NCBI RefSeq assembly: GCF_030817535.1
Contig: NZ_JAUSZL010000002.1
Location: 3,906,001-3,970,000, forward strand
Reading direction: 5' to 3'
Length of the DNA: 64,000 bases
DNA from: Streptomyces sp. V3I8
GTDB lineage: Bacteria; Actinomycetota; Actinomycetes; Streptomycetales; Streptomycetaceae
The notes beneath the pieces are model-generated. The model was not told the DNA's origin, did not search any database, and saw nothing but the letters and a program-made list of their open reading frames with translations. Made by a program: the position numbers and the translations under genes. Below, piece by piece: positions 1 to 64,000 of this stretch (its first letter is position 1; every line of letters starts with the position of its first letter).

Positions 1-1068
1 GCGAGCGAGGCGGCGGTCGCCGGGCACGCGGCCGAAGGCGTGATGCACGCGCTCGCCGAACTCCTCGACAACGCCGCGAACTTCTCCCCACCGACCGCCG
101 AGGTCCACGTCTACGTGGAGGAGGTGCCGGCCGGGGTCATCGTCTCCGTGGAGGACAGCGGTCTCGTCATGGGCGAGGCACAGTTGCGGCGCGCCGAACG
201 GGCCGTCTCCGGCACGGAGCCGGAGACGGGCGGCCTCGCCGGCACCCGGCTCGGCCTCACGGTCGTCGGCCGCCTCGCCCGCAAGTACGGCCTGACGGTC
301 TCCTTCCGCCCCTCCGCGCGCGGCGGCACGGGCGCCCTGCTCCTCATCCCGCAGGACATCCTCGCGACCCCGCCGCAGAACGCCATGCAGAACGTCTCGC
401 AGAGCTCCCCGTGGAATGCGGCCCAGAACCCGGCCCAGGACCCGGCCCGGCACACCGAGCGGAACGCTACGCACCACCCGTTCCAGGCAGCATCCCCGAC
501 TTCACCGTCCCCCGCCTCACCGCCGCCGGCTCCCGCTGCGCCGCCGCCGGTCCGGGCCCCGGAGCCGGAGCCGGACACCGCCGCGGCCCCCGGGACGGCC
601 CCCGGGATGGCCTCCGACGCGGCCGTACGGGAGGCCGCGTCGCCCTTCCCGGGTCCGCGCCCCGGGCCCTGGTCCGCCTCGCAGGGGTCGTACGCCGCCT
701 CGCACGCCCTGCCCGACCTCGACCCGGAACCGGTGCCGGCCCACGGTTTCCGGCCCCCGCCCCCGCCCCCTCCCCCCTCCGCGACCGGCCACGCCGAGCT
801 GCTCCCCCGACGGCACCGCGGTCGCATGCTCGCCGAGGCGGAAGCGGAGGCCGAGACACTGGCGCAGACACGAGCGCAGGCGCAGGCGAAAGCCGAGACG
901 CGTGGGGAGGCCGCCCGCACCCGGGGGCCGGCGCCCGACGACGTGAGGGGCCACGCCACCCGCTTCAACAGCTTCCGCCAGGCCGTACGCCGCCCCGCGG
1001 CGGACGAGCCCGTGCAGGCCCCTCCGAGCCCTGCCACTCCCCACCCGGAAGGCGACCCCACGTCATGA
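1..1068 (+). CDS. cvnA: CvnA-type sensor histidine kinase, 3' part
   Basis: C-terminal part of a nitrate/fumarate-sensor-like histidine kinase of a conservon; the 5' end lies outside the window and the frame is open from base 1. The HATPase_c domain occupies roughly the first 115 codons: N box with ELLDNAANFSP, G1 box around VEDSGLVMG and G2 box around GTRLGLTVVG. The rest is a Pro/Ala-rich, low-complexity tail ending in a basic segment, as is usual for these membrane kinases. The stop overlaps the next gene (ATGA), so the two are translationally coupled. In known conservons the kinase works with CvnB, CvnC and a GTPase as a membrane-associated signalling complex. Confidence 0.85.
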   Translation, partial: ASEAAVAGHAAEGVMHALAELLDNAANFSPPTAEVHVYVEEVPAGVIVSVEDSGLVMGEAQLRRAERAVSGTEPETGGLAGTRLGLTVVGRLARKYGLTVSFRPSARGGTGALLLIPQDILATPPQNAMQNVSQSSPWNAAQNPAQDPARHTERNATHHPFQAASPTSPSPASPPPAPAAPPPVRAPEPEPDTAAAPGTAPGMASDAAVREAASPFPGPRPGPWSASQGSYAASHALPDLDPEPVPAHGFRPPPPPPPPSATGHAELLPRRHRGRMLAEAEAEAETLAQTRAQAQAKAETRGEAARTRGPAPDDVRGHATRFNSFRQAVRRPAADEPVQAPPSPATPHPEGDPTS

Positions 1069-1541
1069 CCGTCCACACCGGCACCACCGCCTCGACCGCC
1101 GACATCGCCCTGGCCGACGGGGCCGCCCAGGCCACCGGCAGCGCGCCGACCGCCGACGGCAGGCTCGACTGGCTCGTCCAGGGGCTGCTGGCGCGCACCC
1201 CGGGTGCCCGGCACGCGCTCGTGCTCTCCCGGGACGGCCTCAAACTGTGCGGTACGCCGGAGCTCTCCGTCGACCAGGCCGACCAGCTGGCCGCCATCGC
1301 CGCCGGCATCCAGTCGCTGTCCCACGGGGCCTCCCTCCAGTTCGGGGACGGCACCGGGGGCGTGCGGTCGGCGATGACCGAGTTCCACGGCGGGATCCTG
1401 TTCATCGTCGAGGCGGGCGAGGGGGCGCACCTGGCCGTGGTCACGGCCGAGGAGGCGGACACCGGGCTCGTCGGGCACAACATGGGCCGGCTCGTGGAGC
1501 AGCTCGGCGAACACCTGAGCGCGCGGCCACGTACGCCATGA
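1065..1541 (+). CDS. cvnB: CvnB-type roadblock/LC7 domain protein
   Basis: 158-residue roadblock/LC7 protein. The core runs from about residue 33, with LVQGLLARTPGARHALVLSRDGL, to about 140 with VVTAEEADTGLVGHNMGRLVEQL. The ATG is inside the stop of the kinase gene and the TGA overlaps the ATG of the next gene, so it sits in a tightly coupled operon. Roadblock proteins usually regulate small GTPases of the MglA type. In conservons CvnB is thought to bridge the kinase and the CvnD GTPase, but no GTPase gene is present here. Family call is firm; partner is inferred. Confidence 0.88.
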   Translation: MTVHTGTTASTADIALADGAAQATGSAPTADGRLDWLVQGLLARTPGARHALVLSRDGLKLCGTPELSVDQADQLAAIAAGIQSLSHGASLQFGDGTGGVRSAMTEFHGGILFIVEAGEGAHLAVVTAEEADTGLVGHNMGRLVEQLGEHLSARPRTP

Positions 1542-1894
1542 GCCGGCCGGGCAGGGACGACACGCCCGACCGGCTCTACACCCTCACCCAGGGGCGTACC
1601 CGGTCCGCGCCCGGCACCCCCTTCGACCTGCTGACGCTGGTCGTCGCCGAGTGCGATCCGGTGCCGGGCATGCAGTCGGAGCACGCGACGATCCTGCGCC
1701 TCGCCGGGCGGCCCACCGCCGTCGCCGAGCTGGCCGCCGAGCTGGGGCTGCCGCTCACCATCACCAGGATCCTGCTCTGCGACCTGCTCGCCGAGGGCCG
1801 CGTCAGCGCCCGTCACCCCCGCAGGGCCGCCCTCGGCGGCCGGCCCGATCCCCACATCCTGGAGCAGGTGCTCGTTGGACTCCGCAACCTCTGA
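1538..1894 (+). CDS. cvnC: CvnC-type DUF742 protein
   Basis: 118-residue DUF742 protein, the third member of the conservon. Typical features are the N-terminal RLYTLTQGRT segment, the FDLLTLV segment and a winged-helix-like C-terminal half (GRPTAVAELAAELGLPLTITRILLCDLLAEG, about residues 57-87) ending in HILEQVLVGLRNL. The start overlaps the stop of the roadblock gene (ATGA). The next gene is in the same frame and begins just 3 bases after this stop. Biochemical role of DUF742 is not settled; it is known from conservon operons only. Confidence 0.87.
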   Translation: MSRPGRDDTPDRLYTLTQGRTRSAPGTPFDLLTLVVAECDPVPGMQSEHATILRLAGRPTAVAELAAELGLPLTITRILLCDLLAEGRVSARHPRRAALGGRPDPHILEQVLVGLRNL

Positions 1895-1897
1895 CGC

Positions 1898-3172
1898 GTG
1901 TGCCCCGCAGGCGACGCGGCCGGCCCGGACTGCCCGGGCCACCCGGTGAACGACCGCCCCGTGGTGCTCGGCGGGCGCCGGTTCCGGTCCGAGCCGACCG
2001 CGCTGTACCGGGAACTGCGGCGCGAGTACGGCGCCGTGGCCCCGGTGCTGCTCGACGCGGACATCCCGGCGTGGCTCGTCCTCGGTTACCGCGAACTGCA
2101 CCAGGTCACCGGCGATCCAGCGCTGTTCAGCCGGGACTCCGCCCTCTGGAACCAGTGGGACCGCGTCCCCGACGGCTGGCCGATGCTGCCGATGGTGGGC
2201 CGCGGGCACGCCTCCGTGCTGCGCTCCTCCGGCGAGGACCACCGTGCGCGGGCGGCGGTGATCGGCGGCGCCCTCGACGCCGTCGACCCCTTCGGGCTGC
2301 GCGCCCTGGCCGAGCGGTACGCCGACGAGCTGATCGACGCGGTGTGCGCCGAGGGCACGACGGACCTGGTCACGCGGTACGCGGCCCTGCTGCCCGTACG
2401 TGTCCTCGCCGCCCTCTTCGGATTCGCCGACGAGCAGGGGCCGGGCCTCGTCGCCGCCCTGAACGACATGGTCGACGGGCGGGACGACGCCGTCGCCGGG
2501 CAGCGGCACGTGGCCGCCTGCATGGCACGGCTGGTGGCGGACCGGACGGCGCGGCCCGCGGACGACGTGGCCGGCCGGATGATCGCCTCGGGGCGTACGG
2601 CGCCGGGGCCCGCCCTCACGTACGAGGAGATCACCCAGGATCTGATCGTCATGCTCACGGCGGGCCACCAGCCGACCGCGGGCTGGATCGGCAACTCGCT
2701 GCGGCTGATGCTGACGGACGACCGCTTCGCGGCGTCGCTGCTCGGGGGGCGGCGCAGTGTCGCCGAGGCCATGAACGAGGTCCTGTGGGAGGACACGCCC
2801 ACGCAGAACGTGGCCGGGCGGTGGGCGTCCCGGGACACGTGGCTCGGGGAGCGTGCCGTCCGGGCCGGTGACCTGCTGCTGCTCGGTGTCCAGGCCGCGA
2901 ACCACGACCCGCAGGTCCGCACCTACGGCACCGCCCTCACCGGTGGCAACAGTGCCCACTTCTCTTTCGGACATGGTGAGCACCGGTGTCCTTTCCCGGC
3001 GCAGGAGATCGCGGAGGTCGTGGCCCGTACGGCGCTGGAGGTGGTCCTGGACCGCCTTCCGGACCTGGACCTGGCGGTCCCGGCCGCCACCCTGACCCGC
3101 CGCCCGTCCCCCTGGCTGGGCAGCCTGACAAGCCTCCCGGTCCGCTTCACCCCTACGGCGCCACGGGGCTGA
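1898..3172 (+). CDS. Conservon-linked cytochrome P450 (CvnE-like)
   Basis: Cytochrome P450 of the conservon-associated subfamily, 424 residues from a GTG three bases after cvnC; an alternative in-frame GTG is at 1946. The haem-binding loop FSFGHGEHRCPF places the cysteine ligand at about residue 364. Two canonical motifs are altered: the I-helix reads AGHQPT instead of (A/G)Gx(D/E)T, and the K-helix reads E294-V-L-W instead of ExxR. The protein may therefore be a specialised or non-oxygenating P450, although loss of activity cannot be concluded from sequence. It probably acts with the upstream conservon proteins. Substrate unknown. Confidence 0.85.
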   Translation: MCPAGDAAGPDCPGHPVNDRPVVLGGRRFRSEPTALYRELRREYGAVAPVLLDADIPAWLVLGYRELHQVTGDPALFSRDSALWNQWDRVPDGWPMLPMVGRGHASVLRSSGEDHRARAAVIGGALDAVDPFGLRALAERYADELIDAVCAEGTTDLVTRYAALLPVRVLAALFGFADEQGPGLVAALNDMVDGRDDAVAGQRHVAACMARLVADRTARPADDVAGRMIASGRTAPGPALTYEEITQDLIVMLTAGHQPTAGWIGNSLRLMLTDDRFAASLLGGRRSVAEAMNEVLWEDTPTQNVAGRWASRDTWLGERAVRAGDLLLLGVQAANHDPQVRTYGTALTGGNSAHFSFGHGEHRCPFPAQEIAEVVARTALEVVLDRLPDLDLAVPAATLTRRPSPWLGSLTSLPVRFTPTAPRG

Positions 3173-4396
<1,224 letters not shown>

Positions 4397-4427
4397 ACTT
4401 CACCGCGTACAACTTCTCGTACGACGG

Positions 4428-4461
4428 CAGGGGCGCCCGGTGTTCTCACCGGGCGCCCCTG
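4428..4461 (+). terminator. Strong hairpin terminator after serC
   Basis: Perfect 15-bp inverted repeat: arms 4428-4442 (CAGGGGCGCCCGGTG) and 4447-4461 with a TTCT loop. It lies between the convergent serC and cellulase genes and probably terminates both. There is no U-tract, as usual in Streptomyces. Confidence 0.85.
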
Positions 4462-4495
4462 TCTCATCCGGACCCTCCTGCACTGTCCGCCGACT

Positions 4496-6130
<1,635 letters not shown>

Positions 6131-6178
6131 TCAAGAACCCGCGCACCAACCGGGACACTCGGACCGTCCGGAGGTCTC

Positions 6179-7166
6179 CTAGTCGCTCCGCCGCCGGAAC
6201 AGCCGCTTCAGCCCGTAGACGACGGCGAAGGCGACGGCCAGCGCGATCGCGCCCGCCTTGAAGTCGCCGCCCGGACCGTCGTCAGCGCTGTCGCCGCCCG
6301 CGGAACCGCCCCCGCTCCCGCCGGAGGAGGACCCGCCCGCGCCCGGAACGCTCCCCGCCTCGACGGAACTCCCGGCCCTCTCGCTCCCGTACAGCAGCTT
6401 GGAGCCGTCGGGGGTGTACGTCATCGACTCGCCCTGCCGCTGGAGCGGCACGTTCAACTGCCCCTGCCGCTTGGGCTTCCCGTTGTTCCAGGCGTACGCG
6501 ATACCGCCGAAGTAGCCGCGTACGGCAAGCTGCTTGCCGTCGGGCGAGAAGGCGCCGTCGGTGACCCACAGGCCGATGTCACCGACCCTCTCGAAGGTGT
6601 TGGTGCCCGCGGACGAGAGCTTGGCGGGCCCTTCGTACAGGGCGCCGCCCTCCTCGTTCTTCGAGACGATGTAGACCCGGCCGGTCTTCGGGTGCACCAT
6701 CAGCGCCTCGGCGTCCCGGGCCCCGTCCGCGTACTTCACGTCGTACTGCGTGGCGCGGACGGTCTGGTCCTTGAGCTCCTTCGGCTCGGGCAGTTCGTAG
6801 ATCCACACGTGGTCCCACGTACCGCCGAGGTTGTCGCCGATGTCACCGACGTAGAGGTGGCCGTCGGGCCCGACGGAGACGGCCTCCACGTCCCGGGGGC
6901 GCCCCACGCCCGTCATGGTGACCGTGGCGACCGTCTTCCCGCTCTTCCCGTCGACGGCGTAGAGGAAGGCGCCGTCGTCGTCTGTCGTTGTGGGTCCAGT
7001 AGATGCCGGGGTGGGCCCGGGAGGCGGCCAGTCCGCTGGACTCGGTGATCCGGGGGTCCTGGAGCGTGAACCCGCCGGAACCGTCGTCATCGGCAGCGGC
7101 GGCGGGCACGGCGAGCGCACCGGCGGTGAGCAGGGCCCCGGCAAGGAGAACGAACGAGCGACGCAT
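6179..7166 (-). pseudogene. Exported beta-propeller membrane protein, frameshifted
   Basis: Two frames together encode one protein. The 5' part (start 7166) has a signal peptide (MRRSFVLLAGALLTAGALAV) and runs to GIYWTHND. The 3' part continues from DDGAFLYAVDGKSGKTVAT through repeated beta-propeller-like strands (DVEAVSVGPDGHLYVGDIGDN, GAFSPDGKQLAVRGY), a Gly/Ser linker and a C-terminal membrane helix (AGAIALAVAFAVVYGL) with a basic tail. The frame changes near 6980-6988, in a GAC/CGA run. One extra base or two missing bases would explain it. It could be a true pseudogene, a sequencing error or a programmed slip. Function unknown; the intact form would be an extracytoplasmic anchored propeller. 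Confidence 0.75.
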
Positions 7167-7263
7167 GCCCACAGCCTGCCACCCCTGCGCGGGATCGGCG
7201 GGCGTGTCCAGCTTCACATCCTGTCCCGCCCCGCCCCCACCGGTGATCGACCATCATGAGCGG

Positions 7264-7983
7264 ATGCTCAGGTTCATGCCAGTCGGTGACTCCATGACGA
7301 TCGGAAGCGCCAGCGAACACACGTGGCGCCACCGCCTCTGGCAGCACCTGCGCGCGACGTACGGGGCGCCGTTCCAGCTGGTCGGCCCGCGGGAGACGCT
7401 CTACGACCAGGCCACGGGCGCCGCCGACTCGTACGAGTACGCCGACCCCGATCCTGCCTTCCCGCGCGCCCACCTCGCGGGCTGGGGCGAGGGCTGGCAC
7501 CACCTGAGCCCGCTGATCGCCGACGCGGTCCGCACGTCCCGCGCCGACGTGCTCCTCGTCTCCCTCGGCCTGATAGACCTCGGCTTCTACACGAACGCGT
7601 CCCAGACGGCGCGGAACGTCCGCGCCTTCATCGCGCAGGCCCGCACCGCGAACCCCCGCGTGTCGATGGTCCTCCTCCCGGTGATCCCGAACATCCGGGC
7701 CGAGACGGACGCGCCCTTCGCCCGCGAGGTGGCCCTCTTCAACGAACTCCTCGCGAAGACGGTGGCGGACCTGGCCGAACCGGCTTCCCCGCTCCTCCTG
7801 GCCTCCGTCCCGCCCACGTACGACATCCACTGCGACACGTACGACGGCACCCACCCCAACGCCTCCGGCGAACACAAGCTGGCAGCGGCGTTCGCGGGGG
7901 CGATGCACGAGGGGTGGGGCGTGGGGGGCCGCTACGCGGGCGACCGCCGGGCGGACGACCGGCGCATGACCGAGAGCGTCTGA
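7264..7983 (+). CDS. SGNH/GDSL-type hydrolase
   Basis: 239-residue SGNH-fold hydrolase. Block I is MPVGDSMTIG with the nucleophile serine at residue 10. The conserved Asp and His are in the C-terminal DGTHPNASGEH segment, and there is a Gly/Asn-rich middle (SLGLIDLGFYTNAS). No signal peptide is visible, so it is probably cytoplasmic or released by another route; such enzymes act as esterases or lipases on unknown esters. The ATG at 7264 is used because the catalytic block follows at once; an in-frame GTG at 7243 is possible. The 3' end lies inside a tandem repeat. Confidence 0.82.
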   Translation: MLRFMPVGDSMTIGSASEHTWRHRLWQHLRATYGAPFQLVGPRETLYDQATGAADSYEYADPDPAFPRAHLAGWGEGWHHLSPLIADAVRTSRADVLLVSLGLIDLGFYTNASQTARNVRAFIAQARTANPRVSMVLLPVIPNIRAETDAPFAREVALFNELLAKTVADLAEPASPLLLASVPPTYDIHCDTYDGTHPNASGEHKLAAAFAGAMHEGWGVGGRYAGDRRADDRRMTESV

Positions 7984-8008
7984 CCGAAAGCGCCTGACCG
8001 AATCCGCC
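7967..8008. repeat. 14-bp tandem repeat across a stop codon
   Basis: Three copies of TGACCGARAGCGYC-like sequence (7967-7980, 7981-7994, 7995-8008; the third diverges at its end). The stop codon of the SGNH hydrolase is the first TGA of copy 2, so copies 2 and 3 repeat the end of the gene. Confidence 0.8.
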
Positions 8009-8085
8009 GGTGTCCTGGTCACCGTGCGTATCGTTGTACGGCGCGGCTGTACTCGTGCGAGGGGCAGCCGGGGAGGAGCGCCACG

Positions 8086-8673
8086 ATGACCGTCCTTGAA
8101 GACAGGATCGAGATGGCCGACGAGAGCAAGGGCCTCACGCTCGACGTGCTGTTCGAGCAGCTGGAGCGGATGCCCGTCCCCGAGGGATACAAGGTCGAGA
8201 TCGTCGAGGGGGCCATCTTCATGTCGCCGCAGCGGGACACTCACTGGGAGATCATCCTGGACATCGTCGAGCAACTACGGACCAAGTACCCCCGGAAGCG
8301 CGTGAAGTCGGACGTCCGTGTCGACTACCCGGGCCACCTCAACGGCTTCGCGAGTGACGTGACAGTGATGGCCGAGGACGCCTCCAAGGCCGACAACGGA
8401 TACTGGCGCTGCCAGGACGTCCAGTTCGTCGCCGAGGTGATCTCCCGGGGTACCGCCCCCAACGACTACGGCCCGAAGAAGGCCGCGTACGCCCTCGCCG
8501 AGGTTCCCGTCTACCTCATCGCGGACCCGTACCAGGGCAAGTGCCATCTCTACACGCAGCCCAAGGACGGGGAGTACATCAGCGAACTCTCGGTCGCCTT
8601 CGGCGCGAACGTCGACATGACGAACACCCCCCTCGGCCTGACCCTCAAGACGGACGAGTTCCCCCGGGACTGA
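8086..8673 (+). CDS. Uma2 family (DUF820) endonuclease-like protein
   Basis: 195-residue Uma2/DUF820 protein with a PD-(D/E)XK-like fold. Visible marks are YKVEIVEGAIFMSPQRDTHW, the acidic GFASDVTVM segment with the putative catalytic Asp, the FVAEVISRGT strand with Glu, and the KKAAYALAEVPVYLIADPY region. GAGGAGC lies 6-8 bases before the ATG. The family is greatly expanded in Streptomyces and cyanobacteria, and a nuclease role is predicted from structure only. It stands alone, followed by another accessory gene. Confidence 0.88.
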   Translation: MTVLEDRIEMADESKGLTLDVLFEQLERMPVPEGYKVEIVEGAIFMSPQRDTHWEIILDIVEQLRTKYPRKRVKSDVRVDYPGHLNGFASDVTVMAEDASKADNGYWRCQDVQFVAEVISRGTAPNDYGPKKAAYALAEVPVYLIADPYQGKCHLYTQPKDGEYISELSVAFGANVDMTNTPLGLTLKTDEFPRD

Positions 8674-8772
8674 CGCACCGACGAGTCTGAGCTCCGCCAG
8701 GGCTTCAGCCTGCTCTTAACCTGCTGCGTCCTGTGTGGCCAGGATGTCAGTGGCTGGTGATACCCGTAGGGC

Positions 8773-9363
8773 GTGGATGATGCGATTTCCGGTGCGACAG
8801 CCCTTCTGCGTCAAGTCTTTCCGGCGGAGGTCCGTCACCGTCCTTCGGGCTGGGAGGCGCTCCGGGCATGGGAGCGCAGGCACGGCGTGGTGTTGCCTGA
8901 GCCGTATCGCACCTTCGTTGCCGAGGTCGCGAACGGTACCGCCGACGGCCCGCCCGAGGAGGGTGGTCTGCTGCCCGTGGGAGAGAAGCCGGACAGCTGG
9001 GCCGTCTGGGAAGCGGACTGCTGGATGAGCCCGGAGCCGTTCGACGGCACCACCGCACGCGTGCCCGGCCAGCTCTTCCCGCTCGAGGAGGAATGGCAGT
9101 GGGAGTACGACTACTACGATCACGCCCTCCACTCGTCCCTGTTGCACCGGACCTACCAGCACGGCTCGGTGTTGCTGGGCAGCGACAGACCCGGTGAGTT
9201 CTGGACGCTGGTGGTGACCGGGCCGCAACGCGGCCGGGTGTGGTGGCTCCGAGACGGCTGCGCCGCGCCCTATGCCGACTCCCCCTCCGATCAGCCTGAG
9301 GGCGACTTCCTGCGCTGGGTGAGGGACTGGCATACCGGGCAGGGCTGGTGGCGAGCCGGATAG
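8773..9363 (+). CDS. SMI1/KNR4 family protein
   Basis: 196-residue SMI1/KNR4 (SUKH-like) protein. The signature WERRHGVVLPEPYRTFVAEVANGTADG is near residues 33-60, followed by a Trp-rich region (WQWEYDYYDHA, GEFWTLVVTGPQRGRVWWLRDG). Start GTG at 8773 leaves the full domain; no strong ribosome-binding site is visible. SUKH proteins often serve as immunity proteins against polymorphic or contact-dependent toxins. No toxin gene is adjacent, so this copy is an orphan and its role is open. Confidence 0.8.
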   Translation: MDDAISGATALLRQVFPAEVRHRPSGWEALRAWERRHGVVLPEPYRTFVAEVANGTADGPPEEGGLLPVGEKPDSWAVWEADCWMSPEPFDGTTARVPGQLFPLEEEWQWEYDYYDHALHSSLLHRTYQHGSVLLGSDRPGEFWTLVVTGPQRGRVWWLRDGCAAPYADSPSDQPEGDFLRWVRDWHTGQGWWRAG

Positions 9364-9411
9364 CACCGCCCCGCCTCGGATCAGCAGGCGTCTGCCCGGC
9401 CCGGCTGACGT

Positions 9412-9438
9412 CAGCGCCAGCGCCAGCGCCAGCGCCAG
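9412..9438. repeat. Hexanucleotide tandem repeat (CAGCGC)n
   Basis: Four and a half copies of CAGCGC in the otherwise featureless 280-bp stretch 9364-9643 after the SMI1/KNR4 gene. No other signal was seen there. Confidence 0.85.
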
Positions 9439-9643
9439 TCATGGCGACCCGAAGGCACCAAGAGTGGTCAGGACGACCAATGTCCAGCGAGCTCCATGCC
9501 CCACCGCAGACCTCCGAGCCGAAGGTGTTCCGCGCCTTCGCGTGACTCGCATCAAAAGGCCCGATTCCTGGGCACGTCCCTTGAGTCCGAAGCACGAAGA
9601 AGGCGCGGAAGCCACGTCCAAGTGCTTCCGCACTCAGAAGCCG

Positions 9644-9895
9644 TCACACCAGAGTCCGCCCCACCATCAGCACTTTGATCGCCACTCGGGCACCGTCGAT
9701 CTCGTACGTGACTCGGTACGCGTCCACCCGCAACCGCCGCAGATCGGTTCCGCCCAACTTGCTGCTCTCGGGCGGCTCGGATTGGCGGGCGAGGGCGTTG
9801 ATCGCCTGGACCAAAGGCTTGACGGCGTCCCCGTCACAAGACTTGAGCCGTCGAAGGCCGGCAGCCGCCGCCGGTCGCCTTGGCCCGCAGTGCGG
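9644..9895 (-). pseudogene. RelE-family toxin, 5'-truncated
   Basis: The open frame encodes the body and C-terminus of a RelE/ParE-like toxin (AGLRRLKSCDGDAVKPLVQA, LGGTDLRRLRVDAYRVTYEI, VAIKVLMVGR). The first beta-strand and helix start (about 10-15 residues, normally beginning M-x-Y-x-V-x-W) are absent. Between the upstream in-frame stop (9896-9898) and the conserved part there is no ATG or GTG; the first possible start is a TTG inside the domain. The frame emerges inside the end of the antitoxin gene, as if a short deletion fused the two genes. Probably non-functional. RelE toxins cleave mRNA on the ribosome. Confidence 0.72.
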
Positions 9896-10154
9896 TCACG
9901 AGGTCGGCGAAGTCGATGGCGAGGGCCTTGGCATCCGCGTCGGCAGCGGTGTCTGCCAGGGCCTGCGTCCACCAGTGGTCGAGGAACGCCTCGAAGGAGG
10001 ACCCTTCGGAAAGGGTCGCCAGTTCGGCGTCGAGGTCCGGCAGCCGGTCGGCGCGGAGCGCGGCGCGGATCCCCTCAAGGTTGCGCGGCACCACCTGTCC
10101 GGTGAATCCCAGGGCCTCGCGTGCCTCCTGAAGAATCGCGCTCCATTCCGCCAT
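9834..10154 (-). CDS. DUF6247-like antitoxin
   Basis: 106-residue protein resembling the small DUF6247-type partners of RelE-like toxins in Streptomyces (RNLEGIRAALRADRLPDLDAELA, then an acidic helical part with FEAFLDHWWTQALADTAADADAKA). The start at 10154 has GAGAGGAGCAGGG just upstream. The last ~10 residues (GGGCRPSTAQVL) look unlike the family and arise from the apparent fusion with the truncated toxin gene behind it. The antitoxin may remain expressed without a working toxin. The domain name is my recognition and is moderately sure. Confidence 0.7.
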   Translation of the reverse strand: MAEWSAILQEAREALGFTGQVVPRNLEGIRAALRADRLPDLDAELATLSEGSSFEAFLDHWWTQALADTAADADAKALAIDFADLVTALRAKATGGGCRPSTAQVL

Positions 10155-10215
10155 TTCCCTGCTCCTCTCCCAGGCCGGGGCCGTCTTCCCGGCCGCGGCA
10201 GCAGCGTATGACGCG

Positions 10216-11358
10216 CTACGCACCGGCGGCGCACTCCTGGACGCGGGTCCGCCACGACACCGACAGCGGCTGGAACGTCGCCTCGAACGCGGCGGTCGTA
10301 CGGCAGCGGAGGCAGTGGGTCTCGTCGTTGCGCGGACGGAAGACGTGCTCGGCCCCGGGCCCCGGGCAGGTCACCAGGGGCCGCCGGGCCGGGACCGCGA
10401 CCCACTCCGTCGACGACAGTGCTGGTGACGGTCCCAGTGCCGCTGCCGGAGGAGCACCCTGACCCCTCTCCGCCGGGAGCTTCTGCACCAGGCGGTGGCG
10501 CAGGAACCCGGCCGCCGAGCGGATGCCGTCCGGTGGCAGGCCGGTCGTCAGGGCGCGCCGGAGGTCGGCCGCCGAGACGCCCCTGCGCAGCCACTCCGCT
10601 GCCGCGTCGGCCAGCAGCCGGGCCTCGCGCACACCCAGGAGCAGCTCCCGGTTCACGTGCCGGAGCGACAGCAACACGCCTTCCGCCTGGACCAGTTCCG
10701 GCTCGGCGGCAGCGGTTTCGTCGGTGTCCGGGGCCTGGTCTTCGGGTGGGGGGTGGGGAAGGTTCTTCTCTCCTACTTCTTCCAGTTCTTCTCTTGGGGG
10801 TGAGTCACCGACCGACCGCTCCCCCGGCCCACCGACCGTCGGAGAACGCTCACCCGGCGGGCACACGATCGGTGCGGCGACGGCGACGGCGACAGTGACG
10901 GCACCCGCCACGCCCTCCCTGGCCCGGCCCGCCTCTTCACGCGTGAGGGTGACGTTGGCGAGGAGCTGTTCCGTGATCCACCGGCCCCGCGCGCCCTGCT
11001 CACGCCATTCGTGGAAGTAACCGCAGTCGACGAGGAGTTGCTTGGCCTTCTGGTAGGCCCGGGGCTTCATCCCCAGCTTGGCCGCGTGTTCGCCGAGCGG
11101 CTTGGGAGCGGCGGCCTCCGGCAGTCCCTGCACGTACAGCAACAGGACCTTCGCGTCGCTGTTGAGCCGCGAATGCCGTACGACGTCGTGCGAGGCTTTC
11201 GTGTAACGCCGGACCGGCGCGATAGCATGCCGAAGCATTTCTGGTGGAGTTCCCGTCCACTGGTGGTGAAGGTCCTCGGACGGTGTTGGTAGCACCTCCG
11301 GGGACCGCTCCGTATGCGAACGCGCACGGAGTGTGATGTCGCGGTCACCGTACAGCAC
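10216..11358 (-). CDS. HTH protein with C-terminal Cys cluster
   Basis: 380 residues from a GTG overlapping the upstream gene by 14 bases; an in-frame ATG at 11235 is the other likely start. The N-terminal region (about residues 45-145: RRYTKASHDVVRHSRLNSDA, KPLGEHAAKLGMKPRAYQKA, GARGRWITEQLLANV) looks like a winged helix-turn-helix replication- or transfer-type DNA-binding domain. A long Pro/Glu-rich linker follows. The C-terminus has C331, H348, C349 and C352, a possible zinc knuckle. No enzyme motif was seen. It may come from an integrated plasmid or ICE; function is unknown. Confidence 0.65.
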   Translation of the reverse strand: MLYGDRDITLRARSHTERSPEVLPTPSEDLHHQWTGTPPEMLRHAIAPVRRYTKASHDVVRHSRLNSDAKVLLLYVQGLPEAAAPKPLGEHAAKLGMKPRAYQKAKQLLVDCGYFHEWREQGARGRWITEQLLANVTLTREEAGRAREGVAGAVTVAVAVAAPIVCPPGERSPTVGGPGERSVGDSPPREELEEVGEKNLPHPPPEDQAPDTDETAAAEPELVQAEGVLLSLRHVNRELLLGVREARLLADAAAEWLRRGVSAADLRRALTTGLPPDGIRSAAGFLRHRLVQKLPAERGQGAPPAAALGPSPALSSTEWVAVPARRPLVTCPGPGAEHVFRPRNDETHCLRCRTTAAFEATFQPLSVSWRTRVQECAAGA

Positions 11359-11764
11359 CGATCAGGCGGCTCACCACTTCATGCAGCAACCCCGCCTCCA
11401 CGAACGGCACTTCGGCGGTCGGCACCGACCGCCACTCCAACGGCCAGGTCGGCCCGTCCAGCGCGGGCACCCCCACGTACGCCCATCCCCGCGAGTCCCG
11501 GCCCAGCGCCCGCACCCCGGCGGGCCAGCGGAAGCCCGCGGCGCTTTGCGGGGGCAACAGGAAGTACAGGTACCGGCAGCCGGTCGACTCCCGCACGATC
11601 GGGCCCGCTTCGAAGTCCGTGAACTGCATCAGCTCGTACGCGACCTGCTCCGCGAGTACACCCGCGACCCGTACGGCGTCGAAGTGGATGCCGGCATGAC
11701 GGAGGCCGTGACCGGAGGCGGGAATCCAGGCATGCACCCTGACCGGTGCGGTTTCCGAGTTCAT
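11345..11764 (-). CDS. Actinobacterial conserved hypothetical protein
   Basis: 139 residues from the ATG at 11764 (another ATG at 11773). No domain recognised. Conserved-looking blocks are RYLYFLLPPQSAAGFRWPAG, AYVGVPALDGPTWPLEWRS and the C-terminal FVEAGLLHEVVSRL. It overlaps the HTH gene downstream by 14 bases, suggesting coupling, and is divergent from the XRE regulator. Such proteins are frequent beside DUF397/XRE pairs in Streptomyces. Function unknown. Confidence 0.6.
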   Translation of the reverse strand: MNSETAPVRVHAWIPASGHGLRHAGIHFDAVRVAGVLAEQVAYELMQFTDFEAGPIVRESTGCRYLYFLLPPQSAAGFRWPAGVRALGRDSRGWAYVGVPALDGPTWPLEWRSVPTAEVPFVEAGLLHEVVSRLIGAVR

Positions 11765-11817
11765 GCGGCACATGCTTACGGTCGCTCACATACTGTGACC
11801 AGGGTTACGCAAGGTCC

Positions 11818-11853
11818 GTGCACCTCTGTGCACTCGGGGAGGTCGCTGTGCAC
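11818..11853. promoter_or_regulatory. Three phased GTGCAC boxes before the XRE gene
   Basis: GTGCAC, itself a palindrome, occurs at 11818-11823, 11828-11833 and 11848-11853, that is 10 and 20 bp apart on one helix face. The last copy contains the GTG start of the regulator gene. This is a plausible autoregulatory operator; the protein binding it has not been shown. Confidence 0.5.
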
Positions 11854-12660
11854 TCCGGTGAACAAAGCTCAAGCAATCTGGAGATGTTCGGCTCGTTGCT
11901 GCGGTTCTTTCGCGAACGGGCCGGGATGACACAGGAAGGGCTGGGCGGGTGCGCCGGGTACTCCAAGTCGCAGGTCGCCATGGTGGAACGGGGCGAGCGC
12001 CCGCCGAAGGGGAAGCTCGTCGAGATCGCGGACGAGGCGCTGGGTGCACAGGGTGCACTTCTCGCGGCGGGACGGAAGCTGCGGACCAGCCCGCTCCCGG
12101 CTTGGACCGCGACTTACGCGGACATCGAAGCCGAGGCCACAGCCCTGCACACGTACGCGAATCACGTGGTACCCGGCCTGCTGCAAACCGAGGCCTACGC
12201 CCGGGTGGCGATCGGCTGCAACTACCCGCCCTTGGAGGATGAGGAGATCGAGGAGCAGGTTGCCGCACGACTGGCGCGCCAACGACTCTTCCAGCGCAGA
12301 CCCACTCCCGCACTCAGCTTCGTTCTGGAGCAGATCGCGTTCACGCGCCCGATCGGGGGCCGCCGCATCCTGGCGGAACAACTCCGCCACGTTCTTGAGG
12401 TCGGGCGCAGACGTAACGTCGAGATCCAGGTCATGCCATCGGATCGCGAGACGCACTCCGGGCTGAACGGACCGATGATCCTGGTGGAGACCGAGAACCG
12501 GCGGCAACTTGCCTATGTCGAGGGTCAGGACGGCGGCTACTTTGTCAGCGAACAACCGTCTCTGGGGGACTTGTTCGGCCGGTATGGCATTCTGCGAGCT
12601 CAGGCCCTCAGCCCCGAGGAGTCCGCCAAGCTGATCGAACAGGTGGCACAAGAGCTATGA
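11848..12660 (+). CDS. XRE-family regulator with DUF5753
   Basis: 270-residue regulator. An N-terminal helix-turn-helix (FGSLLRFFRERAGMTQEGLGG, YSKSQVAMVERGERPPKG) is followed by DUF5753, with the diagnostic VPGLLQTEAYARV and the C-terminal ENRRQLAYVEGQDGGYFVSE. The start is the GTG at 11848, with GGGGAGG five bases upstream. The stop overlaps the ATG of a DUF397 gene. This pair matches the WhiJ/Scr1-type regulator plus small partner modules, abundant in Streptomyces and linked to development and secondary metabolism. Confidence 0.9.
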   Translation: MHSGEQSSSNLEMFGSLLRFFRERAGMTQEGLGGCAGYSKSQVAMVERGERPPKGKLVEIADEALGAQGALLAAGRKLRTSPLPAWTATYADIEAEATALHTYANHVVPGLLQTEAYARVAIGCNYPPLEDEEIEEQVAARLARQRLFQRRPTPALSFVLEQIAFTRPIGGRRILAEQLRHVLEVGRRRNVEIQVMPSDRETHSGLNGPMILVETENRRQLAYVEGQDGGYFVSEQPSLGDLFGRYGILRAQALSPEESAKLIEQVAQEL

Positions 12661-12851
12661 GCACCGACCTGCACTGGTTCAAGAGCAGCTACAGCGGCAA
12701 CCAGGGCGAATGCCTGGAGATAGCGCTCACCCCCTCCACCATCCACATCCGCGACTCCAAAACCCCCGCCGCCCCCACCCTGGCGGTCACCCCGAAAACC
12801 TGGTCCGTCTTCCTTCCGCACATCAGCGCGTACAAAGCTGTTGTACGTTGA
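12657..12851 (+). CDS. DUF397 small protein
   Basis: 64-residue DUF397 protein (LHWFKSSYSGNQGECLEIAL, IHIRDSK). It starts inside the stop of the XRE gene (ATGA) and so is made with it. Family members are small cytosolic partners, probably antagonists, of the neighbouring XRE/DUF5753 regulator. Its 3' end overlaps the promoter region of the next gene pair. Confidence 0.9.
   Translation: MSTDLHWFKSSYSGNQGECLEIALTPSTIHIRDSKTPAAPTLAVTPKTWSVFLPHISAYKAVVR
12830..12849. promoter_or_regulatory. Inverted repeat and -10 of antitoxin/PIN operon
   Basis: GTACAA (12830-12835) and TTGTAC (12841-12846) form an inverted repeat with a 5-bp spacer. It overlaps the -10-like TACGTT (12844-12849), which ends 6 bases before the antitoxin ATG. 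The arrangement suggests a leaderless operon repressed by its own antitoxin. Confidence 0.5.
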
Positions 12852-12855
12852 CCGT

Positions 12856-13179
12856 ATGGCCGCGAGACGCAGCATGATCACCTTTGCCACCGACCCGGAT
12901 ACCAAGGAACGCATCCGCTCCTACGCGGAGGCGGCGGGGGTCGACATCAGTACGTACGTCATGGCCGCGGTGGGCGCCGCGATGGCGCACGACGATCAGG
13001 TCGCCCGGACCTTCGCCCCGCTCGACGACCTGATCGCCGAGGCGGAGGCAGAGAACGCCACGGCCGCGCCGCCGGAGGAGCACGGGCAGCACCCGGGACC
13101 GGACGTCGAGCGCGAGGAGATCTCCTCCGCTCTGGACTCGTTCTTCGGTTCGGGCATCCGACGCAGGGGCGTGGCATGA
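12856..13179 (+). CDS. Antitoxin of a PIN-domain (VapBC-like) pair
   Basis: 107 residues from the ATG at 12856. The N-terminal part (RRSMITFATDPDTKERIRSYAEAAGVDISTYVM) looks like a ribbon-helix-helix DNA-binding unit. The rest is acidic and Ala/Glu-rich, as expected for a toxin-neutralising tail. Its stop overlaps the start of the PIN gene. It should bind and inhibit the toxin and repress the operon through the inverted repeat upstream. Confidence 0.75.
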   Translation: MAARRSMITFATDPDTKERIRSYAEAAGVDISTYVMAAVGAAMAHDDQVARTFAPLDDLIAEAEAENATAAPPEEHGQHPGPDVEREEISSALDSFFGSGIRRRGVA

Positions 13180-13688
13180 CAGCGGTGGTCTACGACGCCG
13201 GGATGCTGATCCACCTGGAACAGGGCAGGAAGAAGGCCGTGCACCTGCATCGGGAAATTCTCGGACGCGGAGGGCACCGGCCCATCGTCCCGTTGCCCGT
13301 GCTGGGGCAGGTCTGGCGGCCGGGGGCCGGGCACTACACCTGCCTCAAGCCGGTACTGGCGGCCTGCACGGTCTACGCCGCCCGAGACTCACGAACCCCG
13401 CTGTTCACCGCCAAACGGTGGGACGATCCGCTCCATACCTGCCGGCCTTGCGCAGCGGGACACACGGAGGCCGACGGCAAACGCGTGGGCGCGCTCGGCG
13501 CCCGGGCCAAGCTTCCTGCGAAGAAGAGCTTCGACGTCGTGGACGCGTTGGTGCTCGTCATCGCCGCTCATCACGGCAGAGCTCTGGTCGTCACCAGCGA
13601 CCTCGACGACCTGCTCGCCTACAGGGAAGCACTCGGCGAACACCGGATCGGCATCTGCCATCCGGACGCCCCCCAACGGATCATCTGA
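13176..13688 (+). CDS. PIN-domain toxin
   Basis: 170-residue PIN-domain ribonuclease-type toxin, coupled to the antitoxin (ATGA). Acidic residues expected at the active site are D7 in VVYDAGMLIHLE with E15, and the Asp residues in SFDVVDALVLVIAAHHG and VVTSDLDDL. It is longer than the usual 130-140 residues because of an insert of about 30 residues (about 68-98) rich in Cys, Pro and Arg between the VLAACTVYA and KRVGALG segments. PIN toxins cleave RNA; whether the insert allows activity is not known. Confidence 0.78.
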   Translation: MTAVVYDAGMLIHLEQGRKKAVHLHREILGRGGHRPIVPLPVLGQVWRPGAGHYTCLKPVLAACTVYAARDSRTPLFTAKRWDDPLHTCRPCAAGHTEADGKRVGALGARAKLPAKKSFDVVDALVLVIAAHHGRALVVTSDLDDLLAYREALGEHRIGICHPDAPQRII

Positions 13689-13841
13689 CCGTCACGAGAC
13701 CAGGAACGTCGCCGAGGTCGGCAGCGACGGCGTGGATGCCGTGGTGACCGCGGAAACCGTGAAACCCCTTCAAACGGCTGCCTGCCCCGCCCTGGAAGTC
13801 CTGACCATCGGCATGTGTGGAGAGGAACTTCGGCGGCGTGG

Positions 13842-15380
13842 TCACCTCCCGCTCAGCGCGTCCGACATCACGGCGGGTGGCAGGGACGGGTTGGCCGCTG
13901 CCGCTTCCACCACCTGCGGGTCCGGGTCGGCGAGCAGTTCCACGACGACCCGTGGCGGGAGGGCCGGGTGACCGGCGGCCACGGGTCTCACCCCGTCGTC
14001 CGCCCGGCTGTCCGTCAGGCAGGCGAGCAGCGCCGCGGCCGGTGCCGCATGGTGCCGGGCGACCTCACGGAACGCCTTGTGCACCGGCGGTTCGTGCCGG
14101 ACCAGGTCCACCAGCAGCGCCGGGGTCGCGTCCGGATTGGTCGCCACCTTGGCCAGGACACGAACACCGTGCCGGTCGAGCATCACGCGCAACTGCGCCT
14201 CGCTGAGACCCGGGTGCGGGGCGAGGGCCTTGACCACCTTCGCGTCGGGGTCGTCGGCCAGCCGGTCGCGTGTCCCGGCCGGCAGGTCGCGTCGGTGGGC
14301 CACGAGCATGCGGGCAGCCGGGTCCGGTGACACGGCGAGCTCCTCGACCTCGGCGGAGGAGCAGGCCGCGACGCGGGGCAGCAGGGTGACTCCGAGCTTC
14401 GTGGTGCGGGCCAGGCGGATGAGCACGTCGAGCGGCACGCGGGGATGGTGGGCGAGCCCGCGGCGCACGGCGGGGTCGTGGTCGTCGGCCATCGCCCGGA
14501 TCAGGGCCTCGTCGATCCCGGGATTCCCGGCGACATCCGCGCGGACACCGGGTGTCGGGTCCGAAGCGAGCCGTGCGTACGCCCACCCGGGCAGGTCCTG
14601 GCGAGTGGCGAGTGCCCAGCGCACCAGTGCCGCCGGGTGGTCCACGAAGCCGGCGACGGCCTCGACGGGCGTGGCGGGGTTGCGGAGCGCCGCCTCCCGC
14701 ACGTCGCGGACGGCGGACTCGTGCGAGCCGTCGCAGGAGGCGCCCGGCAACAGATCGCAGTCGGGCTCGGGGCACTCGGGCCCGTGGACGAAGGGCGGTT
14801 CCTTCCGGTCGCAGACCAGGCAGTGCCGCGCGGCGGGCAGCCCCGCTCCGGTCACCAGCGCGGCCAGTACGGCCGGGGGCGTCGCCTCGTTGCACGCCGC
14901 CGCCCGGCGGACCGCGACGTGCGGATGTGCCGCGAGCCGTGCGGCCAGGTCCGGAGTGGCCCACAACGCCAGTTCGGCGACGACACGTACGTCCGTGTCC
15001 GTCGCAAGTGTCTCCACCACGTCGGGCCGCAGACCGGGGCAGGCCGCCAGCTTCTCCCGGCGCTCACGGACCGGATCCGCCGCGAGGAGACGCGCCCACT
15101 CCGGGCGGCCTGCACCTGCGTCGAGCAGGGCGAGCGCGGCATCCGGCCGGATGCGGGGGTCGACGTCGGCCGCGCTCAGCCGGCCCTCGTACGCGAGCAG
15201 CACCGCGCTGTCCTCCACGCGCTCGGCCAGCGCGACCGCCTGTGCGCGGCCGAGGTCCGGGCGGTAGGCGAGGTGCAGGGCGATGTCGTCGTCCGCGACG
15301 GATATCAGCCGGTCGACCAGCTCGGGCGGCAGCGCTGGATTGGCGGCGAGTCCGCACAGGAGGTGATGCACACAGGGCAT
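13842..15380 (-). CDS. Leucine-rich repeat variant (LRV/HEAT-like) protein
   Basis: 512 residues from the ATG at 15380, made almost wholly of about 24-residue helical repeats of the LRV type (for example GLAANPALPPELVDRLI, LAAHPHVAVRRAAACNEATP, DVAGNPGIDEALIRAMADD, LAHHPRVPLDVLIRLA). A Cys cluster in the middle (CLVCD, then C-P-E-C and C-D-L) may bind metal; LRV proteins elsewhere carry an iron-sulphur cluster. It lies 25 bp behind the MFS gene and may be cotranscribed. Probably a protein-binding scaffold. The 13689-13841 gap shows no feature. Confidence 0.75.
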   Translation of the reverse strand: MPCVHHLLCGLAANPALPPELVDRLISVADDDIALHLAYRPDLGRAQAVALAERVEDSAVLLAYEGRLSAADVDPRIRPDAALALLDAGAGRPEWARLLAADPVRERREKLAACPGLRPDVVETLATDTDVRVVAELALWATPDLAARLAAHPHVAVRRAAACNEATPPAVLAALVTGAGLPAARHCLVCDRKEPPFVHGPECPEPDCDLLPGASCDGSHESAVRDVREAALRNPATPVEAVAGFVDHPAALVRWALATRQDLPGWAYARLASDPTPGVRADVAGNPGIDEALIRAMADDHDPAVRRGLAHHPRVPLDVLIRLARTTKLGVTLLPRVAACSSAEVEELAVSPDPAARMLVAHRRDLPAGTRDRLADDPDAKVVKALAPHPGLSEAQLRVMLDRHGVRVLAKVATNPDATPALLVDLVRHEPPVHKAFREVARHHAAPAAALLACLTDSRADDGVRPVAAGHPALPPRVVVELLADPDPQVVEAAAANPSLPPAVMSDALSGR

Positions 15381-15405
15381 CCTGTCGGAAACATGAGCAA
15401 CGGGT

Positions 15406-16689
15406 TCAGGATTTGTGCGGGGCCGCCGAAACCGGTGTCCCCGCGTCGTCCGGGCCGGCCGGCGCACGCGGCGGCCCCGGCGCCCGCAGCCCCCGCACCT
15501 GAGGCGACAGCAGCGCCAACGCCGTGGCCGTCACCACCAGCGTCGCGCAGCCCGCCAGTGTCCGGCCCGTGCCCGCCGTCGAGGCGAGCGGGCCCGCGGC
15601 CAGCAGGCCCAGGGGGGCGAAGGCCAGGGAGCCGAACCACTCGTACGAGCTGACGCGGGAGATGACCTCCTCGGGGATCTCCCGGTGCAGGGTCGTGGTC
15701 CACAGGACGGCGAAGACGTCCGAGGAGACGCCCGCGCAGAACATCGCCGCGGCCACGGACCAGACGGGCGCGCGCAAGGCCAGCAGTGCGATCGGCGCCG
15801 CCGCCGGGAACGTCGCCAGGACCGCCACGAGCACCGGCCGGGACACCCGGACGCGTGCCGCCAGGCCCGCCCCCGCGATCGTGCCCAGCGCCTGCGCGGC
15901 CACGATCAGGGACCAGGCGCGCGCCCCGCCGAGGTGTTCCTCGGCCACGAGGGGGCCGAGCACCCCGACGTTGGCGTTGAGGGCCGCCACGACGAACGCG
16001 TACTGGACGACCACGACCCACAGCCACTGCCGCGACGCGAACTCCCGCCACCCGTCCCGCAGATCGGCCCAGCCGGAGGACGCCTTCCGTGGCGGTGCCG
16101 TCACCCGCAGGCCCTTGATGAAGAGGGCGCTCGCGGCGAACGACGCCGCGTTCAGGGCCAGCGCCCAGCCCGCGCCGACGAACGCCACGGTGACACCCGC
16201 CAGCGCGAGCCCCAGCAGCATCGAGGTGTTGGTCGCCATCTGCAGCAGCCCGTTGGCGCGCTGGAGGCGGGCGGCCGGCACGATCGACGGCACCACCCCC
16301 GTCATCGCCGGCGCGAACAGCGCCGTCGCCGTCCCCGCCAGGACCGCCAGCAGACACATCGCCGGCAGGGGCGCGTGTCCGCTCAGCACCATGACGGCCA
16401 GGCCCGCGTAGGCCGCCGCGCCCAGGAGGTCGGACAGGGCCATCAGGCGCGAGCGCGACATCCGGTCCGCGACCACGCCGCCCACCAGGATGAACAGCAG
16501 CTGCGGCAGCGCCTGGCAGGCCAGCACCAGCGACAGTCGCCCCGGGCTCGCCCCCGGCAGTTCCAGCACCGCGAACGCCAGCGCCACCCGCGCGAAGGCG
16601 TTGCCCAGCACGGAGACCGTACGGGCCGAAACGAGCAGCACGAAGCGCCGGTCACGCCGCGGTGGCGCACCCGCCGAGGGGGTCGTCAT
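15406..16689 (-). CDS. MFS transporter, EntS/MFS_3 type
   Basis: 427-residue major facilitator with about 12 hydrophobic segments. The loop 2-3 motif is present as GGVVADRMSRSRLM, together with the family segments RLQRANGLLQMATNTSMLLG and FWSVAA-like helix ends. The protein is likely an inner-membrane proton-driven exporter; the substrate cannot be read from sequence. It is divergent from the aldo/keto reductase gene and followed by the LRV gene. Confidence 0.88.
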   Translation of the reverse strand: MTTPSAGAPPRRDRRFVLLVSARTVSVLGNAFARVALAFAVLELPGASPGRLSLVLACQALPQLLFILVGGVVADRMSRSRLMALSDLLGAAAYAGLAVMVLSGHAPLPAMCLLAVLAGTATALFAPAMTGVVPSIVPAARLQRANGLLQMATNTSMLLGLALAGVTVAFVGAGWALALNAASFAASALFIKGLRVTAPPRKASSGWADLRDGWREFASRQWLWVVVVQYAFVVAALNANVGVLGPLVAEEHLGGARAWSLIVAAQALGTIAGAGLAARVRVSRPVLVAVLATFPAAAPIALLALRAPVWSVAAAMFCAGVSSDVFAVLWTTTLHREIPEEVISRVSSYEWFGSLAFAPLGLLAAGPLASTAGTGRTLAGCATLVVTATALALLSPQVRGLRAPGPPRAPAGPDDAGTPVSAAPHKS

Positions 16690-16760
16690 GGGCGATCACC
16701 CTAGTGGCGGGCAGCGGGAGGTGTTGCTTAGAGCGCACTCCACACCGTTGGCTGTGAGCC

Positions 16761-17753
16761 ATGAAGTACACGCAGCTGGGACGCACAGGACTCAAGGTCA
16801 GCCGGCTCGTCCTCGGGACCATGAACTTCGGTCCGCAGACGGACGAGGCCGACAGCCACGCGATCATGGACGCGGCGCTGGGCGCGGGCATCAACTACTT
16901 CGACACCGCCAACGTGTACGGCTGGGGCGAGAACAAGGGCCGTACCGAGGAGATCGTCGGGAGCTGGTTCGCCAAGGGCGGTGAGCGGCGCGACAAGGTC
17001 GTCCTCGCCACCAAGGTGTACGGGAACATGGCCGCCGAGGGCGACGCCTGGCCCAACCACGACAAGCTCTCCGCGCTCAACATCCGGCGCGCGGTCGAGG
17101 CCAGCCTGAAACGGCTGGGAACCGACTACATCGACATCTACCAGTTCCACCACGTCGACCGCAGCACTCCTTTCGAGGAGATCTGGCAGGCCGTCGACGT
17201 CCTGGTGCAGCAGGGCAAGATCCTCTACGCCGGCTCCTCCAACTTCCCCGGCTACAAGATCGCCCAGGCCAACGAGATCGCCGCCCGCCGCGGCGGCACC
17301 ATCGGCCTCGTCAGCGAGCAGTGCCTCTACAACCTCGCCGAACGCCGCGCCGAGATGGAGGTCGTCCCGGCCGCGCGGGAGTACGGGCTCGGCGTCATCC
17401 CCTGGTCGCCGCTGCACGGCGGTCTGCTGGGCGGCGTCATCAGGAAGCAGGCCCAGGGCGGGCGCCGGGCGGGCGGCCGGGCCGCCGACGCCCTCGCCGA
17501 CACCGGCATCCGGACTCAGATCCAGTCGTACGAGGACCTGCTCGACAAGCACGGGATCGAGCCCGGTGAGGCCGCCCTGGCCTGGCTCCTCACCCGCCCC
17601 GGCGTCACCGGCCCGATCGTCGGCCCGCGCACCGCGGAGCAGCTGGACTCGGCGCTGCGGGCCGTGGAGCTGGAGCTGAGCGAAGAGGTCCTGACCGGCC
17701 TGGACGAGATCTTCCCGGGCCCGGGCCCGTCCCCGGAGGCCTTCGCCTGGTAG
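16761..17753 (+). CDS. Aldo/keto reductase
   Basis: 330-residue NADPH-dependent aldo/keto reductase with the TIM-barrel fold. The N-terminal GRTGLKVSRLVLGTMNFG and the catalytic Tyr in FDTANVYGWGENKGRTEEIVG are visible. The Lys lies in LATKVYG and the His in YQFHHVD. The coenzyme-binding C-terminal GPIVGPRTAEQLDSALRAV is also present. Length is usual. Cytosolic reductase of aldehydes or ketones; physiological substrate unknown. It reads away from the MFS gene and may share its promoter region. Confidence 0.93.
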   Translation: MKYTQLGRTGLKVSRLVLGTMNFGPQTDEADSHAIMDAALGAGINYFDTANVYGWGENKGRTEEIVGSWFAKGGERRDKVVLATKVYGNMAAEGDAWPNHDKLSALNIRRAVEASLKRLGTDYIDIYQFHHVDRSTPFEEIWQAVDVLVQQGKILYAGSSNFPGYKIAQANEIAARRGGTIGLVSEQCLYNLAERRAEMEVVPAAREYGLGVIPWSPLHGGLLGGVIRKQAQGGRRAGGRAADALADTGIRTQIQSYEDLLDKHGIEPGEAALAWLLTRPGVTGPIVGPRTAEQLDSALRAVELELSEEVLTGLDEIFPGPGPSPEAFAW

Positions 17754-17770
17754 TCCCGTGAGGGGCATCA

Positions 17771-17797
17771 GGGGCGCGGGGAACCGCGCTACCGGCC
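17771..17797. repeat. GGGGCGCGGGGAAC repeat, copy 1
   Basis: One copy of the short intergenic repeat with core GGGGCGCGGGGAACCGCGC, 17 bases after the aldo/keto reductase stop. It may act in transcription termination. Confidence 0.75.
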
Positions 17798-17852
17798 ACG
17801 GCGCACCCGTCGACGCCCGCCCACGGGGCGCACGACGGCGGGGCGGCGGCCG

Positions 17853-17942
17853 TCACCTGCCGACGACCGCCGCCACCGCCACCACGACGAACATCAGCAC
17901 CAGCACACCGGCCATGATCCGGTTCCGCGTCTTCGGGTCCAC
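17853..17942 (-). CDS. 29-residue single-pass membrane protein
   Basis: A 29-residue protein from GTG at 17942: a charged N-terminus (MDPKTRNRIMAG) and one membrane helix (VLVLMFVVVAVAAVVG). A -10-like TACGCT (17949-17954, minus strand) ends 6 bases before the start, giving a leaderless layout. The reading frame has coding-type codon use, and the protein resembles small conserved membrane proteins of streptomycetes. Function unknown. Confidence 0.65.
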   Translation of the reverse strand: MDPKTRNRIMAGVLVLMFVVVAVAAVVGR

Positions 17943-17964
17943 GCACCGAGCGTAACCGCCCTCC

Positions 17965-18537
17965 TCAGACGCCTTCGCCCAGGGGCCACCGCTCGACCAC
18001 CTCGTACCGGGTCCGCTCCCCCGGCACCCCCGAGACGGGCAGCCGGCTCCGTACCAGGCACAGGTCGGCGACCGTCCAGCCGCGCCCCGCGAACCCGTCC
18101 AGCGAGGCCACGTACGGGGCGAGGTCCGTGTCGCCCGAGGCGCGCGCCAGGGTGAGGTGCGGCCGGTAACCGCGGTGCTCCTCCCGCGCGACGCCCGCCT
18201 TGCGCCCCGCGGCCAGCGCCTGCTCGGCGAGCAGCCGCAGTGTCCGTACGTCCCCGGCGGCGCCCACCCACAGCGCCCGGTCCCCGAACCGTCCCCCGCC
18301 GCGCAGCGAGAGCGGGAAGGGGTCGGTCCGCCGTGCCGAGCGCTCCAGGCGGGCGGACAGATCCGGTACGACGTCCTCGGCGACCTCTCCGTAGAACGCG
18401 AGCGTGAAGTGCCGGCCGGAGGGGTCCGTCCAGCGCAGCCCGGACTCCGCGCCCGGCAGTCTCCGCAGCTCACGGACGACCGGGCCGAGCTCGGCGGCGG
18501 CGTCCGGCGGAGGCAGCACGGCGGCGAAGAGTCTCAT
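17965..18537 (-). CDS. thpR: RNA 2',3'-cyclic phosphodiesterase (2H family)
   Basis: 190-residue 2H phosphoesterase. The two H-x-T-x motifs are HFTLAF (about residue 43) and HLTLAR (about 127). The N-terminal MRLFAAVLPP and the C-terminal SRLPVSGVPGERTRYEVV segment are typical of ThpR (LigT-like). It hydrolyses 2',3'-cyclic phosphates in RNA in the cytosol. GGAAG lies 9 bases before the ATG. It is 62 bases from the end of the MFS gene, on the same strand. Confidence 0.88.
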   Translation of the reverse strand: MRLFAAVLPPPDAAAELGPVVRELRRLPGAESGLRWTDPSGRHFTLAFYGEVAEDVVPDLSARLERSARRTDPFPLSLRGGGRFGDRALWVGAAGDVRTLRLLAEQALAAGRKAGVAREEHRGYRPHLTLARASGDTDLAPYVASLDGFAGRGWTVADLCLVRSRLPVSGVPGERTRYEVVERWPLGEGV

Positions 18538-18599
18538 ACGGTCACTCTTCCAGCCGCCCCGCCGGCCTCACCAGCTCTGCCGGACCCCGCCGGGACGGC

Positions 18600-19949
18600 C
18601 TACGCGGCCGTCGCCAGCTCCCGCCTGCGCGGGACGAACCGCACGTGCGGGTGCCCGTGGTTCCAGCCCACCGACAGGCGCAGTCCGCCGACGCGGGCCA
18701 GCGCGAAGCCGACCGTGGCCGCCGCCAGGGCCGAGACGACACCGCCCATGGCGAAGCCCACCCGGGGCCCGTACGCGTCGGTGATCCAGCCGACCACGGG
18801 CGCCCCCAGCGGCGTACCGCCCATGAAGACCATCATGAACAGCGCCATGACCCGGCCGCGCATGGCGGGGTCGGTGCCCATCTGGACCGCGGTGTTGGCG
18901 GTCACGTTGACGGTCAGGCCCGCCATGCCGATGGGGACCATGAGGAGCGCGAAGAGCCAGTAGGACGGGGCCAGCGAGGCCACGATCTCCAGGACGCCGA
19001 AGGCGACCGCGGCGGCGATCAGCACGCGCAGCCGGGCCGTACCGCGCCGGGCGGCGAGCAGCGCGCCCGCGACCGAGCCCACCGCCATCAGCGTGTTGAA
19101 CAGGCTGTACGCGCCCGCGCCGGCGTGGAAGACGTCGTCCGCGTACGCCGAGAGCCAGACGGGGAAATTGAAACCGAAGGTGCCGATGAAGCCGACCAGG
19201 ACGATCGGCCAGATCAGTTCGGGGCGGCCGGCGACATAGCGCAGGCCCTCACGGAGCTGTCCCTTGCCGCGCGGGGTCCGCTCGACCTGGTTGATCTCGC
19301 CGGAGCGCATCAGGAGCAGGCCCACGATGGGCGCGACGAACGACAGCCCGTTGAGCAGGAAGGCCCAGCCCGTGCCCACACCGGTGATGAGCACGCCGGC
19401 GACGGCGGGTCCCACCAGGCGGGCGGACTGGAAGTTGGCGGAGTTGAGGCTGACCGCGTTCTGCAGCTGGCCGGGGCCGACCATCTCGGCGACGAACGAC
19501 TGCCGCGCCGGGTTGTCGACGACCGTGGCGAGGCCGACGGCGAAGGCGGCGACGTAGACGTGCCAGACCTGGACGTGGCCGCTGAGGGTCAGGAAGGCGA
19601 GCGCGAGGCCGGTGAGGCCCATTGCGGTCTGGGTGGCGAGCAGCGTCGGGCGCTTCGGCAGGCGGTCGACGAGGACGCCGCCGTAGAGGCCGAAGAGCAG
19701 CATCGGCAGGAACTGCAGGGCCGTGGTGAAACCGACGGCGGCCGAGGAGCCGGTGAGGCTCAGCACCAGCCAGTCCTGGGCGATCCGCTGCATCCAGGTG
19801 CCGGTGTTCGAGACGACCTGGCCCATGAAGAAGAGGCGGTAGTTCCTGATCCTCAGCGAGCTGAACATCGAGGATCGTGTCTTGGGGTCGGACGGGGAGT
19901 TGTGGGCGGCAGGTGCGGGGGCGGAGTCTGCTCCGGATCCCGTACTCAA
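18600..19949 (-). CDS. MFS transporter downstream of MarR
   Basis: 449-residue MFS_3-type exporter, from a TTG start at 19949 with AAGGAGG nine bases upstream; the longer reading frame to 20123 has no such support. Helices and family motifs are visible (MGQVVSNTGTWMQRIAQDWL, YGGVLVDRLPKRPTLL, VVDNPARQSFVAEMVG, DPAMRGRVMALFMMVFMGG). It follows the MarR gene on the same strand by 119 bp. The MarR protein therefore probably controls export of an antibiotic or toxic compound. Confidence 0.88.
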   Translation of the reverse strand: MSTGSGADSAPAPAAHNSPSDPKTRSSMFSSLRIRNYRLFFMGQVVSNTGTWMQRIAQDWLVLSLTGSSAAVGFTTALQFLPMLLFGLYGGVLVDRLPKRPTLLATQTAMGLTGLALAFLTLSGHVQVWHVYVAAFAVGLATVVDNPARQSFVAEMVGPGQLQNAVSLNSANFQSARLVGPAVAGVLITGVGTGWAFLLNGLSFVAPIVGLLLMRSGEINQVERTPRGKGQLREGLRYVAGRPELIWPIVLVGFIGTFGFNFPVWLSAYADDVFHAGAGAYSLFNTLMAVGSVAGALLAARRGTARLRVLIAAAVAFGVLEIVASLAPSYWLFALLMVPIGMAGLTVNVTANTAVQMGTDPAMRGRVMALFMMVFMGGTPLGAPVVGWITDAYGPRVGFAMGGVVSALAAATVGFALARVGGLRLSVGWNHGHPHVRFVPRRRELATAA

Positions 19950-20068
19950 CGGCGTTCGCCTCCTTGCGTGGTGCGGTGGTAGCGTGCCGAGCGGTGGTGC
20001 GTGCGGTACGTGTGGGGTTGGCGTGTGTCTGTTACAAGTACCCCGATCGCGCGGGGACCTACAGGTGC

Positions 20069-20506
20069 CTACAGGTGCGCGAGCTTCTCCAGGACGGGGG
20101 CGGCTTCGCGCAGCTTCGCCCACTCGTCCTCGTCGAGGCCGTCCACGAGGGAGGCCAGCCAGGCATTCCGCTTCGTGCGGCTCTCGGCGAGCATGGCTTC
20201 GGCGCGCTCGGTCTGCGTGACGACCTTCTGGCGGCGGTCGTCGGGGTGCGCTTCCAGCCGGACCAGGCCCTTGGCCTCCAGCAGCGCCACGATGCGGGTC
20301 ATCGAGGGCGGCTGTACGTGCTCCTTGCGGGCGAGCTCGCCCGGCGTGGCCGTACCGCAGCGGGCGAGGGTGCCCAGGACCGACATCTCGGTCGGGCTCA
20401 GCGACTCGTCGACCCGCTGGTGCTTGAGTCGGCGCGACAGACGCATCACGGCGGAACGCAGGGAGTTCACGGCGGCTACGTCGTCGCCATGGGTGAGGTC
20501 AGGCAT
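20069..20506 (-). CDS. MarR-family repressor
   Basis: 145-residue MarR regulator with a winged helix (LSPTEMSVLGTLARCGTATP, HVQPPSMTRIVALLEAKGLV) and the wing DDRRQKVV. Dimerisation helices are at both ends. The start ATG lies 7 bases from a TATTCT -10 element, inside a palindrome that extends upstream. Autoregulation and control of the MFS gene behind it are likely; the ligand is unknown. Confidence 0.92.
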   Translation of the reverse strand: MPDLTHGDDVAAVNSLRSAVMRLSRRLKHQRVDESLSPTEMSVLGTLARCGTATPGELARKEHVQPPSMTRIVALLEAKGLVRLEAHPDDRRQKVVTQTERAEAMLAESRTKRNAWLASLVDGLDEDEWAKLREAAPVLEKLAHL

Positions 20507-20507
20507 G

Positions 20508-20541
20508 TTCTTTAGAATAACTCATTACTCTAGCTAAAGAA
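20508..20541. promoter_or_regulatory. MarR operator over the leaderless promoter
   Basis: TTCTTTAG (20508-20515) and CTAAAGAA (20534-20541) are perfect inverted arms 18 bp apart in an AT-rich patch unlike its surroundings. The minus-strand -10 TATTCT (20514-20519) lies inside it, so bound MarR would cover -35 to +1. Confidence 0.75.
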
Positions 20542-20681
20542 CACCGCGACGCCGCACGAACAGCCGTGACTCCGGCCACTTGGGGCACACCGCGGTTCGC
20601 GTCAACCCCGGCGTCACCCGTACGAGTGAGACAAATGCGGAAAGTGACACAGGACACTCCTGGGCCGCGACCCTCGTACCC

Positions 20682-20861
20682 ATGGGGACCAGTGTGCTCA
20701 GCCTGCGCATAGACGGGGAGCTGCTAGACCGGCTCCGGCACCACGCGGCGAAAAGGGGAATGAGCGTCCAGGACTACGTCGTCCGGACGCTCATGCGCGA
20801 TGACTTCGACGAACGCTTCCGGTCCGCGGTGGAGGAGACGGAAAGGTTCTACGGGGTCTGA
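20682..20861 (+). CDS. Ribbon-helix-helix (Arc-like) small protein
   Basis: 59-residue protein from ATG 20682. The sequence SVLSLRIDGELLDRLRHHAAKRGMSVQDYVVRTLMRDDF has the strand-helix-helix pattern of Arc/MetJ proteins, then an acidic tail. It is probably a DNA-binding protein or an antitoxin-like orphan; no toxin gene is next to it. The upstream reading frame is not needed. It ends just before a tandem repeat. Confidence 0.7.
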   Translation: MGTSVLSLRIDGELLDRLRHHAAKRGMSVQDYVVRTLMRDDFDERFRSAVEETERFYGV

Positions 20862-20884
20862 CCCGCCGGGACGGTCAGGTCGGC

Positions 20885-20950
20885 CCCAGCGCCGGCATCA
20901 GGTCAGACCCAGAGCCGACATCAGGTCAGACCCAGCGCCGGCATCAGGTA
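20885..20950. repeat. 23-bp tandem repeat across a stop codon
   Basis: Copies at 20885-20907, 20908-20930 and 20931-20950 (partial) of CCCAGCGCCGGCATCAGGTCAGA-type sequence. On the minus strand they repeat the last codons of the permease gene (LMPALGLT) and its stop, so two further in-frame copies of the gene end lie downstream. Confidence 0.85.
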
Positions 20951-22372
20951 GTAGAAGGCGAAGACCGCCGAGACCACGTACATCGCGACCGGTACGTCCC
21001 GGCCGCGCCCGGCCGCCAGCCGCAGCACGACGAACGTGATGAAGCCCATGCCGATGCCGTTCGTGATCGAGTACGTGAACGGCATCATCATCATCGTCAC
21101 GAACGCGGGGATCGCGATGGTGTGGTCGGCCCAGTCGATCTGCCGGATCGAGCCGGACAGGATCAGGAAGCCGACCGCGAGCAGCGCCGGGGTGGCGGCC
21201 TGCGACGGGACCATCGTGGCGACCGGGGTCAGGAAGAGCGCGACGGCGAAGAGCGCTCCGGTGACCACGTTCGCGAAGCCGGTGCGCGCGCCCTCGCCGA
21301 CGCCCGCCGTGGACTCCACGAAACAGGTGGTCGCGGACGAGGAGGTCGCGCCGCCCGCGGCGACCGCGATGCCGTCGACGAAGAGCACCTTGCTGATGCC
21401 CGGCATGTTGCCGTCCTTGTCGGTCAGCTTCGCCTCGTCGCCGATGCCCATGATCGTGCCCATCGCGTCGAAGAAGCACGACAGCAGGACCGTGAAGACG
21501 AACAGCACGCCGGTCAGTACACCGACCTTGCCGAAACCGCCGAACAGGCTGACCTCGCCGACGAGCCCGAAGTCGGGGTTCGCGACCGGATTGCCGGGCC
21601 ACTTCGGGGTGGTCAGGCCCCAGGAGGGCACCTTCGCGACCGCGTTGATCACCACGGCGACGACCGTCATCACGACGATCGAGATGAGGATGGCGCCCGG
21701 CACCTTGCGCACGATGAGCGCGAGCGTGAGGAGCGTGCCGAGGACGAAGACGAGGACGGGCCAGCCGTTCAGGTGCCCGGTGCCGCCGAGCTGCAGCGGC
21801 ACGGTCGTCCGGGCGACGTCCGGGATGCGCGAGACGAAGCCCGCGTCGACCAGGCCGATCAGCATGATGAACAGGCCGATGCCGATCGCGATGCCCTTGC
21901 GCAGGCCCAGCGGCACGGCGTTCATGACGCGCTCGCGCAGTCCCGTCGCGACCAGCAGCATGACCACGAGCCCGGCCAGCACGACCATGCCCATCGCGTC
22001 CGGCCAGGACATCCGGGGCGCCAGCTGGAGCGCGACGACCGTGTTCACGCCGAGGCCGGCCGCGAGCGCGATCGGCACGTTGCCGATGACGCCCATCAGG
22101 AGCGTGGTGAAGGCGGCCGTCAGCGCGGTCGCGGTGACCAGCTGGCCGTTGTCGAGCTGGTGCCCGTACATGTCCTTCGCGCTGCCCAGGATGATCGGGT
22201 TCAGCACGATGATGTAGGCCATCGCGAAGAAGGTGGCGAAGCCGCCGCGGATCTCGCGCGGCAGGGTGCTGCCGCGCTCGGAGATCCTGAAGTAGCGGTC
22301 GAGGGCGCCGTGGGCGGACGCGGGGTCCGGCTCCTTGGGCGCGGGAGCCTTGGCGGGGGCCGAGGTGGGCAT
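20921..22372 (-). CDS. NCS2/AzgA-type purine permease
   Basis: 483-residue permease of the AzgA-like branch of the nucleobase transporters (guanine/hypoxanthine or xanthine uptake by proton symport). Diagnostic parts are the N-terminal ALDRYFRISERGSTLPREI, FATFFAMAYIIVLNPIIL, GLGVNTVVA, CFFDAMGTIMGIGDEAKLTD and SSATTCFVESTAGVGEGARTG. About 12-14 membrane segments. The start at 22372 has AAAGG upstream; an in-frame ATG at 22414 is less likely. Confidence 0.9.
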   Translation of the reverse strand: MPTSAPAKAPAPKEPDPASAHGALDRYFRISERGSTLPREIRGGFATFFAMAYIIVLNPIILGSAKDMYGHQLDNGQLVTATALTAAFTTLLMGVIGNVPIALAAGLGVNTVVALQLAPRMSWPDAMGMVVLAGLVVMLLVATGLRERVMNAVPLGLRKGIAIGIGLFIMLIGLVDAGFVSRIPDVARTTVPLQLGGTGHLNGWPVLVFVLGTLLTLALIVRKVPGAILISIVVMTVVAVVINAVAKVPSWGLTTPKWPGNPVANPDFGLVGEVSLFGGFGKVGVLTGVLFVFTVLLSCFFDAMGTIMGIGDEAKLTDKDGNMPGISKVLFVDGIAVAAGGATSSSATTCFVESTAGVGEGARTGFANVVTGALFAVALFLTPVATMVPSQAATPALLAVGFLILSGSIRQIDWADHTIAIPAFVTMMMMPFTYSITNGIGMGFITFVVLRLAAGRGRDVPVAMYVVSAVFAFYYLMPALGLT

Positions 22373-22498
22373 GTGGGGGACCTTTTGGAGTTTCGTACGA
22401 GCGAAAATGGCCATAGTCAGGAAGTTTCAGTATGAACATATGAGGGCGATGGCGCTATCTCCGCGCGTAGACCGCTGGAGTGGCTGGGGCATGGGCGG

Positions 22499-22542
22499 GG
22501 CGCGGGTGTGGCGCGGGTGGGGCGCGGGTGGGGCGCGGACCG
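22499..22542. repeat. 11-bp tandem repeat (GGCGCGGGTGG)n
   Basis: Three to four copies of GGCGCGGGTGK in the 196-bp gap between the permease and the DUF2530 gene. The gap also holds an AT-rich patch (22425-22445) that probably carries the permease promoter. Confidence 0.75.
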
Positions 22543-22568
22543 GGTGGGTGGCCTCGTAAGCTGTGTCC

Positions 22569-22823
22569 ATGGCGAAGTGGACACCGACACACGAGGCACC
22601 GGAACCGCTGGAGGGGCCCGTGACCGCCACCGTCACGGGCGGCACGATCCTGTGGTTCGTCCTCTTCCTGGTCCAGCTCCCGTTCTACGGCCGTCTCGAC
22701 GACGACGGCCACCTGTGGTGGCTGTGGACGTGCCTGGCGGGCACCGGCCTGGGACTGATCGGCATCTGGTACGTGCGGGGGCGGGACGCGGCCATCGAGC
22801 GGGCCGGGGCGGCCCGCTCGTAG
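22569..22823 (+). CDS. DUF2530 membrane protein
   Basis: 84-residue DUF2530 protein with two membrane helices (GGTILWFVLFLVQLPFYG and LWTCLAGTGLGLIGIWYV) and the family opening WTPTHEAPEPLEGPV. The ATG at 22569 is chosen over the GTG six bases earlier because the -10-like TAAGCT (22557-22562) ends 6 bases before it, a leaderless layout. Function unknown; it is actinobacterial and located in the cell membrane. Confidence 0.85.
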   Translation: MAKWTPTHEAPEPLEGPVTATVTGGTILWFVLFLVQLPFYGRLDDDGHLWWLWTCLAGTGLGLIGIWYVRGRDAAIERAGAARS

Positions 22824-22895
22824 GCCCCGGCCCCGGGTACGGCCCGGCCCGGTACGGCCCGGTACGACCAGGGCTTCGGCTGCGGCCCGGTGGGG

Positions 22896-22940
22896 GCCGG
22901 TCGCGCAGTTCCCCGCGCCCCTGAAAAGCAGGGGCGCGGG
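22896..22940. repeat. GGGGCGCGGGGAAC repeat with hairpin, copy 2
   Basis: Repeat core in inverse orientation. It runs into a 12-bp perfect hairpin: arms 22912-22923 (CCCGCGCCCCTG) and 22929-22940, loop AAAAG. Probable terminator after the DUF2530 gene. Confidence 0.8.
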
Positions 22941-23051
22941 TCCGGGGGAACCCTCATGCGGAGCGGGGCCGGCTACGACCACGGCACCATCCCCCTCCTC
23001 CCCAGGTCGGATCTTTGCCGCGCTCATCGGGTGCGGTCGCACCTCCCCCCG

Positions 23052-23057
23052 TACCGT
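23052..23057 (+). promoter_or_regulatory. -10 element of the P-type ATPase gene
   Basis: TACCGT ends 7 bases before the ATG at 23065; leaderless layout, no ribosome-binding site. Confidence 0.45.
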
Positions 23058-23064
23058 CGAAGAC

Positions 23065-25479
23065 ATGACGCACATCGACGCGGGCGCCGAACTCGATCCC
23101 GTGCACCCCGTCCCGCTCCCCGCCAGTGCGGCGCTGACGAGGGGCCTCACCGCCGACGAGGTCGCGGAACGGGTCGCCCGCGGCGAGGTCAACGACGTCC
23201 CCGTACGCAACAGCCGCTCCGTCGCCGACATCGTCAGGGCGAACATCTTCACCCGCTTCAACGCGATCATCGGGGTGCTCTGGCTGGTCATGCTGTTCGT
23301 CGCCCCGTTCCAGGACAGCCTGTTCGGGTACGTGATCCTCGCGAACACCGGCATCGGCATCGTCCAGGAACTGCGCGCGAAGAAGACCCTCGACTCCCTC
23401 GCGGTGATCGGCGAGGCGAGGCCCACCGTCCGCAGGGACGGGACCGCCACCGCCGTCGGCACCTCCGAGATCGTGCTCGGCGACCTCATCGAGATCGGCC
23501 CCGGCGACAAGATCGTCGTGGACGGCGAGTGCGCCGAGGCCGACGGACTGGAGATCGACGAGTCGCTGCTCACCGGCGAGGCGGACCCGGTCGTCAAGCG
23601 GCCGGGTGACCAGGTCATGTCGGGCAGCTTCGTGGTGGCGGGCGGCGGCGCGTTCACCGCGACGAAGGTGGGCCGCGAGGCGTACGCGGCCCAGCTGGCC
23701 GAGGAGGCGAGCCGTTTCACCCTCGTCCACTCCGAACTGCGCTCCGGCATCTCCACGATCCTCAAGTACGTGACGTGGATGCTGGTCCCGGCCGCCGTGG
23801 GCCTGGCCGTCACACAACTCGTCAGCAAGGACGACGACTTCAAGGACTCCGTCGCCCGGGCCGTCGGCGGCATCGTGCCCATGGTCCCGGAGGGCCTGGT
23901 CCTGCTCACCTCCGTCGCCTTCGCGATCGGCGTCGTCCGGCTCGGCCGCAAACAGTGCCTCGTCCAGGAACTCCCGGCCATCGAGGGCCTCGCCCGCGTC
24001 GACACGGTCTGCCTCGACAAGACGGGCACGCTCACCGAGGGCGGCATGGACGTCACCGAGCTGCGTCCGCTGGGCGACGCCGACGAGTCGTACGTACGGC
24101 AGGTGCTGGGCGCCCTCGGTGCGTCCGACCCCCGGCCGAACGCCTCCCTCCAGGCCGTCATCGACGCCTACCCGGACCGCGGGGAGTGGCGGTGCGAGGC
24201 CACGCTGCCCTTTTCCTCCGCGCGCAAGTACAGCGGGGCGTCCTTCCGCGAGGACACGGCCGACGCCGGGTCGTGTACGTGGCTGCTGGGCGCCCCGGAC
24301 GTGCTGCTGCCCGACGAGGACCCCGCGCTCGCGCAGACGGAACAGCTCAACGAGCGGGGGCTACGGGTCCTGCTGCTCGCCCGGGCCGTCAGGGGGCTCG
24401 ACGACCCCCGGGTGCGGGAGGACGCGCGGCCGGTCGCGCTCGTCGTCCTGGAGCAGCGGCTGCGGCCCGACGCGGCGAAGACCCTGCGGTACTTCGACGA
24501 GCAGGGCGTACGGGCCAAGGTGGTCTCCGGCGACAACGCCGTCTCGGTCGGCGCGGTCGCCGCCAAGCTCGGTCTGCCCGGCGCCTCCGCCACGGTCGAC
24601 GCGCGCCGGCTGCCCACCGAGCGGGCGGAGATGGCCAGGGCGCTGGACGAGGGCTCGGTGTTCGGGCGCGTCACCCCGCAGCAGAAGCGCGACATGGTGG
24701 GCGCGCTCCAGTCGAACGGCCACACCGTGGCGATGACCGGCGACGGGGTGAACGACGTGCTCGCCCTGAAGGACGCCGACATCGGTGTGGCGATGGGGTC
24801 GGGGTCGGAGGCCGCCAAGGCGGTCGCCCAGATCGTGCTGCTGAACAACAGCTTCGCGACGCTGCCCTCGGTGGTCGCGGAGGGGCGCCGGGTCATCGGG
24901 AACATCACGCGGGTGGCGACCCTGTTCCTGGTCAAGACGGTGTACTCGGTGCTGCTCGCGGTGCTGGTGGTGTGCTGCCAGGTGGAGTACCCGTTCCTGC
25001 CGCGGCATCTGACACTGCTGTCGACGCTGACGATCGGGGTACCGGCGTTCTTCCTGGCGCTGGCGCCCAACACGGAACGGGCGAGGCCGCACTTCGTCCG
25101 CCGGGTGATGCGGTACTCGATTCCCGGCGGGGTGGTGGCGGGGCTGGCCACGTTCACGACGTACCTGCTCGCCCGGCACCACTACACCGGGGAGGGGGCG
25201 CTGGACGCGGAGACGAGCGCGGCGACGCTGACGCTGTTCCTGGTGTCGATGTGGGTCCTGGCGATCGTGGCCCGGCCGTACACGTGGTGGCGTGTCGGCC
25301 TGGTGGCCGCGATGGGTCTGGGCTTCCTGCTGGTGCTGGCGGTGCCGTGGCTCCAGGAGTTCTTCGCGCTGAAGCTGGTGGGCACGACGATGCCGTGGAC
25401 CGCCGTCGGCATCGCGGCGGCCGCGGCGCTGCTCCTGGAACTCACCTGGCGGTGGGTGGGCCGGAGGTTCCCCGTGTAG
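23065..25479 (+). CDS. P-type ATPase, CtpE-like cation pump
   Basis: 804-residue HAD-IC P-type ATPase. Actuator motif is LLTGEADPV, the membrane motif is GGIVPMVPEGLVLL, phosphorylation loop VCLDKTGTLTEGG with D318, and hinge MTGDGVNDVLALKDADIGVAMG. Three C-terminal hydrophobic hairpins follow. No heavy-metal-binding N-terminal domain and no CPC motif, so not a copper/zinc pump. The PEGL motif and overall layout resemble mycobacterial CtpE, implicated in calcium uptake. Ion specificity here is inferred. Located in the cell membrane. Confidence 0.88.
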   Translation: MTHIDAGAELDPVHPVPLPASAALTRGLTADEVAERVARGEVNDVPVRNSRSVADIVRANIFTRFNAIIGVLWLVMLFVAPFQDSLFGYVILANTGIGIVQELRAKKTLDSLAVIGEARPTVRRDGTATAVGTSEIVLGDLIEIGPGDKIVVDGECAEADGLEIDESLLTGEADPVVKRPGDQVMSGSFVVAGGGAFTATKVGREAYAAQLAEEASRFTLVHSELRSGISTILKYVTWMLVPAAVGLAVTQLVSKDDDFKDSVARAVGGIVPMVPEGLVLLTSVAFAIGVVRLGRKQCLVQELPAIEGLARVDTVCLDKTGTLTEGGMDVTELRPLGDADESYVRQVLGALGASDPRPNASLQAVIDAYPDRGEWRCEATLPFSSARKYSGASFREDTADAGSCTWLLGAPDVLLPDEDPALAQTEQLNERGLRVLLLARAVRGLDDPRVREDARPVALVVLEQRLRPDAAKTLRYFDEQGVRAKVVSGDNAVSVGAVAAKLGLPGASATVDARRLPTERAEMARALDEGSVFGRVTPQQKRDMVGALQSNGHTVAMTGDGVNDVLALKDADIGVAMGSGSEAAKAVAQIVLLNNSFATLPSVVAEGRRVIGNITRVATLFLVKTVYSVLLAVLVVCCQVEYPFLPRHLTLLSTLTIGVPAFFLALAPNTERARPHFVRRVMRYSIPGGVVAGLATFTTYLLARHHYTGEGALDAETSAATLTLFLVSMWVLAIVARPYTWWRVGLVAAMGLGFLLVLAVPWLQEFFALKLVGTTMPWTAVGIAAAAALLLELTWRWVGRRFPV

Positions 25480-25550
25480 GGGGACGGCCACCGCGCGAAC
25501 GGCCACGACGTGCCCGCACACGGCACTCAGCCGTCGGCCCCCGGGCACAG

Positions 25551-25586
25551 AACCGGCCCCCCGCCCGGCAGGGCGGAGGGCCGGTT
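25551..25586. terminator. Bidirectional hairpin terminator
   Basis: AACCGGCCC... (25551-25565) pairs with ...GGGCCGGTT (25571-25586) around a short loop, between the convergent P-type ATPase gene and the secreted-protein gene. Confidence 0.75.
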
Positions 25587-25598
25587 CCGGCGGAGTGG

Positions 25599-26477
25599 TT
25601 ACTGCACGTCGATGGCGTCGCCCGCGGAGTTGACGGCCGGAGTCGTCGAGGTGCCCGCGAAGGCGTAGCGGTAGGTACCGTCGACCGAGGCCGTGACGGT
25701 GGTCTTCAGCTTGCCCGCGGAGCTGCCGGTGCCCGACTTCACGGTCTTGACGTCCGTGTAGGTGGACGTGCCCTTCTTCTTGAACTGCAGCTTCACCGAC
25801 TGCGCGGTGTAGCCGGCGTACTTGTTCGTCTCCCAGTTGGCGCGCGTCAGGGATCCGGTGACCGTGATGGTCTTGTTCTTCTTCACGGGCTCGGGGGAGG
25901 CGTTGACGGTGAGCCGGGAGTTGCGCAGGACCTTGGTGGTGGCGAGGTCGCCCTGGTCGGCGTAGGAGCCGGTGACGTAGTCGAGCAGCAGCGCGCCGCC
26001 CTTCCAGCTGCCGGCGTCGCTGTTGAGCAGCTCGCCCTCGCCCGGGAGGATGTCGACGTAGCCGGTGCAGTTGGCGACGGTCGCCGAGGCTTCGGTGCAG
26101 GTCGCCGCCTCGAAGCCGAAGATGACGTTGTCCGGGGTCGCGAACGAGCCCTTGTAGATGTACGGGCCGGTGGCGATGTCCAGGGAGCCGAGGTCCACGT
26201 CGGCGCCGTGGGTCAGCTTGTAGGTCACCTTGGTGGAGACCTGGTTGGTGCTGCCGACCTTGAGCACCGAGGCGATCTTGAAGTTGGAGAAGGAAGCGTC
26301 CAGGTCGCCGTCGACGGCCGCGCTGCGCTGCGACTTGGCCGCGCCGCTGTGGGCGGCCTCGAAGGCTGCGGCGGCGGTTTCGCGGTACGAGGGGTCGTCG
26401 GCCTGCGCGGCCGGGACGGCGAACGCGGAAAGGGCCAGGGCGCCGGTGACGGCAGCCACGGTGGCACGTATGCGCAT
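25599..26477 (-). CDS. Secreted protein of unknown function
   Basis: 292-residue exported protein with a signal peptide (MRIRATVAAVTGALALSAFAVPAAQA). The mature part is rich in Thr, Ser, Gly and Val, with beta-sandwich-like stretches; the C-terminal ~110 residues (SPEPVKKNKTITVTGSLTRA, SVKLQFKKKGTSTYTDVKTV, GKLKTTVTASVDGTYRYAF) resemble the Ig-like calcium-dependent or 'surface' domains seen in Streptomyces exoproteins. Two Cys (near 127 and 136) may form a disulphide. No enzyme motif recognised. Confidence 0.75.
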   Translation of the reverse strand: MRIRATVAAVTGALALSAFAVPAAQADDPSYRETAAAAFEAAHSGAAKSQRSAAVDGDLDASFSNFKIASVLKVGSTNQVSTKVTYKLTHGADVDLGSLDIATGPYIYKGSFATPDNVIFGFEAATCTEASATVANCTGYVDILPGEGELLNSDAGSWKGGALLLDYVTGSYADQGDLATTKVLRNSRLTVNASPEPVKKNKTITVTGSLTRANWETNKYAGYTAQSVKLQFKKKGTSTYTDVKTVKSGTGSSAGKLKTTVTASVDGTYRYAFAGTSTTPAVNSAGDAIDVQ

Positions 26478-26606
26478 GTGTTTCCCCTGGTGGAGAAAGG
26501 GGCCCGACGGTCGTCTTCACGTGGGCCCGAGTGATCTTGGAGCCTGTTGACTCGCATGATCAGATGCGCGGCGCGGGCCGATGGTTGTACGGCAGGTGAA
26601 GTTTTT

Positions 26607-26628
26607 GTGATCATGTGACGCAGATCAC
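26607..26628. promoter_or_regulatory. Inverted repeat GTGATC-N10-GATCAC
   Basis: Arms 26607-26612 and 26623-26628 lie in the 205-bp gap about 130 bp upstream of the secreted-protein gene, in an AT-richer patch. A regulator site is possible; spacing differs from Crp sites. Confidence 0.3.
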
Positions 26629-26636
26629 TTCCATGA

Positions 26637-26675
26637 CCCGCCGGGGCGCACCGCGTGCGGCCGTGCCCCGGCGGG
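26637..26675. terminator. Hairpin after the sacsin-like ATPase gene
   Basis: CCCGCCGGGGC (26637-26647) pairs perfectly with GCCCCGGCGGG (26665-26675), 17-base loop, 7 bases past the stop of the minus-strand gene. Confidence 0.6.
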
Positions 26676-26682
26676 CGGGGGC

Positions 26683-29600
26683 TCAGTCGAACCAGCGGTC
26701 CCGGGCCAGTTCCCCGGTCCTGGAGGGGTCCTCCAGGAGGGCCGCGACCTCGAAGCGGCGCGGCCACTGGCCGGCCGCCCACGCGAGCCCGGCGGCCACG
26801 CCCTCCAGCGTGGCGGCGTGCACCACACCGTCGCGGGTGCGGCGCCAGTCGAGTTCGGTGCCGTCGACGACCAGTTCCTCGTGCTCGACGTAGGTCGCGG
26901 GGGTCGAGGGCCCCAGCAGCACCCGTACCGGCTCCGGCACGTCGTGTTCGGCGCCCTCGCTGGTCACCTCGCCCGTGACGGACTCGCTCAGCCGCCGGAC
27001 CTGGAACAGTTCGGCGAGGTCGGCGGCGCGCGCGGGCCGTACCGGGAGCAGGGGCGTGCCGGCGGTGAAGGGCAGCAGGTCGGGCGAGTCGACGACCACG
27101 GCGTCGGCCGCGTCCACGACCCGCACCTGCCCGTCCACCACGGCCCGCACCTCGTCCGGCAGGGTGACCTGGTCGGGATCGAGGTCCGCCAGCGCGCCGT
27201 ACAGGGCGTGCAGCTGGGAGGGCGACACCTCGCGGTCGGGGTCGGCAAGGCGGTCCAACAGCTCGGCGCCGCCGCCCGGTTCGGCGAGCAGCGCGGCCAC
27301 GGAAGTACGGACGCCGAGCGCCCGCAGCACCTGCTCGTCGTCGAAACCGGCCGCGTCGGCGGCGTCGTACAGGCCGTGCAGGAGCGGGTCGCCGCCCTCG
27401 GCGCGCAGGCCGGCCGGGCGGCGGCCGTCGAGGACCGGGTGCCCGCGCAGCCACCAGGCGGTGTAGGACCGGACGATCTCGTGCGTGCCGTCCGGCAGCA
27501 GGACGCGGACCGGCTGGGTGAGGGCGTCCCGCAGCGGCGGGCGGGAGAGCAGGGCGAGGGCCTCGGGCCAGCGGTCGTCGTCGACGAGGTCGAGGTCGCG
27601 CACGGCGACGATCTCCGTGGCGACGGGCGGCACCGGTGACTGCGGCAGCCCGTCCAGGGCGTCCTCGCACCACACGTCCACGGCGTCGAGCAGTCCCGCG
27701 TCGTCGGGCTCGGCGAAGTCGCCGTCGCGCGGCTCCAGTTCGTCGGGGTCGAGGACGACGTCCGTGGCGCGTACGAGCTGGAAGTCCGCCAGTACGCCGC
27801 AGGCGGCGAGGGGCTGTTCGCCCCAGCGTGCGGCCAGTTCGGCGTCGACGGAGGCGAGTTCGTCCTCCCTCATCACCTGGGCGAAGGGGCTGCCGGGCAG
27901 GACGAGTTCGCCGGCCGGGACGAGTTCGCCCTCGTCGTCGGGGAGGGCGAGGGCGCCGAGCCAGGGTTCGTCGCCGGGTTCGAGGCCGGCGTCCCGGACG
28001 AGGGCGAGGACGGTGTCGGCCAGTTCCTCGGCGTCCGGGGCCGTGTCGTCGTCCCAGGCGCCGCGGTCGTCGTCGAGGGAACCGGCGACGGCGGCCCGGA
28101 CCTGCGGGGTGGTCAGGACGGCCCGCGCGGTGGCGGGCAGCGCGCCCAGCTTCTCCAGGAGCGGATGGGCGGCGTCCGGATGGGCCACCTTGAGGCCGAG
28201 CCGGGCGAGGACGTCCGGGGCGGCCTTCGCACCGTCGGCGGTGGGCAGCAGGACCTGCCGGGGCCCGATCGTCGTACGCCCGTCGGCCAGCGGCACGGGC
28301 AGCCCGGAGAGCCGGTCCGGGTCGACCCCGGCGAGGCTGTCGTACAGGCGGCGCCACCACTCGGGGTCCTTCTCCAGGCCCGCGAGCCGGTCGACCGCCT
28401 CGGCCAGCGGCACCCGCGCGACCCCCAGGGTGCGCAGCTCCGCGCGCCGCTCCAGTCCGGCGGGCAGCAGGCTGGGGAACACCTCCGCGAGGACCCGTAC
28501 GGTGTCGGCGCCCGCGCCCTCCACCACCTCGGCGTCGCGGGGGCGCAGGGCCTCGGGCAGACCGGAGCCGGTGTCGGCGGCGTCGAGGCCGGTCGCGTCG
28601 AGGCCGGCGCCGCCGACGCCGTCGCCCGGCTCGACCGCGGGCGGCAGGAACGCGGTGCGCGGCAGCCGTTCGAGGATCGCCCGGCGCAGGGCCCCGTCCA
28701 GTTCGCCCTGGCCGAGCGGGCCCGGCACCAGGCCGATGATCCCGCTGGTCACGGGCCGCCAGGCGGCGAGCAGCGCGGTGTACGCGTCCGCCGCGCGCTG
28801 CACCAGGAAGTCGGTCAGCGGGCCGGGGGTGGCGTGCCGGCGGGCGGTGTCGAGCGGCAGGGAGGCGATGAGCAGCGCGGGCACGCCGAGGGGTTCGTCG
28901 CTGGGGGTGGGCGCGTGCACGACGGGCCCGGTGCGGGGGCGGCCCGGGGTGCCGTCGGCGTCGACCGGGACGGCCCAGGTCACCGACCAGTGGGGGCGCA
29001 GCCGCTCCTCGACGGGCCGGTCGGCGAGCAGCGCGGGCTCCAGGGGCCCGTGCGCGGAGACGGTGCGCCAGCGGGTCGTGCCGTCGCGGGAGTCCTCGAC
29101 GACCACGTCACCGTCGTCGCTCCGCCGCCGGACGGTCCGTACGCCGCCGTCGCCGTCCCCGGTCTCCACCACGACCTCCTCCAGCCCGGGGAGGGCGAGG
29201 AGCAGGGCGTCGTCGACCCCGTCGAGCAGCCGTTCCGCGAGGGCCTCGGCGGCGGGGTCCCGCAGCGGCAGGATCACGACGCTGTCGTACGTGTCCGGGG
29301 CGGTGCCCTCGGCCGGGAACGGCAGCCGGAGCAGGGGCACGTGTCCGTCGCGGCGGCGCAGTTCGTCACCGAGGCCGGGGCTGTGGCGGGCGATGTCGGT
29401 GGCGAGGTCGCGGGCCTCGGCGAGGGACCAGCGGACACCGCCGTGCCGGCCCAGCAGGGCGGGTTCGTCGGTGACGGCGAGGACGGCCGCGAAGCCGACG
29501 CCGAAGCGGCCGACCGCGCTGTCGTGGTCGTCCCGCTTGGCGGAGGCGCGCAGGGTGGAGAGGGACTCGACGCCGGTGGCGTCCAGGGGGGCGCCGGTGT

Positions 29601-29862
29601 TGGCGGCGACGAGGACGCCGTCACGGAGGGTGAGCCTGAGCCGTCCCGGGACGCCGGCGCGGGAGGCGGCGTCGGCGGCGTTCTGGGCGAGTTCGACGAC
29701 CAGGCGGTCGCGGTAGCCGCCGAGGACGAGGTCCTCCTCGGAGTTGGCGTCCTCGCGGAACCGCGCCGGGCTCGTCGCCCACGCGTCCAGCACCCCGCGC
29801 CGCAGCCGTGCCGTCCCGAACGGATCCGCGCCCTCGGCAGCCGGCCGCACGAAGTTGCTCAC
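26683..29862 (-). CDS. Sacsin/HSP90-like GHKL ATPase protein
   Basis: 1059 residues from GTG 29862, with AGAGGGAG eight bases upstream. The N-terminal ~190 residues are a GHKL ATPase of the sacsin/HSP90 type: ELAQNAADAASRAG (N box with the magnesium Asn), VAANTGAPLD, and GRFGVGFAAVLAVTDEP (Gly-rich lid). The remaining ~860 residues are acidic, Leu/Asp-rich, without recognised domains. Similar large proteins are conserved in streptomycetes beside DUF3027 genes. A chaperone-like or remodelling role is inferred only from the ATPase. Confidence 0.8.
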   Translation of the reverse strand: MSNFVRPAAEGADPFGTARLRRGVLDAWATSPARFREDANSEEDLVLGGYRDRLVVELAQNAADAASRAGVPGRLRLTLRDGVLVAANTGAPLDATGVESLSTLRASAKRDDHDSAVGRFGVGFAAVLAVTDEPALLGRHGGVRWSLAEARDLATDIARHSPGLGDELRRRDGHVPLLRLPFPAEGTAPDTYDSVVILPLRDPAAEALAERLLDGVDDALLLALPGLEEVVVETGDGDGGVRTVRRRSDDGDVVVEDSRDGTTRWRTVSAHGPLEPALLADRPVEERLRPHWSVTWAVPVDADGTPGRPRTGPVVHAPTPSDEPLGVPALLIASLPLDTARRHATPGPLTDFLVQRAADAYTALLAAWRPVTSGIIGLVPGPLGQGELDGALRRAILERLPRTAFLPPAVEPGDGVGGAGLDATGLDAADTGSGLPEALRPRDAEVVEGAGADTVRVLAEVFPSLLPAGLERRAELRTLGVARVPLAEAVDRLAGLEKDPEWWRRLYDSLAGVDPDRLSGLPVPLADGRTTIGPRQVLLPTADGAKAAPDVLARLGLKVAHPDAAHPLLEKLGALPATARAVLTTPQVRAAVAGSLDDDRGAWDDDTAPDAEELADTVLALVRDAGLEPGDEPWLGALALPDDEGELVPAGELVLPGSPFAQVMREDELASVDAELAARWGEQPLAACGVLADFQLVRATDVVLDPDELEPRDGDFAEPDDAGLLDAVDVWCEDALDGLPQSPVPPVATEIVAVRDLDLVDDDRWPEALALLSRPPLRDALTQPVRVLLPDGTHEIVRSYTAWWLRGHPVLDGRRPAGLRAEGGDPLLHGLYDAADAAGFDDEQVLRALGVRTSVAALLAEPGGGAELLDRLADPDREVSPSQLHALYGALADLDPDQVTLPDEVRAVVDGQVRVVDAADAVVVDSPDLLPFTAGTPLLPVRPARAADLAELFQVRRLSESVTGEVTSEGAEHDVPEPVRVLLGPSTPATYVEHEELVVDGTELDWRRTRDGVVHAATLEGVAAGLAWAAGQWPRRFEVAALLEDPSRTGELARDRWFD

Positions 29863-29980
29863 GCTTGACACTCCCTCTCGTCGTACGCCCGCGCGCATCG
29901 GCCGGCCGCCGCAAGAAGGTACCGCGGGTCCCTGGGCAGGGGTGCCAGGGCGGCTGGGCGTGTGCGGCCCGGCGGGGCTT

Positions 29981-30123
29981 GGTCGCGCAGTTTCCCGCGC
30001 CCCTGGAAAGCGGACGCCGGGTGCCGGCACGTCGTGGTCGCCCGCGCGGTCGCCCGCGCCCCTGAGAAGCACCGGAGCTGCGGCAGCCGTCCTTCAGGGG
30101 CGCGGGGAACCGCGCGACCAGCC
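29981..30123. repeat. GGGGCGCGGGGAAC repeats, copies 3-5
   Basis: Three copies in the 315-bp gap 29863-30177: 29981-30006 (inverse), 30048-30066 (inverse, degenerate) and 30095-30123 (direct). Copies 3 and 5 can pair as a long hairpin. No gene was seen in the gap; it follows the stop of the DUF3027 gene and precedes the sacsin-like gene on the minus strand. Confidence 0.8.
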
Positions 30124-30177
30124 ACACACGACCCGCACGTCACAACCGGGGCAGGCCGTGCCGGTGGAGCCGGCGGC

Positions 30178-31101
30178 CTAGCTGTGGCCGAGTTCCTCGG
30201 CGGAGCCGTCCGGGCCCACCGGAACCGAGCCCGAGTCCGGCGAAGGCCGGAGCGGGAACGGATCGACCCGCGTCTCGTCGATCACCGGCGGCGCGGGACG
30301 GGCGGGCGCGGGCATGACCGCCGCCTCCGAATGTCCACCACATCCGTACGAGAGGGACACGACCCGTCCGTCCGCGGGCGAGAACTCGTTGGCGCACACC
30401 CCGAACGCCTGCCCGAGCGACCCGCCCACGGGATTCAGGAACCCGCAGCTGACACACGTGGCGGGCGCGGCCTGCGCCATCGCCGTCTTCGCCCCGTACG
30501 ACTCCTCCCACCGGTCGGCCGCGACATGCAGCCCGTACCGCGAGAGCACCCGGGCCCGCCGCATCCCCAGCTCCTCGGCCACCGACGCGATCGACCCGCG
30601 GGAGGGCACGAACGGCAGCGCGGCCGGCGCCTGCGGCGTGATCTCGGCATCCTCCGCCTCGGCCAGCTCGGCCATCTCCTCGGAGATCGCCGCGTTCGGG
30701 GCGGGCTCGTCCTCCCCGGAGTAGCCGGGCTCCAGACGCAGGTCCTCCGCGTCCGTGGGCAGCAGGTCCCCGGGACCCATGTCCCCGGGCCGCAGCCGCT
30801 CGCTCCACGGCATCCAGTCGGGTGCCAGCAGGGCGTCGGAGCCCGGCAGCAGCACGGTCTCGTTGAGGGTGACGACCTTCGCGCGCGACGCCCGGGCCAC
30901 GGTCACGGCCCAGCGCCACCCGCGGTAGCCCATCTCCTTGCACTCGAAGAAGTGCGTGACGACACGGTCCCCTTCGCTGACCATGCCCGCGTGCTCGCCG
31001 ACGACGCCGGGAGCGGCGGCCTCCTCGGCGGCTGCCCGGGCGAGGTCCACGGCCTCGGCACACAGACGGTCGGGGGTTCGGCTTCGCGTTGTCGCGCTCA
31101 C
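30178..31101 (-). CDS. DUF3027 protein
   Basis: 307 residues from GTG 31101 with GGAGAG about 11 bases upstream. DUF3027 features: LCAEAVDLARAAAEEAA, HFFECKEMGYRGWRWAVTVARA, PWSERLRPGDMGPGDLLP. The conserved Cys pairs are TCVSCGFLNPVGGSLGQAFGVC and YGCGGHSEA, which suggest metal binding. It is an actinobacterial core gene next to the menaquinone genes in many streptomycetes. Cytosolic; molecular function unknown. Confidence 0.85.
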   Translation of the reverse strand: MSATTRSRTPDRLCAEAVDLARAAAEEAAAPGVVGEHAGMVSEGDRVVTHFFECKEMGYRGWRWAVTVARASRAKVVTLNETVLLPGSDALLAPDWMPWSERLRPGDMGPGDLLPTDAEDLRLEPGYSGEDEPAPNAAISEEMAELAEAEDAEITPQAPAALPFVPSRGSIASVAEELGMRRARVLSRYGLHVAADRWEESYGAKTAMAQAAPATCVSCGFLNPVGGSLGQAFGVCANEFSPADGRVVSLSYGCGGHSEAAVMPAPARPAPPVIDETRVDPFPLRPSPDSGSVPVGPDGSAEELGHS

Positions 31102-31220
31102 AGGTATCGCTTCTCTCCTACGCCGTCTCACGAGTGCGCCATCCCTCGACGGGGGTGCGGACGGAGCGGACCGGAGGGCCGCGTCGACGTCCGCGCCCGA
31201 TCGCACTCGGGCGCACCTAC

Positions 31221-31242
31221 GTCATCCATTCTGCGGGATGAC
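31221..31242. promoter_or_regulatory. Inverted repeat in divergent promoter region
   Basis: GTCATCC (31221-31227) and GGATGAC (31236-31242) with an 8-bp spacer. They lie in the 455-bp gap 31102-31556 between DUF3027 and the MFS gene. Nothing else but the MFS -10 element was seen in that gap. Confidence 0.4.
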
Positions 31243-31544
31243 CGAGAGGCGCGCGGCCGAGAACAACTGCCGCGGGCGCGTTACGCACGCTACCGCCTCG
31301 TCGGCGCTGGGCCTACACCGGCGTTGCCGTTAGCCCCGCGCGCGTTTCGCCGACCGGCCGCGGAAGGGCTTCCGCCGGCCGCGGAATCGGGCCCCGCCGG
31401 ATACGGACGGGGCGCCCGTGAACACGGCAGGCACCGGCTCCAGGGCCCACTCCGCCCCCTTCACAGAGCACGCCCCGCCGCATCCGCAGAGTCCACTCCG
31501 CCGCTATACGGGCGGCGGGCGCACTACATCCGCCGTTTCCGGGG

Positions 31545-31550
31545 CACTAT
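31545..31550 (+). promoter_or_regulatory. -10 element of the MFS gene
   Basis: CACTAT ends 6 bases before the GTG at 31557; leaderless layout. Confidence 0.4.
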
Positions 31551-31556
31551 TGCGGA

Positions 31557-32978
31557 GTGGCAGCCGCGAGGTCACCCCAAGGAGCCACCGAGATCGGTGA
31601 CTCCGGGGCAGGAAGCAAGAGCGGAGCGGGCCCGGTGCGCGGGGCCGTCCGCTCCGTCGGCCATGCCCTGCACCTGCCGTTCACCGGCGCCGCGCGAGGC
31701 ATCAGAAAGGTGACGCACGCGCACGGCGCGGGCGAGTCGGGCCTCGGCAAGCTGATCGAACTGCACGGGGTGAACGGCGCCGGCGACATGATGATCACCG
31801 TGGCGCTCGCCTCCACGGTGTTCTTCTCGGTCCCGACGGACGAGGCCCGCGGCCGGGTGGCGCTCTACCTGGCGATCACCATGGCCCCCTTCACCCTCCT
31901 CGCCCCGGTCATCGGCCCCCTCCTGGACCGGCTCCCGCACGGCCGGCGCGCCGCGATGGCGAGCGCGTTCATGGCACGCGCCTTCATGGCCCTGCTGCTG
32001 TCGGGCGCGGTCGTCACGGGCGGCATCGAGCTGTATCCGGCCGCCCTCGGCGTCCTGGTGGCGTCGAAGGCGTACGGCGTGGTCAGAAGCGCCGTGGTGC
32101 CCCGGCTGCTGCCACCCGCGTTCTCCCTGGTGAAGGCGAACTCCCGGGTCACCCTCGGCGGCCTGCTGGCCACGGGCGTGGCGGCCCCGGTCGGGGCGGG
32201 CCTGCAGGCCCTCGGCCCCCGCTACCCGCTCTACGGCGCCTTCCTGCTCTTCGTGGCCGGTACGTTCCTGTCGTTCTCGCTGCCCCACAAGGTCGACTCC
32301 GCGAAGGGCGAGGACAGGGCCCTGCTCGCCGCGGACGAGCAGCACCTGCACCGGCCGCGCCTGAAGCAGGGCAAGCGCCCGGGCCTGCGTACCGTCGGTA
32401 CGGGGGTGACGCACGCGCTCGCCGCGAACGCCGCGCTGCGCGGCCTGTCCGGGTTCCTGATCTTCTTCCTGGCGTTCCTGCTGCGCGAGCATCCGCTCGC
32501 GGGCGCGAGCGCGGCGGTCTCGCTGACCGTCGTGGGCGTGTCGGCCGGCGTGGGCAACGCGCTGGGCACGACGGTCGGCGCGGCCCTGAGATCCCGGGCG
32601 CCGGAGCTGATCATCGTCACGGTGGTCGCGGTGGTGCTGGGCGTGGCGGTCACGGCGGCGGTGTTCTTCGGAGTGATCCTGGTGGCGGTGCTCGCCGCGT
32701 TCGCCGGGTTCGCCCAGGCACTGTCCAAGCTGTCCCTGGACGCGCTGATCCAGCGGGACGTGCCGGAACTGGTGCGCACGTCGGCGTTCGCCCGCTCGGA
32801 GACCCTGCTGCAGATGTCCTGGGTGGTCGGCGGGGCGATCGGCATCGCGCTGCCGCTCAACGGCACGCTCGGGATGGCGGTGGCCTCCACGATCATCGCC
32901 GTGGGTTGGCTCACCACGGCCCACGGCCTGCTGAGCGCGGCCCGCCGCGGCGGCCGCCAGCACGCCCGCGTGGCCTGA
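31557..32978 (+). CDS. MFS transporter
   Basis: 473-residue membrane protein with a hydrophilic N-terminus (~75 residues) and about 12 helices (MMITVALASTVFFSVP, TMAPFTLLAPVIGPLLDRLPHGRR, LIIVTVVAVVLGVAVTAAVFFG). The DRLPHGRR loop is the MFS loop 2-3 motif. GTG start follows a -10 hexamer. It is next to DUF3027 and upstream of the DUF2771 gene, a stable actinobacterial neighbourhood. Substrate unknown. Confidence 0.85.
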   Translation: MAAARSPQGATEIGDSGAGSKSGAGPVRGAVRSVGHALHLPFTGAARGIRKVTHAHGAGESGLGKLIELHGVNGAGDMMITVALASTVFFSVPTDEARGRVALYLAITMAPFTLLAPVIGPLLDRLPHGRRAAMASAFMARAFMALLLSGAVVTGGIELYPAALGVLVASKAYGVVRSAVVPRLLPPAFSLVKANSRVTLGGLLATGVAAPVGAGLQALGPRYPLYGAFLLFVAGTFLSFSLPHKVDSAKGEDRALLAADEQHLHRPRLKQGKRPGLRTVGTGVTHALAANAALRGLSGFLIFFLAFLLREHPLAGASAAVSLTVVGVSAGVGNALGTTVGAALRSRAPELIIVTVVAVVLGVAVTAAVFFGVILVAVLAAFAGFAQALSKLSLDALIQRDVPELVRTSAFARSETLLQMSWVVGGAIGIALPLNGTLGMAVASTIIAVGWLTTAHGLLSAARRGGRQHARVA

Positions 32979-33037
32979 ACGGCCGTGCGGCACGCCGGGT
33001 AGGCCACCCGCATGGCCGGGCCGCGGGGCCCGCCCGA

Positions 33038-33043
33038 TAGCCT
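33038..33043 (+). promoter_or_regulatory. -10 element of the DUF2771 gene
   Basis: TAGCCT ends 6 bases before the ATG at 33050; leaderless layout. Confidence 0.4.
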
Positions 33044-33049
33044 TCGGGC

Positions 33050-33538
33050 ATGAGCTCCCAGCGTCCCCTTGCGCGCCGTCGCCGCGCCGTCGCCGCCGCA
33101 GGCGCCGTTTCCGCCGGACTTCTCGTCCTGTCCGCCTGTGACAAGCCGACGCCGATGGCCACCGTCACGGTCGGCAAGGACTCGGTCAGTGCCGAGGCCG
33201 AGTGCTACGAGGACGGCAAGAACATCGGCAAGGAGGCGGCGGCCAAGTGCGCCCGCGAGAAGTCCTCCGACACGATCGACGTCCCGCAGGGTGAGACCCT
33301 GCGGATCGGTGTCGACCCGGAGATCGCCGACGAGGGCTGGTCCCTGTGGCTCAACGGAGAGCAGGTCACCGACCCGTTCAAGAAGACGTACTACGCCTTC
33401 GAGGGCGTCGACCTCTTCACCGCGCAGCAGGGCCAGGAAGCCCCGAAGACGATCAACATCAGCGTCGTCCAGCAGAACAAGGCCGGCACGGAGATCTTCG
33501 GCGTCTGGAACTTCAAGCTCGAGAACGCGGACGCCTGA
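33050..33538 (+). CDS. DUF2771 lipoprotein
   Basis: 162-residue lipoprotein: basic N-terminus (RRRRAVAAAG) and lipobox LSAC with the lipidated Cys near residue 30. The DUF2771 domain follows (VTVGKDSVSAEAECYEDGKN, SLWLNGEQVTDPFKKTYYAF). It is attached to the outer face of the membrane. It lies directly before mqnB; whether the association is functional is unknown. Role unknown. Confidence 0.85.
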   Translation: MSSQRPLARRRRAVAAAGAVSAGLLVLSACDKPTPMATVTVGKDSVSAEAECYEDGKNIGKEAAAKCAREKSSDTIDVPQGETLRIGVDPEIADEGWSLWLNGEQVTDPFKKTYYAFEGVDLFTAQQGQEAPKTINISVVQQNKAGTEIFGVWNFKLENADA

Positions 33539-33552
33539 GCCGTGTGCTCCGT

Positions 33553-34359
33553 ATGCGTGTCCTCGTAGTCACCGCGGTCCCGGCCGAACGGGACGCGGTG
33601 GCCGCGGCGTTCACGGCCGCGGCCTTCACGGCGGCGGAGCACACGATTCCGGGAGCGGTCCTGCACAGGCTGACGGCGCTCCCGGCGGACCGCCCGCCGG
33701 CCCCCGGCCCCGGTCCCGACCGCGGCACGCCGGTCCGCCGGCCGCTCGGCCTCGACCTCCTCGCCGGCGGCGTGGGCCCGGCGGCCGCCGCCGCGTCGAC
33801 CGCCACCGCGCTCACCGCCGCCACGCTCACCGCGGCCGGATCGGCCGGTGCCCCGTACGACGTCGTCGTCTGCGCCGGCATCGGCGGCGGGTTCACGCCC
33901 GACGCACCCCTCGGAACGCTCGTCCTGGCCGACGGGATCATCGTCGCGGACCTCGGCGCCGAGACCCCCGAAGGCTTCGCCCCGGTCACCGAGCTGGGCT
34001 TCGGGACCGTCACGCACCGGCCGCCGGAATCACTCGTACGGGAGATCGCGGCCGTCACCGGCGCACGCACCGGGACCGTCCTGACCGTCAGCACCGTGAC
34101 CGGCACCGCCGGGCGCGCCGCGGAGCTGCGCCGGCGCCACCCCCGGGCGCTCGCCGAGGCCATGGAGGGGTTCGGGGTCGCGGAGGCCGCCGCCGCGCAC
34201 GGGGTGCCCGTCCTGGAGATCCGTGCCGTGTCGAACCCCGTGGGCCCGCGGGACCGCGCCGCGTGGCGGATCGGCGACGCGCTGGCGGCGCTCACCGGCG
34301 CGTTCGGGAAGCTCGCGCCCGTACTGGAGAGTTGGAACCCACATGACCGCATCCGCTGA
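33553..34359 (+). CDS. mqnB: Futalosine hydrolase
   Basis: 268-residue nucleoside-phosphorylase-fold hydrolase of the futalosine menaquinone pathway: futalosine to dehypoxanthine futalosine + hypoxanthine. Visible marks are MRVLVVTAVPAERDAV, the DLLAGGVGPAAAAA and VVCAGIGGGF glycine segments, VADLGAETPEGF, and the EAMEGFGVAEAAAAHGVPVLEIRAVSN segment with the catalytic acid. The N-terminus carries an Ala/Thr-rich stretch. Start ATG 33553; a GTG at 33544 is possible. It overlaps mqnD by 17 bases. Confidence 0.93.
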   Translation: MRVLVVTAVPAERDAVAAAFTAAAFTAAEHTIPGAVLHRLTALPADRPPAPGPGPDRGTPVRRPLGLDLLAGGVGPAAAAASTATALTAATLTAAGSAGAPYDVVVCAGIGGGFTPDAPLGTLVLADGIIVADLGAETPEGFAPVTELGFGTVTHRPPESLVREIAAVTGARTGTVLTVSTVTGTAGRAAELRRRHPRALAEAMEGFGVAEAAAAHGVPVLEIRAVSNPVGPRDRAAWRIGDALAALTGAFGKLAPVLESWNPHDRIR

Positions 34360-35227
34360 ACCCTCGAAGACCGCACCCCGGAAGGCCGCGCCCCTGAGGA
34401 CCGCGTACTCCCCCTGCCCGAACGACACCTTCGTCTTCGACGCCTGGGCGCACGGCCGCGTCCCCGGAGCGCCCGAGCTGGACGTGACCTTCGCGGACAT
34501 CGACATCACCAACGGCATGGCCGAGCGCGGTGAGTTCGACGTCCTGAAGGTGTCGTACGCCGTCCTGCCGTACGTCCTGGACGAGTGGGCCCTGCTGCCC
34601 TGCGGGGGCGCGCTCGGACGGGGCTGCGGGCCACTGGTCCTCACCCGGGAGCCGGGCGTGGACCTCACCGGCCGCACGGTCGCCGTGCCGAGCGAGAGGT
34701 CGACCGCGTACCTGCTGTTCCGCCTCTGGGCCGCGGACACGCTCGCGGGCGGGGTCGGCGAGATCGTGGTGATGCCGTTCCACGAGATCATGCCCGCCGT
34801 ACGGGACGGGAAGGTGGACGCCGGACTCGTCATCCACGAGGCCCGTTTCACGTACCGGAACTACGGCCTGCACAAGCTGGCGGACATGGGCGAGCACTGG
34901 GAGCTGACGACGGGGCTGCCGATCCCGCTGGGCGCGATCATCGCCCGCCGTTCGCTGGGCGAGGCCACGCTGCGGCTGCTCGCCGAGTCCGCGCGGGCGT
35001 CCGTGCGGGCGGCCTGGGACGACCCCGAGGCCTCGCGGCCCTACGTGCTGGAGCACGCGCAGGAGATGGACGCGTCGGTGGCCGACCAGCACATCGGGCT
35101 GTACGTGAACGAGTTCACGGCCGACCTCGGGGAGGACGGGTACGCGGCGATCCGCGGCCTCCTCACACGGGCGGCGGCCGAGGGACTCGTACCGGCTCTC
35201 GCACCGGAGGCGCTCGCGTTTCCCTGA
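34343..35227 (+). CDS. mqnD: 1,4-dihydroxy-6-naphthoate synthase
   Basis: 294-residue MqnD. It converts cyclic dehypoxanthine futalosine to 1,4-dihydroxy-6-naphthoate, the committed naphthoquinone of this menaquinone route. Periplasmic-binding-protein fold with family marks AYSPCPNDTFVFDAW, FADIDITNGMAERGEFDVLKVSYAVLP, VVMPFHEIMPAV, GLVIHEARFTYRNYGL with the catalytic His, and LPIPLGAIIARR. It overlaps mqnB, so the two are translated together. Confidence 0.95.
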   Translation: MTASAEPSKTAPRKAAPLRTAYSPCPNDTFVFDAWAHGRVPGAPELDVTFADIDITNGMAERGEFDVLKVSYAVLPYVLDEWALLPCGGALGRGCGPLVLTREPGVDLTGRTVAVPSERSTAYLLFRLWAADTLAGGVGEIVVMPFHEIMPAVRDGKVDAGLVIHEARFTYRNYGLHKLADMGEHWELTTGLPIPLGAIIARRSLGEATLRLLAESARASVRAAWDDPEASRPYVLEHAQEMDASVADQHIGLYVNEFTADLGEDGYAAIRGLLTRAAAEGLVPALAPEALAFP

Positions 35228-35288
35228 CGGGCCCCTGGCCGGAATTCACGGGACGGTTCGGCCTGTTTCCGGGTGCGGCCGGGTGAGG

Positions 35289-35343
35289 ACCGGTCGCGCA
35301 GTTCCCCGCGCCCCCGGAGGGCCACGCCCTCAGGGACGCGGGG
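35289..35343. repeat. GGGGCGCGGGGAAC repeat with hairpin, copy 6
   Basis: Inverse core GGTCGCGCAGTTCCCCGCGCCCC, whose CCCCGCG (35304-35310) pairs with CGCGGGG (35337-35343). It lies between the convergent mqnD and cold-shock genes and probably works as a terminator. Confidence 0.7.
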
Positions 35344-35352
35344 AGCGTCCGG

Positions 35353-35736
35353 CTAGACGTCCAACTGGTCCGCCACCGCGCGCAGAAGACCGGCGATCTT
35401 CTTTCCGGAGGCCTTCTCGGGATAGCGGCCCCGCTCGAGCATCGGCGTGATGTTTTCGAGGAGGGTCGTCAAATCCTGAACGATGGACGCCAGTTCGTCC
35501 GGCTTGCGGCGCTGGGCGGCCGCGACGGAGGGGGTGGGGTCCAGGATCGTCACCGAAAGCGCCTGGTCACCGCGCTGCCCGGCGACCACGCCGAACTCCA
35601 CGCGCTGCCCCGGCTTGAGCACGTCTACTCCGGCGGGCAGGACCGAGGAATGGACGAAGACGTCACCGCCGTCGTCGCGGGAGAGAAAGCCGAAGCCCTT
35701 CTCGCTGTTGAACCATTTGACTTTGCCGGTTGGCAC
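35353..35736 (-). CDS. Cold-shock domain protein, extended form
   Basis: 127-residue protein. The cold-shock domain is at residues 1-65 (GKVKWFNSEKGFGFL with RNP1 KGFGFL; DVFVHSS with RNP2). A C-terminal extension (KPDELASIVQDLTTLLENIT... KIAGLLRAVADQLDV) is helical. It binds RNA or single-stranded DNA as a chaperone. The GTG at 35736 follows GAGGG; the longer frame is not supported. Family is certain; the extension is typical of the CspB-like form in streptomycetes. Confidence 0.92.
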   Translation of the reverse strand: MPTGKVKWFNSEKGFGFLSRDDGGDVFVHSSVLPAGVDVLKPGQRVEFGVVAGQRGDQALSVTILDPTPSVAAAQRRKPDELASIVQDLTTLLENITPMLERGRYPEKASGKKIAGLLRAVADQLDV

Positions 35737-35758
35737 GTCGCCCTCGTCCTCGTACTCG

Positions 35759-35794
35759 TCGGAAACTGCATCGGAAACTGCGCTGGAAATTGCT
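35759..35794. repeat. 12-bp tandem repeat in the cold-shock leader
   Basis: Three copies of TCGGAAACTGCA-like sequence (35759-35770, 35771-35782, 35783-35794) just upstream of the cold-shock gene start. In the mRNA this would be three repeats in the 5' leader. Confidence 0.7.
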
Positions 35795-35908
35795 CGGTAA
35801 ACAGGTCCGTACAGCACTGCAGCGGGTCGTCGGACCCGCCGGTACCAAGGCTAGTGGTCCGGCGGCTGCTGACAAGACGTCGCCGGATTGTTCCCCCGCG
35901 CAGGGAAC

Positions 35909-35914
35909 TACCCT
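35909..35914 (+). promoter_or_regulatory. -10 element of the small membrane protein gene
   Basis: TACCCT ends 6 bases before the GTG at 35921; leaderless layout. Confidence 0.4.
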
Positions 35915-35920
35915 GGTCGG

Positions 35921-36169
35921 GTGCGTGACAAAACCCAACCGAATTCCGCCGCGGCCGGAGACGGACTGATCCGTGCCGGTGCCATCGTGTTCTTCGTCGG
36001 AGCGGTGGCCACCTTGGTCACTGTGGCCCCGCTGCTCCTCGACACGACGCCCTTCCCTCCGTACATGTTCGGCCTGAGCATGCTGATGGGCGTCGGATTC
36101 CTCATCGCGGGGGCGGGGGTGTTCCAGTCGATCGCCCAGGGCCGCCGGCGGGCGCGCGAGGGGTCGTGA
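35921..36169 (+). CDS. Two-helix membrane protein
   Basis: 82-residue membrane protein from GTG 35921. Two hydrophobic helices are visible (AGAIVFFVGAVATLVTVAPLLL and MFGLSMLMGVGFLIAGAGVF) and a basic C-terminal tail (RRRAREGS). It is conserved in appearance with streptomycete proteins beside the cold-shock gene. Its 3' end overlaps the convergent HAD gene by 68 bases. Function unknown. Confidence 0.8.
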   Translation: MRDKTQPNSAAAGDGLIRAGAIVFFVGAVATLVTVAPLLLDTTPFPPYMFGLSMLMGVGFLIAGAGVFQSIAQGRRRAREGS

Positions 36170-36800
36170 CCTCGCCCTGAAGGCGTGCTCCCCGGTGGGT
36201 GACCAGCCAGTCCGGGAACTCCAGCAGGTCCTTGAGCACCACGTCGGCGCCGGCCGCGCGCAGCTCCTCCTCGTCGCACGGGCCGGTGGCCACGGCGACG
36301 GACAGCGCTCCCGCCGTGCGCGCGCCGCGTACGTCGCCGGTGTGGTCGCCGACGTAGACGCCCGCGTCGTACTCGCGCAGGGCCTGCGCCTTGCCCTCGG
36401 CCCACAGGCCGCCTATGACGGCGTCGGCGTCGATGCCGAGATGGCTGAGATGCAGCTTGGCGTTCGGCTCGTACTTGGCGGTGACGACGACGGCCCGGCC
36501 CCCGGCCGCCCGCACCGCCGCGATGGCCTCACGGGCGCCGGCCATCGCGGGCGTCGCGGTGATGGCGTGGGTGGGGTACATCGCCCGGTACACGTCCGCG
36601 ACGGTCTCGACCTGCTCGGCCGGGAACCAGTTCACCAACTCGTCGGCCAGCGGCGGTCCGAGCCGGGTGACGGCCAGGTCGGCGTCGATGAAGACCCCGG
36701 TCCGCTCCGAGAGCGCCTGGTAGCAGGCGCGGATCCCGGGCCGGGAATCGATGAGGGTCATGTCGAGGTCGAAGCCGACGGTCAAGGAGGGAGAGCTCAT
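36102..36800 (-). CDS. HAD-family phosphatase
   Basis: 232-residue HAD hydrolase, phosphoglycolate phosphatase-like. Motif I is GFDLDMTLIDS, motif II/III VVVTAKYEPNAKLHL, motif IV YVGDHTGDVRGARTAG; the cap domain lies between I and II. The start at 36800 is favoured over 36809 because CACAAT (36808-36813, minus strand) ends 7 bases before it. The C-terminal ~30 residues are Pro/Arg-rich and come from the convergent overlap, so they may be an extension without function. Cytosolic; substrate unknown. Confidence 0.88.
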   Translation of the reverse strand: MSSPSLTVGFDLDMTLIDSRPGIRACYQALSERTGVFIDADLAVTRLGPPLADELVNWFPAEQVETVADVYRAMYPTHAITATPAMAGAREAIAAVRAAGGRAVVVTAKYEPNAKLHLSHLGIDADAVIGGLWAEGKAQALREYDAGVYVGDHTGDVRGARTAGALSVAVATGPCDEEELRAAGADVVLKDLLEFPDWLVTHRGARLQGEVTTPRAPAGGPGRSTGTPPPPR

Positions 36801-36840
36801 ATCCCCCATTGTGACCACCCCCACCGGGGACGCCCCCAGA

Positions 36841-36926
36841 AGGGGCGCTCCCGAAGGGGCGCTTCCGAAGGGGCGCGGGGAACGGCGCAATCCTTCAGGG
36901 GCGCGGGGAACGGCGCGACCGGCCCC
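36841..36926. repeat. 14-bp tandem repeat merging into GGGGCGCGGGGAAC copies 7-8
   Basis: AGGGGCGCTCCCGA-type units at 36841-36854 and 36855-36868, then the dispersed repeat core at 36869-36891 and again at 36896-36926. This suggests local duplication of the repeat between the HAD and HAAS genes. Confidence 0.8.
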
Positions 36927-36958
36927 CACACACCCCCACGCGCACGCGTACCCGCACC

Positions 36959-38077
36959 TCACCCCCGCCGCTGCGACCGCCACACCAAGAACACCGCGGA
37001 CGCCACGGCCGCTCCCCGCAGCACGACCGGCCAGGTCTCGGCGACGGCGTCCCCCATCGCCTTCTCGGCGATCGGCTCCCCCCACCGCCCCTCCGTACGC
37101 CCCCAGAGCCACACCACACCGGCCGAGGCGACCAGGCCGGGCACGAAGAAGACGGCCCACTTCGACTCGTTGGGGCTGAGGCGCCGCGAGAGGTAGGCGA
37201 TCAGCCAGCCGAGGCCCAGCATGACGAGGTTGCCGATGAAGGCGCCCGCCACGAGCAGCGCCGCGGCGAACAGCAGCAGGGGGTTGGCCCACCGTCCCCC
37301 GAAGCCCCGCAGCCGGGGCACGAAACGCCGGCGACGCCCGCCCGCCTCGACGGGCGGCACGGCCGGTTCCGCGACCGCGGCGACCGCCGCGACCGGCTTG
37401 CCCTCGGCCTCGGCGGCCCCACCGACCTTGCCGTCCTTGCCGACCTTGCCGTCCTTGCCGTCCTTGCGGTCCGCGTCGGGGCCGTCCTCCCCCGGCGGTG
37501 GCTCGAAGAGCTCCGGGATCTCCACGCCCCCGGTGAACCCCGGCACGCTGTCCATGGCACCGAACGGCCCGCTCTCCACCCGCCACCAGTCGGGCTGCAC
37601 CCCGGAGCCGAGCTCCTCCGTGCTCGCGAGGTGCGGCGGCGTGGGCGCGGCGTCGGCCTTCCCGGCGGTCTCCGGCTCCGCGGGACGCTGCCGGGGCACC
37701 ATGCGACGCATCCGCCCGGACCGCTCCCCGGACTCCTTGGACCCCCTGGACCCTTCAGAGCCCTTGGACCCCTTCTTCCGCTGCACGGGAAAGGCGGCCC
37801 GCGTGGACGCCGTCTCCTGCGCACCCCCGGTATCGGTGCCGGTATCGGTGCCGGTGCCGGCGGCAGTGACCACCGACTCGGGCGTACCGATGCGGTCGAG
37901 GATGCGGCGGACGGCGGCCGGGCTGTCGAAGGCCGCTCCGGCCCGCCGCCGGTCGATCTCGCCCCGCAGCTCCGACACGAGCCGCATACGCGTCCCGGAC
38001 GGCAGCTGTCTCTGCTGGGCCAGGTCGCCCACCCGGCTCAGATAGTCGAACACGAGCTGGTCGCTCTCGATCCCCAC
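36959..38077 (-). CDS. HAAS-type membrane protein
   Basis: 372 residues from GTG 38077, with GGAGGGG seven bases upstream. N-terminal helical domain (LVFDYLSRVGDLAQQRQLPS, LVSELRGEIDRRRAG, VRRILDRIGTPESVV) of the HAAS/DUF1700 signalling type. A long low-complexity linker with Lys/Asp/Gly repeats (KDGKDGKVGKDGKVGG) follows. The C-terminus has about four membrane helices (NPLLLFAAALLVAGAFIGNLVMLGLGWLI, WAVFFVPGLVASAGVVWLWG). Role unknown; likely a membrane sensor or anchor. Confidence 0.78.
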   Translation of the reverse strand: MGIESDQLVFDYLSRVGDLAQQRQLPSGTRMRLVSELRGEIDRRRAGAAFDSPAAVRRILDRIGTPESVVTAAGTGTDTGTDTGGAQETASTRAAFPVQRKKGSKGSEGSRGSKESGERSGRMRRMVPRQRPAEPETAGKADAAPTPPHLASTEELGSGVQPDWWRVESGPFGAMDSVPGFTGGVEIPELFEPPPGEDGPDADRKDGKDGKVGKDGKVGGAAEAEGKPVAAVAAVAEPAVPPVEAGGRRRRFVPRLRGFGGRWANPLLLFAAALLVAGAFIGNLVMLGLGWLIAYLSRRLSPNESKWAVFFVPGLVASAGVVWLWGRTEGRWGEPIAEKAMGDAVAETWPVVLRGAAVASAVFLVWRSQRRG

Positions 38078-38207
38078 GAAGTCCCCTCCGGGGCTCCCGC
38101 GTTGCAATTCCCCGCGCGGACGACGGTACCGCGCCCGCAGCCGGTGCCGGGCCCCGGCACGGCACCGGCGCGGGTCCCGGCGGGGGTCCTGGCAGGGGCC
38201 CACCCGC

Positions 38208-38213
38208 TACCGT
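38208..38213 (+). promoter_or_regulatory. -10 element of the helicase-associated gene
   Basis: TACCGT ends 7 bases before ATG 38221; leaderless layout, favouring 38221 over the GTG at 38212. Confidence 0.4.
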
Positions 38214-38220
38214 GGATCGG

Positions 38221-40830
38221 ATGAGCGTCCAGGAGCAGTCATCAGGGGAGCCCGCCGGGGCTTTTGACCGGGCCCCCGCCGAGGGGCCCGCCACCGCCGC
38301 GGCACACCCTCGTTCGCTCGCGGAGGACCTGCGGGCCCGCGACGACGACTCCCTGTCCGCGCTGCTGCGGGCCCGCCCCGACCTCATCACCCCCGTACCG
38401 ACGGACCTCACGCAGCTGGCCGCCCGGGCCGGTACCCGTGCCTCCGTGATCCGCGCCCTGGAGCGCCTGGACCGCTTCACGCTCCAGACGGCGGAGGCGC
38501 TGGCCGTGGCCCCGGACCCGGCCCCGTACGGCACGCTCCTGCACCTGCTGGCGGGCGACGCGGGCGACCCCGTGGTCACCGAGGTGCTCCCGCACGCGGT
38601 GGCCACCCTGCGCGAACAGGCGCTGGTGTGGGGCCCGGACGACCGGCTCCGCCTGGTGCGCACGGCCCGTGAACTGCTCACGCCCTCGCCGCAGCACCCG
38701 TCCCCGACGGGGCTCGGTCCGACGGTCGCGGAGGCCACGGCGGGCATGTCGCCGGGCCGGATCCAGGAACTGCTCACGGCGGCCGGACTGCCCACGACCC
38801 ACGACGCGGTGTCCGCGGTGGAGTCGCTCACGGGCCTCTTCGACGACCGCGCCCGGATGTCCGCCCTGCTCGACACGGCCCCGCCGGAGTCCCTGGAGGT
38901 CCTCTCACGGCTGGTCTGGGGGCCGCCCTACGGCCAGGTGACCGCCGAGCCGGCGGCCCGGCTGCGCTGGCTCCTGGACCGCGGACTGCTCCTGCCCACG
39001 GCGCCCGGCACGGTCGTACTCCCCCGGGAGGTCGCCCTCCACCTGCGCGCGGGGCGCGCGCACCGGCGGACGGAACCGCTGCCTCCGCCGGTCGAGCCCG
39101 GCGCCGTGCACCGTCCGCAGGTGGTGGACGCCACGGCGGCCGGCCAGGCGTACACCGCGCTCGCCACCGTCGAGGAGCTGCTGAAGGACTGGGACGAGGG
39201 CGGTCCGGCCGTGCTGCGCGCCGGCGGCCTGAGCGTACGGGACCTGAAGCGCACGGCCGTGGCCCTGGACGTACCGGAGCCGGTCGCCGCCTTCTGGATC
39301 GAACTCGCCTACGCGGCGGGCCTGCTGGCCTCGGACGGCGAGGCCGACGAGCGGTACGCGGTGACGCCCGCCCACGACGAGTGGCTGGACCTCCCGGCGG
39401 CCGAGCGCTGGACCCGGCTGGCCACGGCGTGGCTGTCGGCGACCCGCACGGCGGGCGTGATCGGCGGCCGGGACGCCAAGGACCGCACCCTGTCGGCGCT
39501 GGGCCCCGGGCTGGACCGCTCGGCCGCCCCGGAGGTCCGGCACCGGGTCCTGACGCTCCTCGCCGCGCTGCCCGAGGGCGGCACCGCGTCCCCCGACGCC
39601 CTCGTCGAACGCCTCCACTGGGAACGCGCCCTGCGCGGCGCGGCGTCCTCGGACGACCTGCGGGCCCGCCTCGCCCGGTGGACGCTCACCGAGGCCGAGT
39701 CGCTGGGCGTCACCGGCCGGGGCGCGCTGTCCGCGCACGGGCGCGCGCTCCTGGGCGCGGCGGCGCCGCCCGCGCCCGCCCCGGAGCCCGCCACCGGTCC
39801 CGGCGACAAGCTCCCCGTCCACCACCGGCACCACCACCTCCCGGCGCCCCCGCCCGAGCCCCGCTCCCCCGCCGAACTGGCCGCCGCGGCGGCCCGGGCG
39901 GGCAGGCTCCTCGCCCCGCTGCTCCCGGAACCCCTGGACCACGTCCTCCTCCAGGCGGACCTGACGGCGGTGGCCCCCGGCCCGCTGGAGCGGCCCCTCG
40001 CCGACGTGCTGAACGTGCTCGCGGACGTGGAGTCGAAGGGCGGGGCGACGGTGTACCGCTTCACGCCGGGCTCGGTCCGCCGGGCCCTGGACGCGGGCCG
40101 CTCGGCCTCCGACCTGCAGGCGTTCCTCGCCGCCCACTCCCGTACGCCGGTGCCGCAGCCGCTCGCCTACCTGATCGACGACGTGGCCCGCCGGCACGGC
40201 CACCTGCGGATCGGCGCGGCCTCGGCGTACGTGCGCTGCGACGACGACGCGCTGCTGAACGAGATCGTCGCCGACAAGCGGTCGCAGGGGCTGCGGCTGC
40301 GCCGGCTCGCACCGACGGTCCTGGCCGCCCAGGCCGATCCGGCCACGCTCCTCGAAGGCCTGCGGGCCATGGGTTTCGCACCGGCCGCCGAGTCCGCCGA
40401 GGGCGACGTGCTGATCACCCGCGCGCACGCCCGCCGCACGCCGCCGCGCAGGGCGCCCGAGCCGGTCCCCGACGGCCCCCCGGTCCCCGACGCGACCCTG
40501 CTGAGCGCCGCGATCCGGGCCGTCCGCGCGGGCGACCTCGCCTCCACGACACCGCGCAAGCCGTCCGCCGCCGCCCCCGGACCGGACGGCGGCCTCCCCC
40601 GCACCACGGCCGCCGAGACGCTGGCCACCATGCAGGCCGCCGTCCTGACCGGCAGCACCCTCTTGATCGGTTACGTCAACGCGGAGGGCTCCGCCAGCCA
40701 GCGCGTGATCGCCCCCGTCCGGGTCGAGGGCGGGTTCGTCACGGCGTACGACCACACCGCGGACGAGGTCCGTACCTACCCCCTGCACCGGGTGACGGGC
40801 GTGGCGGAACTGGCGGACGAGCAGGCCTGA
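38221..40830 (+). CDS. Helicase-associated domain protein (XPB partner)
   Basis: 869-residue protein related to the helicase-associated family found beside actinobacterial XPB genes (the Ssl2/XPB-like C-terminal region). No Walker A or DEAH box is present. The C-terminal part carries FRYTPGSVRRALDAGRSASDLQAFL-like and LLIGYVNAEGSASQRVIAPVRV segments (about 640-665 and 815-835), the latter a WYL-like beta domain. The middle has an alpha-helical region and a His-rich patch (about 540-550). It is probably a DNA-repair cofactor of the XPB helicase downstream. Family sure, mechanism inferred. Confidence 0.82.
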   Translation: MSVQEQSSGEPAGAFDRAPAEGPATAAAHPRSLAEDLRARDDDSLSALLRARPDLITPVPTDLTQLAARAGTRASVIRALERLDRFTLQTAEALAVAPDPAPYGTLLHLLAGDAGDPVVTEVLPHAVATLREQALVWGPDDRLRLVRTARELLTPSPQHPSPTGLGPTVAEATAGMSPGRIQELLTAAGLPTTHDAVSAVESLTGLFDDRARMSALLDTAPPESLEVLSRLVWGPPYGQVTAEPAARLRWLLDRGLLLPTAPGTVVLPREVALHLRAGRAHRRTEPLPPPVEPGAVHRPQVVDATAAGQAYTALATVEELLKDWDEGGPAVLRAGGLSVRDLKRTAVALDVPEPVAAFWIELAYAAGLLASDGEADERYAVTPAHDEWLDLPAAERWTRLATAWLSATRTAGVIGGRDAKDRTLSALGPGLDRSAAPEVRHRVLTLLAALPEGGTASPDALVERLHWERALRGAASSDDLRARLARWTLTEAESLGVTGRGALSAHGRALLGAAAPPAPAPEPATGPGDKLPVHHRHHHLPAPPPEPRSPAELAAAAARAGRLLAPLLPEPLDHVLLQADLTAVAPGPLERPLADVLNVLADVESKGGATVYRFTPGSVRRALDAGRSASDLQAFLAAHSRTPVPQPLAYLIDDVARRHGHLRIGAASAYVRCDDDALLNEIVADKRSQGLRLRRLAPTVLAAQADPATLLEGLRAMGFAPAAESAEGDVLITRAHARRTPPRRAPEPVPDGPPVPDATLLSAAIRAVRAGDLASTTPRKPSAAAPGPDGGLPRTTAAETLATMQAAVLTGSTLLIGYVNAEGSASQRVIAPVRVEGGFVTAYDHTADEVRTYPLHRVTGVAELADEQA

Positions 40831-40936
40831 GTCCGCCCGCCGACGGGGTCCGGCCGCCCGTTCGGGCTTTCCGGTCACTCGTTCGGGTGTACGCGGCGGT
40901 TCATGCGCGCCACGCGGGAGCTTCCCACCCATGAGG

Positions 40937-40950
40937 GACCTTGCGAGGTC
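40937..40950. promoter_or_regulatory. Possible structured leader before the tiny exported peptide
   Basis: GACCT-TGCG-AGGTC hairpin within the 214-bp region 40831-41044, which has several complementary G/C blocks (CGGGAGC, CCGGGCAGCCACCGGGAG). It may be a structured 5' leader; no riboswitch class can be assigned by eye. Confidence 0.25.
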
Positions 40951-41044
40951 TCCGGCATCACCGTGCGCGTCGCCGGGCAGCCACCGGGAGCACCGATCAC
41001 GCAGCGTCGCGAGCAGTGACACTGCGCCACAGAGAGGAAATCCC

Positions 41045-41161
41045 ATGCGTACTGCCCGTCGTGTCGCCACCGTCCTGATCGGCACCGCCGCACTGCTCGG
41101 GGCACTCGCGTCCCAGGCCGCGGCGATCGGCATCGATCTCGGCGGGGGCCTGACGCTCTGA
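41045..41161 (+). CDS. 38-residue exported peptide
   Basis: Starts at ATG 41045 with AGAGGAAA seven bases upstream. A full signal peptide (MRTARRVATVLIGTAALLGALASQAAA) leaves a mature peptide of about 11 residues, IGIDLGGGLTL. Too small for most gene finders. Codon third positions and ribosome-binding site support expression. It may be a signal, toxin or surface peptide; no family recognised. It lies in the block between the two XPB-related genes. Confidence 0.6.
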   Translation: MRTARRVATVLIGTAALLGALASQAAAIGIDLGGGLTL

Positions 41162-41288
41162 CTCGCCCCCGTACGTCCCGCGGGCCGGACCGGGCGCACC
41201 CCGGGTCCGGTCCGGCCCCGGACCGGACCCGGCCCCCGTCCGGGTCCCAGCCCTGGTCCCACAGCTCTCGAAAGGTCCCGAAGTCTCC

Positions 41289-41624
41289 ATGGGTTCCGTG
41301 AGTCCGCCGAGTCCGTTGAGTCCGCCGAGTCCCGTCCGGCCCTTGCACACCGCCATCACCCTCGCCATCACCATCGCCCTCGCGGTCGCGGCCGTCGTCT
41401 CGGCGGCGCTCATCGGCATACTCGCCCCCCGGGCCGTCGCAGCCCAGGCCGTCGCAGCTCAGGCCGGGCAGGCCCCCCAGGCCCCCCAGGCCCTCCGGTC
41501 CGTGCGGGGCGCCCTGCCGCTGCCGCTGCCGCTGCCGGTGGCCGGCGTCGAGCCGATCGTGAGCGAGGGGGTGACGATCGAGGGGCCGTTGATCAACAAC
41601 GTCACTCTGCCCATGCTGAGGTAG
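41289..41624 (+). CDS. Small secreted or single-pass membrane protein
   Basis: 111 residues with an N-terminal Pro/Ser stretch, one strong hydrophobic segment (AITLAITIALAVAAVVSAALIGIL), Ala/Gln repeats (AVAAQAVAAQAGQAPQAPQA), a Leu-Pro run (LPLPLPLPV) and a C-terminal hydrophobic EPIVSEGVTIEGPLINNV. It resembles no known family. The stop overlaps the end of the convergent fusion gene by 23 bases. Low complexity makes the call tentative. Confidence 0.5.
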   Translation: MGSVSPPSPLSPPSPVRPLHTAITLAITIALAVAAVVSAALIGILAPRAVAAQAVAAQAGQAPQAPQALRSVRGALPLPLPLPVAGVEPIVSEGVTIEGPLINNVTLPMLR

Positions 41625-42885
41625 TCCGGCGCAGGCGGTAGCTGTCGCCTTCGAGGCGGACGATCTCCGCGTGGTGGGCGAGCCGGTCGACCGTCGCGGG
41701 GGCGGCGGCGCCGAAGACCTCGTCCCAGCGGCCGAGGGGGCGGTCGGTGGTCGCGATCAGGGAGGCCCGCTCGTAGCGGTGCGCGACCAGCTGGAAGAAG
41801 AGCTGGGCGGTGTCCGGGTCGAAGGGGGTGTAGCCGATCTCGTCGATGATCAGGAGGGGATGGGCGTCGAGGGCGGCCAGTTCGTCGGCGAGGCGGCCGG
41901 CCGCGCGGGCCTCGGTGAGCCGCGCGGCCCACTGCGCCGCGGTCGCGAACAGCACCTGGTGCCCCGCCTGGCAGGCCCGCACGCCGAGGCCGACGGCGAG
42001 GTGCGTCTTGCCGGTGCCGGGCGGCCCGACGAAGACGACGTTGCGCCTGGCGGCGACGAAGTCCAGCTTCCCGAGCCGGGCCACGGCCTCCCGGTCGAAG
42101 AGTCGGGGGTGCTCCTCGTCGAACTCCTCCAGCAGCTTCCTGGCGGGGAACCGGGCGTCACGGATCCGGGCCTCGGCACCGGCCTCGTACGGGGAGGAGG
42201 TCGCCTGAACCGGAATCGGGACCGACCGGGACTGGGGCTGGTGCTGGAGCTGCGGCTGCGGCTGCGGTGGGGAGAACTCGGTCGGGACGGTCGACGCGGA
42301 GGGCTCCGCCACGGCCCTGTGCGAGCGATCCCCCTGCGCCGCCATCGGCCCCGACATGTACGCCAGGATCGCCGCCGAGGCGATGAACGCCATGTGGATC
42401 ACCGTCCCCCACAGCAGCGAGTGGTGCGAGGTGTGGTGCACGTCGACGAACATCTGGAGGAGATGCACGGACGAGATGCCCACGATGGCCGTGGCGAGCT
42501 TGACCTTCAGCACGTTGGAGTTGACGTGCGAGAGCCACTCCGGCTGGTCCCGGTGGCCCTGCAGACCGATGCGCGAGACGAACGTCTCGTAGCCGCCGAC
42601 GATCACCATGATCAGCAGGTTGGCGATCATGACGACGTCGACCAGTTTGAGCACCGCGAGCATCACGTACGTCTCGTTCGCCTGCCCGGTCACGCACCGG
42701 AGGATTAAATTCCACAACTCGTAGAAGAACTTGTAGACGTACACGCCCTGCGCGGCCACCAGGCCGAAGTACAGCGGGGCCTGGAGCCAGCGGGTGGCGA
42801 AGAGCGCGTATCCGAGCGTCGTGGTCGGCTGTGAGGCGGCGGGCGGCGGCACGGCGGACGGCGGGGCATGGCGGTGACCGGACAA
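41602..42885 (-). CDS. UPF0114 membrane protein fused to IstB-like AAA+ ATPase
   Basis: 427 residues from a TTG at 42885 with GGGAGA upstream; no earlier in-frame start exists. Residues ~20-180 are a UPF0114/YqhA-type membrane domain with four helices (FGLVAAQGVYVYKFFYELWNL, MLAVLKLVDVVMIANLLIMVIVGGYETFV, KLATAIVGISSVHLLQM, GTVIHMAFIASAAILAYMSG). After a Pro/Gln linker (190-235) comes an IstB-like ATPase: Walker A GPPGTGKT (287-294), LLIIDEIGYTPFD (Walker B 344-349), sensor LIATTDRPLG and YRLRR near the end. IstB helpers normally act with an IS21 transposase, but no istA is near. The N-terminal ~50 residues of a free IstB are missing. Divergent from XPB. Confidence 0.85.
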   Translation of the reverse strand: MSGHRHAPPSAVPPPAASQPTTTLGYALFATRWLQAPLYFGLVAAQGVYVYKFFYELWNLILRCVTGQANETYVMLAVLKLVDVVMIANLLIMVIVGGYETFVSRIGLQGHRDQPEWLSHVNSNVLKVKLATAIVGISSVHLLQMFVDVHHTSHHSLLWGTVIHMAFIASAAILAYMSGPMAAQGDRSHRAVAEPSASTVPTEFSPPQPQPQLQHQPQSRSVPIPVQATSSPYEAGAEARIRDARFPARKLLEEFDEEHPRLFDREAVARLGKLDFVAARRNVVFVGPPGTGKTHLAVGLGVRACQAGHQVLFATAAQWAARLTEARAAGRLADELAALDAHPLLIIDEIGYTPFDPDTAQLFFQLVAHRYERASLIATTDRPLGRWDEVFGAAAPATVDRLAHHAEIVRLEGDSYRLRRTTSAWAE

Positions 42886-42960
42886 CGGTGGACTCTCCCT
42901 GGGCGACGACCGGGGCAGTGACCTGCGGGGTCGCCATTCTTCGGGGCCGCGGCCACAATC

Positions 42961-42999
42961 CTGAATTCACACCACTCATTGGGATGAATAGACATTCAG
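42961..42999. promoter_or_regulatory. AT-rich divergent promoter region with inverted repeat
   Basis: CTGAAT (42961-42966) and ATTCAG (42994-42999) flank TCATTGGGATGA, a second small inverted repeat. The patch stands out by AT content in the 235-bp gap between the fusion gene and XPB. Promoters for both genes are probably here. Confidence 0.4.
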
Positions 43000-43120
43000 T
43001 AGGACAGACCTTCGGGGGGCGCGGACCGTTCACGACATCACACGCCGGCGATCAGGCACACTGGACGTTTGGCCGTGCACGCCGTACGGCTGTCACGGCT
43101 GTGCAGAAGGGGACGCGCGC

Positions 43121-44764
43121 GTGAATGGTCCACTCATCGTCCAGTCCGACAAAACCCTGCTCCTGGAGGTCGACCACGAGCTGGCCGACGAGTGCCGCCG
43201 GGTCATCGCGCCCTTCGCGGAGCTGGAGCGCGCGCCCGAGCACATCCACACCTACCGGGTGACCCCGCTCGGACTCTGGAACGCGCGCGCGGCGGGACAC
43301 GACGCCGAGCAGGTCGTGGACGCGCTCGTGCAGTACAGCCGCTACCCGGTGCCGCACGCGCTGCTGGTCGACATCGCGGAGACGATGGGCCGCTACGGCC
43401 GGCTGACGCTGAGCAAGCACCCGGCCCACGGACTCGTCCTGACCACCACCGACCGGCCCGTGCTGGAGGAGATCCTGCGCTCGAAGCGGATCACCCCGCT
43501 CGTGGGCAACCGGCTCGACGCGGACACCGTGGCCGTGCACCCCTCCGAGCGCGGCCAGATCAAGCAGACGCTGCTGAAGCTGGGCTGGCCGGCCGAGGAC
43601 CTCGCCGGGTACGTGGACGGGGAGGCGCACCCCATCGGGCTCGCCGAGGAGGGCTGGTCCCTGCGGCCGTACCAGAAGCAGGCCGTGGAGAACTTCTGGC
43701 ACGGCGGGTCCGGTGTGGTCGTGCTCCCCTGCGGCGCCGGCAAGACGCTGGTCGGGGCGGGGGCCATGGCGGAGGCGAAGGCCACCACCCTCATCCTCGT
43801 CACGAACACCGTCTCGGCCCGGCAGTGGAAGCACGAGCTGGTCAAGCGCACGAGTCTGACCGAGGAGGAGATCGGCGAGTACAGCGGTACGCGCAAGGAG
43901 ATCCGGCCGGTCACCATCGCGACGTACCAGGTGCTGACGACCCGGCGGAAGGGCGTCTACCCGCACCTGGAGCTGTTCGACTCCCGCGACTGGGGGCTGA
44001 TCATCTACGACGAGGTGCACCTGCTGCCCGCGCCGGTCTTCAAGTTCACCGCCGACCTCCAGGCGCGCCGCCGCCTCGGGCTGACGGCCACGCTGGTGCG
44101 CGAGGACGGCCGCGAGTCGGACGTGTTCTCGCTCATCGGGCCGAAGCGGTTCGACGCGCCCTGGAAGGAGATCGAGGCGCAGGGGTACATCGCGCCGGCC
44201 GACTGCGTCGAGGTCCGGGTGAACCTCACGGACTCCGAGCGGCTCGCGTACGCGACCGCCGAGGCGGAGGAGAAGTACCGGTTCTGCGCGACGACGGCGA
44301 CGAAACGCAAGGTCACGGAGGCGCTGGTCCGCCGGTTCGCGGGGATGCAGACGCTCGTCATCGGCCAGTACATCGACCAGCTCGACGAACTGGGCGAGCA
44401 CCTGGACGCGCCGGTCATCAAGGGCGAGACGTCGAACGCGCAGCGGGAGAAGCTCTTCGAGGCGTTCCGGCAGGGGGAGATCAATGTCCTGGTGGTCTCC
44501 AAGGTCGCGAACTTCTCCATCGACCTGCCGGAGGCGACGGTCGCCATCCAGGTGTCGGGCACCTTCGGCTCCCGCCAGGAGGAGGCCCAGCGTCTCGGCC
44601 GGGTGCTGCGCCCGAAGGCGGACGGCCACCAGGCCCACTTCTACTCGGTCGTGGCGCGCGACACCATCGACCAGGACTTCGCGGCGCACCGCCAGCGGTT
44701 CCTGGCCGAGCAGGGCTACGCGTACCGAATCGTGGACGCGGACGAGCTGCTGGCCGACAGCTAG
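43121..44764 (+). CDS. XPB-type DNA repair helicase
   Basis: 547-residue superfamily-2 helicase of the bacterial XPB group. An N-terminal damage-recognition-like domain (to ~180) is followed by RPYQKQAVENFW (Q motif), LPCGAGKT (motif I), IIYDEVHLLPA (motif II, DEVH) and LGLTATLVREDGRE (motif III with RED). Motifs V and VI are SKVANFSIDLPEA and SRQEEAQRLGRVLRPK. It unwinds DNA 3' to 5', and nucleotide excision repair is likely. GTG start with AGAAGGGG about 9 bases upstream. Normally adjacent to the helicase-associated gene, here separated by three accessory genes. Confidence 0.93.
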   Translation: MNGPLIVQSDKTLLLEVDHELADECRRVIAPFAELERAPEHIHTYRVTPLGLWNARAAGHDAEQVVDALVQYSRYPVPHALLVDIAETMGRYGRLTLSKHPAHGLVLTTTDRPVLEEILRSKRITPLVGNRLDADTVAVHPSERGQIKQTLLKLGWPAEDLAGYVDGEAHPIGLAEEGWSLRPYQKQAVENFWHGGSGVVVLPCGAGKTLVGAGAMAEAKATTLILVTNTVSARQWKHELVKRTSLTEEEIGEYSGTRKEIRPVTIATYQVLTTRRKGVYPHLELFDSRDWGLIIYDEVHLLPAPVFKFTADLQARRRLGLTATLVREDGRESDVFSLIGPKRFDAPWKEIEAQGYIAPADCVEVRVNLTDSERLAYATAEAEEKYRFCATTATKRKVTEALVRRFAGMQTLVIGQYIDQLDELGEHLDAPVIKGETSNAQREKLFEAFRQGEINVLVVSKVANFSIDLPEATVAIQVSGTFGSRQEEAQRLGRVLRPKADGHQAHFYSVVARDTIDQDFAAHRQRFLAEQGYAYRIVDADELLADS

Positions 44765-44770
44765 GACGTT

Positions 44771-44804
44771 TCGTCCGGCTCGTGCGGCCGTGCGAGCCGG
44801 ACGA
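44771..44804. terminator. Hairpin terminator after XPB gene
   Basis: Perfect 12-bp stem TCGTCCGGCTCG (44771-44782) / CGAGCCGGACGA (44793-44804) with a 10-base loop, 6 bases past the stop. It can serve the convergent SDR gene too. Confidence 0.85.
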
Positions 44805-44857
44805 GCCGGTTCCGTCACGGCCCCTCGGACGTCCGGGACATCGCCGCGGTACGGATC

Positions 44858-45514
44858 TCAGCGGGTGCGTACGTTTGCGTGCACCGCGTCCGGGATCGGG
44901 GTGTCGCCGGCGGTCAGTTCGAGGATCTGCCGGGTGATTCCGGGCTCGTGGAGGAGTTCCGCGAGGGTCAGGGCCACGTCCGCCCGGGGAATCTCTCCGT
45001 GTGTCTCGGCGGGGCCGAGCGCCACGGTCCCCTGCCCAGGGGCGTTCAGGAGGGCGGCCGGACGCAGGATGACCCAGTCGAGTCCGCTTCTGCTGAGCGC
45101 GATGTCGGCAGACTTCTTCACGGCGATGTAGTGGTCGAAGCCCTGCCCGAGGTTGCGCTCGCGCCAGGCCTCGGGGAACACCGAGACCAGGGCGAAGCGG
45201 GTGACACCGGCGAGACGTGCGGCCTCGATCGCCTTCACGACTCCGTCGCCGTCGATGGCGGTGGTGGCCTCCTTGCCGGCACCGCCGGCTCCTGCGGTGA
45301 ACACGAGGGCGTCCGCGGGACCGATCAGTTCCGCGAGTTCGTCCGCAGCAATGCTCGTGAGGTCTCCGGACTTCCCGTCGACGCCGATCTCCGCGAGAGC
45401 CTGTCGCTGCTCCGCCGTGCGGACGAGCCCGCTGACGTCGTCGCCCCGTTCGATCAGCTCGCGTGCCAGGAGGGACCCGACCCCGCCGGTGATCCCGATG
45501 ATGAACGTGTTCAT
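44858..45514 (-). CDS. Atypical SDR / NAD(P)-binding protein
   Basis: 218-residue Rossmann protein of the atypical-SDR (YwnB/NmrA-like) type. Dinucleotide motif FIIGITGGVGSLLARELI, VFTAGAGGAGKEAT, and the ALVSVFPEAWRE and ILRPAALLN segments are visible. No SDR catalytic Tyr-x3-Lys was found in the usual place, although YIAVKK (Y128-K132-like) may serve. It is followed upstream by the amidase gene on the same strand, with 141 bp between. Possible redox sensor or epimerase; substrate unknown. Confidence 0.82.
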   Translation of the reverse strand: MNTFIIGITGGVGSLLARELIERGDDVSGLVRTAEQRQALAEIGVDGKSGDLTSIAADELAELIGPADALVFTAGAGGAGKEATTAIDGDGVVKAIEAARLAGVTRFALVSVFPEAWRERNLGQGFDHYIAVKKSADIALSRSGLDWVILRPAALLNAPGQGTVALGPAETHGEIPRADVALTLAELLHEPGITRQILELTAGDTPIPDAVHANVRTR

Positions 45515-45526
45515 GTCCTGCTCCTT

Positions 45527-45553
45527 CTTGTCGATCCTGTCGATCTTGTCGAT
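45527..45553. repeat. 9-bp tandem repeat CTTGTCGAT
   Basis: Three copies (45527-45535, 45536-45544, 45545-45553) immediately upstream of the SDR start codon, around its ribosome-binding site region. Confidence 0.75.
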
Positions 45554-45655
45554 CTTTGATGGGACTGGTTGCGTCGAGCGGAAGCGATCGGTCGAACCGC
45601 GCGGAGGCGGAGGCGAAGCCGTCCGGTGCGGCCCTGTCGCGGTTGTCGGTTCTTG

Positions 45656-47062
45656 TCAGAGGGCGGGGTGCTGGTCACGGACCGGGCTGAGCGATTCCAG
45701 CAGCGACGCGATGTGCAGGATCGTCGACTCCGCATGCCAGTCGGCGGCCAGTTGCACGCCGATCGGCAGGCCGTCGCCGCTGGTGCCGAACCGCATGGAC
45801 AGGGCCGGGAGGCCGGTCAGGTTGAACGGGATGGTCGCCGTCTGGATGTGGGCGGCGTCCACCGTCCGGCCGTCGATGGTGAACCGGGTGAGTCCGTGTT
45901 CGTGGGCGGGGACGGGCAGGACCGGGAGCAGGAGTGCGTCGTACTGCCGGAAGTACTCGGTGAAGGCGTCCCGAAGACGTTCGATGCCCTGCTCGGCCAG
46001 GACGTAGTCGCGGACGGAGGTGTCGGGGCCGGCGAGCATGGACCTGGAGACCTTGCCCAGCTGGTCCTCGTGGCCGGCGGTGACGTCCTGGAAGGCCGGC
46101 TTCACCTCCATGACGTGCTGGCGGTAGAAGAGGTCGAGGGGGTTGTCCCGCTCCAGTGCCGGGATGTCCACGGCCTCGACCCGAGCCCCGGCGCCCTTGA
46201 GGGCTTCGGCGGCCGCACGCACGGTGGCGGCGACCTGCGGGTCGATCGGGCCGAGTCCGGAGTCGACCAGCCAGCCGACGCGCACGGGCCGGTCCGGCGA
46301 CGCGCCCAGGCCGGTGTCGAATGCGCGCGGGACGGTGGCGAAGCCGTCGGCGCCGTCCGGGCCGGAAAGCACCGAGTACGCCAGTGCGAGGTCGCGGATG
46401 GTGCGGGCCATCGGGCCGACGTGCCAGTCACGGCGCGGCGCCCGCGGCCAGACCCCGGTCATCGGGATGCGCCCGTGCGTCGCCTTGAGGGCGACGATGC
46501 CGGTGTGGGCGGCCGGCCCGCGCACCGAGATGGCCAGGTCGCTTTCGAGTCCGAGCGGTGACATACCGGCGGCGATCGCCGCCGATTCCCCGCCACTGGA
46601 ACCGCCGGGCGTGCGGTCGAGGTTCCAGGGGTTGTTCGTCCTGCCGGTCAGGAGGTTGTCGGACTCGGTCGAGTACGAGAACTCCGGGAGGTTGGTCTTC
46701 GCGAGCAGGATGCCGCCGGCCCGCTTCATGCGCGCCACGCTGGTGGCGTCCGTGTCCGGGACACGGCCCCTGAAGATCGGGGAACCGCGCTGGGTCAGCA
46801 CCCCGGCGGTGTCGAACGAGTCCTTGGCCGTGAACGGCACACCGTGCAGCGGTCCGACCTCCGCGCCCGCCGCGAGCGCCTCGTCCGCGGCCTTCGCGGC
46901 CTCCAGAGCACCGTCGGCGAGCGTGACGACGGCATTGATCCTCGGATCGACGGCCTTGATGCGATCCAGGTGCGCCTGCACCACCTCGACGGACGACACC
47001 TTCCCGGTGCGGATCAGTTCGGCCAGTTCGCTCGCGTCGGAGCGGATGAGGTCGGCGGTCAT
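45656..47062 (-). CDS. Amidase-signature enzyme
   Basis: 468-residue amidase-signature hydrolase. Catalytic Lys in VPFTAKDSFDTAG, the cis-Ser in GGSSGGESAAIAAG, and the nucleophile Ser in ESDLAISVRGPA; the usual GGSI is AISV here. ARMKRAGGILLAKTNLPEF is typical. It hydrolyses amide bonds of an unknown substrate in the cytosol. AAGGAGA lies 5-7 bases before the ATG. Upstream are a tandem pentamer and a TAGACCGGTCTA operator likely bound by the TetR protein encoded next. Confidence 0.9.
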   Translation of the reverse strand: MTADLIRSDASELAELIRTGKVSSVEVVQAHLDRIKAVDPRINAVVTLADGALEAAKAADEALAAGAEVGPLHGVPFTAKDSFDTAGVLTQRGSPIFRGRVPDTDATSVARMKRAGGILLAKTNLPEFSYSTESDNLLTGRTNNPWNLDRTPGGSSGGESAAIAAGMSPLGLESDLAISVRGPAAHTGIVALKATHGRIPMTGVWPRAPRRDWHVGPMARTIRDLALAYSVLSGPDGADGFATVPRAFDTGLGASPDRPVRVGWLVDSGLGPIDPQVAATVRAAAEALKGAGARVEAVDIPALERDNPLDLFYRQHVMEVKPAFQDVTAGHEDQLGKVSRSMLAGPDTSVRDYVLAEQGIERLRDAFTEYFRQYDALLLPVLPVPAHEHGLTRFTIDGRTVDAAHIQTATIPFNLTGLPALSMRFGTSGDGLPIGVQLAADWHAESTILHIASLLESLSPVRDQHPAL

Positions 47063-47088
47063 GACGATCTCCTTGATCGGACTCGGTT

Positions 47089-47111
47089 GGACTGGACTGG
47101 ACTGGACTGGA
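47089..47111. repeat. Pentanucleotide tandem repeat (GGACT)n in the amidase leader
   Basis: About 4.6 copies of GGACT between the TAGACCGGTCTA operator and the amidase ribosome-binding site; copy-number change would alter the leader length without affecting the frame. Confidence 0.85.
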
Positions 47112-47117
47112 TTTAAT

Positions 47118-47129
47118 TAGACCGGTCTA
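47118..47129. promoter_or_regulatory. TetR operator upstream of amidase
   Basis: Perfect 12-bp palindrome TAGACCGGTCTA, 56 bp before the amidase start. The same TAGAC half-site recurs before the TetR gene. Confidence 0.65.
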
Positions 47130-47176
47130 CTTGATATCGGTTCGCTGTTGCGGCGCTGTCCGGGGCGGTGCGTCGC

Positions 47177-47212
47177 GGGTGACGGGGGTGGCGGGGGTGA
47201 CGGGGGTGACGG
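47177..47212. repeat. 9-bp tandem repeat GGGTGACGG
   Basis: Four copies with one variant, immediately downstream of the TetR gene end (47219). Confidence 0.8.
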
Positions 47213-47218
47213 GGTCCG

Positions 47219-47806
47219 TCAGACGTGCAGGACCTGGCGCGTGACCGTCATGGCGCGGTCGAGGGGGTCCGGGCCACGACGGATCTTCGCCATCATGCCC
47301 GCCCCGAGCCACAGACTGTAGAGAGCCTCGGCCGTCATGCGGGGGTCGCCGTCGACGGACACGGACCCGTCCGCGGTGCCGGCGGTGATCATCCGCTCCA
47401 GACGGTCGACGATCGCCGTGGTCCCGGCCTTCGTCACCACCCTCATCACCTCGGAGAGGTCGGCGATCTCCGCGCCGAGCTTGACGACCAGGCAGCCGCC
47501 CTGGCAGTCGTCCGCGACCTGCGTGTCGTAGAAGTTCCGCCAGTACGCCATCAGGTGCTCCGCGGACTTCTTGCCCTTGTCGGCGACGATGCCGTCGATG
47601 GTCGCGAGGTAGTCGTCGAAGTAGCTCCGCATCATCGCTTCGCCGAAGGCGTCCTTGGAGCCGAAGTAGTGGTAGAACGACCCCTTCGGGACACCGGCCG
47701 CGGTGAGGATCTCGTTGATGCCCACCGCGGTGTAGCCCTTCGCGGCCACGATGCGCCGTGCCGTGTCCAGAAGGTTCTGGCGCGTTTCCGCCTTGGTGAC
47801 TGACAT
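47219..47806 (-). CDS. TetR/AcrR-family repressor, NemR-like
   Basis: 195-residue TetR regulator. N-terminal HTH: TRQNLLDTARRIVAAKGYTA, INEILTAAGVPKGSFYHYFGSKDAF. The ligand domain has the NemR-like DDCQGGCLVVKLGAEIADLSE with two Cys (100 and 104 region). In NemR a Cys in this segment senses electrophiles or hypochlorite; here it is an inference. The gene is divergent from AraC and flanked by operators on both sides. It probably represses itself and the amidase. Confidence 0.9.
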   Translation of the reverse strand: MSVTKAETRQNLLDTARRIVAAKGYTAVGINEILTAAGVPKGSFYHYFGSKDAFGEAMMRSYFDDYLATIDGIVADKGKKSAEHLMAYWRNFYDTQVADDCQGGCLVVKLGAEIADLSEVMRVVTKAGTTAIVDRLERMITAGTADGSVSVDGDPRMTAEALYSLWLGAGMMAKIRRGPDPLDRAMTVTRQVLHV

Positions 47807-47827
47807 GACTCGACCATAGCCGCCAAG

Positions 47828-47864
47828 TAGACCGGTTGTCTATAAAAACTAGACCGGTCGTCTC
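47828..47864. promoter_or_regulatory. Two TetR operators before the TetR gene
   Basis: TAGAC-CGGTT-GTCTA (47828-47842) and TAGAC-CGGTC-GTCTC (47850-47864), 22 bp apart centre to centre. They overlap the TetR promoter region and resemble the amidase-side palindrome. Confidence 0.65.
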
Positions 47865-47913
47865 GACCCTTGTCCGTTTCAGGACGATCCGCCGGTTTCA
47901 CGGCTGTCGGACC

Positions 47914-48780
47914 CTAGCCCTCGGACGAGTGCCGCCGGTCGGTGCGGTGCTGCTGCCGGTACCGGCCGGCGGAGATTCCGTACTCGCGTTTGAAGGCGTT
48001 GGCGAACGCGTACGCGGAGCCGTAGCCGCTGCGCTGCGCGACGGCGGACAGCGGGATGTCGGTCGCCTGGAGCAGGCGTGCCGCCGTGGTGAGCCGCCAC
48101 CATGTCAGATAGGTGAGCGGTGGCTGCCCGACCATGGCGGTGAACCTGCGGGCGAAGGCGGCACGGGACAGGCCCGCGTGCGCGCCCAGCGACTCCACGG
48201 TCCACGGATCGGCGGGGTGCTCGTGCACGGCGCGCAGCGACCGTGCGATCACCTTGTCGTCGAGGGCGACGCACCAGCCGGTGGCCTGCGGTCCCGCGCT
48301 GTCGGCGAGGCAGGCGCGGACCAGGTGTACGAGGAGCACGTCGAGCAGGGCCGGCAGCGCCAAGTCCCTGCCGTACATCTGTTCGTCGAGCTCGCCGCGC
48401 ACCAGGTCGATCGACGCCTGGAGACCCCGGTGGCGGTCCGCTCCCGCGAGCAGACGTACCAGAGCGGGGAGGTTCTGGAACAGCGGGTGGGGGCGGACCT
48501 GGTCGAGCCGGTAGGCACCGGCCAGGAACCGGGCCGTGCCGTCGGTGACGTTCGCCAGCGTGTGCGCGGTCCCGTACGGGAACAGCACGGCGTCGCCCGC
48601 CGCCAAGGTGACGGCCGGTTCGTCCGCCCCCGTCACCTGCATTCCTCCGGTGGTGACCACGTAGAACCGGGCGCCCCCGAAGATCTCGACCTCCGTGCTC
48701 CAGGACGGGTCCGCCGTCGTCAGCGATACGGAGGGACGTCCCACCCGCATGGTGCTGATCGCGTCGCTGAGCACGTCCAT
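47914..48780 (-). CDS. AraC-family regulator
   Basis: 288-residue AraC regulator. A cupin-type N-terminal sensor (FYVVTTGGMQVTG, AAGDAVLFPYGTAHTL) precedes two C-terminal HTHs: WTVESLGAHAGLSRAAFARRF and PLSAVAQRSGYGSAYAFANAFKREYG. GGAAGA lies about 9 bases before the ATG. It is likely to activate a neighbouring gene, perhaps the metallo-hydrolase just upstream; ligand unknown. Confidence 0.92.
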   Translation of the reverse strand: MDVLSDAISTMRVGRPSVSLTTADPSWSTEVEIFGGARFYVVTTGGMQVTGADEPAVTLAAGDAVLFPYGTAHTLANVTDGTARFLAGAYRLDQVRPHPLFQNLPALVRLLAGADRHRGLQASIDLVRGELDEQMYGRDLALPALLDVLLVHLVRACLADSAGPQATGWCVALDDKVIARSLRAVHEHPADPWTVESLGAHAGLSRAAFARRFTAMVGQPPLTYLTWWRLTTAARLLQATDIPLSAVAQRSGYGSAYAFANAFKREYGISAGRYRQQHRTDRRHSSEG

Positions 48781-48818
48781 GGCGGAATTCTTCCCTACCG
48801 GATTACTGGATTACTGGA

Positions 48819-49745
48819 TCAGGCGTCCGAGAGCGGCGCCCATCTCTTGATCGAGAAAGCCCCGTTCGACCGCACGACCTCGGCGGCGCCCGCCCCGCCC
48901 AGGTGCGCCGGCACCACCAGGCTGTTCGTCGCGGCCGCCTGCTCCAGGACGCGACGCCGGGACCGGGCGGCCCCGGTCCGGTCCTCGCTCACGCAGATGT
49001 CGTGATCGGGCTCGATCATCTGAAGCGGGGTGTGGATGACGTCGCCGACGAACAGTGCCCGGTCCGTACCGGACTCGAGCCGCAGCACAGCCGAGCCGGG
49101 CGTGTGACCGGGCGCCGGCTCCAGCACCAGGTCCTCGTCGATGCGGTGGCTGTCGCCCTCCCACAGCACCGTCTGACCGGCCCGGTGGACGGGCAGGACG
49201 CTGTCGTCGAACCTGGCCGCCGTGTCGGCGAACCTCGGGGCGTGGCCGTTGGCGGGGTTCCAGAAGTCGAAGTCGGCACGGCTGATCAGATAGCGCGCGT
49301 GGGGGAACGTCGGAACCCACTCGCCGTCGACGAGCCGGGTGTTCCACCCCACGTGGTCGTCGTGCAGGTGGGTGTTGACGACGAGGTCCACGTCCTGCGG
49401 CCGTACCCCCATCGCCGCCAGCCGGTCGAGGAGGTCGCCGTCGTGCCGGTGGGGCGCTTCGGCTTCCGACGGCCTGCCACCGCCCGGACCGGTGTCGCCC
49501 GGACCGGTGTCGCCCAGGCCGGTGTCGACCAGCACGGTGCGGCCCGCGCTGCGCAGCACCCAGGTCTGAACGCTCGACTGCCACTCACCCGTCCCGGCGT
49601 TCAGGAAGTCGGGCGCCAGCCAGGATTCGTGTCGGCGCCACAGTTCAGCGGGCACGGACGGGAACAGGACATCGGTGGTGCCGAAAGCACCGTGGTACTC
49701 GACCACCCGCGAAACCTCGACATCACCGAGGATCATTTTCTCCAT
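48819..49745 (-). CDS. Metallo-beta-lactamase-fold hydrolase
   Basis: 308-residue MBL-fold protein (start at 49745; M at 49736 is equally possible). Metal motif HLHDDH in VVNTHLHDDHVGWNTRL, then EPAPGHTPGSAVL and ALFVGDVIHTPLQM supply the further His and Asp. GD-T-GPGD repeats near residue 80 come from a 12-bp DNA repeat. It may be a lactonase or other zinc hydrolase; substrate unknown. It precedes the AraC gene on the same strand. Confidence 0.9.
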   Translation of the reverse strand: MEKMILGDVEVSRVVEYHGAFGTTDVLFPSVPAELWRRHESWLAPDFLNAGTGEWQSSVQTWVLRSAGRTVLVDTGLGDTGPGDTGPGGGRPSEAEAPHRHDGDLLDRLAAMGVRPQDVDLVVNTHLHDDHVGWNTRLVDGEWVPTFPHARYLISRADFDFWNPANGHAPRFADTAARFDDSVLPVHRAGQTVLWEGDSHRIDEDLVLEPAPGHTPGSAVLRLESGTDRALFVGDVIHTPLQMIEPDHDICVSEDRTGAARSRRRVLEQAAATNSLVVPAHLGGAGAAEVVRSNGAFSIKRWAPLSDA

Positions 49746-49855
49746 CCCCCGACCGTAGGCAGCGGTGGTGGGACGCGAAATGCTCCACCGTCTCGCCTGG
49801 TTGAGGCAGCGTCTCGCAGGAGACCGCGCTCCGTCCCACCGCAGGGGTCCCCGTC

Positions 49856-50359
49856 TCATACGCGCTCGTACGCGAGCTCTCCGATGCCGCCGTCGACGCG
49901 CAGCACGGGTGACACGGCGCTGTCGCTGCGCGCGGTGGTCCGCCGGGCCGGCGTCTCACCGACCGCGCCCCACCGCCACTTCGCCGACCGGGACGCCCTC
50001 GTCCCGGCGGTCGCGGCGGAGGGCTACCGAGAACTCGCCGCGTTCCTGAACGCGGCGCGTCCGGCCCCCGCAGCGCCTGAGGACCTGGAGACCGTGGCCG
50101 TCGCCCACGTGCGGTTCGCCTTGGCAACCCGGCCCTGTGCCGCGCGATGTTCGCCGAGCCCTGCGGTTCGGGCGGCGAGGAGCGCCTGACCGCGACCGCC
50201 GCCGTCTCGAGGTACGTGACCTCGGCCGTACGGCATGCCTTCCCCGGCGGTGACGCGGCCCCTACCGCCCTGGCGACGGCGGTCGGAGCGCTTCTGGCCG
50301 CGACGAAATCGAAGTGCGCCGCGGCCACCTCGGTGCCGACCCGGCCCTCAGCGCGGTGA
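49856..50359 (+). pseudogene. TetR-family regulator, frameshifted
   Basis: The parts of one TetR regulator lie in different frames. They are SYALVRELSDAAVDAQHG (49856-49909), then DTALSLRAVVRRAGVSPTAPHRHFADRDALV with the helix-turn-helix, and then from about 50120 LCRAMFAEPCGSGGEERLTA... AVRHAFPGGD. At least two frameshifts (near 49913 and 50122) and probably a third near 50290 break it. No intact start is seen. A once-functional repressor of this regulatory cluster. Confidence 0.75.
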
Positions 50360-50437
50360 ACACCCGCTCCCGCACGCCGTGGGCGGCACACCCGGACCGA
50401 CGACCGGCCGGTCCGGACACGACCGCGCGGTCGTCGC

Positions 50438-50626
50438 CTACCGGTGGCGTACGCCCGCCTCCTCGCCGTACTCGCCGAGGAGGACCACTCCGAGGGCGGC
50501 GCCGGCGAAGACCCTGACGGCGCGCAGGGTGTCGCCGAGCCGGTGGTGGTGGCTGCCCCGCAGGGCGGTCGCGCCGGGCGGCGGCAGCGGGCGGACGGGG
50601 GCCGGGGTGAAGGTCGCGGTACTCAT
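50438..50626 (-). CDS. Small conserved protein divergent from HelR
   Basis: 62 residues from ATG 50626. Sequence: Pro/Thr N-terminus, a His-rich GSHHHRLGDTLRAVRVF and a hydrophobic C-terminal AGAALGVVLLGEYGEEAGVRHR. CACCAT ends 6 bases before the start, a leaderless-type -10. Small proteins ending this way are conserved in streptomycetes near HelR. Function unknown; perhaps membrane-associated. Confidence 0.6.
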   Translation of the reverse strand: MSTATFTPAPVRPLPPPGATALRGSHHHRLGDTLRAVRVFAGAALGVVLLGEYGEEAGVRHR

Positions 50627-50727
50627 ATGTCCATGGTGCGAGGTGGGCGCCGCGCTTCCATCGGCCTGCGGACCGAACCTCCCTGCCCCCGCGTACGCCT
50701 CCGGGCCGACCTCCACCCCGCAGGGAG

Positions 50728-50742
50728 GGGGACGGCGTCCCC
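50728..50742. promoter_or_regulatory. Inverted repeat in the 311-bp gap before helR
   Basis: GGGGAC-GGC-GTCCCC. The gap 50627-50937 otherwise shows only GC-rich sequence; the rifamycin-associated element consensus was looked for and not found. Confidence 0.4.
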
Positions 50743-50937
50743 TAGGGGATCGGGAGCGCGCGTCGCCCGTACGGGAAAAACGGTTGGCCACGGCCTCCCC
50801 CGTTCGCCTAGGATCTCCGCTTCGCCCGCCTCCCCTCGTGGAGCGCCGCCGCCCGGACGGAAACCGGCCGGCCCACCGCCACAGTCAGCGGGGCCCGCCC
50901 GGCCCCGCGGTTCCCGCAGGCCCCGGAGGCAACACCC

Positions 50938-53034
50938 GTGTCCACCCCGTCCGACTCCGCCGTGCCCTCCCCCACGGCACCCCCCGCACCTTCTCCCGTA
51001 CCGTCCGGCGATCCGCTCTCGCGCGAGCGGGCCCATCTCGCGCGGTCCCGTGCCGCGCTGCGTTCGATGCGCGAGGACGTCCAGTCCCTCGACATCCGGG
51101 ACGTCACCGCGAACTGGGTCAACGCGGAGGTCCTGACCCGCCAGATCGGCGAGCGCATCAAGGCCCTCGCCGACCTGTCCCACACCCCGCTCTTCTTCGG
51201 CCGCCTCGACTACCTGCACGCCCCGGGCGCCGAGCAGGCGGAGGGCGCGCAGGGCGAGCGCTTCTACATCGGCCGCCGGCACGTGCACGACGCCGGCGGC
51301 GACCCGATGGTCATCGACTGGCGCGCCCCGGTGTCCCAGCCCTTCTACCGGGCCTCCCGGAAGAGCCCGATGGACATCGCGCTGCGCCGCCGCTTCGGCT
51401 ACACGGGCGGCGACCTCACCGCGTACGAGGACGAGCACCTCTCCGACCCCGCCGAGGCGGACACCACCGGCAAGCTGCTCCAGCGGGAGATCGAGCGTCC
51501 GCGCGTGGGCCCGATGCGCGACATCGTGGCGACGATCCAGCCGGAGCAGGACGAGATCGTACGGTCCGGTCTGGGCGGCACGGTCTGCGTGCAGGGCGGC
51601 CCCGGCACCGGGAAGACGGCCGTCGGCCTGCACCGGGTCGCGTACCTCCTGTACGCCCACCGCGACCGGCTCGCCCGCACCGGCACCCTGGTCATCGGGC
51701 CGAACGCGTCCTTCCTGCACTACATCGAGCAGGTGCTGCCCGCGCTGGGCGAGCTGGAGGTCAGGCAGGCCACGGTCGACGACCTGGTCGCACATGTGGA
51801 GGTGCGGGGGGCGGACGCGGCCCCGGCGGCCGTCGTCAAGGGCGACGCGCGGATGGCCGAGGTGCTGCGCCGGGCCGTCCGCGCGCACGTGACGCTGCCC
51901 ACCGAGCCGGTCGTGGTGGTGCGCGGCTCGCGGCGCTGGCGCGTCCCGGCACACGAACTGACCGACATCGTGCGGGAGTTGCTGGCCCGGGACATCCGGT
52001 ACGGCGCCGCCCGCGAGGCACTGCCGCAGCGCATCGCGCACGCCGTGCTGGTGCAGATGGAGCGGTCGGGCGAGGCGCCGGACGACCGGGTGCAGGACGC
52101 GGTCGCCCGCAACCCCGCGGTGAAGGCGGCGGTGAAGGCCGTCTGGCCGCCGGTGGACCCGGCGAAGCTGGTCCTGCGTCTCCTCTGCGACGCGGAGTAC
52201 CTGGCCGTGCACGCCGAGGGTGTCCTCACGCAGGAGGAGCAGGAGACGATCCTCTGGGCGAAGCCCGTACGGTCGGTGAAGTCCGCCAGGTGGTCGGCCG
52301 CGGACGCCGTGCTGATCGACGAGGTGACCGACCTCGTACGGCGCACGCACTCCCTCGGGCATGTGGTGCTCGACGAGGCGCAGGACCTGTCGCCCATGCA
52401 GTACCGGGCGGTGGGGCGGCGCTGCACGACCGGTTCGGCGACGGTGCTGGGCGACCTGGCGCAGGGCACGACGCCGTGGGCGACGCGGAGCTGGGAGGAG
52501 GCGCTGGCGCACCTCGGCAAGCCGGAGGCGGTGGTGGAGGAGCTGACGGCGGGCTTCCGCGTCCCGACGGACGTGATCGCGTACGCGTCCCGGCTGCTCC
52601 CGCACATCGCGCCGGGGCTGGCGCCGGTGGCGTCGGTGCGGGAGAACCCGGGCTTCTTCGAGGTCCGTGCGGTCGCCTCCGCCGGGGACGTGGTGGCGGC
52701 GTGCGAGGAGTTGCTGGCGCACGAGGGTTCGGTGGGCCTGATCGCGGCGGACGCGCGCGTGCCGGCGCTTTCGGCGGCCCTGGCGCAGGCGGGCCTGCCG
52801 TACCTCGACCCCGGCCAGGAGACGACGCCCGCGGCGCGGCTCACGCTGGTGCCGGCGTCGCTCGCCAAGGGGCTGGAGTACGACTACGTGGTCCTGGACG
52901 AACCCCGGGCGGTCGTGTCCGGGGAACCGGACGAGCGGACGGGGCTGCGGCGCCTGTACGTCGCCCTGACCCGAGCGGTCTCGGGCCTGATCGTGGCCCA
53001 CGCGAGCGCCTTGCCGGCCCAGCTGGCGCGGTAG
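50938..53034 (+). CDS. helR: HelR/HelD-type RNA polymerase-recycling ATPase
   Basis: 698-residue superfamily-1 (UvrD/Rep-like) ATPase of the HelD/HelR class. Walker A is VQGGPGTGKTAVGLHR, Walker B VVLDEAQDLSPMQ, and the helicase C-terminal RRLYVALTRAVSGL is present. An N-terminal coiled part (LSRERAHLARSRAALRSMRED) and the clamp region (FYIGRRHVHDAGGDPMVIDWRAPVSQPFYR) are visible. Such proteins free stalled RNA polymerase and displace rifamycins, giving resistance. GTG start with GGAGG nine bases upstream. Divergent small gene is a usual neighbour. Confidence 0.88.
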   Translation: MSTPSDSAVPSPTAPPAPSPVPSGDPLSRERAHLARSRAALRSMREDVQSLDIRDVTANWVNAEVLTRQIGERIKALADLSHTPLFFGRLDYLHAPGAEQAEGAQGERFYIGRRHVHDAGGDPMVIDWRAPVSQPFYRASRKSPMDIALRRRFGYTGGDLTAYEDEHLSDPAEADTTGKLLQREIERPRVGPMRDIVATIQPEQDEIVRSGLGGTVCVQGGPGTGKTAVGLHRVAYLLYAHRDRLARTGTLVIGPNASFLHYIEQVLPALGELEVRQATVDDLVAHVEVRGADAAPAAVVKGDARMAEVLRRAVRAHVTLPTEPVVVVRGSRRWRVPAHELTDIVRELLARDIRYGAAREALPQRIAHAVLVQMERSGEAPDDRVQDAVARNPAVKAAVKAVWPPVDPAKLVLRLLCDAEYLAVHAEGVLTQEEQETILWAKPVRSVKSARWSAADAVLIDEVTDLVRRTHSLGHVVLDEAQDLSPMQYRAVGRRCTTGSATVLGDLAQGTTPWATRSWEEALAHLGKPEAVVEELTAGFRVPTDVIAYASRLLPHIAPGLAPVASVRENPGFFEVRAVASAGDVVAACEELLAHEGSVGLIAADARVPALSAALAQAGLPYLDPGQETTPAARLTLVPASLAKGLEYDYVVLDEPRAVVSGEPDERTGLRRLYVALTRAVSGLIVAHASALPAQLAR

Positions 53035-53061
53035 GCCGCGTCCCCGCCGGGGGCCCGGGGG

Positions 53062-53748
53062 TCAGTCGAGGGCGTGGTGGGCCAGGACGTGGTCCGCCGT
53101 CTGGTGGAGGGACTGGCCGTGCTGGAAGGCGTGTGCGCGCATCCGGGCCAGGGCGTCGTCCGGGAGCAGCTGCTTGATCTCGGCGAGGACACCGGCGGCC
53201 ATGTGGACGCTGGGCGGATAGCCCTGCGGGCCGGGCCGGGTGGGGCGGTGCTCGGCGGTCAGCAGGTGGGGGTGTTCGTCGAACGCGAGCAGGGTGAGGA
53301 TGCGGGCGTAGGAGCCGGCCCGCGCCTTGTGCCGGTCCGTGAGGAGGCCGGGCGCGGCCCGGTAGAGGTCCACGGCGCCGATGCACAGGTGCCCGAGGGA
53401 CAGCGGCAGGGCCGTCACGGAGCGCATCCCCTGCTCGGCCGCGGCGTGGGTGAACGCCGGCCACCGGCCGAACGCCTGGTGCAGGTCCGCCTCTTCGATC
53501 AGGGTGCGCTGCACGTAGGCGTCGGTGCAGGGCCCTTCTCCGGTGGTGAGCTGGGCGTCCTCCATACGCCGGGCGCGCTCGTCGGTGGCGTGGCCCATGA
53601 CGCGCAGTTCGCCGGCGACGACCAGGCTCACGCCGAGGCTGTCGACGTCCAGGTCCGCCGCGCAGGCCCGGGCGGCGGTGGCGAGGCTGATGCCGCCTTC
53701 CGCGGCGCCGATACGGCGCCAGGCGGCGGCATGGTCGTCGTCATCCAT
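53062..53748 (-). CDS. GAF/ANTAR regulator (1)
   Basis: 228 residues from ATG 53748 (GAGG six bases upstream). GAF domain (residues ~15-155: LVVAGELRVMGHATDER, LTTGEGPCTDAYVQ, RSVTALPLSLGHLCIGAVDLYRA). The C-terminal ANTAR RNA-binding helices are about 165-225: VHMAAGVLAEIKQLLPDDALARMRAHAFQHG. ANTAR proteins bind paired RNA hairpins and prevent termination. Third in a tail-to-head series on this strand. Confidence 0.85.
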   Translation of the reverse strand: MDDDDHAAAWRRIGAAEGGISLATAARACAADLDVDSLGVSLVVAGELRVMGHATDERARRMEDAQLTTGEGPCTDAYVQRTLIEEADLHQAFGRWPAFTHAAAEQGMRSVTALPLSLGHLCIGAVDLYRAAPGLLTDRHKARAGSYARILTLLAFDEHPHLLTAEHRPTRPGPQGYPPSVHMAAGVLAEIKQLLPDDALARMRAHAFQHGQSLHQTADHVLAHHALD

Positions 53749-53836
53749 GGGGTGCCTCACCAGAGGTAGCGGTCCGGGGACCGGGGACCGGGTTTCAATG
53801 ATCTGTGCCGCTCGGGGGCTCGGAGACCGGTGCCGG

Positions 53837-54565
53837 TCAGGGGCGGTCGATGGCCTCGGTGTCGAGCCGGCCGTCGATGAGTTGGCGGCAGACCTGGGTC
53901 AGGCCGAGCCGGTGGGAGCGGGCGTGGCGGCGCAGGGCGTCGAAGGCGTCGTCGACACCGGTGCTCCAGCGTTCGGCGAGGATGCCCTTGGCCTGTTCGA
54001 TGACGACACGGCTCTTCAGGGCCGCGTGCATCTGGGTGCGTTGCTGGTTGACGTGGGCCACGGTGCGGTGCTGGAGGATGGCGATGGTCGCCACGTCCGC
54101 CAGCGCCTGGGCGACCCGCGCGTCCGAGGGGGAGAGGTTCTGCGGGCGGGAGTCGAAGAGGTTCATCGCGCCGATGACCGTGTCGCGCAGCCGCATCGGC
54201 AGCGCGTGGGTCATGACGAAGCCGGTCTCGCGGGCCTGGGCCGCGAAGACGGGGAAGGCGTCGGTCTCCTCCGGCGAGGTGAGGTCGATGTTCAGCCGGA
54301 CCGCGCCGCTGTGGTGGCATTCCACGCAGGGGCCCTGGTCGTGCTGGAGGGCGAAGAGTTCCAGCAGCCGGGTGTGTTCGTCGGACGCGGCGATCAGCTG
54401 CAGTCTGCCGGTGGGGTCCTCGAGCATGACTCCCACCGCCGACACATCGAGCAGCTCGACACAGCGATCGCACAGCGTGTGCAGGAAGTCGATCAGATCG
54501 AAGTCGTCGACGAGCGTGTCGACCGCGTCGATGACGGCCGCCAGCAGGTGTTCTTCTCGGGTCAT
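53837..54565 (-). CDS. GAF/ANTAR regulator (2)
   Basis: 242-residue GAF plus ANTAR protein. GAF: LLDVSAVGVMLEDPTGRLQLIAAS, LQHDQGPCVECHHSGAVR, ALPMRLRDTVIGAMNLF. ANTAR: ALKSRVVIEQAKGILAERWSTGVDDAFDALRRHARSHR, with the conserved IEQAKGIL and Ala/Arg core. ATG is embedded in the stop of the next upstream gene (ATGA), so the two form an operon. Likely sequence-specific antiterminator. Confidence 0.88.
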   Translation of the reverse strand: MTREEHLLAAVIDAVDTLVDDFDLIDFLHTLCDRCVELLDVSAVGVMLEDPTGRLQLIAASDEHTRLLELFALQHDQGPCVECHHSGAVRLNIDLTSPEETDAFPVFAAQARETGFVMTHALPMRLRDTVIGAMNLFDSRPQNLSPSDARVAQALADVATIAILQHRTVAHVNQQRTQMHAALKSRVVIEQAKGILAERWSTGVDDAFDALRRHARSHRLGLTQVCRQLIDGRLDTEAIDRP

Positions 54566-55305
54566 GGCCCCTCAGTCCCTCCGCCGGCGAAAGAGTCCGG
54601 CTCGTCTCCATCATCCTGGCGGAAGTGCACCCGCCGGGCCACCACGTCCTGGGCGACCTCCAGCAGCGGCCGCCCCTGGCGGAAGGCGTACGCCCGCAGC
54701 CGGATCAGGGCCTCGGCCAGGGACACGCCCGCCTGCACACTGATCACTCCGGTGGCCTGGTGCACGGCGGCCCGGTAGAAGTGCGAACTGTCCTCGGCGG
54801 CGGCGAAGGCCTCCCACGACTCCTCGTCCTGGACCAGTGCGGCGGTCAGCGCGTGCGTGACGATCCACGCATCGGTCAGCAGCGACTTCTCCAGCGGGCC
54901 GGCCCTCGCCCGCTGCAGGGTCATGGCGCCCAGGCAGACCCCACCGAGCCGCAGCGGAAGACAGAACACCGCACCGATGCCCAGCGTCAGGGCCTCGGGC
55001 AGCAGGGCGGGCCACCGGGCGGGCGGTTCGGCCGACAGGTCGGGCACCAGAACGGCCGTGCCCGAGGCTGCGACCTCCGGGCCCGGTCCCTGGCCCAGCG
55101 TGAACTGCAGGTCCTCGAGCTGCCTGCTGACACCGCGGGTGGCCCACAGCAGTTCGTCCAGCCCACTGCCGGGTGTCACGGACACGGCCACCCCGTCGAC
55201 GCCCAGCGCGTGGGCGCACCGCTCGGCGTCCGCGCCGACCAGGCTCCCGCCGCCGGGGACCGGGCGCAGGCTCTCCAGCACGGCGGCAAGATCTCCCAGG
55301 GCCAC
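54562..55305 (-). CDS. GAF/ANTAR regulator (3)
   Basis: 247 residues from GTG 55305, with AGGAGG nine bases upstream; the longer frame lacks support. GAF-like domain (AHALGVDGVAVSVTPGSGLDE, FTLGQGPGPEV, ALTLGIGAVFCLPLRLGGVCLGAMTLQ) and a C-terminal ANTAR (YRAAVHQATGVISVQAGVSLAEALIRLRAYAFRQG). It is the first gene of the coupled pair with regulator 2. Divergent from regulator 4. Confidence 0.82.
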   Translation of the reverse strand: MALGDLAAVLESLRPVPGGGSLVGADAERCAHALGVDGVAVSVTPGSGLDELLWATRGVSRQLEDLQFTLGQGPGPEVAASGTAVLVPDLSAEPPARWPALLPEALTLGIGAVFCLPLRLGGVCLGAMTLQRARAGPLEKSLLTDAWIVTHALTAALVQDEESWEAFAAAEDSSHFYRAAVHQATGVISVQAGVSLAEALIRLRAYAFRQGRPLLEVAQDVVARRVHFRQDDGDEPDSFAGGGTEGP

Positions 55306-55589
55306 AGCGCGCCACCTCCTGCCCGGCCGAACCCGTCCGGGGAACGGCACCTCCAGTCTATGCGGGCACCGGCCCGTCGTAGACGGGCGATCCGCCGCGG
55401 GGTCCAGGAGCGTAGGGTGGAGAGCCAGACTGTCCCCGCCTCCGAGCAGATGGTTTCGTCTCGCACGACAACCCTGACATTGGCTTCCGATCACGGGCAG
55501 CATCGGCGGTAGGTGCCAAAGATCGGACACACCGCCATGTCCACGCTTTCGGGCACGCAGCCCTCCCCCGCCTCTTTCGCTCTCTTCTC

Positions 55590-56330
55590 ATGACAGCCTC
55601 CCGGACGGCAGCTGTCGAGCTGGCCGCCCTCCACATGGACTACCCCGATCCGTCGAGCAGCCTCGTGCGGTCGTGCCGGACGGAGCTGGGGGACGTCTGC
55701 TCGGTGGGACTGACGCTGGCGGTGGACGCCGCTCTCGCCCAGCGCGTCTCCCTGGCCGCCACGGGCCCCCTGGCCGCCCGGGGCGAAGCCCTGCAGATCA
55801 ACCTCGGGGAAGGCCCGTGCGTCGAGGCCCTCAACCACCGCAGGGCGGTTCTCGTCCCCGACCTCGACGACCCGGACGCCACCGCCGCCTGGCCCGTCTA
55901 CGCCCAGCAGGCCCGCGCGGACGGCATCCGGGCCGCCTTCGCGCTCTGCGCCGTCCTCCAGCCCGGGCGGACCGGCCCTCAGCCGGGTCTCGTCCTGTCC
56001 GTCTACCGCGCCCGGCCCGGCCCCCTGCCCGACGCGGACCTGGAGGCCGTGCGCGTCCACCTGCACGCCGCCGACCTGCTGCTCCTGACGGTGCCCGTCC
56101 CCGGCGAGGACGACATCGCCGACGCCTGGCTCCTGCCGGCCGACGCCGTCGTCCACCAGGCCACGGGCATGATCAGCTACCGCCACGACGTCACCACCGG
56201 TCAGGCGCTGGCTCTGCTGCGCGCCCATGCCCACACCCGCCGGACGGATCTGCACGACCTGGCCCGGGCCGTCGTCCACGAGGGGCTGCGCCTGCCGCCG
56301 CTGCCCCCGCCGGATCCCACCGACCGCTGA
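55590..56330 (+). CDS. GAF/ANTAR regulator (4)
   Basis: 246-residue GAF plus ANTAR protein reading the other way: GLTLAVDAALAQRVSLAATG, LQINLGEGPCVEALNHRRAVLVPDL, then VVHQATGMISYRHDVTTGQALALLRAHAHTRR. The 284-bp divergent gap 55306-55589 shows no clear operator. The group could respond to a common small-molecule signal sensed by the GAF domains. Confidence 0.8.
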   Translation: MTASRTAAVELAALHMDYPDPSSSLVRSCRTELGDVCSVGLTLAVDAALAQRVSLAATGPLAARGEALQINLGEGPCVEALNHRRAVLVPDLDDPDATAAWPVYAQQARADGIRAAFALCAVLQPGRTGPQPGLVLSVYRARPGPLPDADLEAVRVHLHAADLLLLTVPVPGEDDIADAWLLPADAVVHQATGMISYRHDVTTGQALALLRAHAHTRRTDLHDLARAVVHEGLRLPPLPPPDPTDR

Positions 56331-56395
56331 GCGAGGAGCCCGGTGGCGTTCCGCCCGTCACGGGCGAACCGGCCGCCGGGGTCCGGACCGTGGGC

Positions 56396-57088
56396 TCAGG
56401 CCGTGTCCAGGGCGGCGCGCCAGGTGCGGACCGCGGTCGCGGAGACCGGGGCCGACCAGCCGCCCGGCCGCGCCGCGCCGCCGATGTGGAACGCGTCCAC
56501 ACCACCCGCGACCAGCCGGGGCACGTGTTCCAGGCGGAGTCCCCCGCCGACGAGGAGCCGCGGTTCGTACCCGGGCTCGCCCCGGCGCCCCGCCTCCGCG
56601 AGCAGCGTCGGCAACCCCTCGTCCACCCCGCCCGCCGCCCCCGCCGTGAGGTACGTGTCCAGCCCCGGCAGGTCGCTGAGCCGCTTGCGCAGGGCGTCCC
56701 GGTCGGCGGCCCGGTCGATCGCCCGGTGGAACGTCCAGCGGCAGCCGTCCAGTTCACCCAGTACCGACTCCAGCGCGGGCAGGTCCGGGTCCCCCGCCCC
56801 GTCCAGGAACCCGAGCACGAACTCGTCCGCCCCGGCCGCCCGCAGCTCCCGCGCGGCCCGTACGAGCGCCCGTACGTCACCGGCGTCGAACCCGTCGGCC
56901 AGCCGCAGCATCACGCGCAGCGGGATGCCGACGGCGGCCCGGACCCCGGCGAAGACCGCGACCGGCGGGGTGAGCCCGTCGGCGGCCATGTCGGTGACCA
57001 GTTCCAGCCGGTCCGCGCCTCCGGCCTCGGCGGCGACCGCGTCCCCGGCGTCGAGGGCGATCACCTCCAGGACTGCACGCTCGCTCAT
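56396..57088 (-). CDS. cutC: CutC family protein
   Basis: 230-residue CutC protein with a TIM barrel: LEVIALDAGDAVAAEAGGADRLELV, RVMLRLADGFDAG, FVLGFLDGAGDPDLP, WTFHRAIDRAADRDAL, LLVGGGLRLEHVPRLVAGGVDAFHIGGAAR. CutC was linked to copper homeostasis but its reaction is uncertain. AAGAGG lies before the ATG. Divergent from the HD gene. Confidence 0.93.
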   Translation of the reverse strand: MSERAVLEVIALDAGDAVAAEAGGADRLELVTDMAADGLTPPVAVFAGVRAAVGIPLRVMLRLADGFDAGDVRALVRAARELRAAGADEFVLGFLDGAGDPDLPALESVLGELDGCRWTFHRAIDRAADRDALRKRLSDLPGLDTYLTAGAAGGVDEGLPTLLAEAGRRGEPGYEPRLLVGGGLRLEHVPRLVAGGVDAFHIGGAARPGGWSAPVSATAVRTWRAALDTA

Positions 57089-57153
57089 AGGACCTCTTCC
57101 CTCGGACGGCGACAGGTCTAGTCCAATGGGCACCCTACAGCCGTCACCGGGCG

Positions 57154-57159
57154 GACAAT
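57154..57159 (+). promoter_or_regulatory. -10 element of the HD-domain gene
   Basis: GACAAT ends 7 bases before ATG 57167; leaderless layout. Confidence 0.45.
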
Positions 57160-57166
57160 GGGGCGC

Positions 57167-57817
57167 ATGGCCGACCTCGACGCCCTCCGCACCCGCTGGG
57201 CCCACGCACTCGACGGCAGCCGCGGGACGGAGCTCCCCGGCCTCCCCGACCCCTCCCCCTACGCCGACCGCCTCCTCGCCCGCTGGTCGGAGCCGCAGCG
57301 CCGCTACCACACCCTCGACCACCTCACGGCGGTGCTGGACCACGTCGACGTGCTGGCGGAGGCCGCCGCCGACCCGGACCTGGTGCGGCTGGCCGCCTGG
57401 TTCCACGACGCGGTCTACCTCCCCGACCGCTCCGAGAACGAGGAACGCTCGGCCCGGCTCGCCGAGCGCGCCCTCCCCGAGGCCGGCCTCTGCGCAGCCG
57501 CCACGGCCGAGGTCGCCCGCCTCGTGCGCCTGACGGTCACGCACGCCCCGGCCGGCGACGACCCGAACGGCCAGGTCCTGTGCGACGCCGACCTGGCGGT
57601 CCTCGCCTCACCGGCCGACGCCTACAGCGCGTACACCGCGGCGGTCCGCGAGGAGTACGCCTTCGTGCCCCCGGACGCCTTCCGCGAGGGCCGCGCCGCG
57701 ATCCTGCGCCGGCTCCTGGACCTGCCCCGCCTCTTCCACACCCCGTACGGGGCCAGGCGGTGGGAGGGCCCGGCCCGCCGCAACCTGACGAGCGAGCTGA
57801 GCCTGTTGACGGACTGA
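57167..57817 (+). CDS. HD-domain phosphohydrolase-like protein
   Basis: 216-residue protein of the predicted metal-dependent HD group. RRYHTLDHLTAVLDHVD and AAWFHDAVYLPDRSENEERSARLAE hold the HD motif. The later LCDADLAVLASPADAYSAYTAAVREEY gives the second Asp. The ATG at 57167 follows a -10-like GACAAT. Soluble enzyme with unknown phosphoester substrate; the family is widespread. Confidence 0.9.
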   Translation: MADLDALRTRWAHALDGSRGTELPGLPDPSPYADRLLARWSEPQRRYHTLDHLTAVLDHVDVLAEAAADPDLVRLAAWFHDAVYLPDRSENEERSARLAERALPEAGLCAAATAEVARLVRLTVTHAPAGDDPNGQVLCDADLAVLASPADAYSAYTAAVREEYAFVPPDAFREGRAAILRRLLDLPRLFHTPYGARRWEGPARRNLTSELSLLTD

Positions 57818-57865
57818 ACCCCGCCCGGTGGAATGGCGTGTCCCCCGTCGAGGTTGGCACCTGAC

Positions 57866-59173
57866 ATGCCCGTCCCCACGCGCAAGAACACCGGCACCAC
57901 CGGCCGTACCCCTTCCTCCGCCTCCTCCGCACGTATGCCCCTGGCCGTCTACGTCCTCGGGCTCTCCGTCTTCGCGCTCGGCACCAGCGAGTTCATGCTC
58001 TCCGGTCTGCTGCCGGCGGTCGCGGACGACATGCACGTGTCCATCCCGCGGGCGGGCCTGCTGATATCGGCCTTCGCGGTCGGCATGGTCGTCGGCGCGC
58101 CCCTGCTGGCCGTGGCGACGCTGCGGCTGCCCCGCCGTACGACCCTCGTCGCACTCATCGGGGTCTTCGGCCTCGGCCAGATCGCGGGCGCCCTCGCCCC
58201 CGACTACACCGTGCTCTTCGTGTCCCGGGTCGTCAGCGCGCTGGCCTGCGCCGGGTTCTGGGCGGTCGGCGCGGCCGTCGCCGTCGCCATGGTCCCGGTG
58301 AACGCCCGCGCCCGCGCGCTCGCGGTGATGATCGGCGGGCTGTCGATCGCGAACGTCCTCGGCGTCCCCGCGGGCGCCTTCCTCGGCGAGAGGCTCGGCT
58401 GGCGCGCGGCCTTCTGGGCGGTCGGCGGGGCCTCCGCGATCGCGCTCGCCGGGGTGGCCACGCTCATCCCCCGCATCCCGCTGCCCGACGAGAGGCCCCG
58501 GCTCAGGAACGAGCTGCGGATCTACCGCGACCGGCAGGTCTGGCTCACCGTCTCGCTGATCGCGTTCTCCGCGGGCGGCGTCTTCTGCGCGTTCAGCTAC
58601 CTCGCCCCGCTGCTCACGGACGTGGCCGGGCTCGACGAGGGCTGGGTGCCCGCCGTGCTCGCGCTGTTCGGGATCGGCGCGCTCCTCGGCACGGCGATCG
58701 GCGGCCGGATCGCGGACGCCCACCTCTTCGGGGTGCTGCTCTCCGGCATCGCGGCCTCGACGGTCCTGCTCGTGACGCTCGCCCTGCTCGCGCAGTACGC
58801 CGTCGCGGCGGCCGCCCTCGCCTTCCTGCTCGGCGTCTCCGCCTTCTACACCGCCCCGGCCCTCAACTCCCGGCTGTTCGACGTCGCGTCCGCCGCCCCC
58901 ACCCTGGCCGCCGCGACCACCACCGCCGCCTTCAACCTCGGCAACACCGCCGGCCCCTGGATCGGCGGCGCCACCATCGACGCGGGGCTCGGCTTCGCCT
59001 CCACGGCCTGGGCCGGAGCGGGCCTGACCGTCGCGGCGGGCGTACTGACCGCGCTCTCGCTGCACCTGCACCGACGCGGGACGGCGGCGTCGCGGGTGGT
59101 CACCGGAGCCGTGACCGTACCCCCGCCCCGGACCGCCGCGACCGGAAAAACGCTGGACCGCTCCGCGAACTGA
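57866..59173 (+). CDS. MFS drug transporter, DHA1/Cmx-like
   Basis: 435-residue MFS with 12 helices, like chloramphenicol (Cml/Cmx)-type efflux pumps: MPLAVYVLGLSVFALGTSEFMLSGLLPAVADDMHVSI, AVAMVPVNARARALAVMIGGLSIANVLGVPAGAFLGERLGWR. The ATG at 57866 lies inside the longer frame, upstream region without coding support. It may expel an antibiotic; no adjacent regulator. Confidence 0.9.
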   Translation: MPVPTRKNTGTTGRTPSSASSARMPLAVYVLGLSVFALGTSEFMLSGLLPAVADDMHVSIPRAGLLISAFAVGMVVGAPLLAVATLRLPRRTTLVALIGVFGLGQIAGALAPDYTVLFVSRVVSALACAGFWAVGAAVAVAMVPVNARARALAVMIGGLSIANVLGVPAGAFLGERLGWRAAFWAVGGASAIALAGVATLIPRIPLPDERPRLRNELRIYRDRQVWLTVSLIAFSAGGVFCAFSYLAPLLTDVAGLDEGWVPAVLALFGIGALLGTAIGGRIADAHLFGVLLSGIAASTVLLVTLALLAQYAVAAAALAFLLGVSAFYTAPALNSRLFDVASAAPTLAAATTTAAFNLGNTAGPWIGGATIDAGLGFASTAWAGAGLTVAAGVLTALSLHLHRRGTAASRVVTGAVTVPPPRTAATGKTLDRSAN

Positions 59174-59178
59174 TCATC

Positions 59179-59184
59179 TATCCT
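59179..59184 (+). promoter_or_regulatory. -10 element of the MDMPI-GNAT gene
   Basis: TATCCT ends 7 bases before ATG 59192, with a TGGACC -35-like hexamer at 59154-59159 (19-base spacer); leaderless layout. Confidence 0.45.
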
Positions 59185-59191
59185 CACCGGC

Positions 59192-60274
59192 ATGCGAGCC
59201 ATGGGCGGGGACCAGGTGGAAGAGGCCGTCTCGGGTGCGGTGGCGGCCCTGCGGGGCGCGGCCGACCGGGACTGGGGCGTCAGGGCGGGCCGTCTCGAAT
59301 GGAGTTGCCGCAGGACGGCCGAGCACATCGCCTCGGACCTCATCTCGTACGCGGGCCAGCTGGCGGGCCGCTCCGCCGACCGTTACGTACCGTTCCGCAT
59401 CGACTGCGACGAGTGCGAGAGCCCCGAGGACCTGCTCCAGGTCGTCGAGGCGACCGGCGCCCTGCTCGCGGCAGCCGTGCGCACCACCCCGCGGGAGGTG
59501 CGGGCCTTCCACCCGTACCCCTTCCGCGGCGCCGACCGTGAGGGCTTCGCCGCGATGGGCGTCACGGAGGTGCTCGTGCACGCGCACGACGTGGCCGAGG
59601 GCCTCGGCATCGCGTACGAGCCGCCGGCCGCGCTCTGCGCCGATGTGCTGACCCGCATCTTCCCGCACGTCCGCCCGGAGCCGGGCCCCGACCACTGGCG
59701 GACGCTCCTGTGGGCCACGGGCCGCGGCGAACTGCCCGGCCGGCCCGCCCTCACCTCCTGGCACTGGAGCAACACCCTCGTCGTCCCGGCCGAACGGCTC
59801 ACCCTCCAGGGCGTCACCCCGGCCGCCGCCGCCGACCTGCGCGCGGGCGGCACCGGCGGCTTCGAGTGGATCACGGGCGGCCCCTTCCAGGGCACCCGGG
59901 ACGCGGCGGGCATGGTCGTCAAGGCGTACGAGGCCGGGGTGCACCGGCCCGAGTGGGGCATGTTCGTGCTGGTCAGGCGCGAGGACGGCCGCGCGGTCGG
60001 CGGCATGGGCTTCCATGGCGCCCCGGACGGGGAGGGCCGCGCGGAGGTCGGTTACGACCTGGCGGAGTCGGCCCGCGGCAACGGCTACGCCACCGAGGCG
60101 CTGCGCGCCCTGTCGGCCTGGGCGCTGGCCCGCGAGGACCTCACGTACCTGTTCGCGACGGTCGACCGCGCCAACGTCCCCTCCCAGGGCGTGATCTCGC
60201 GGGTGGGCTTCACCGAGGTGGGCACGGTGGAGGGTGAGGACGGGGAGCAGTACGCGTACGAACTACGCGGCTGA
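59192..60274 (+). CDS. MDMPI-like and GNAT acetyltransferase fusion
   Basis: 360 residues with two domains. The N-terminal half (to ~200) resembles the mycothiol-dependent maleylpyruvate isomerase/DinB fold (RLEWSCRRTAEHIASDLISYAGQL, VTEVLVHAHDVAEGLGI). The C-terminal half (~210-360) is a GNAT acetyltransferase: ERLTLQGVTPAAAADL, GYDLAESARGNGYATEALRALSAWAL with the acetyl-CoA loop, and ANVPSQGVISRVGFTEVGTVEGED. A possible mycothiol-linked detoxifying acetyltransferase; function inferred. Overlaps the next convergent gene by 12 bases. Confidence 0.85.
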   Translation: MRAMGGDQVEEAVSGAVAALRGAADRDWGVRAGRLEWSCRRTAEHIASDLISYAGQLAGRSADRYVPFRIDCDECESPEDLLQVVEATGALLAAAVRTTPREVRAFHPYPFRGADREGFAAMGVTEVLVHAHDVAEGLGIAYEPPAALCADVLTRIFPHVRPEPGPDHWRTLLWATGRGELPGRPALTSWHWSNTLVVPAERLTLQGVTPAAAADLRAGGTGGFEWITGGPFQGTRDAAGMVVKAYEAGVHRPEWGMFVLVRREDGRAVGGMGFHGAPDGEGRAEVGYDLAESARGNGYATEALRALSAWALAREDLTYLFATVDRANVPSQGVISRVGFTEVGTVEGEDGEQYAYELRG

Positions 60275-60574
60275 GTCCGGACGCCCGACCGGGTCCGGAT
60301 GTCCGCCCGGGCCCGGACGCCCCTTGGGCCTGCGCAGCCCGGACGCGTGCAGGAGGCGTACGACCTCGCGGCTGCGCACCCGCACCGCGCCGGCCCGCAC
60401 GGCGTCCTCGTACCGGTGCGAGGGGATGTCGTAGTGGTCCCGCTCGAAGGCGCGGGCGGGAATGCGCAGCAGCCGGGCGAACGCGTGCAGTTCGTCGTAC
60501 GACACGTCGCTCACGAGGTGGGACCACATGCGGCCGTGCCCGGGCCAGTCGGGCGGATCGATGTAGACGGTCAC
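60263..60574 (-). CDS. DUF4031 protein
   Basis: 103 residues from GTG 60574. It opens with the family signature VYIDPPDWPGHGRMWSHLVSDVSYDELHAFARLLRIP. RAFERDHYDIPSHRYEDAVRAGAVRVRSREVVR is the second block. Its start is inside the stop of the upstream gene (GTGA), so they form an operon. Cytosolic protein of unknown role. Confidence 0.88.
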   Translation of the reverse strand: MTVYIDPPDWPGHGRMWSHLVSDVSYDELHAFARLLRIPARAFERDHYDIPSHRYEDAVRAGAVRVRSREVVRLLHASGLRRPKGRPGPGGHPDPVGRPDSAA

Positions 60575-60999
60575 GAGCCGTCCGCCCCGCCGCCGGACCC
60601 GCCCGTGGCCGCTCCGAGCGCACCCACCGGGGCGACGCTCACACCGGCCTTGTGGCACACCCAGTGCGGGTCGGGCCCCAGCTCGGGCTCCACCTCCAGG
60701 GCGTGCGGATCACCGTCGTCGCAGACGGGACACAGCGGCCAGCGGCCGTACGTCTCCAGCAGCGCGTCCTGGACGTCCTGGGCCACCAGCCCGGCCACGT
60801 ACGTGACCCCCTCGGGCCACTGCTCCACCCACCACCGCCGCTGTACGACCGACTCCTCCACCATCGACACCACATCGGCCTCGGCGACCTCCCCCGCCAC
60901 GAGATCGGCGATCACGAGCGCCCGCGCGGCATGCAGAGCCTGCTCCAGCGCACTGACGGAAGGGGAAGGGGAGGAGGAGGGAACGGAGGACGAAGCCAT
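60571..60999 (-). CDS. Conserved hypothetical protein upstream of DUF4031
   Basis: 142 residues from ATG 60999, with CACAAT (61006-61011, minus strand) ending 6 bases before it. It has two CxxC-like pieces (LCPVCDDGDPHALEVEPELGPDPHWVC), suggesting metal binding, and an acidic helical N-terminal part. Function unknown; coupled to DUF4031. Confidence 0.75.
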   Translation of the reverse strand: MASSSVPSSSPSPSVSALEQALHAARALVIADLVAGEVAEADVVSMVEESVVQRRWWVEQWPEGVTYVAGLVAQDVQDALLETYGRWPLCPVCDDGDPHALEVEPELGPDPHWVCHKAGVSVAPVGALGAATGGSGGGADGS

Positions 61000-61038
61000 A
61001 CGTTCATTGTGCGCCAGCCTCACACACCCCCGGATCCC

Positions 61039-61139
61039 AGGGCCGCGGGCAACGGCGCAGCCCTTCGTTCCCAGGCCGCGGGGAACCGCACAGTCTTTCG
61101 TCTTTCAGGGGCGCGGGGAACTGCGCGACCAGCCCCCAC
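61039..61139. repeat. GGGGCGCGGGGAAC repeats, copies 9-11
   Basis: Three degenerate copies in the gap between the minus-strand pair and the RpiR gene. The last is the closest to the core (CAGGGGCGCGGGGAACTGC). Confidence 0.75.
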
Positions 61140-61170
61140 CGGACCGGCACCCGACGGACCACCCCTCCCC

Positions 61171-61199
61171 TTGACCCTCCCCCCGCCCGAAAATATCTT
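61171..61199 (+). promoter_or_regulatory. RpiR promoter: -35 TTGACC, -10 TATCTT
   Basis: TTGACC (61171-61176), 17-base spacer, TATCTT (61194-61199). The +1 falls on the GTG start at 61206, so the mRNA is leaderless. Confidence 0.75.
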
Positions 61200-61232
61200 T
61201 CATACGTGACCCACCAAGTGAAGGAAATTTTC
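61189..61232. promoter_or_regulatory. Two-half-site operator for the RpiR regulator
   Basis: GAAAATATCTTTCA (61189-61202) and TGAAGGAAATTTTC (61219-61232) are inverted copies with 12/14 identity. They lie over the -10 and start codon. Autoregulation by the MurR/RpiR protein is likely. Confidence 0.65.
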
Positions 61233-62123
61233 GCGGGGGAAACCCCGCCACCCCCCGCAGCCCTCGCCGCAAAGGTCCGCACCCTCGCCCCCTCCATGAC
61301 CCGCTCCATGCAGCGAGTGGCGGAGGCCGTGGCCAAGGACCCCGCCGGCTGCGCGGCCCTCACGGTCACCGGCCTCGCGGAGCTGACCGGCACCAGCGAG
61401 GCCACGGTCGTCCGCACCGCCCGCCTCCTCGGCTACCCCGGCTACCGCGACCTCCGCCTCGCCCTCGCCGGCCTCGCCGCCCAGCAGCAGTCGGGCCGGG
61501 CCCCCGCCGTGACGGCCGACATCGCGGTCGACGACCCCCTCACGGACGTCGTCGCCAAGCTGGCGTACGACGAACAGCAGACGCTCGCCGACACCGCCGC
61601 CGCGCTGGACACGGTCCAGCTCGGCGCCGCGGTCGGGGCGCTCGCGGTGGCCCGCCGCATCGACGTGTACGGCGTCGGCGCGTCCGGGCTGGTCGCCCAG
61701 GACCTCACGCAGAAGCTGCTGCGCATAGGGCTCATGGCCCACGCGCACAACGACCCCCACCTCGCCGTGACCAACGCCGTGCAGCTGCGCGCCAAGGACG
61801 TGGCGATCGCGATCACGCACTCCGGATCGACGGGCGACGTCATCGAACCGCTGCGGGTCGCGTTCGAGCACGGCGCCACGACGATCGCGATCACGGGCCG
61901 CCCGGACGGCCCGGTGACCCAGTACGCGGATCACGTCCTGACCACGTCCACGGCCCGGGAGAGCGAGTTGCGGCCGGCCGCGATGTCGTCCCGGACGAGT
62001 CAGCTGCTGGTGGTCGACTGCCTGTTCATAGGCGTCGCCCAACGGACGTACGAGACGGCGGCGCCGGCCCTTTCGGCATCGTACGAGGCGCTGGCCCACC
62101 GCCACCGGAGCGCTCCGCGCTGA
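61206..62123 (+). CDS. MurR/RpiR-family regulator
   Basis: 305-residue regulator. An N-terminal HTH_6 domain (SMTRSMQRVAEAVAKDPAGC, TVTGLAELTGTSEATVVRTARLLGYPGYRDLRLAL) is followed by a SIS sugar-phosphate-binding domain (RIDVYGVGASGLVAQDLTQKL, DVAIAITHSGSTGDVIEPLRVA). It is 74 bp upstream of murQ, so it most likely senses MurNAc-6-phosphate or GlcNAc-6-phosphate and controls this pair. Confidence 0.92.
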   Translation: MTHQVKEIFAGETPPPPAALAAKVRTLAPSMTRSMQRVAEAVAKDPAGCAALTVTGLAELTGTSEATVVRTARLLGYPGYRDLRLALAGLAAQQQSGRAPAVTADIAVDDPLTDVVAKLAYDEQQTLADTAAALDTVQLGAAVGALAVARRIDVYGVGASGLVAQDLTQKLLRIGLMAHAHNDPHLAVTNAVQLRAKDVAIAITHSGSTGDVIEPLRVAFEHGATTIAITGRPDGPVTQYADHVLTTSTARESELRPAAMSSRTSQLLVVDCLFIGVAQRTYETAAPALSASYEALAHRHRSAPR

Positions 62124-62197
62124 CCGGACGGCCGGGCCCCGCCCCCCTGAACGCACACGACACAAGACTGGCCCCGCACCGGAAAGAGCCGCCGCAC

Positions 62198-63169
62198 ATG
62201 ACCTCACGCGCCGACGCCCCCTCCCCCTCCTCGCCCGCCGGCCACCGCGACGTGCGCGCCGAGCTGGACGGACTGACCACGGAGGCGTTCCGCCCGGAGC
62301 ACTCCGACATCGACCGACTCCCGACGCTCGACATCGCGGAGATCATGAACGGCGAGGACGCCACCGTGCCGGCCGCCGTCGCCGCACAGCTGCCGCGCAT
62401 CGCGGCCGCGATCGACGCCGTCGCGGAGCGGATGGGGCGGGGCGGGCGCCTGGTCTACGCCGGCGCCGGCACCGCGGGCCGGCTCGGCGTGCTGGACGCG
62501 TCGGAGTGCCCGCCGACGTTCAACACCGACCCCACCGAGGTCGTCGGACTGATCGCGGGCGGCCCGACCGCGATGACGACGTCGGTCGAGGGCGCGGAGG
62601 ACTCCGCGGAGCTGGCCGTCGAGGACCTGTCCGCCCTGGGCCTGACGGCGGACGACGTGGTCGTGGGCGTCTCCGCCTCGGGCCGCACCCCGTACGCGAT
62701 CGGAGCCGTCGGGCACGCCCGTGCGCTCGGCGCCCTCACGGTCGGCCTGTCCTGCAACGCGGACAGCGCGCTGGCGGCCGCGGCGGACCACGGCATCGAG
62801 GTGGTGGTGGGGCCCGAGCTGCTCACGGGCTCCACCCGCCTGAAGGCGGGCACGGCGCAGAAGCTCGTCCTCAACATGTTCTCGACGATCACGATGATCC
62901 GCCTGGGCAAGACGTACGGGAATCTGATGGTCGACGTACGTGCCTCGAACGAGAAGCTCCGGGCCCGCTCCCGCCGTATCGTCGCCCTCGCCACCGGCGC
63001 CGACGACGGGGAGATCGAGGCGGCGCTGTCCGCGACGGACGGCGAGGTGAAGAACGCGATCCTGACGATCCTGGCCGCCGTGGACGCCCCCACCGCCGCC
63101 GAGCTCCTGAAGGAGACGGACGGCCACCTGCGCGCGGCTCTGGCCGCGGCGGCGGAACGGAGCCCGTGA
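62198..63169 (+). CDS. murQ: N-acetylmuramic acid 6-phosphate etherase
   Basis: 323-residue SIS-domain lyase. It cleaves the lactyl ether of MurNAc-6-P to give GlcNAc-6-P and lactate in peptidoglycan recycling. Family marks are LTTEAFRPEHSDIDRLPTLDI, RLVYAGAGTAGRLGVLDASECPPTFNTDP, GLIAGGPTAM (with the catalytic Glu nearby in VEGAEDSAELA), VVGVSASGRTPY and LKAGTAQKLVLNMFSTITMIRLGKTY. GGAAAGAG lies before the ATG. Confidence 0.95.
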   Translation: MTSRADAPSPSSPAGHRDVRAELDGLTTEAFRPEHSDIDRLPTLDIAEIMNGEDATVPAAVAAQLPRIAAAIDAVAERMGRGGRLVYAGAGTAGRLGVLDASECPPTFNTDPTEVVGLIAGGPTAMTTSVEGAEDSAELAVEDLSALGLTADDVVVGVSASGRTPYAIGAVGHARALGALTVGLSCNADSALAAAADHGIEVVVGPELLTGSTRLKAGTAQKLVLNMFSTITMIRLGKTYGNLMVDVRASNEKLRARSRRIVALATGADDGEIEAALSATDGEVKNAILTILAAVDAPTAAELLKETDGHLRAALAAAAERSP

Positions 63170-63194
63170 CCGGCCCCCGGACACGGTCCTGGGC

Positions 63195-63240
63195 GCCGCG
63201 CCGCGGAGAACGGCACAGTCCTTCGTCCTTCCCGGGGCGC
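63195..63240. repeat. GGGGCGCGGGGAAC repeat, copy 12 (degenerate)
   Basis: GCGCCGCGGAGAACGGCACAG and CCCGGGGCGC, just past murQ. Confidence 0.55.
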
Positions 63241-63309
63241 GTGGCCGCCCCGCGTCCTGTCAGTGGGACGTGCGACGCTGGGCAGGCCGATCGGAAGGGA
63301 CCCGACACC

Positions 63310-63918
63310 GTGAACCACGCGCAATTGACCGCTCTGGGCAGAGCCCTCCGCGTGCTCGGGGAGCACGGGGACGCCCTCTCCACCGAGATGCCGGACGCCA
63401 AGCTCCACGAGGTGAAGGCGGATCTGAAGCGCGCCCTCGACCTCCTGGAGGAGACCGTCACCACGGCCGCGCCCACCACCCGCTGCGCGGAGCACCCCAC
63501 GGGTCCGGTCGACGAGGACGCCGCGGACCTGTGCCTGCTCTGCGAGACCCGGCGCCGCCTCGCCCGCCGCTCGAAGGTGAACGACTCGTTCCAGGACTCC
63601 TACCAGGATTCCTACCCGCAGAGCCGCCCGGCCGCCCCGGGCGGCGGGGAGCGTACGACATCCCGCTACGGCGTCCGCGGCGACCGGCCCGTGCCCCAGC
63701 AGCGCTGGCTCCCCGAGATGTGGACCGGCCAGACCTGGCAGCTCTGCGGCACGCCCCGCCGCGACAAGCAGGAGGCCGAGCTGTACCTCGCGGCGCAGCG
63801 CCGCGGCCCGCGCCCGAGCATGGCCTACCGCCTGGTCCACGAGTTCACGGACTACGAGGTGCTGCGCATCTGGGGCACCCCGGTGAAGATCGACATCGAG
63901 CCGATGGGCAACCTGTAG
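63310..63918 (+). CDS. Actinobacterial conserved hypothetical protein
   Basis: 202 residues from GTG 63310 with GGAAGGGA about 9 bases upstream. An N-terminal helical part (VNHAQLTALGRALRVLGEHGDAL), CAEHPTGPVDEDAADLCLLC with Cys, an Arg/Asp-rich middle, then a folded-looking C-terminal ~80 residues (VPQQRWLPEMWTGQTWQLCGTPRRDKQEAELYL, RLVHEFTDYEVLRIWGTPVKI). No family recognised. The remaining 82 bases of the window show no further gene. Confidence 0.75.
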   Translation: MNHAQLTALGRALRVLGEHGDALSTEMPDAKLHEVKADLKRALDLLEETVTTAAPTTRCAEHPTGPVDEDAADLCLLCETRRRLARRSKVNDSFQDSYQDSYPQSRPAAPGGGERTTSRYGVRGDRPVPQQRWLPEMWTGQTWQLCGTPRRDKQEAELYLAAQRRGPRPSMAYRLVHEFTDYEVLRIWGTPVKIDIEPMGNL

Positions 63919-64000
63919 GACCGGTGGTCCGCGCCTCCCCCGAGCGGCCCGCGGCCTTTCCCGGTCCGCTCCACGGAGTCGCCCGGGCCCCGGCCGGCGC

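Follow-up and report, generated by a model that had tools for sequence, protein, structure and literature searches.

In Streptomyces sp. V3I8, a membrane domain of the UPF0114 family and the ATPase module of IstB, the transposition helper of IS21 elements, are joined in a single protein, and this UPF0114–IstB fusion is confirmed as a real gene with one open frame. The gene lies in a window of 64,000 nucleotides of contig NZ_JAUSZL010000002.1, the whole stretch of DNA analysed here, where it was first picked out by a sequence-only reading as a candidate domesticated ATPase (Table 1). Among the loci examined, the fusion is confined to part of the genus Streptomyces. Domestication has good support: the same pair recurs in many species, trees of both domains are compatible with a single origin, both domains are under purifying selection, the ATPase residues are kept, and no tie to istA is apparent. 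We put at about an even chance the fuller account, in which a single-origin domestication gave rise to a nucleotide switch tethered to the membrane and acting together with UPF0114.

Table 1. Positions of the fusion gene, its parts and its neighbours in the window
Feature	Position	Strand	Basis or remark
UPF0114–IstB fusion gene, 427 aa, TTG start	41602..42885	-	single ORF
UPF0114 (YqhA/TIGR00645) domain, residues 28–146	42448..42804	-	Pfam match
Four predicted helices of the fusion, residues 22–190	42316–42822	-	AlphaFold model
Pro/Gln-rich linker, residues 193–234	42184..42309	-	pLDDT <50
IstB-type AAA+ domain without the IstB N-terminal domain, residues 235–422	41620..42183	-	
Walker A GPPGTGKT, residues 287–294 (K293, T294)	42004..42027	-	
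Walker B LLIIDE, residues 344–349 (D348, E349), then switch tyrosine Y352 (IstB Y170)	41839..41856	-	
Sensor I position Asp381 (= Asn199 in IS5376 IstB)	41743..41745	-	
Arg401 of the DRL motif	41683..41685	-	51/51 fusions
Sensor II Arg417 (IstB R237)	41635..41637	-	
XPB-type DNA repair helicase, divergent upstream neighbour	43121..44764	+	genomic context; no part in the system is proposed for it
Helicase_C_3 + WYL protein, convergent downstream neighbour	38212..40830	+	

Pfam, NCBIfam and AlphaFold agree that a UPF0114 domain, a linker and an IstB ATPase follow one another in this frame, which occupies exactly the interval first proposed, and the Walker A and B motifs are intact, as had been claimed. 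Pfam UPF0114 (PF03350) matches over its entire profile (residues 28–146, profile 1–117 of 117, E 3.5e-36, 124.4 bits against a cut-off of 23.1), and TIGR00645 over profile positions 7–157 of 167 (174.4 bits, cut-off 144.4). The C-terminal part is matched by Pfam IstB_IS21 (PF01695) at residues 239–422 (profile 51–236 of 238, E 1e-54, 186 bits against 24.1) and by the IS21 helper model NF038214, which scores 216.5 bits against a cut-off of 200 and starts at profile position 47 of 232. The earlier description of a nearly complete IstB thus stands for the AAA+ domain and falls for the IstB N-terminal domain, which is absent—the Pfam match begins only at position 51—and in whose place stand UPF0114 and the linker. 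One detail of the gene is uncertain, namely its start codon: a database entry for this protein (P0001, 416 aa) begins at residue 12 of the ORF.

Structure prediction gives a concordant picture of the separate parts. Long helices at residues 22–66, 71–105, 117–147 and 154–190 make up the four-helix domain, modelled with a pLDDT of 82.6, and are followed by a disordered, low-confidence stretch at 193–234 and then by the AAA+ domain. The full-length model is moderate (mean pLDDT 68, pTM 0.47), which makes the arrangement of its parts relative to one another unreliable. A Foldseek search returned four matches with E <0.001, all of them IstB chains, with DnaA, DnaC and Hda next; in fold alignment the AAA+ part is 36–39% identical to IS5376 IstB (PDB 8q3w, 8q4d, 5bq5). 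PDB sequence matches cover the AAA+ part alone, and the fold search with the UPF0114 domain gave no convincing match.

The same domain pair is found in other genomes. In a sample of 392 Streptomyces genomes, a UPF0114 match (threshold E 1e-15) occurs in 59, and 55 carry the fusion: both domains are seen in 53 of these (52 loci with both domains, plus genome G001), and a contig end cuts the gene in the other two (G032 and G081). The domains share one frame at 51 of the 52 loci, the remaining one (L094) having a frame break. The four further genomes with UPF0114 comprise three in which no IstB was seen in the fetched region (G012, G375 and G433) and one, G464, with a 39-residue UPF0114 remnant; 337 of the 392 are not counted as carriers. 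G495, which has a fusion (among L106 and L124) and a standalone UPF0114 copy besides, offers a natural control. GTDB species representatives, a sample that overlaps the first, yielded 295 relatives, and the best 80 of these 295 are all Streptomyces loci with both domains in one frame. Across a class-wide sample of 394 genomes, UPF0114 was detected in 52, six of which are Streptomyces, and all six have the fusion; for the other 46 genomes, 24 loci were examined and none of them has IstB beside UPF0114, within at most 1.5 kb on each side (484 bases downstream for L144). G174, from another genus of the same family, has a partial UPF0114 match at positions 81–117. Standalone UPF0114 genes and IS21 IstB genes both occur in Streptomyces, so that an assembly join or a recent local deletion could in principle have fused two unrelated genes; such an artefact is refuted by the conserved relatives, since the same pair is kept across many species with both domains under selection, and we leave it a vanishingly small probability.

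A single fusion event is the simplest reading of the phylogeny. The UPF0114 parts of 52/52 fusions fall into one clade, which includes one standalone protein (P0132) and adjoins standalone Streptomyces proteins, with a support of 89/90 that lies below the tool's starred level. A single branch separates the fused IstB domains from 49 IS21 IstB proteins (99/97, no outgroup; 64 rows, of which 14 are incomplete or shorter database entries nested among the fusions). With IS5376 IstB as outgroup, a tree of 50 fused rows and 14 of those 49 IS21 proteins again unites the fusions in one clade (99/96). The database protein lists used were the best 120 of 3468, the best 120 of 8000 and the best 120 of 7987. 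Two loci, L050 and L055, have IstB parts that stand apart in the IstB tree and UPF0114 parts that fall among rows from the XPB site, the commonest genomic setting described below. A second fusion event was considered for them and set aside, because constraining their IstB parts into the XPB-site group was not rejected (p-AU 0.38). We read their placement, short of proof, as rapid divergence once the Walker B glutamate had been lost; an exchange of the IstB part is a less favoured possibility.

Selection has acted unequally along the protein. Among the fusions, UPF0114 has a median pairwise dN/dS of 0.085, the linker one of 0.81 and IstB one of 0.35 (1224, 1221 and 1223, respectively, of 1275 pairs, which are not independent of one another), the IstB value being about four times that of UPF0114, whose alignment holds 65 invariant columns across 68 rows including the source protein. 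The linker, for which conservation had been suggested as a check, is not conserved: its length in relatives runs from 40 to 172 aa, with dN/dS ~0.8. In the alignment of 51 fusions, K111, T112, D166, R221 and R237 (IS5376 numbering) are kept in every protein, the switch tyrosine Y170 in 50 and the Walker B glutamate E167 in 49, the exceptions being L050 and L055, which have alanine there in otherwise open frames; the Walker B DE pair is present in 80 of 80 named loci. The sequence-only reading had held that loss of ATPase residues in relatives would count against it, and this check did not refute it, two relatives apart. The residues are kept nearly throughout, but the Walker B glutamate is gone from L050 and L055, which suggests that at least one lineage can do without catalysis.

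These figures bear directly on whether the ATPase matters at all, since UPF0114 might be the functional part and the IstB piece a tolerated, or merely stabilising, tail. Such a passenger would accommodate the higher dN/dS of the IstB part and the missing glutamate of L050 and L055, as well as P0132—another natural control—which groups with the fusions and has no IstB domain, and the remnant in G464, which implies that the gene can be lost. What would not be expected of a tolerated tail is a dN/dS of 0.35 beside a linker at 0.81, or a Walker A lysine, Walker B aspartate and sensor II arginine preserved in 51/51 proteins, and we judge the passenger explanation distinctly unlikely.

The changes relative to IS21 IstB give some indication of what the ATPase no longer does. 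According to passages of one study of IstB, the N-terminal domain dimerises the protein, prevents contiguous oligomers and helps to dock IstA, the docking cleft being formed with this domain; on its own, the ATPase module does not suffice for contact with IstA (PMC11208146). The same passages report that the isolated AAA+ module binds DNA at 1.5 uM and that basic residues of the N-terminal domain partly explain a 30-fold higher DNA affinity. Not only is this domain missing from the fusion, but the charge of the remaining module has also shifted: over the aligned stretch, net charge averages -2.4 (SD 2.2) in 51 fusions versus +1.9 (SD 0.9) in 49 IS21 proteins. Position 82 is acidic in 50/51 fusions and basic in most IS21 proteins (IS5376 IstB itself has Asp), position 158 has gone from Gly/Ala to Asp in 51/51, and position 232 from Lys to Asp/Glu in 49/51; shifts in the opposite direction are seen at positions 88, 91, 145 and 230, which became basic. 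At sensor I, where 49/49 IS21 IstB proteins have Asn, the fusions have Asp in 44 of 51, Asn in five, Ser in one and Glu in one, the Asn and Ser cases all belonging to loci away from the XPB site and the Glu to L045. On balance, these sequence differences appear to lead away from transposition and DNA bending.

They likewise weigh on the idea of a DNA–membrane tether, in which the AAA+ module would coat or bend DNA as IstB does while UPF0114 anchors the nucleoprotein, perhaps close to a repair helicase or to the nucleoid. The stretch expected to hold the initiator-specific motif, part of the IstB DNA contact, aligns without gaps, an observation at the level of the alignment only, and the DNA binding of the isolated IstB module fits such a role. 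Against this, the AAA+ domain of the fusion has lost its net positive charge, and the N-terminal domain that contributes to the higher affinity is absent. The genomic setting cuts both ways too: an XPB helicase gene is present in the fetched locus for 59 of 80 named loci, yet this neighbourhood is not obligatory, as the two helicase-related genes are both unseen at 14 of 52 loci. Taken with these objections, the tether seems to us unlikely.

The XPB site is the most frequent setting of the gene. At 38 of the 52 loci the fusion sits beside XPB on the opposite strand, nearly always between XPB and the Helicase_C_3/WYL gene; XPB itself is present in 61/61 Streptomyces searched, and in four fusion-free loci (L130–L133) the two helicase-related genes are adjacent, with approximately 80, 150, 810 and 820 bases between them. 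A functional link with the XPB locus is not supported, because neither helicase-related gene is seen at the 14 other loci, among which L126 extends for 347 bases on one side and L108 for 3.7 kb. In 34/38 XPB-site loci, both domains show distances that track those of XPB and its partner (Mantel r 0.47–0.50, p 0.002), which fits ordinary inheritance there. The 14 remaining loci are distributed over three contexts that recur and several that do not. For instance, L048, L056, L119 and L125 have in common a second site beside OsmC and MarR-type genes, and it is here, at L125, that the UPF0114 remnant of G464 lies. Ten flanking proteins from seven of the non-XPB loci comprise dehydrogenases, MarR and ROK regulators, a histidine kinase, MscS, OsmC and a PA14/fn3 protein, and among them there is no partner common to all non-XPB contexts. 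At the one alternative site checked in the source genome, ~1 kb separates the flanks where ~3.6 kb would be expected, which leaves this place without the fusion and the two genes around it.

Several further observations concern the surroundings of the gene at the XPB site. At L128, unlike the other XPB-site loci, ~4.5 kb separate the fusion from XPB. The interval from the Helicase_C_3/WYL gene to the fusion contains two small plus-strand ORFs (41046–41161 and 41289–41624), whose N termini both resemble signal peptides by eye, making secreted peptides a possible product. The second of them overlaps the 3' end of the fusion by 23 bases and has tblastn matches in 28/38 XPB-site loci and 0/14 others, its relatives often ending in an EGPLINN-LTLP-like motif; similar tiny ORFs were noted by eye in L242, an XPB site without the fusion. 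A minus-strand ORF of 414 aa beside the helicase genes (36959–38203) has no NCBIfam match and a C-terminal part that appears membrane-like by eye, and it is matched in 35/38 XPB-site loci and in L130–L133.

The absence of istA near the gene, part of the original claim, extends to the whole genome: no IS21 transposase (NF033546) exceeds the cut-off in the source genome, which has two partial matches below it, and the neighbours are helicase-related genes. A search for generic inverted repeats between 40800 and 43200 gave 11 pairs, none of them bracketing the gene. Across the 392 genomes, an IS21 transposase match (threshold E 1e-45, best five candidates per genome scored) is about as frequent among carriers (18 of 55) as among the remaining genomes (108 of 337; odds ratio 1.03, p=1.0), and a separate search of 23 carrier genomes found eight with an IS21 transposase over the family cut-off. 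With no association between the two, neither dependence on IS21 nor protection from it is supported. The same counts argue against a regulator or inhibitor acting in trans on IstA or IstB. Co-assembly with IS21 IstB is conceivable given the kept catalytic residues, but the fusion and istA are distributed independently, the docking cleft for IstA is built with the missing N-terminal domain (passages of PMC11208146), and the source genome offers no transposase over the cut-off to regulate; we hold this role to be highly improbable.

The best-supported reading is that the fusion would couple nucleotide state to the membrane module. A Streptomyces ancestor would have joined a standalone UPF0114 membrane protein, probably once, to the AAA+ module of an IS21 IstB, and the product would now be a host gene. 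The four helices would anchor it in the membrane and leave the AAA+ module in the cytosol on a flexible linker. This placement is predicted from the even number of helices and from the greater number of Lys/Arg residues at the N terminus, second loop and C-terminal side (1, 3 and 3, versus 1 and 0 in the other two loops), and the argument is weak, as acidic residues in the second loop equal the basic ones. With its Walker, switch-tyrosine, DRL-arginine and sensor II residues kept, the module can be expected still to bind ATP and to assemble through its AAA+ faces, the DRL arginine being by our own assignment the probable arginine finger. In the absence of the N-terminal dimerisation domain, the inverted-dimer decamer that docks IstA is no longer expected, and the lower positive charge leads us to expect weaker DNA binding. 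Unforced into inverted dimers, the AAA+ part could assemble contiguously beneath the membrane, as passages of PMC11208146 describe for TnsC and MuB.

Sensor I may set the pace of such a cycle. The change from Asn to Asp recalls DnaA, whose aspartate is linked to tight binding of ATP and ADP: passages of PMC5742627 place Asp269 at sensor 1 and credit the sensor 1 motif with contributing to a very high nucleotide affinity. By analogy, the fused ATPase may be a nucleotide switch that turns over slowly. If its tethered modules assemble with ATP, they could then cluster or gate the UPF0114 membrane module. We infer topology, assembly, switch behaviour and action on UPF0114 alike, and the most specific proposal, that assembly released from the inverted-dimer constraint and slowed by the DnaA-like aspartate opens, closes or clusters a channel-like UPF0114 complex, is a tentative one that may well prove wrong. 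The new function first proposed for the domesticated IstB is likewise an inference.

Comparison with known systems helps to delimit what is novel. IS21 IstB and the fusion have in common Walker A and B, the switch tyrosine and the sensor II arginine; the fusion differs in having no N-terminal dimerisation domain, a membrane domain in its stead, mostly Asp at sensor I and a negative net charge, and in occurring in the source genome as one full copy with no istA over the cut-off. With UPF0114/YqhA/TIGR00645 proteins it shares the full-length domain and four predicted helices, to which it adds a C-terminal AAA+ module. DnaA has the same Asp at sensor I in an AAA+ fold of the same broad group, but belongs to a different family, in which domain IV binds DNA and the membrane is contacted by no more than a peripheral helix; the analogy is a functional one only. 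Plant NLR receptors of L. usitatissimum and M. truncatula, according to passages of PMC4759884, combine UPF0114 with a nucleotide-binding receptor in one protein; these come from another kingdom and involve another NTPase, with no sign of common origin with the fusion.

The literature on UPF0114 is sparse, and the passages available to us contain no established function or activity. For example, yqhA was among 20 genes whose overexpression allowed E. coli to grow at 6 mM peroxide (passages of PMC8228696), a database once assigned a possible chloride domain to the family (PMC3246468, in part), and a study of fluoride exposure has UPF0114 among its tabulated genes (PMC10100675, in part). Our literature search, outside which most subscription papers lie, found no published description of the UPF0114 and IstB pair. 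The fusion proteins themselves are already in public databases under automatic names, and among the best 120 of 3468 matches many bear the label 'IS21-like element helper ATPase IstB', with the consequence that apparent host genes are counted as mobile elements. The PADLOC model PDLC02630 (DrmD) also matches the IstB AAA+ region (E 2.9e-41). We do not take this match as evidence of a role in defence; IstB-type ATPases might instead be miscalled as DISARM parts.

To our knowledge, domesticated transposon ATPases are rarely documented. The fusion adds a case with a known host range, descended from a family whose structures are solved, in which retained and lost features can be followed residue by residue. 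Both bacteria and plants have UPF0114, and its natural fusion to a well-understood ATPase provides a testable handle on this family. If nucleotide-driven assembly does act on the membrane module, the fusion would represent a new type of AAA+-gated membrane protein and a first handle on UPF0114.
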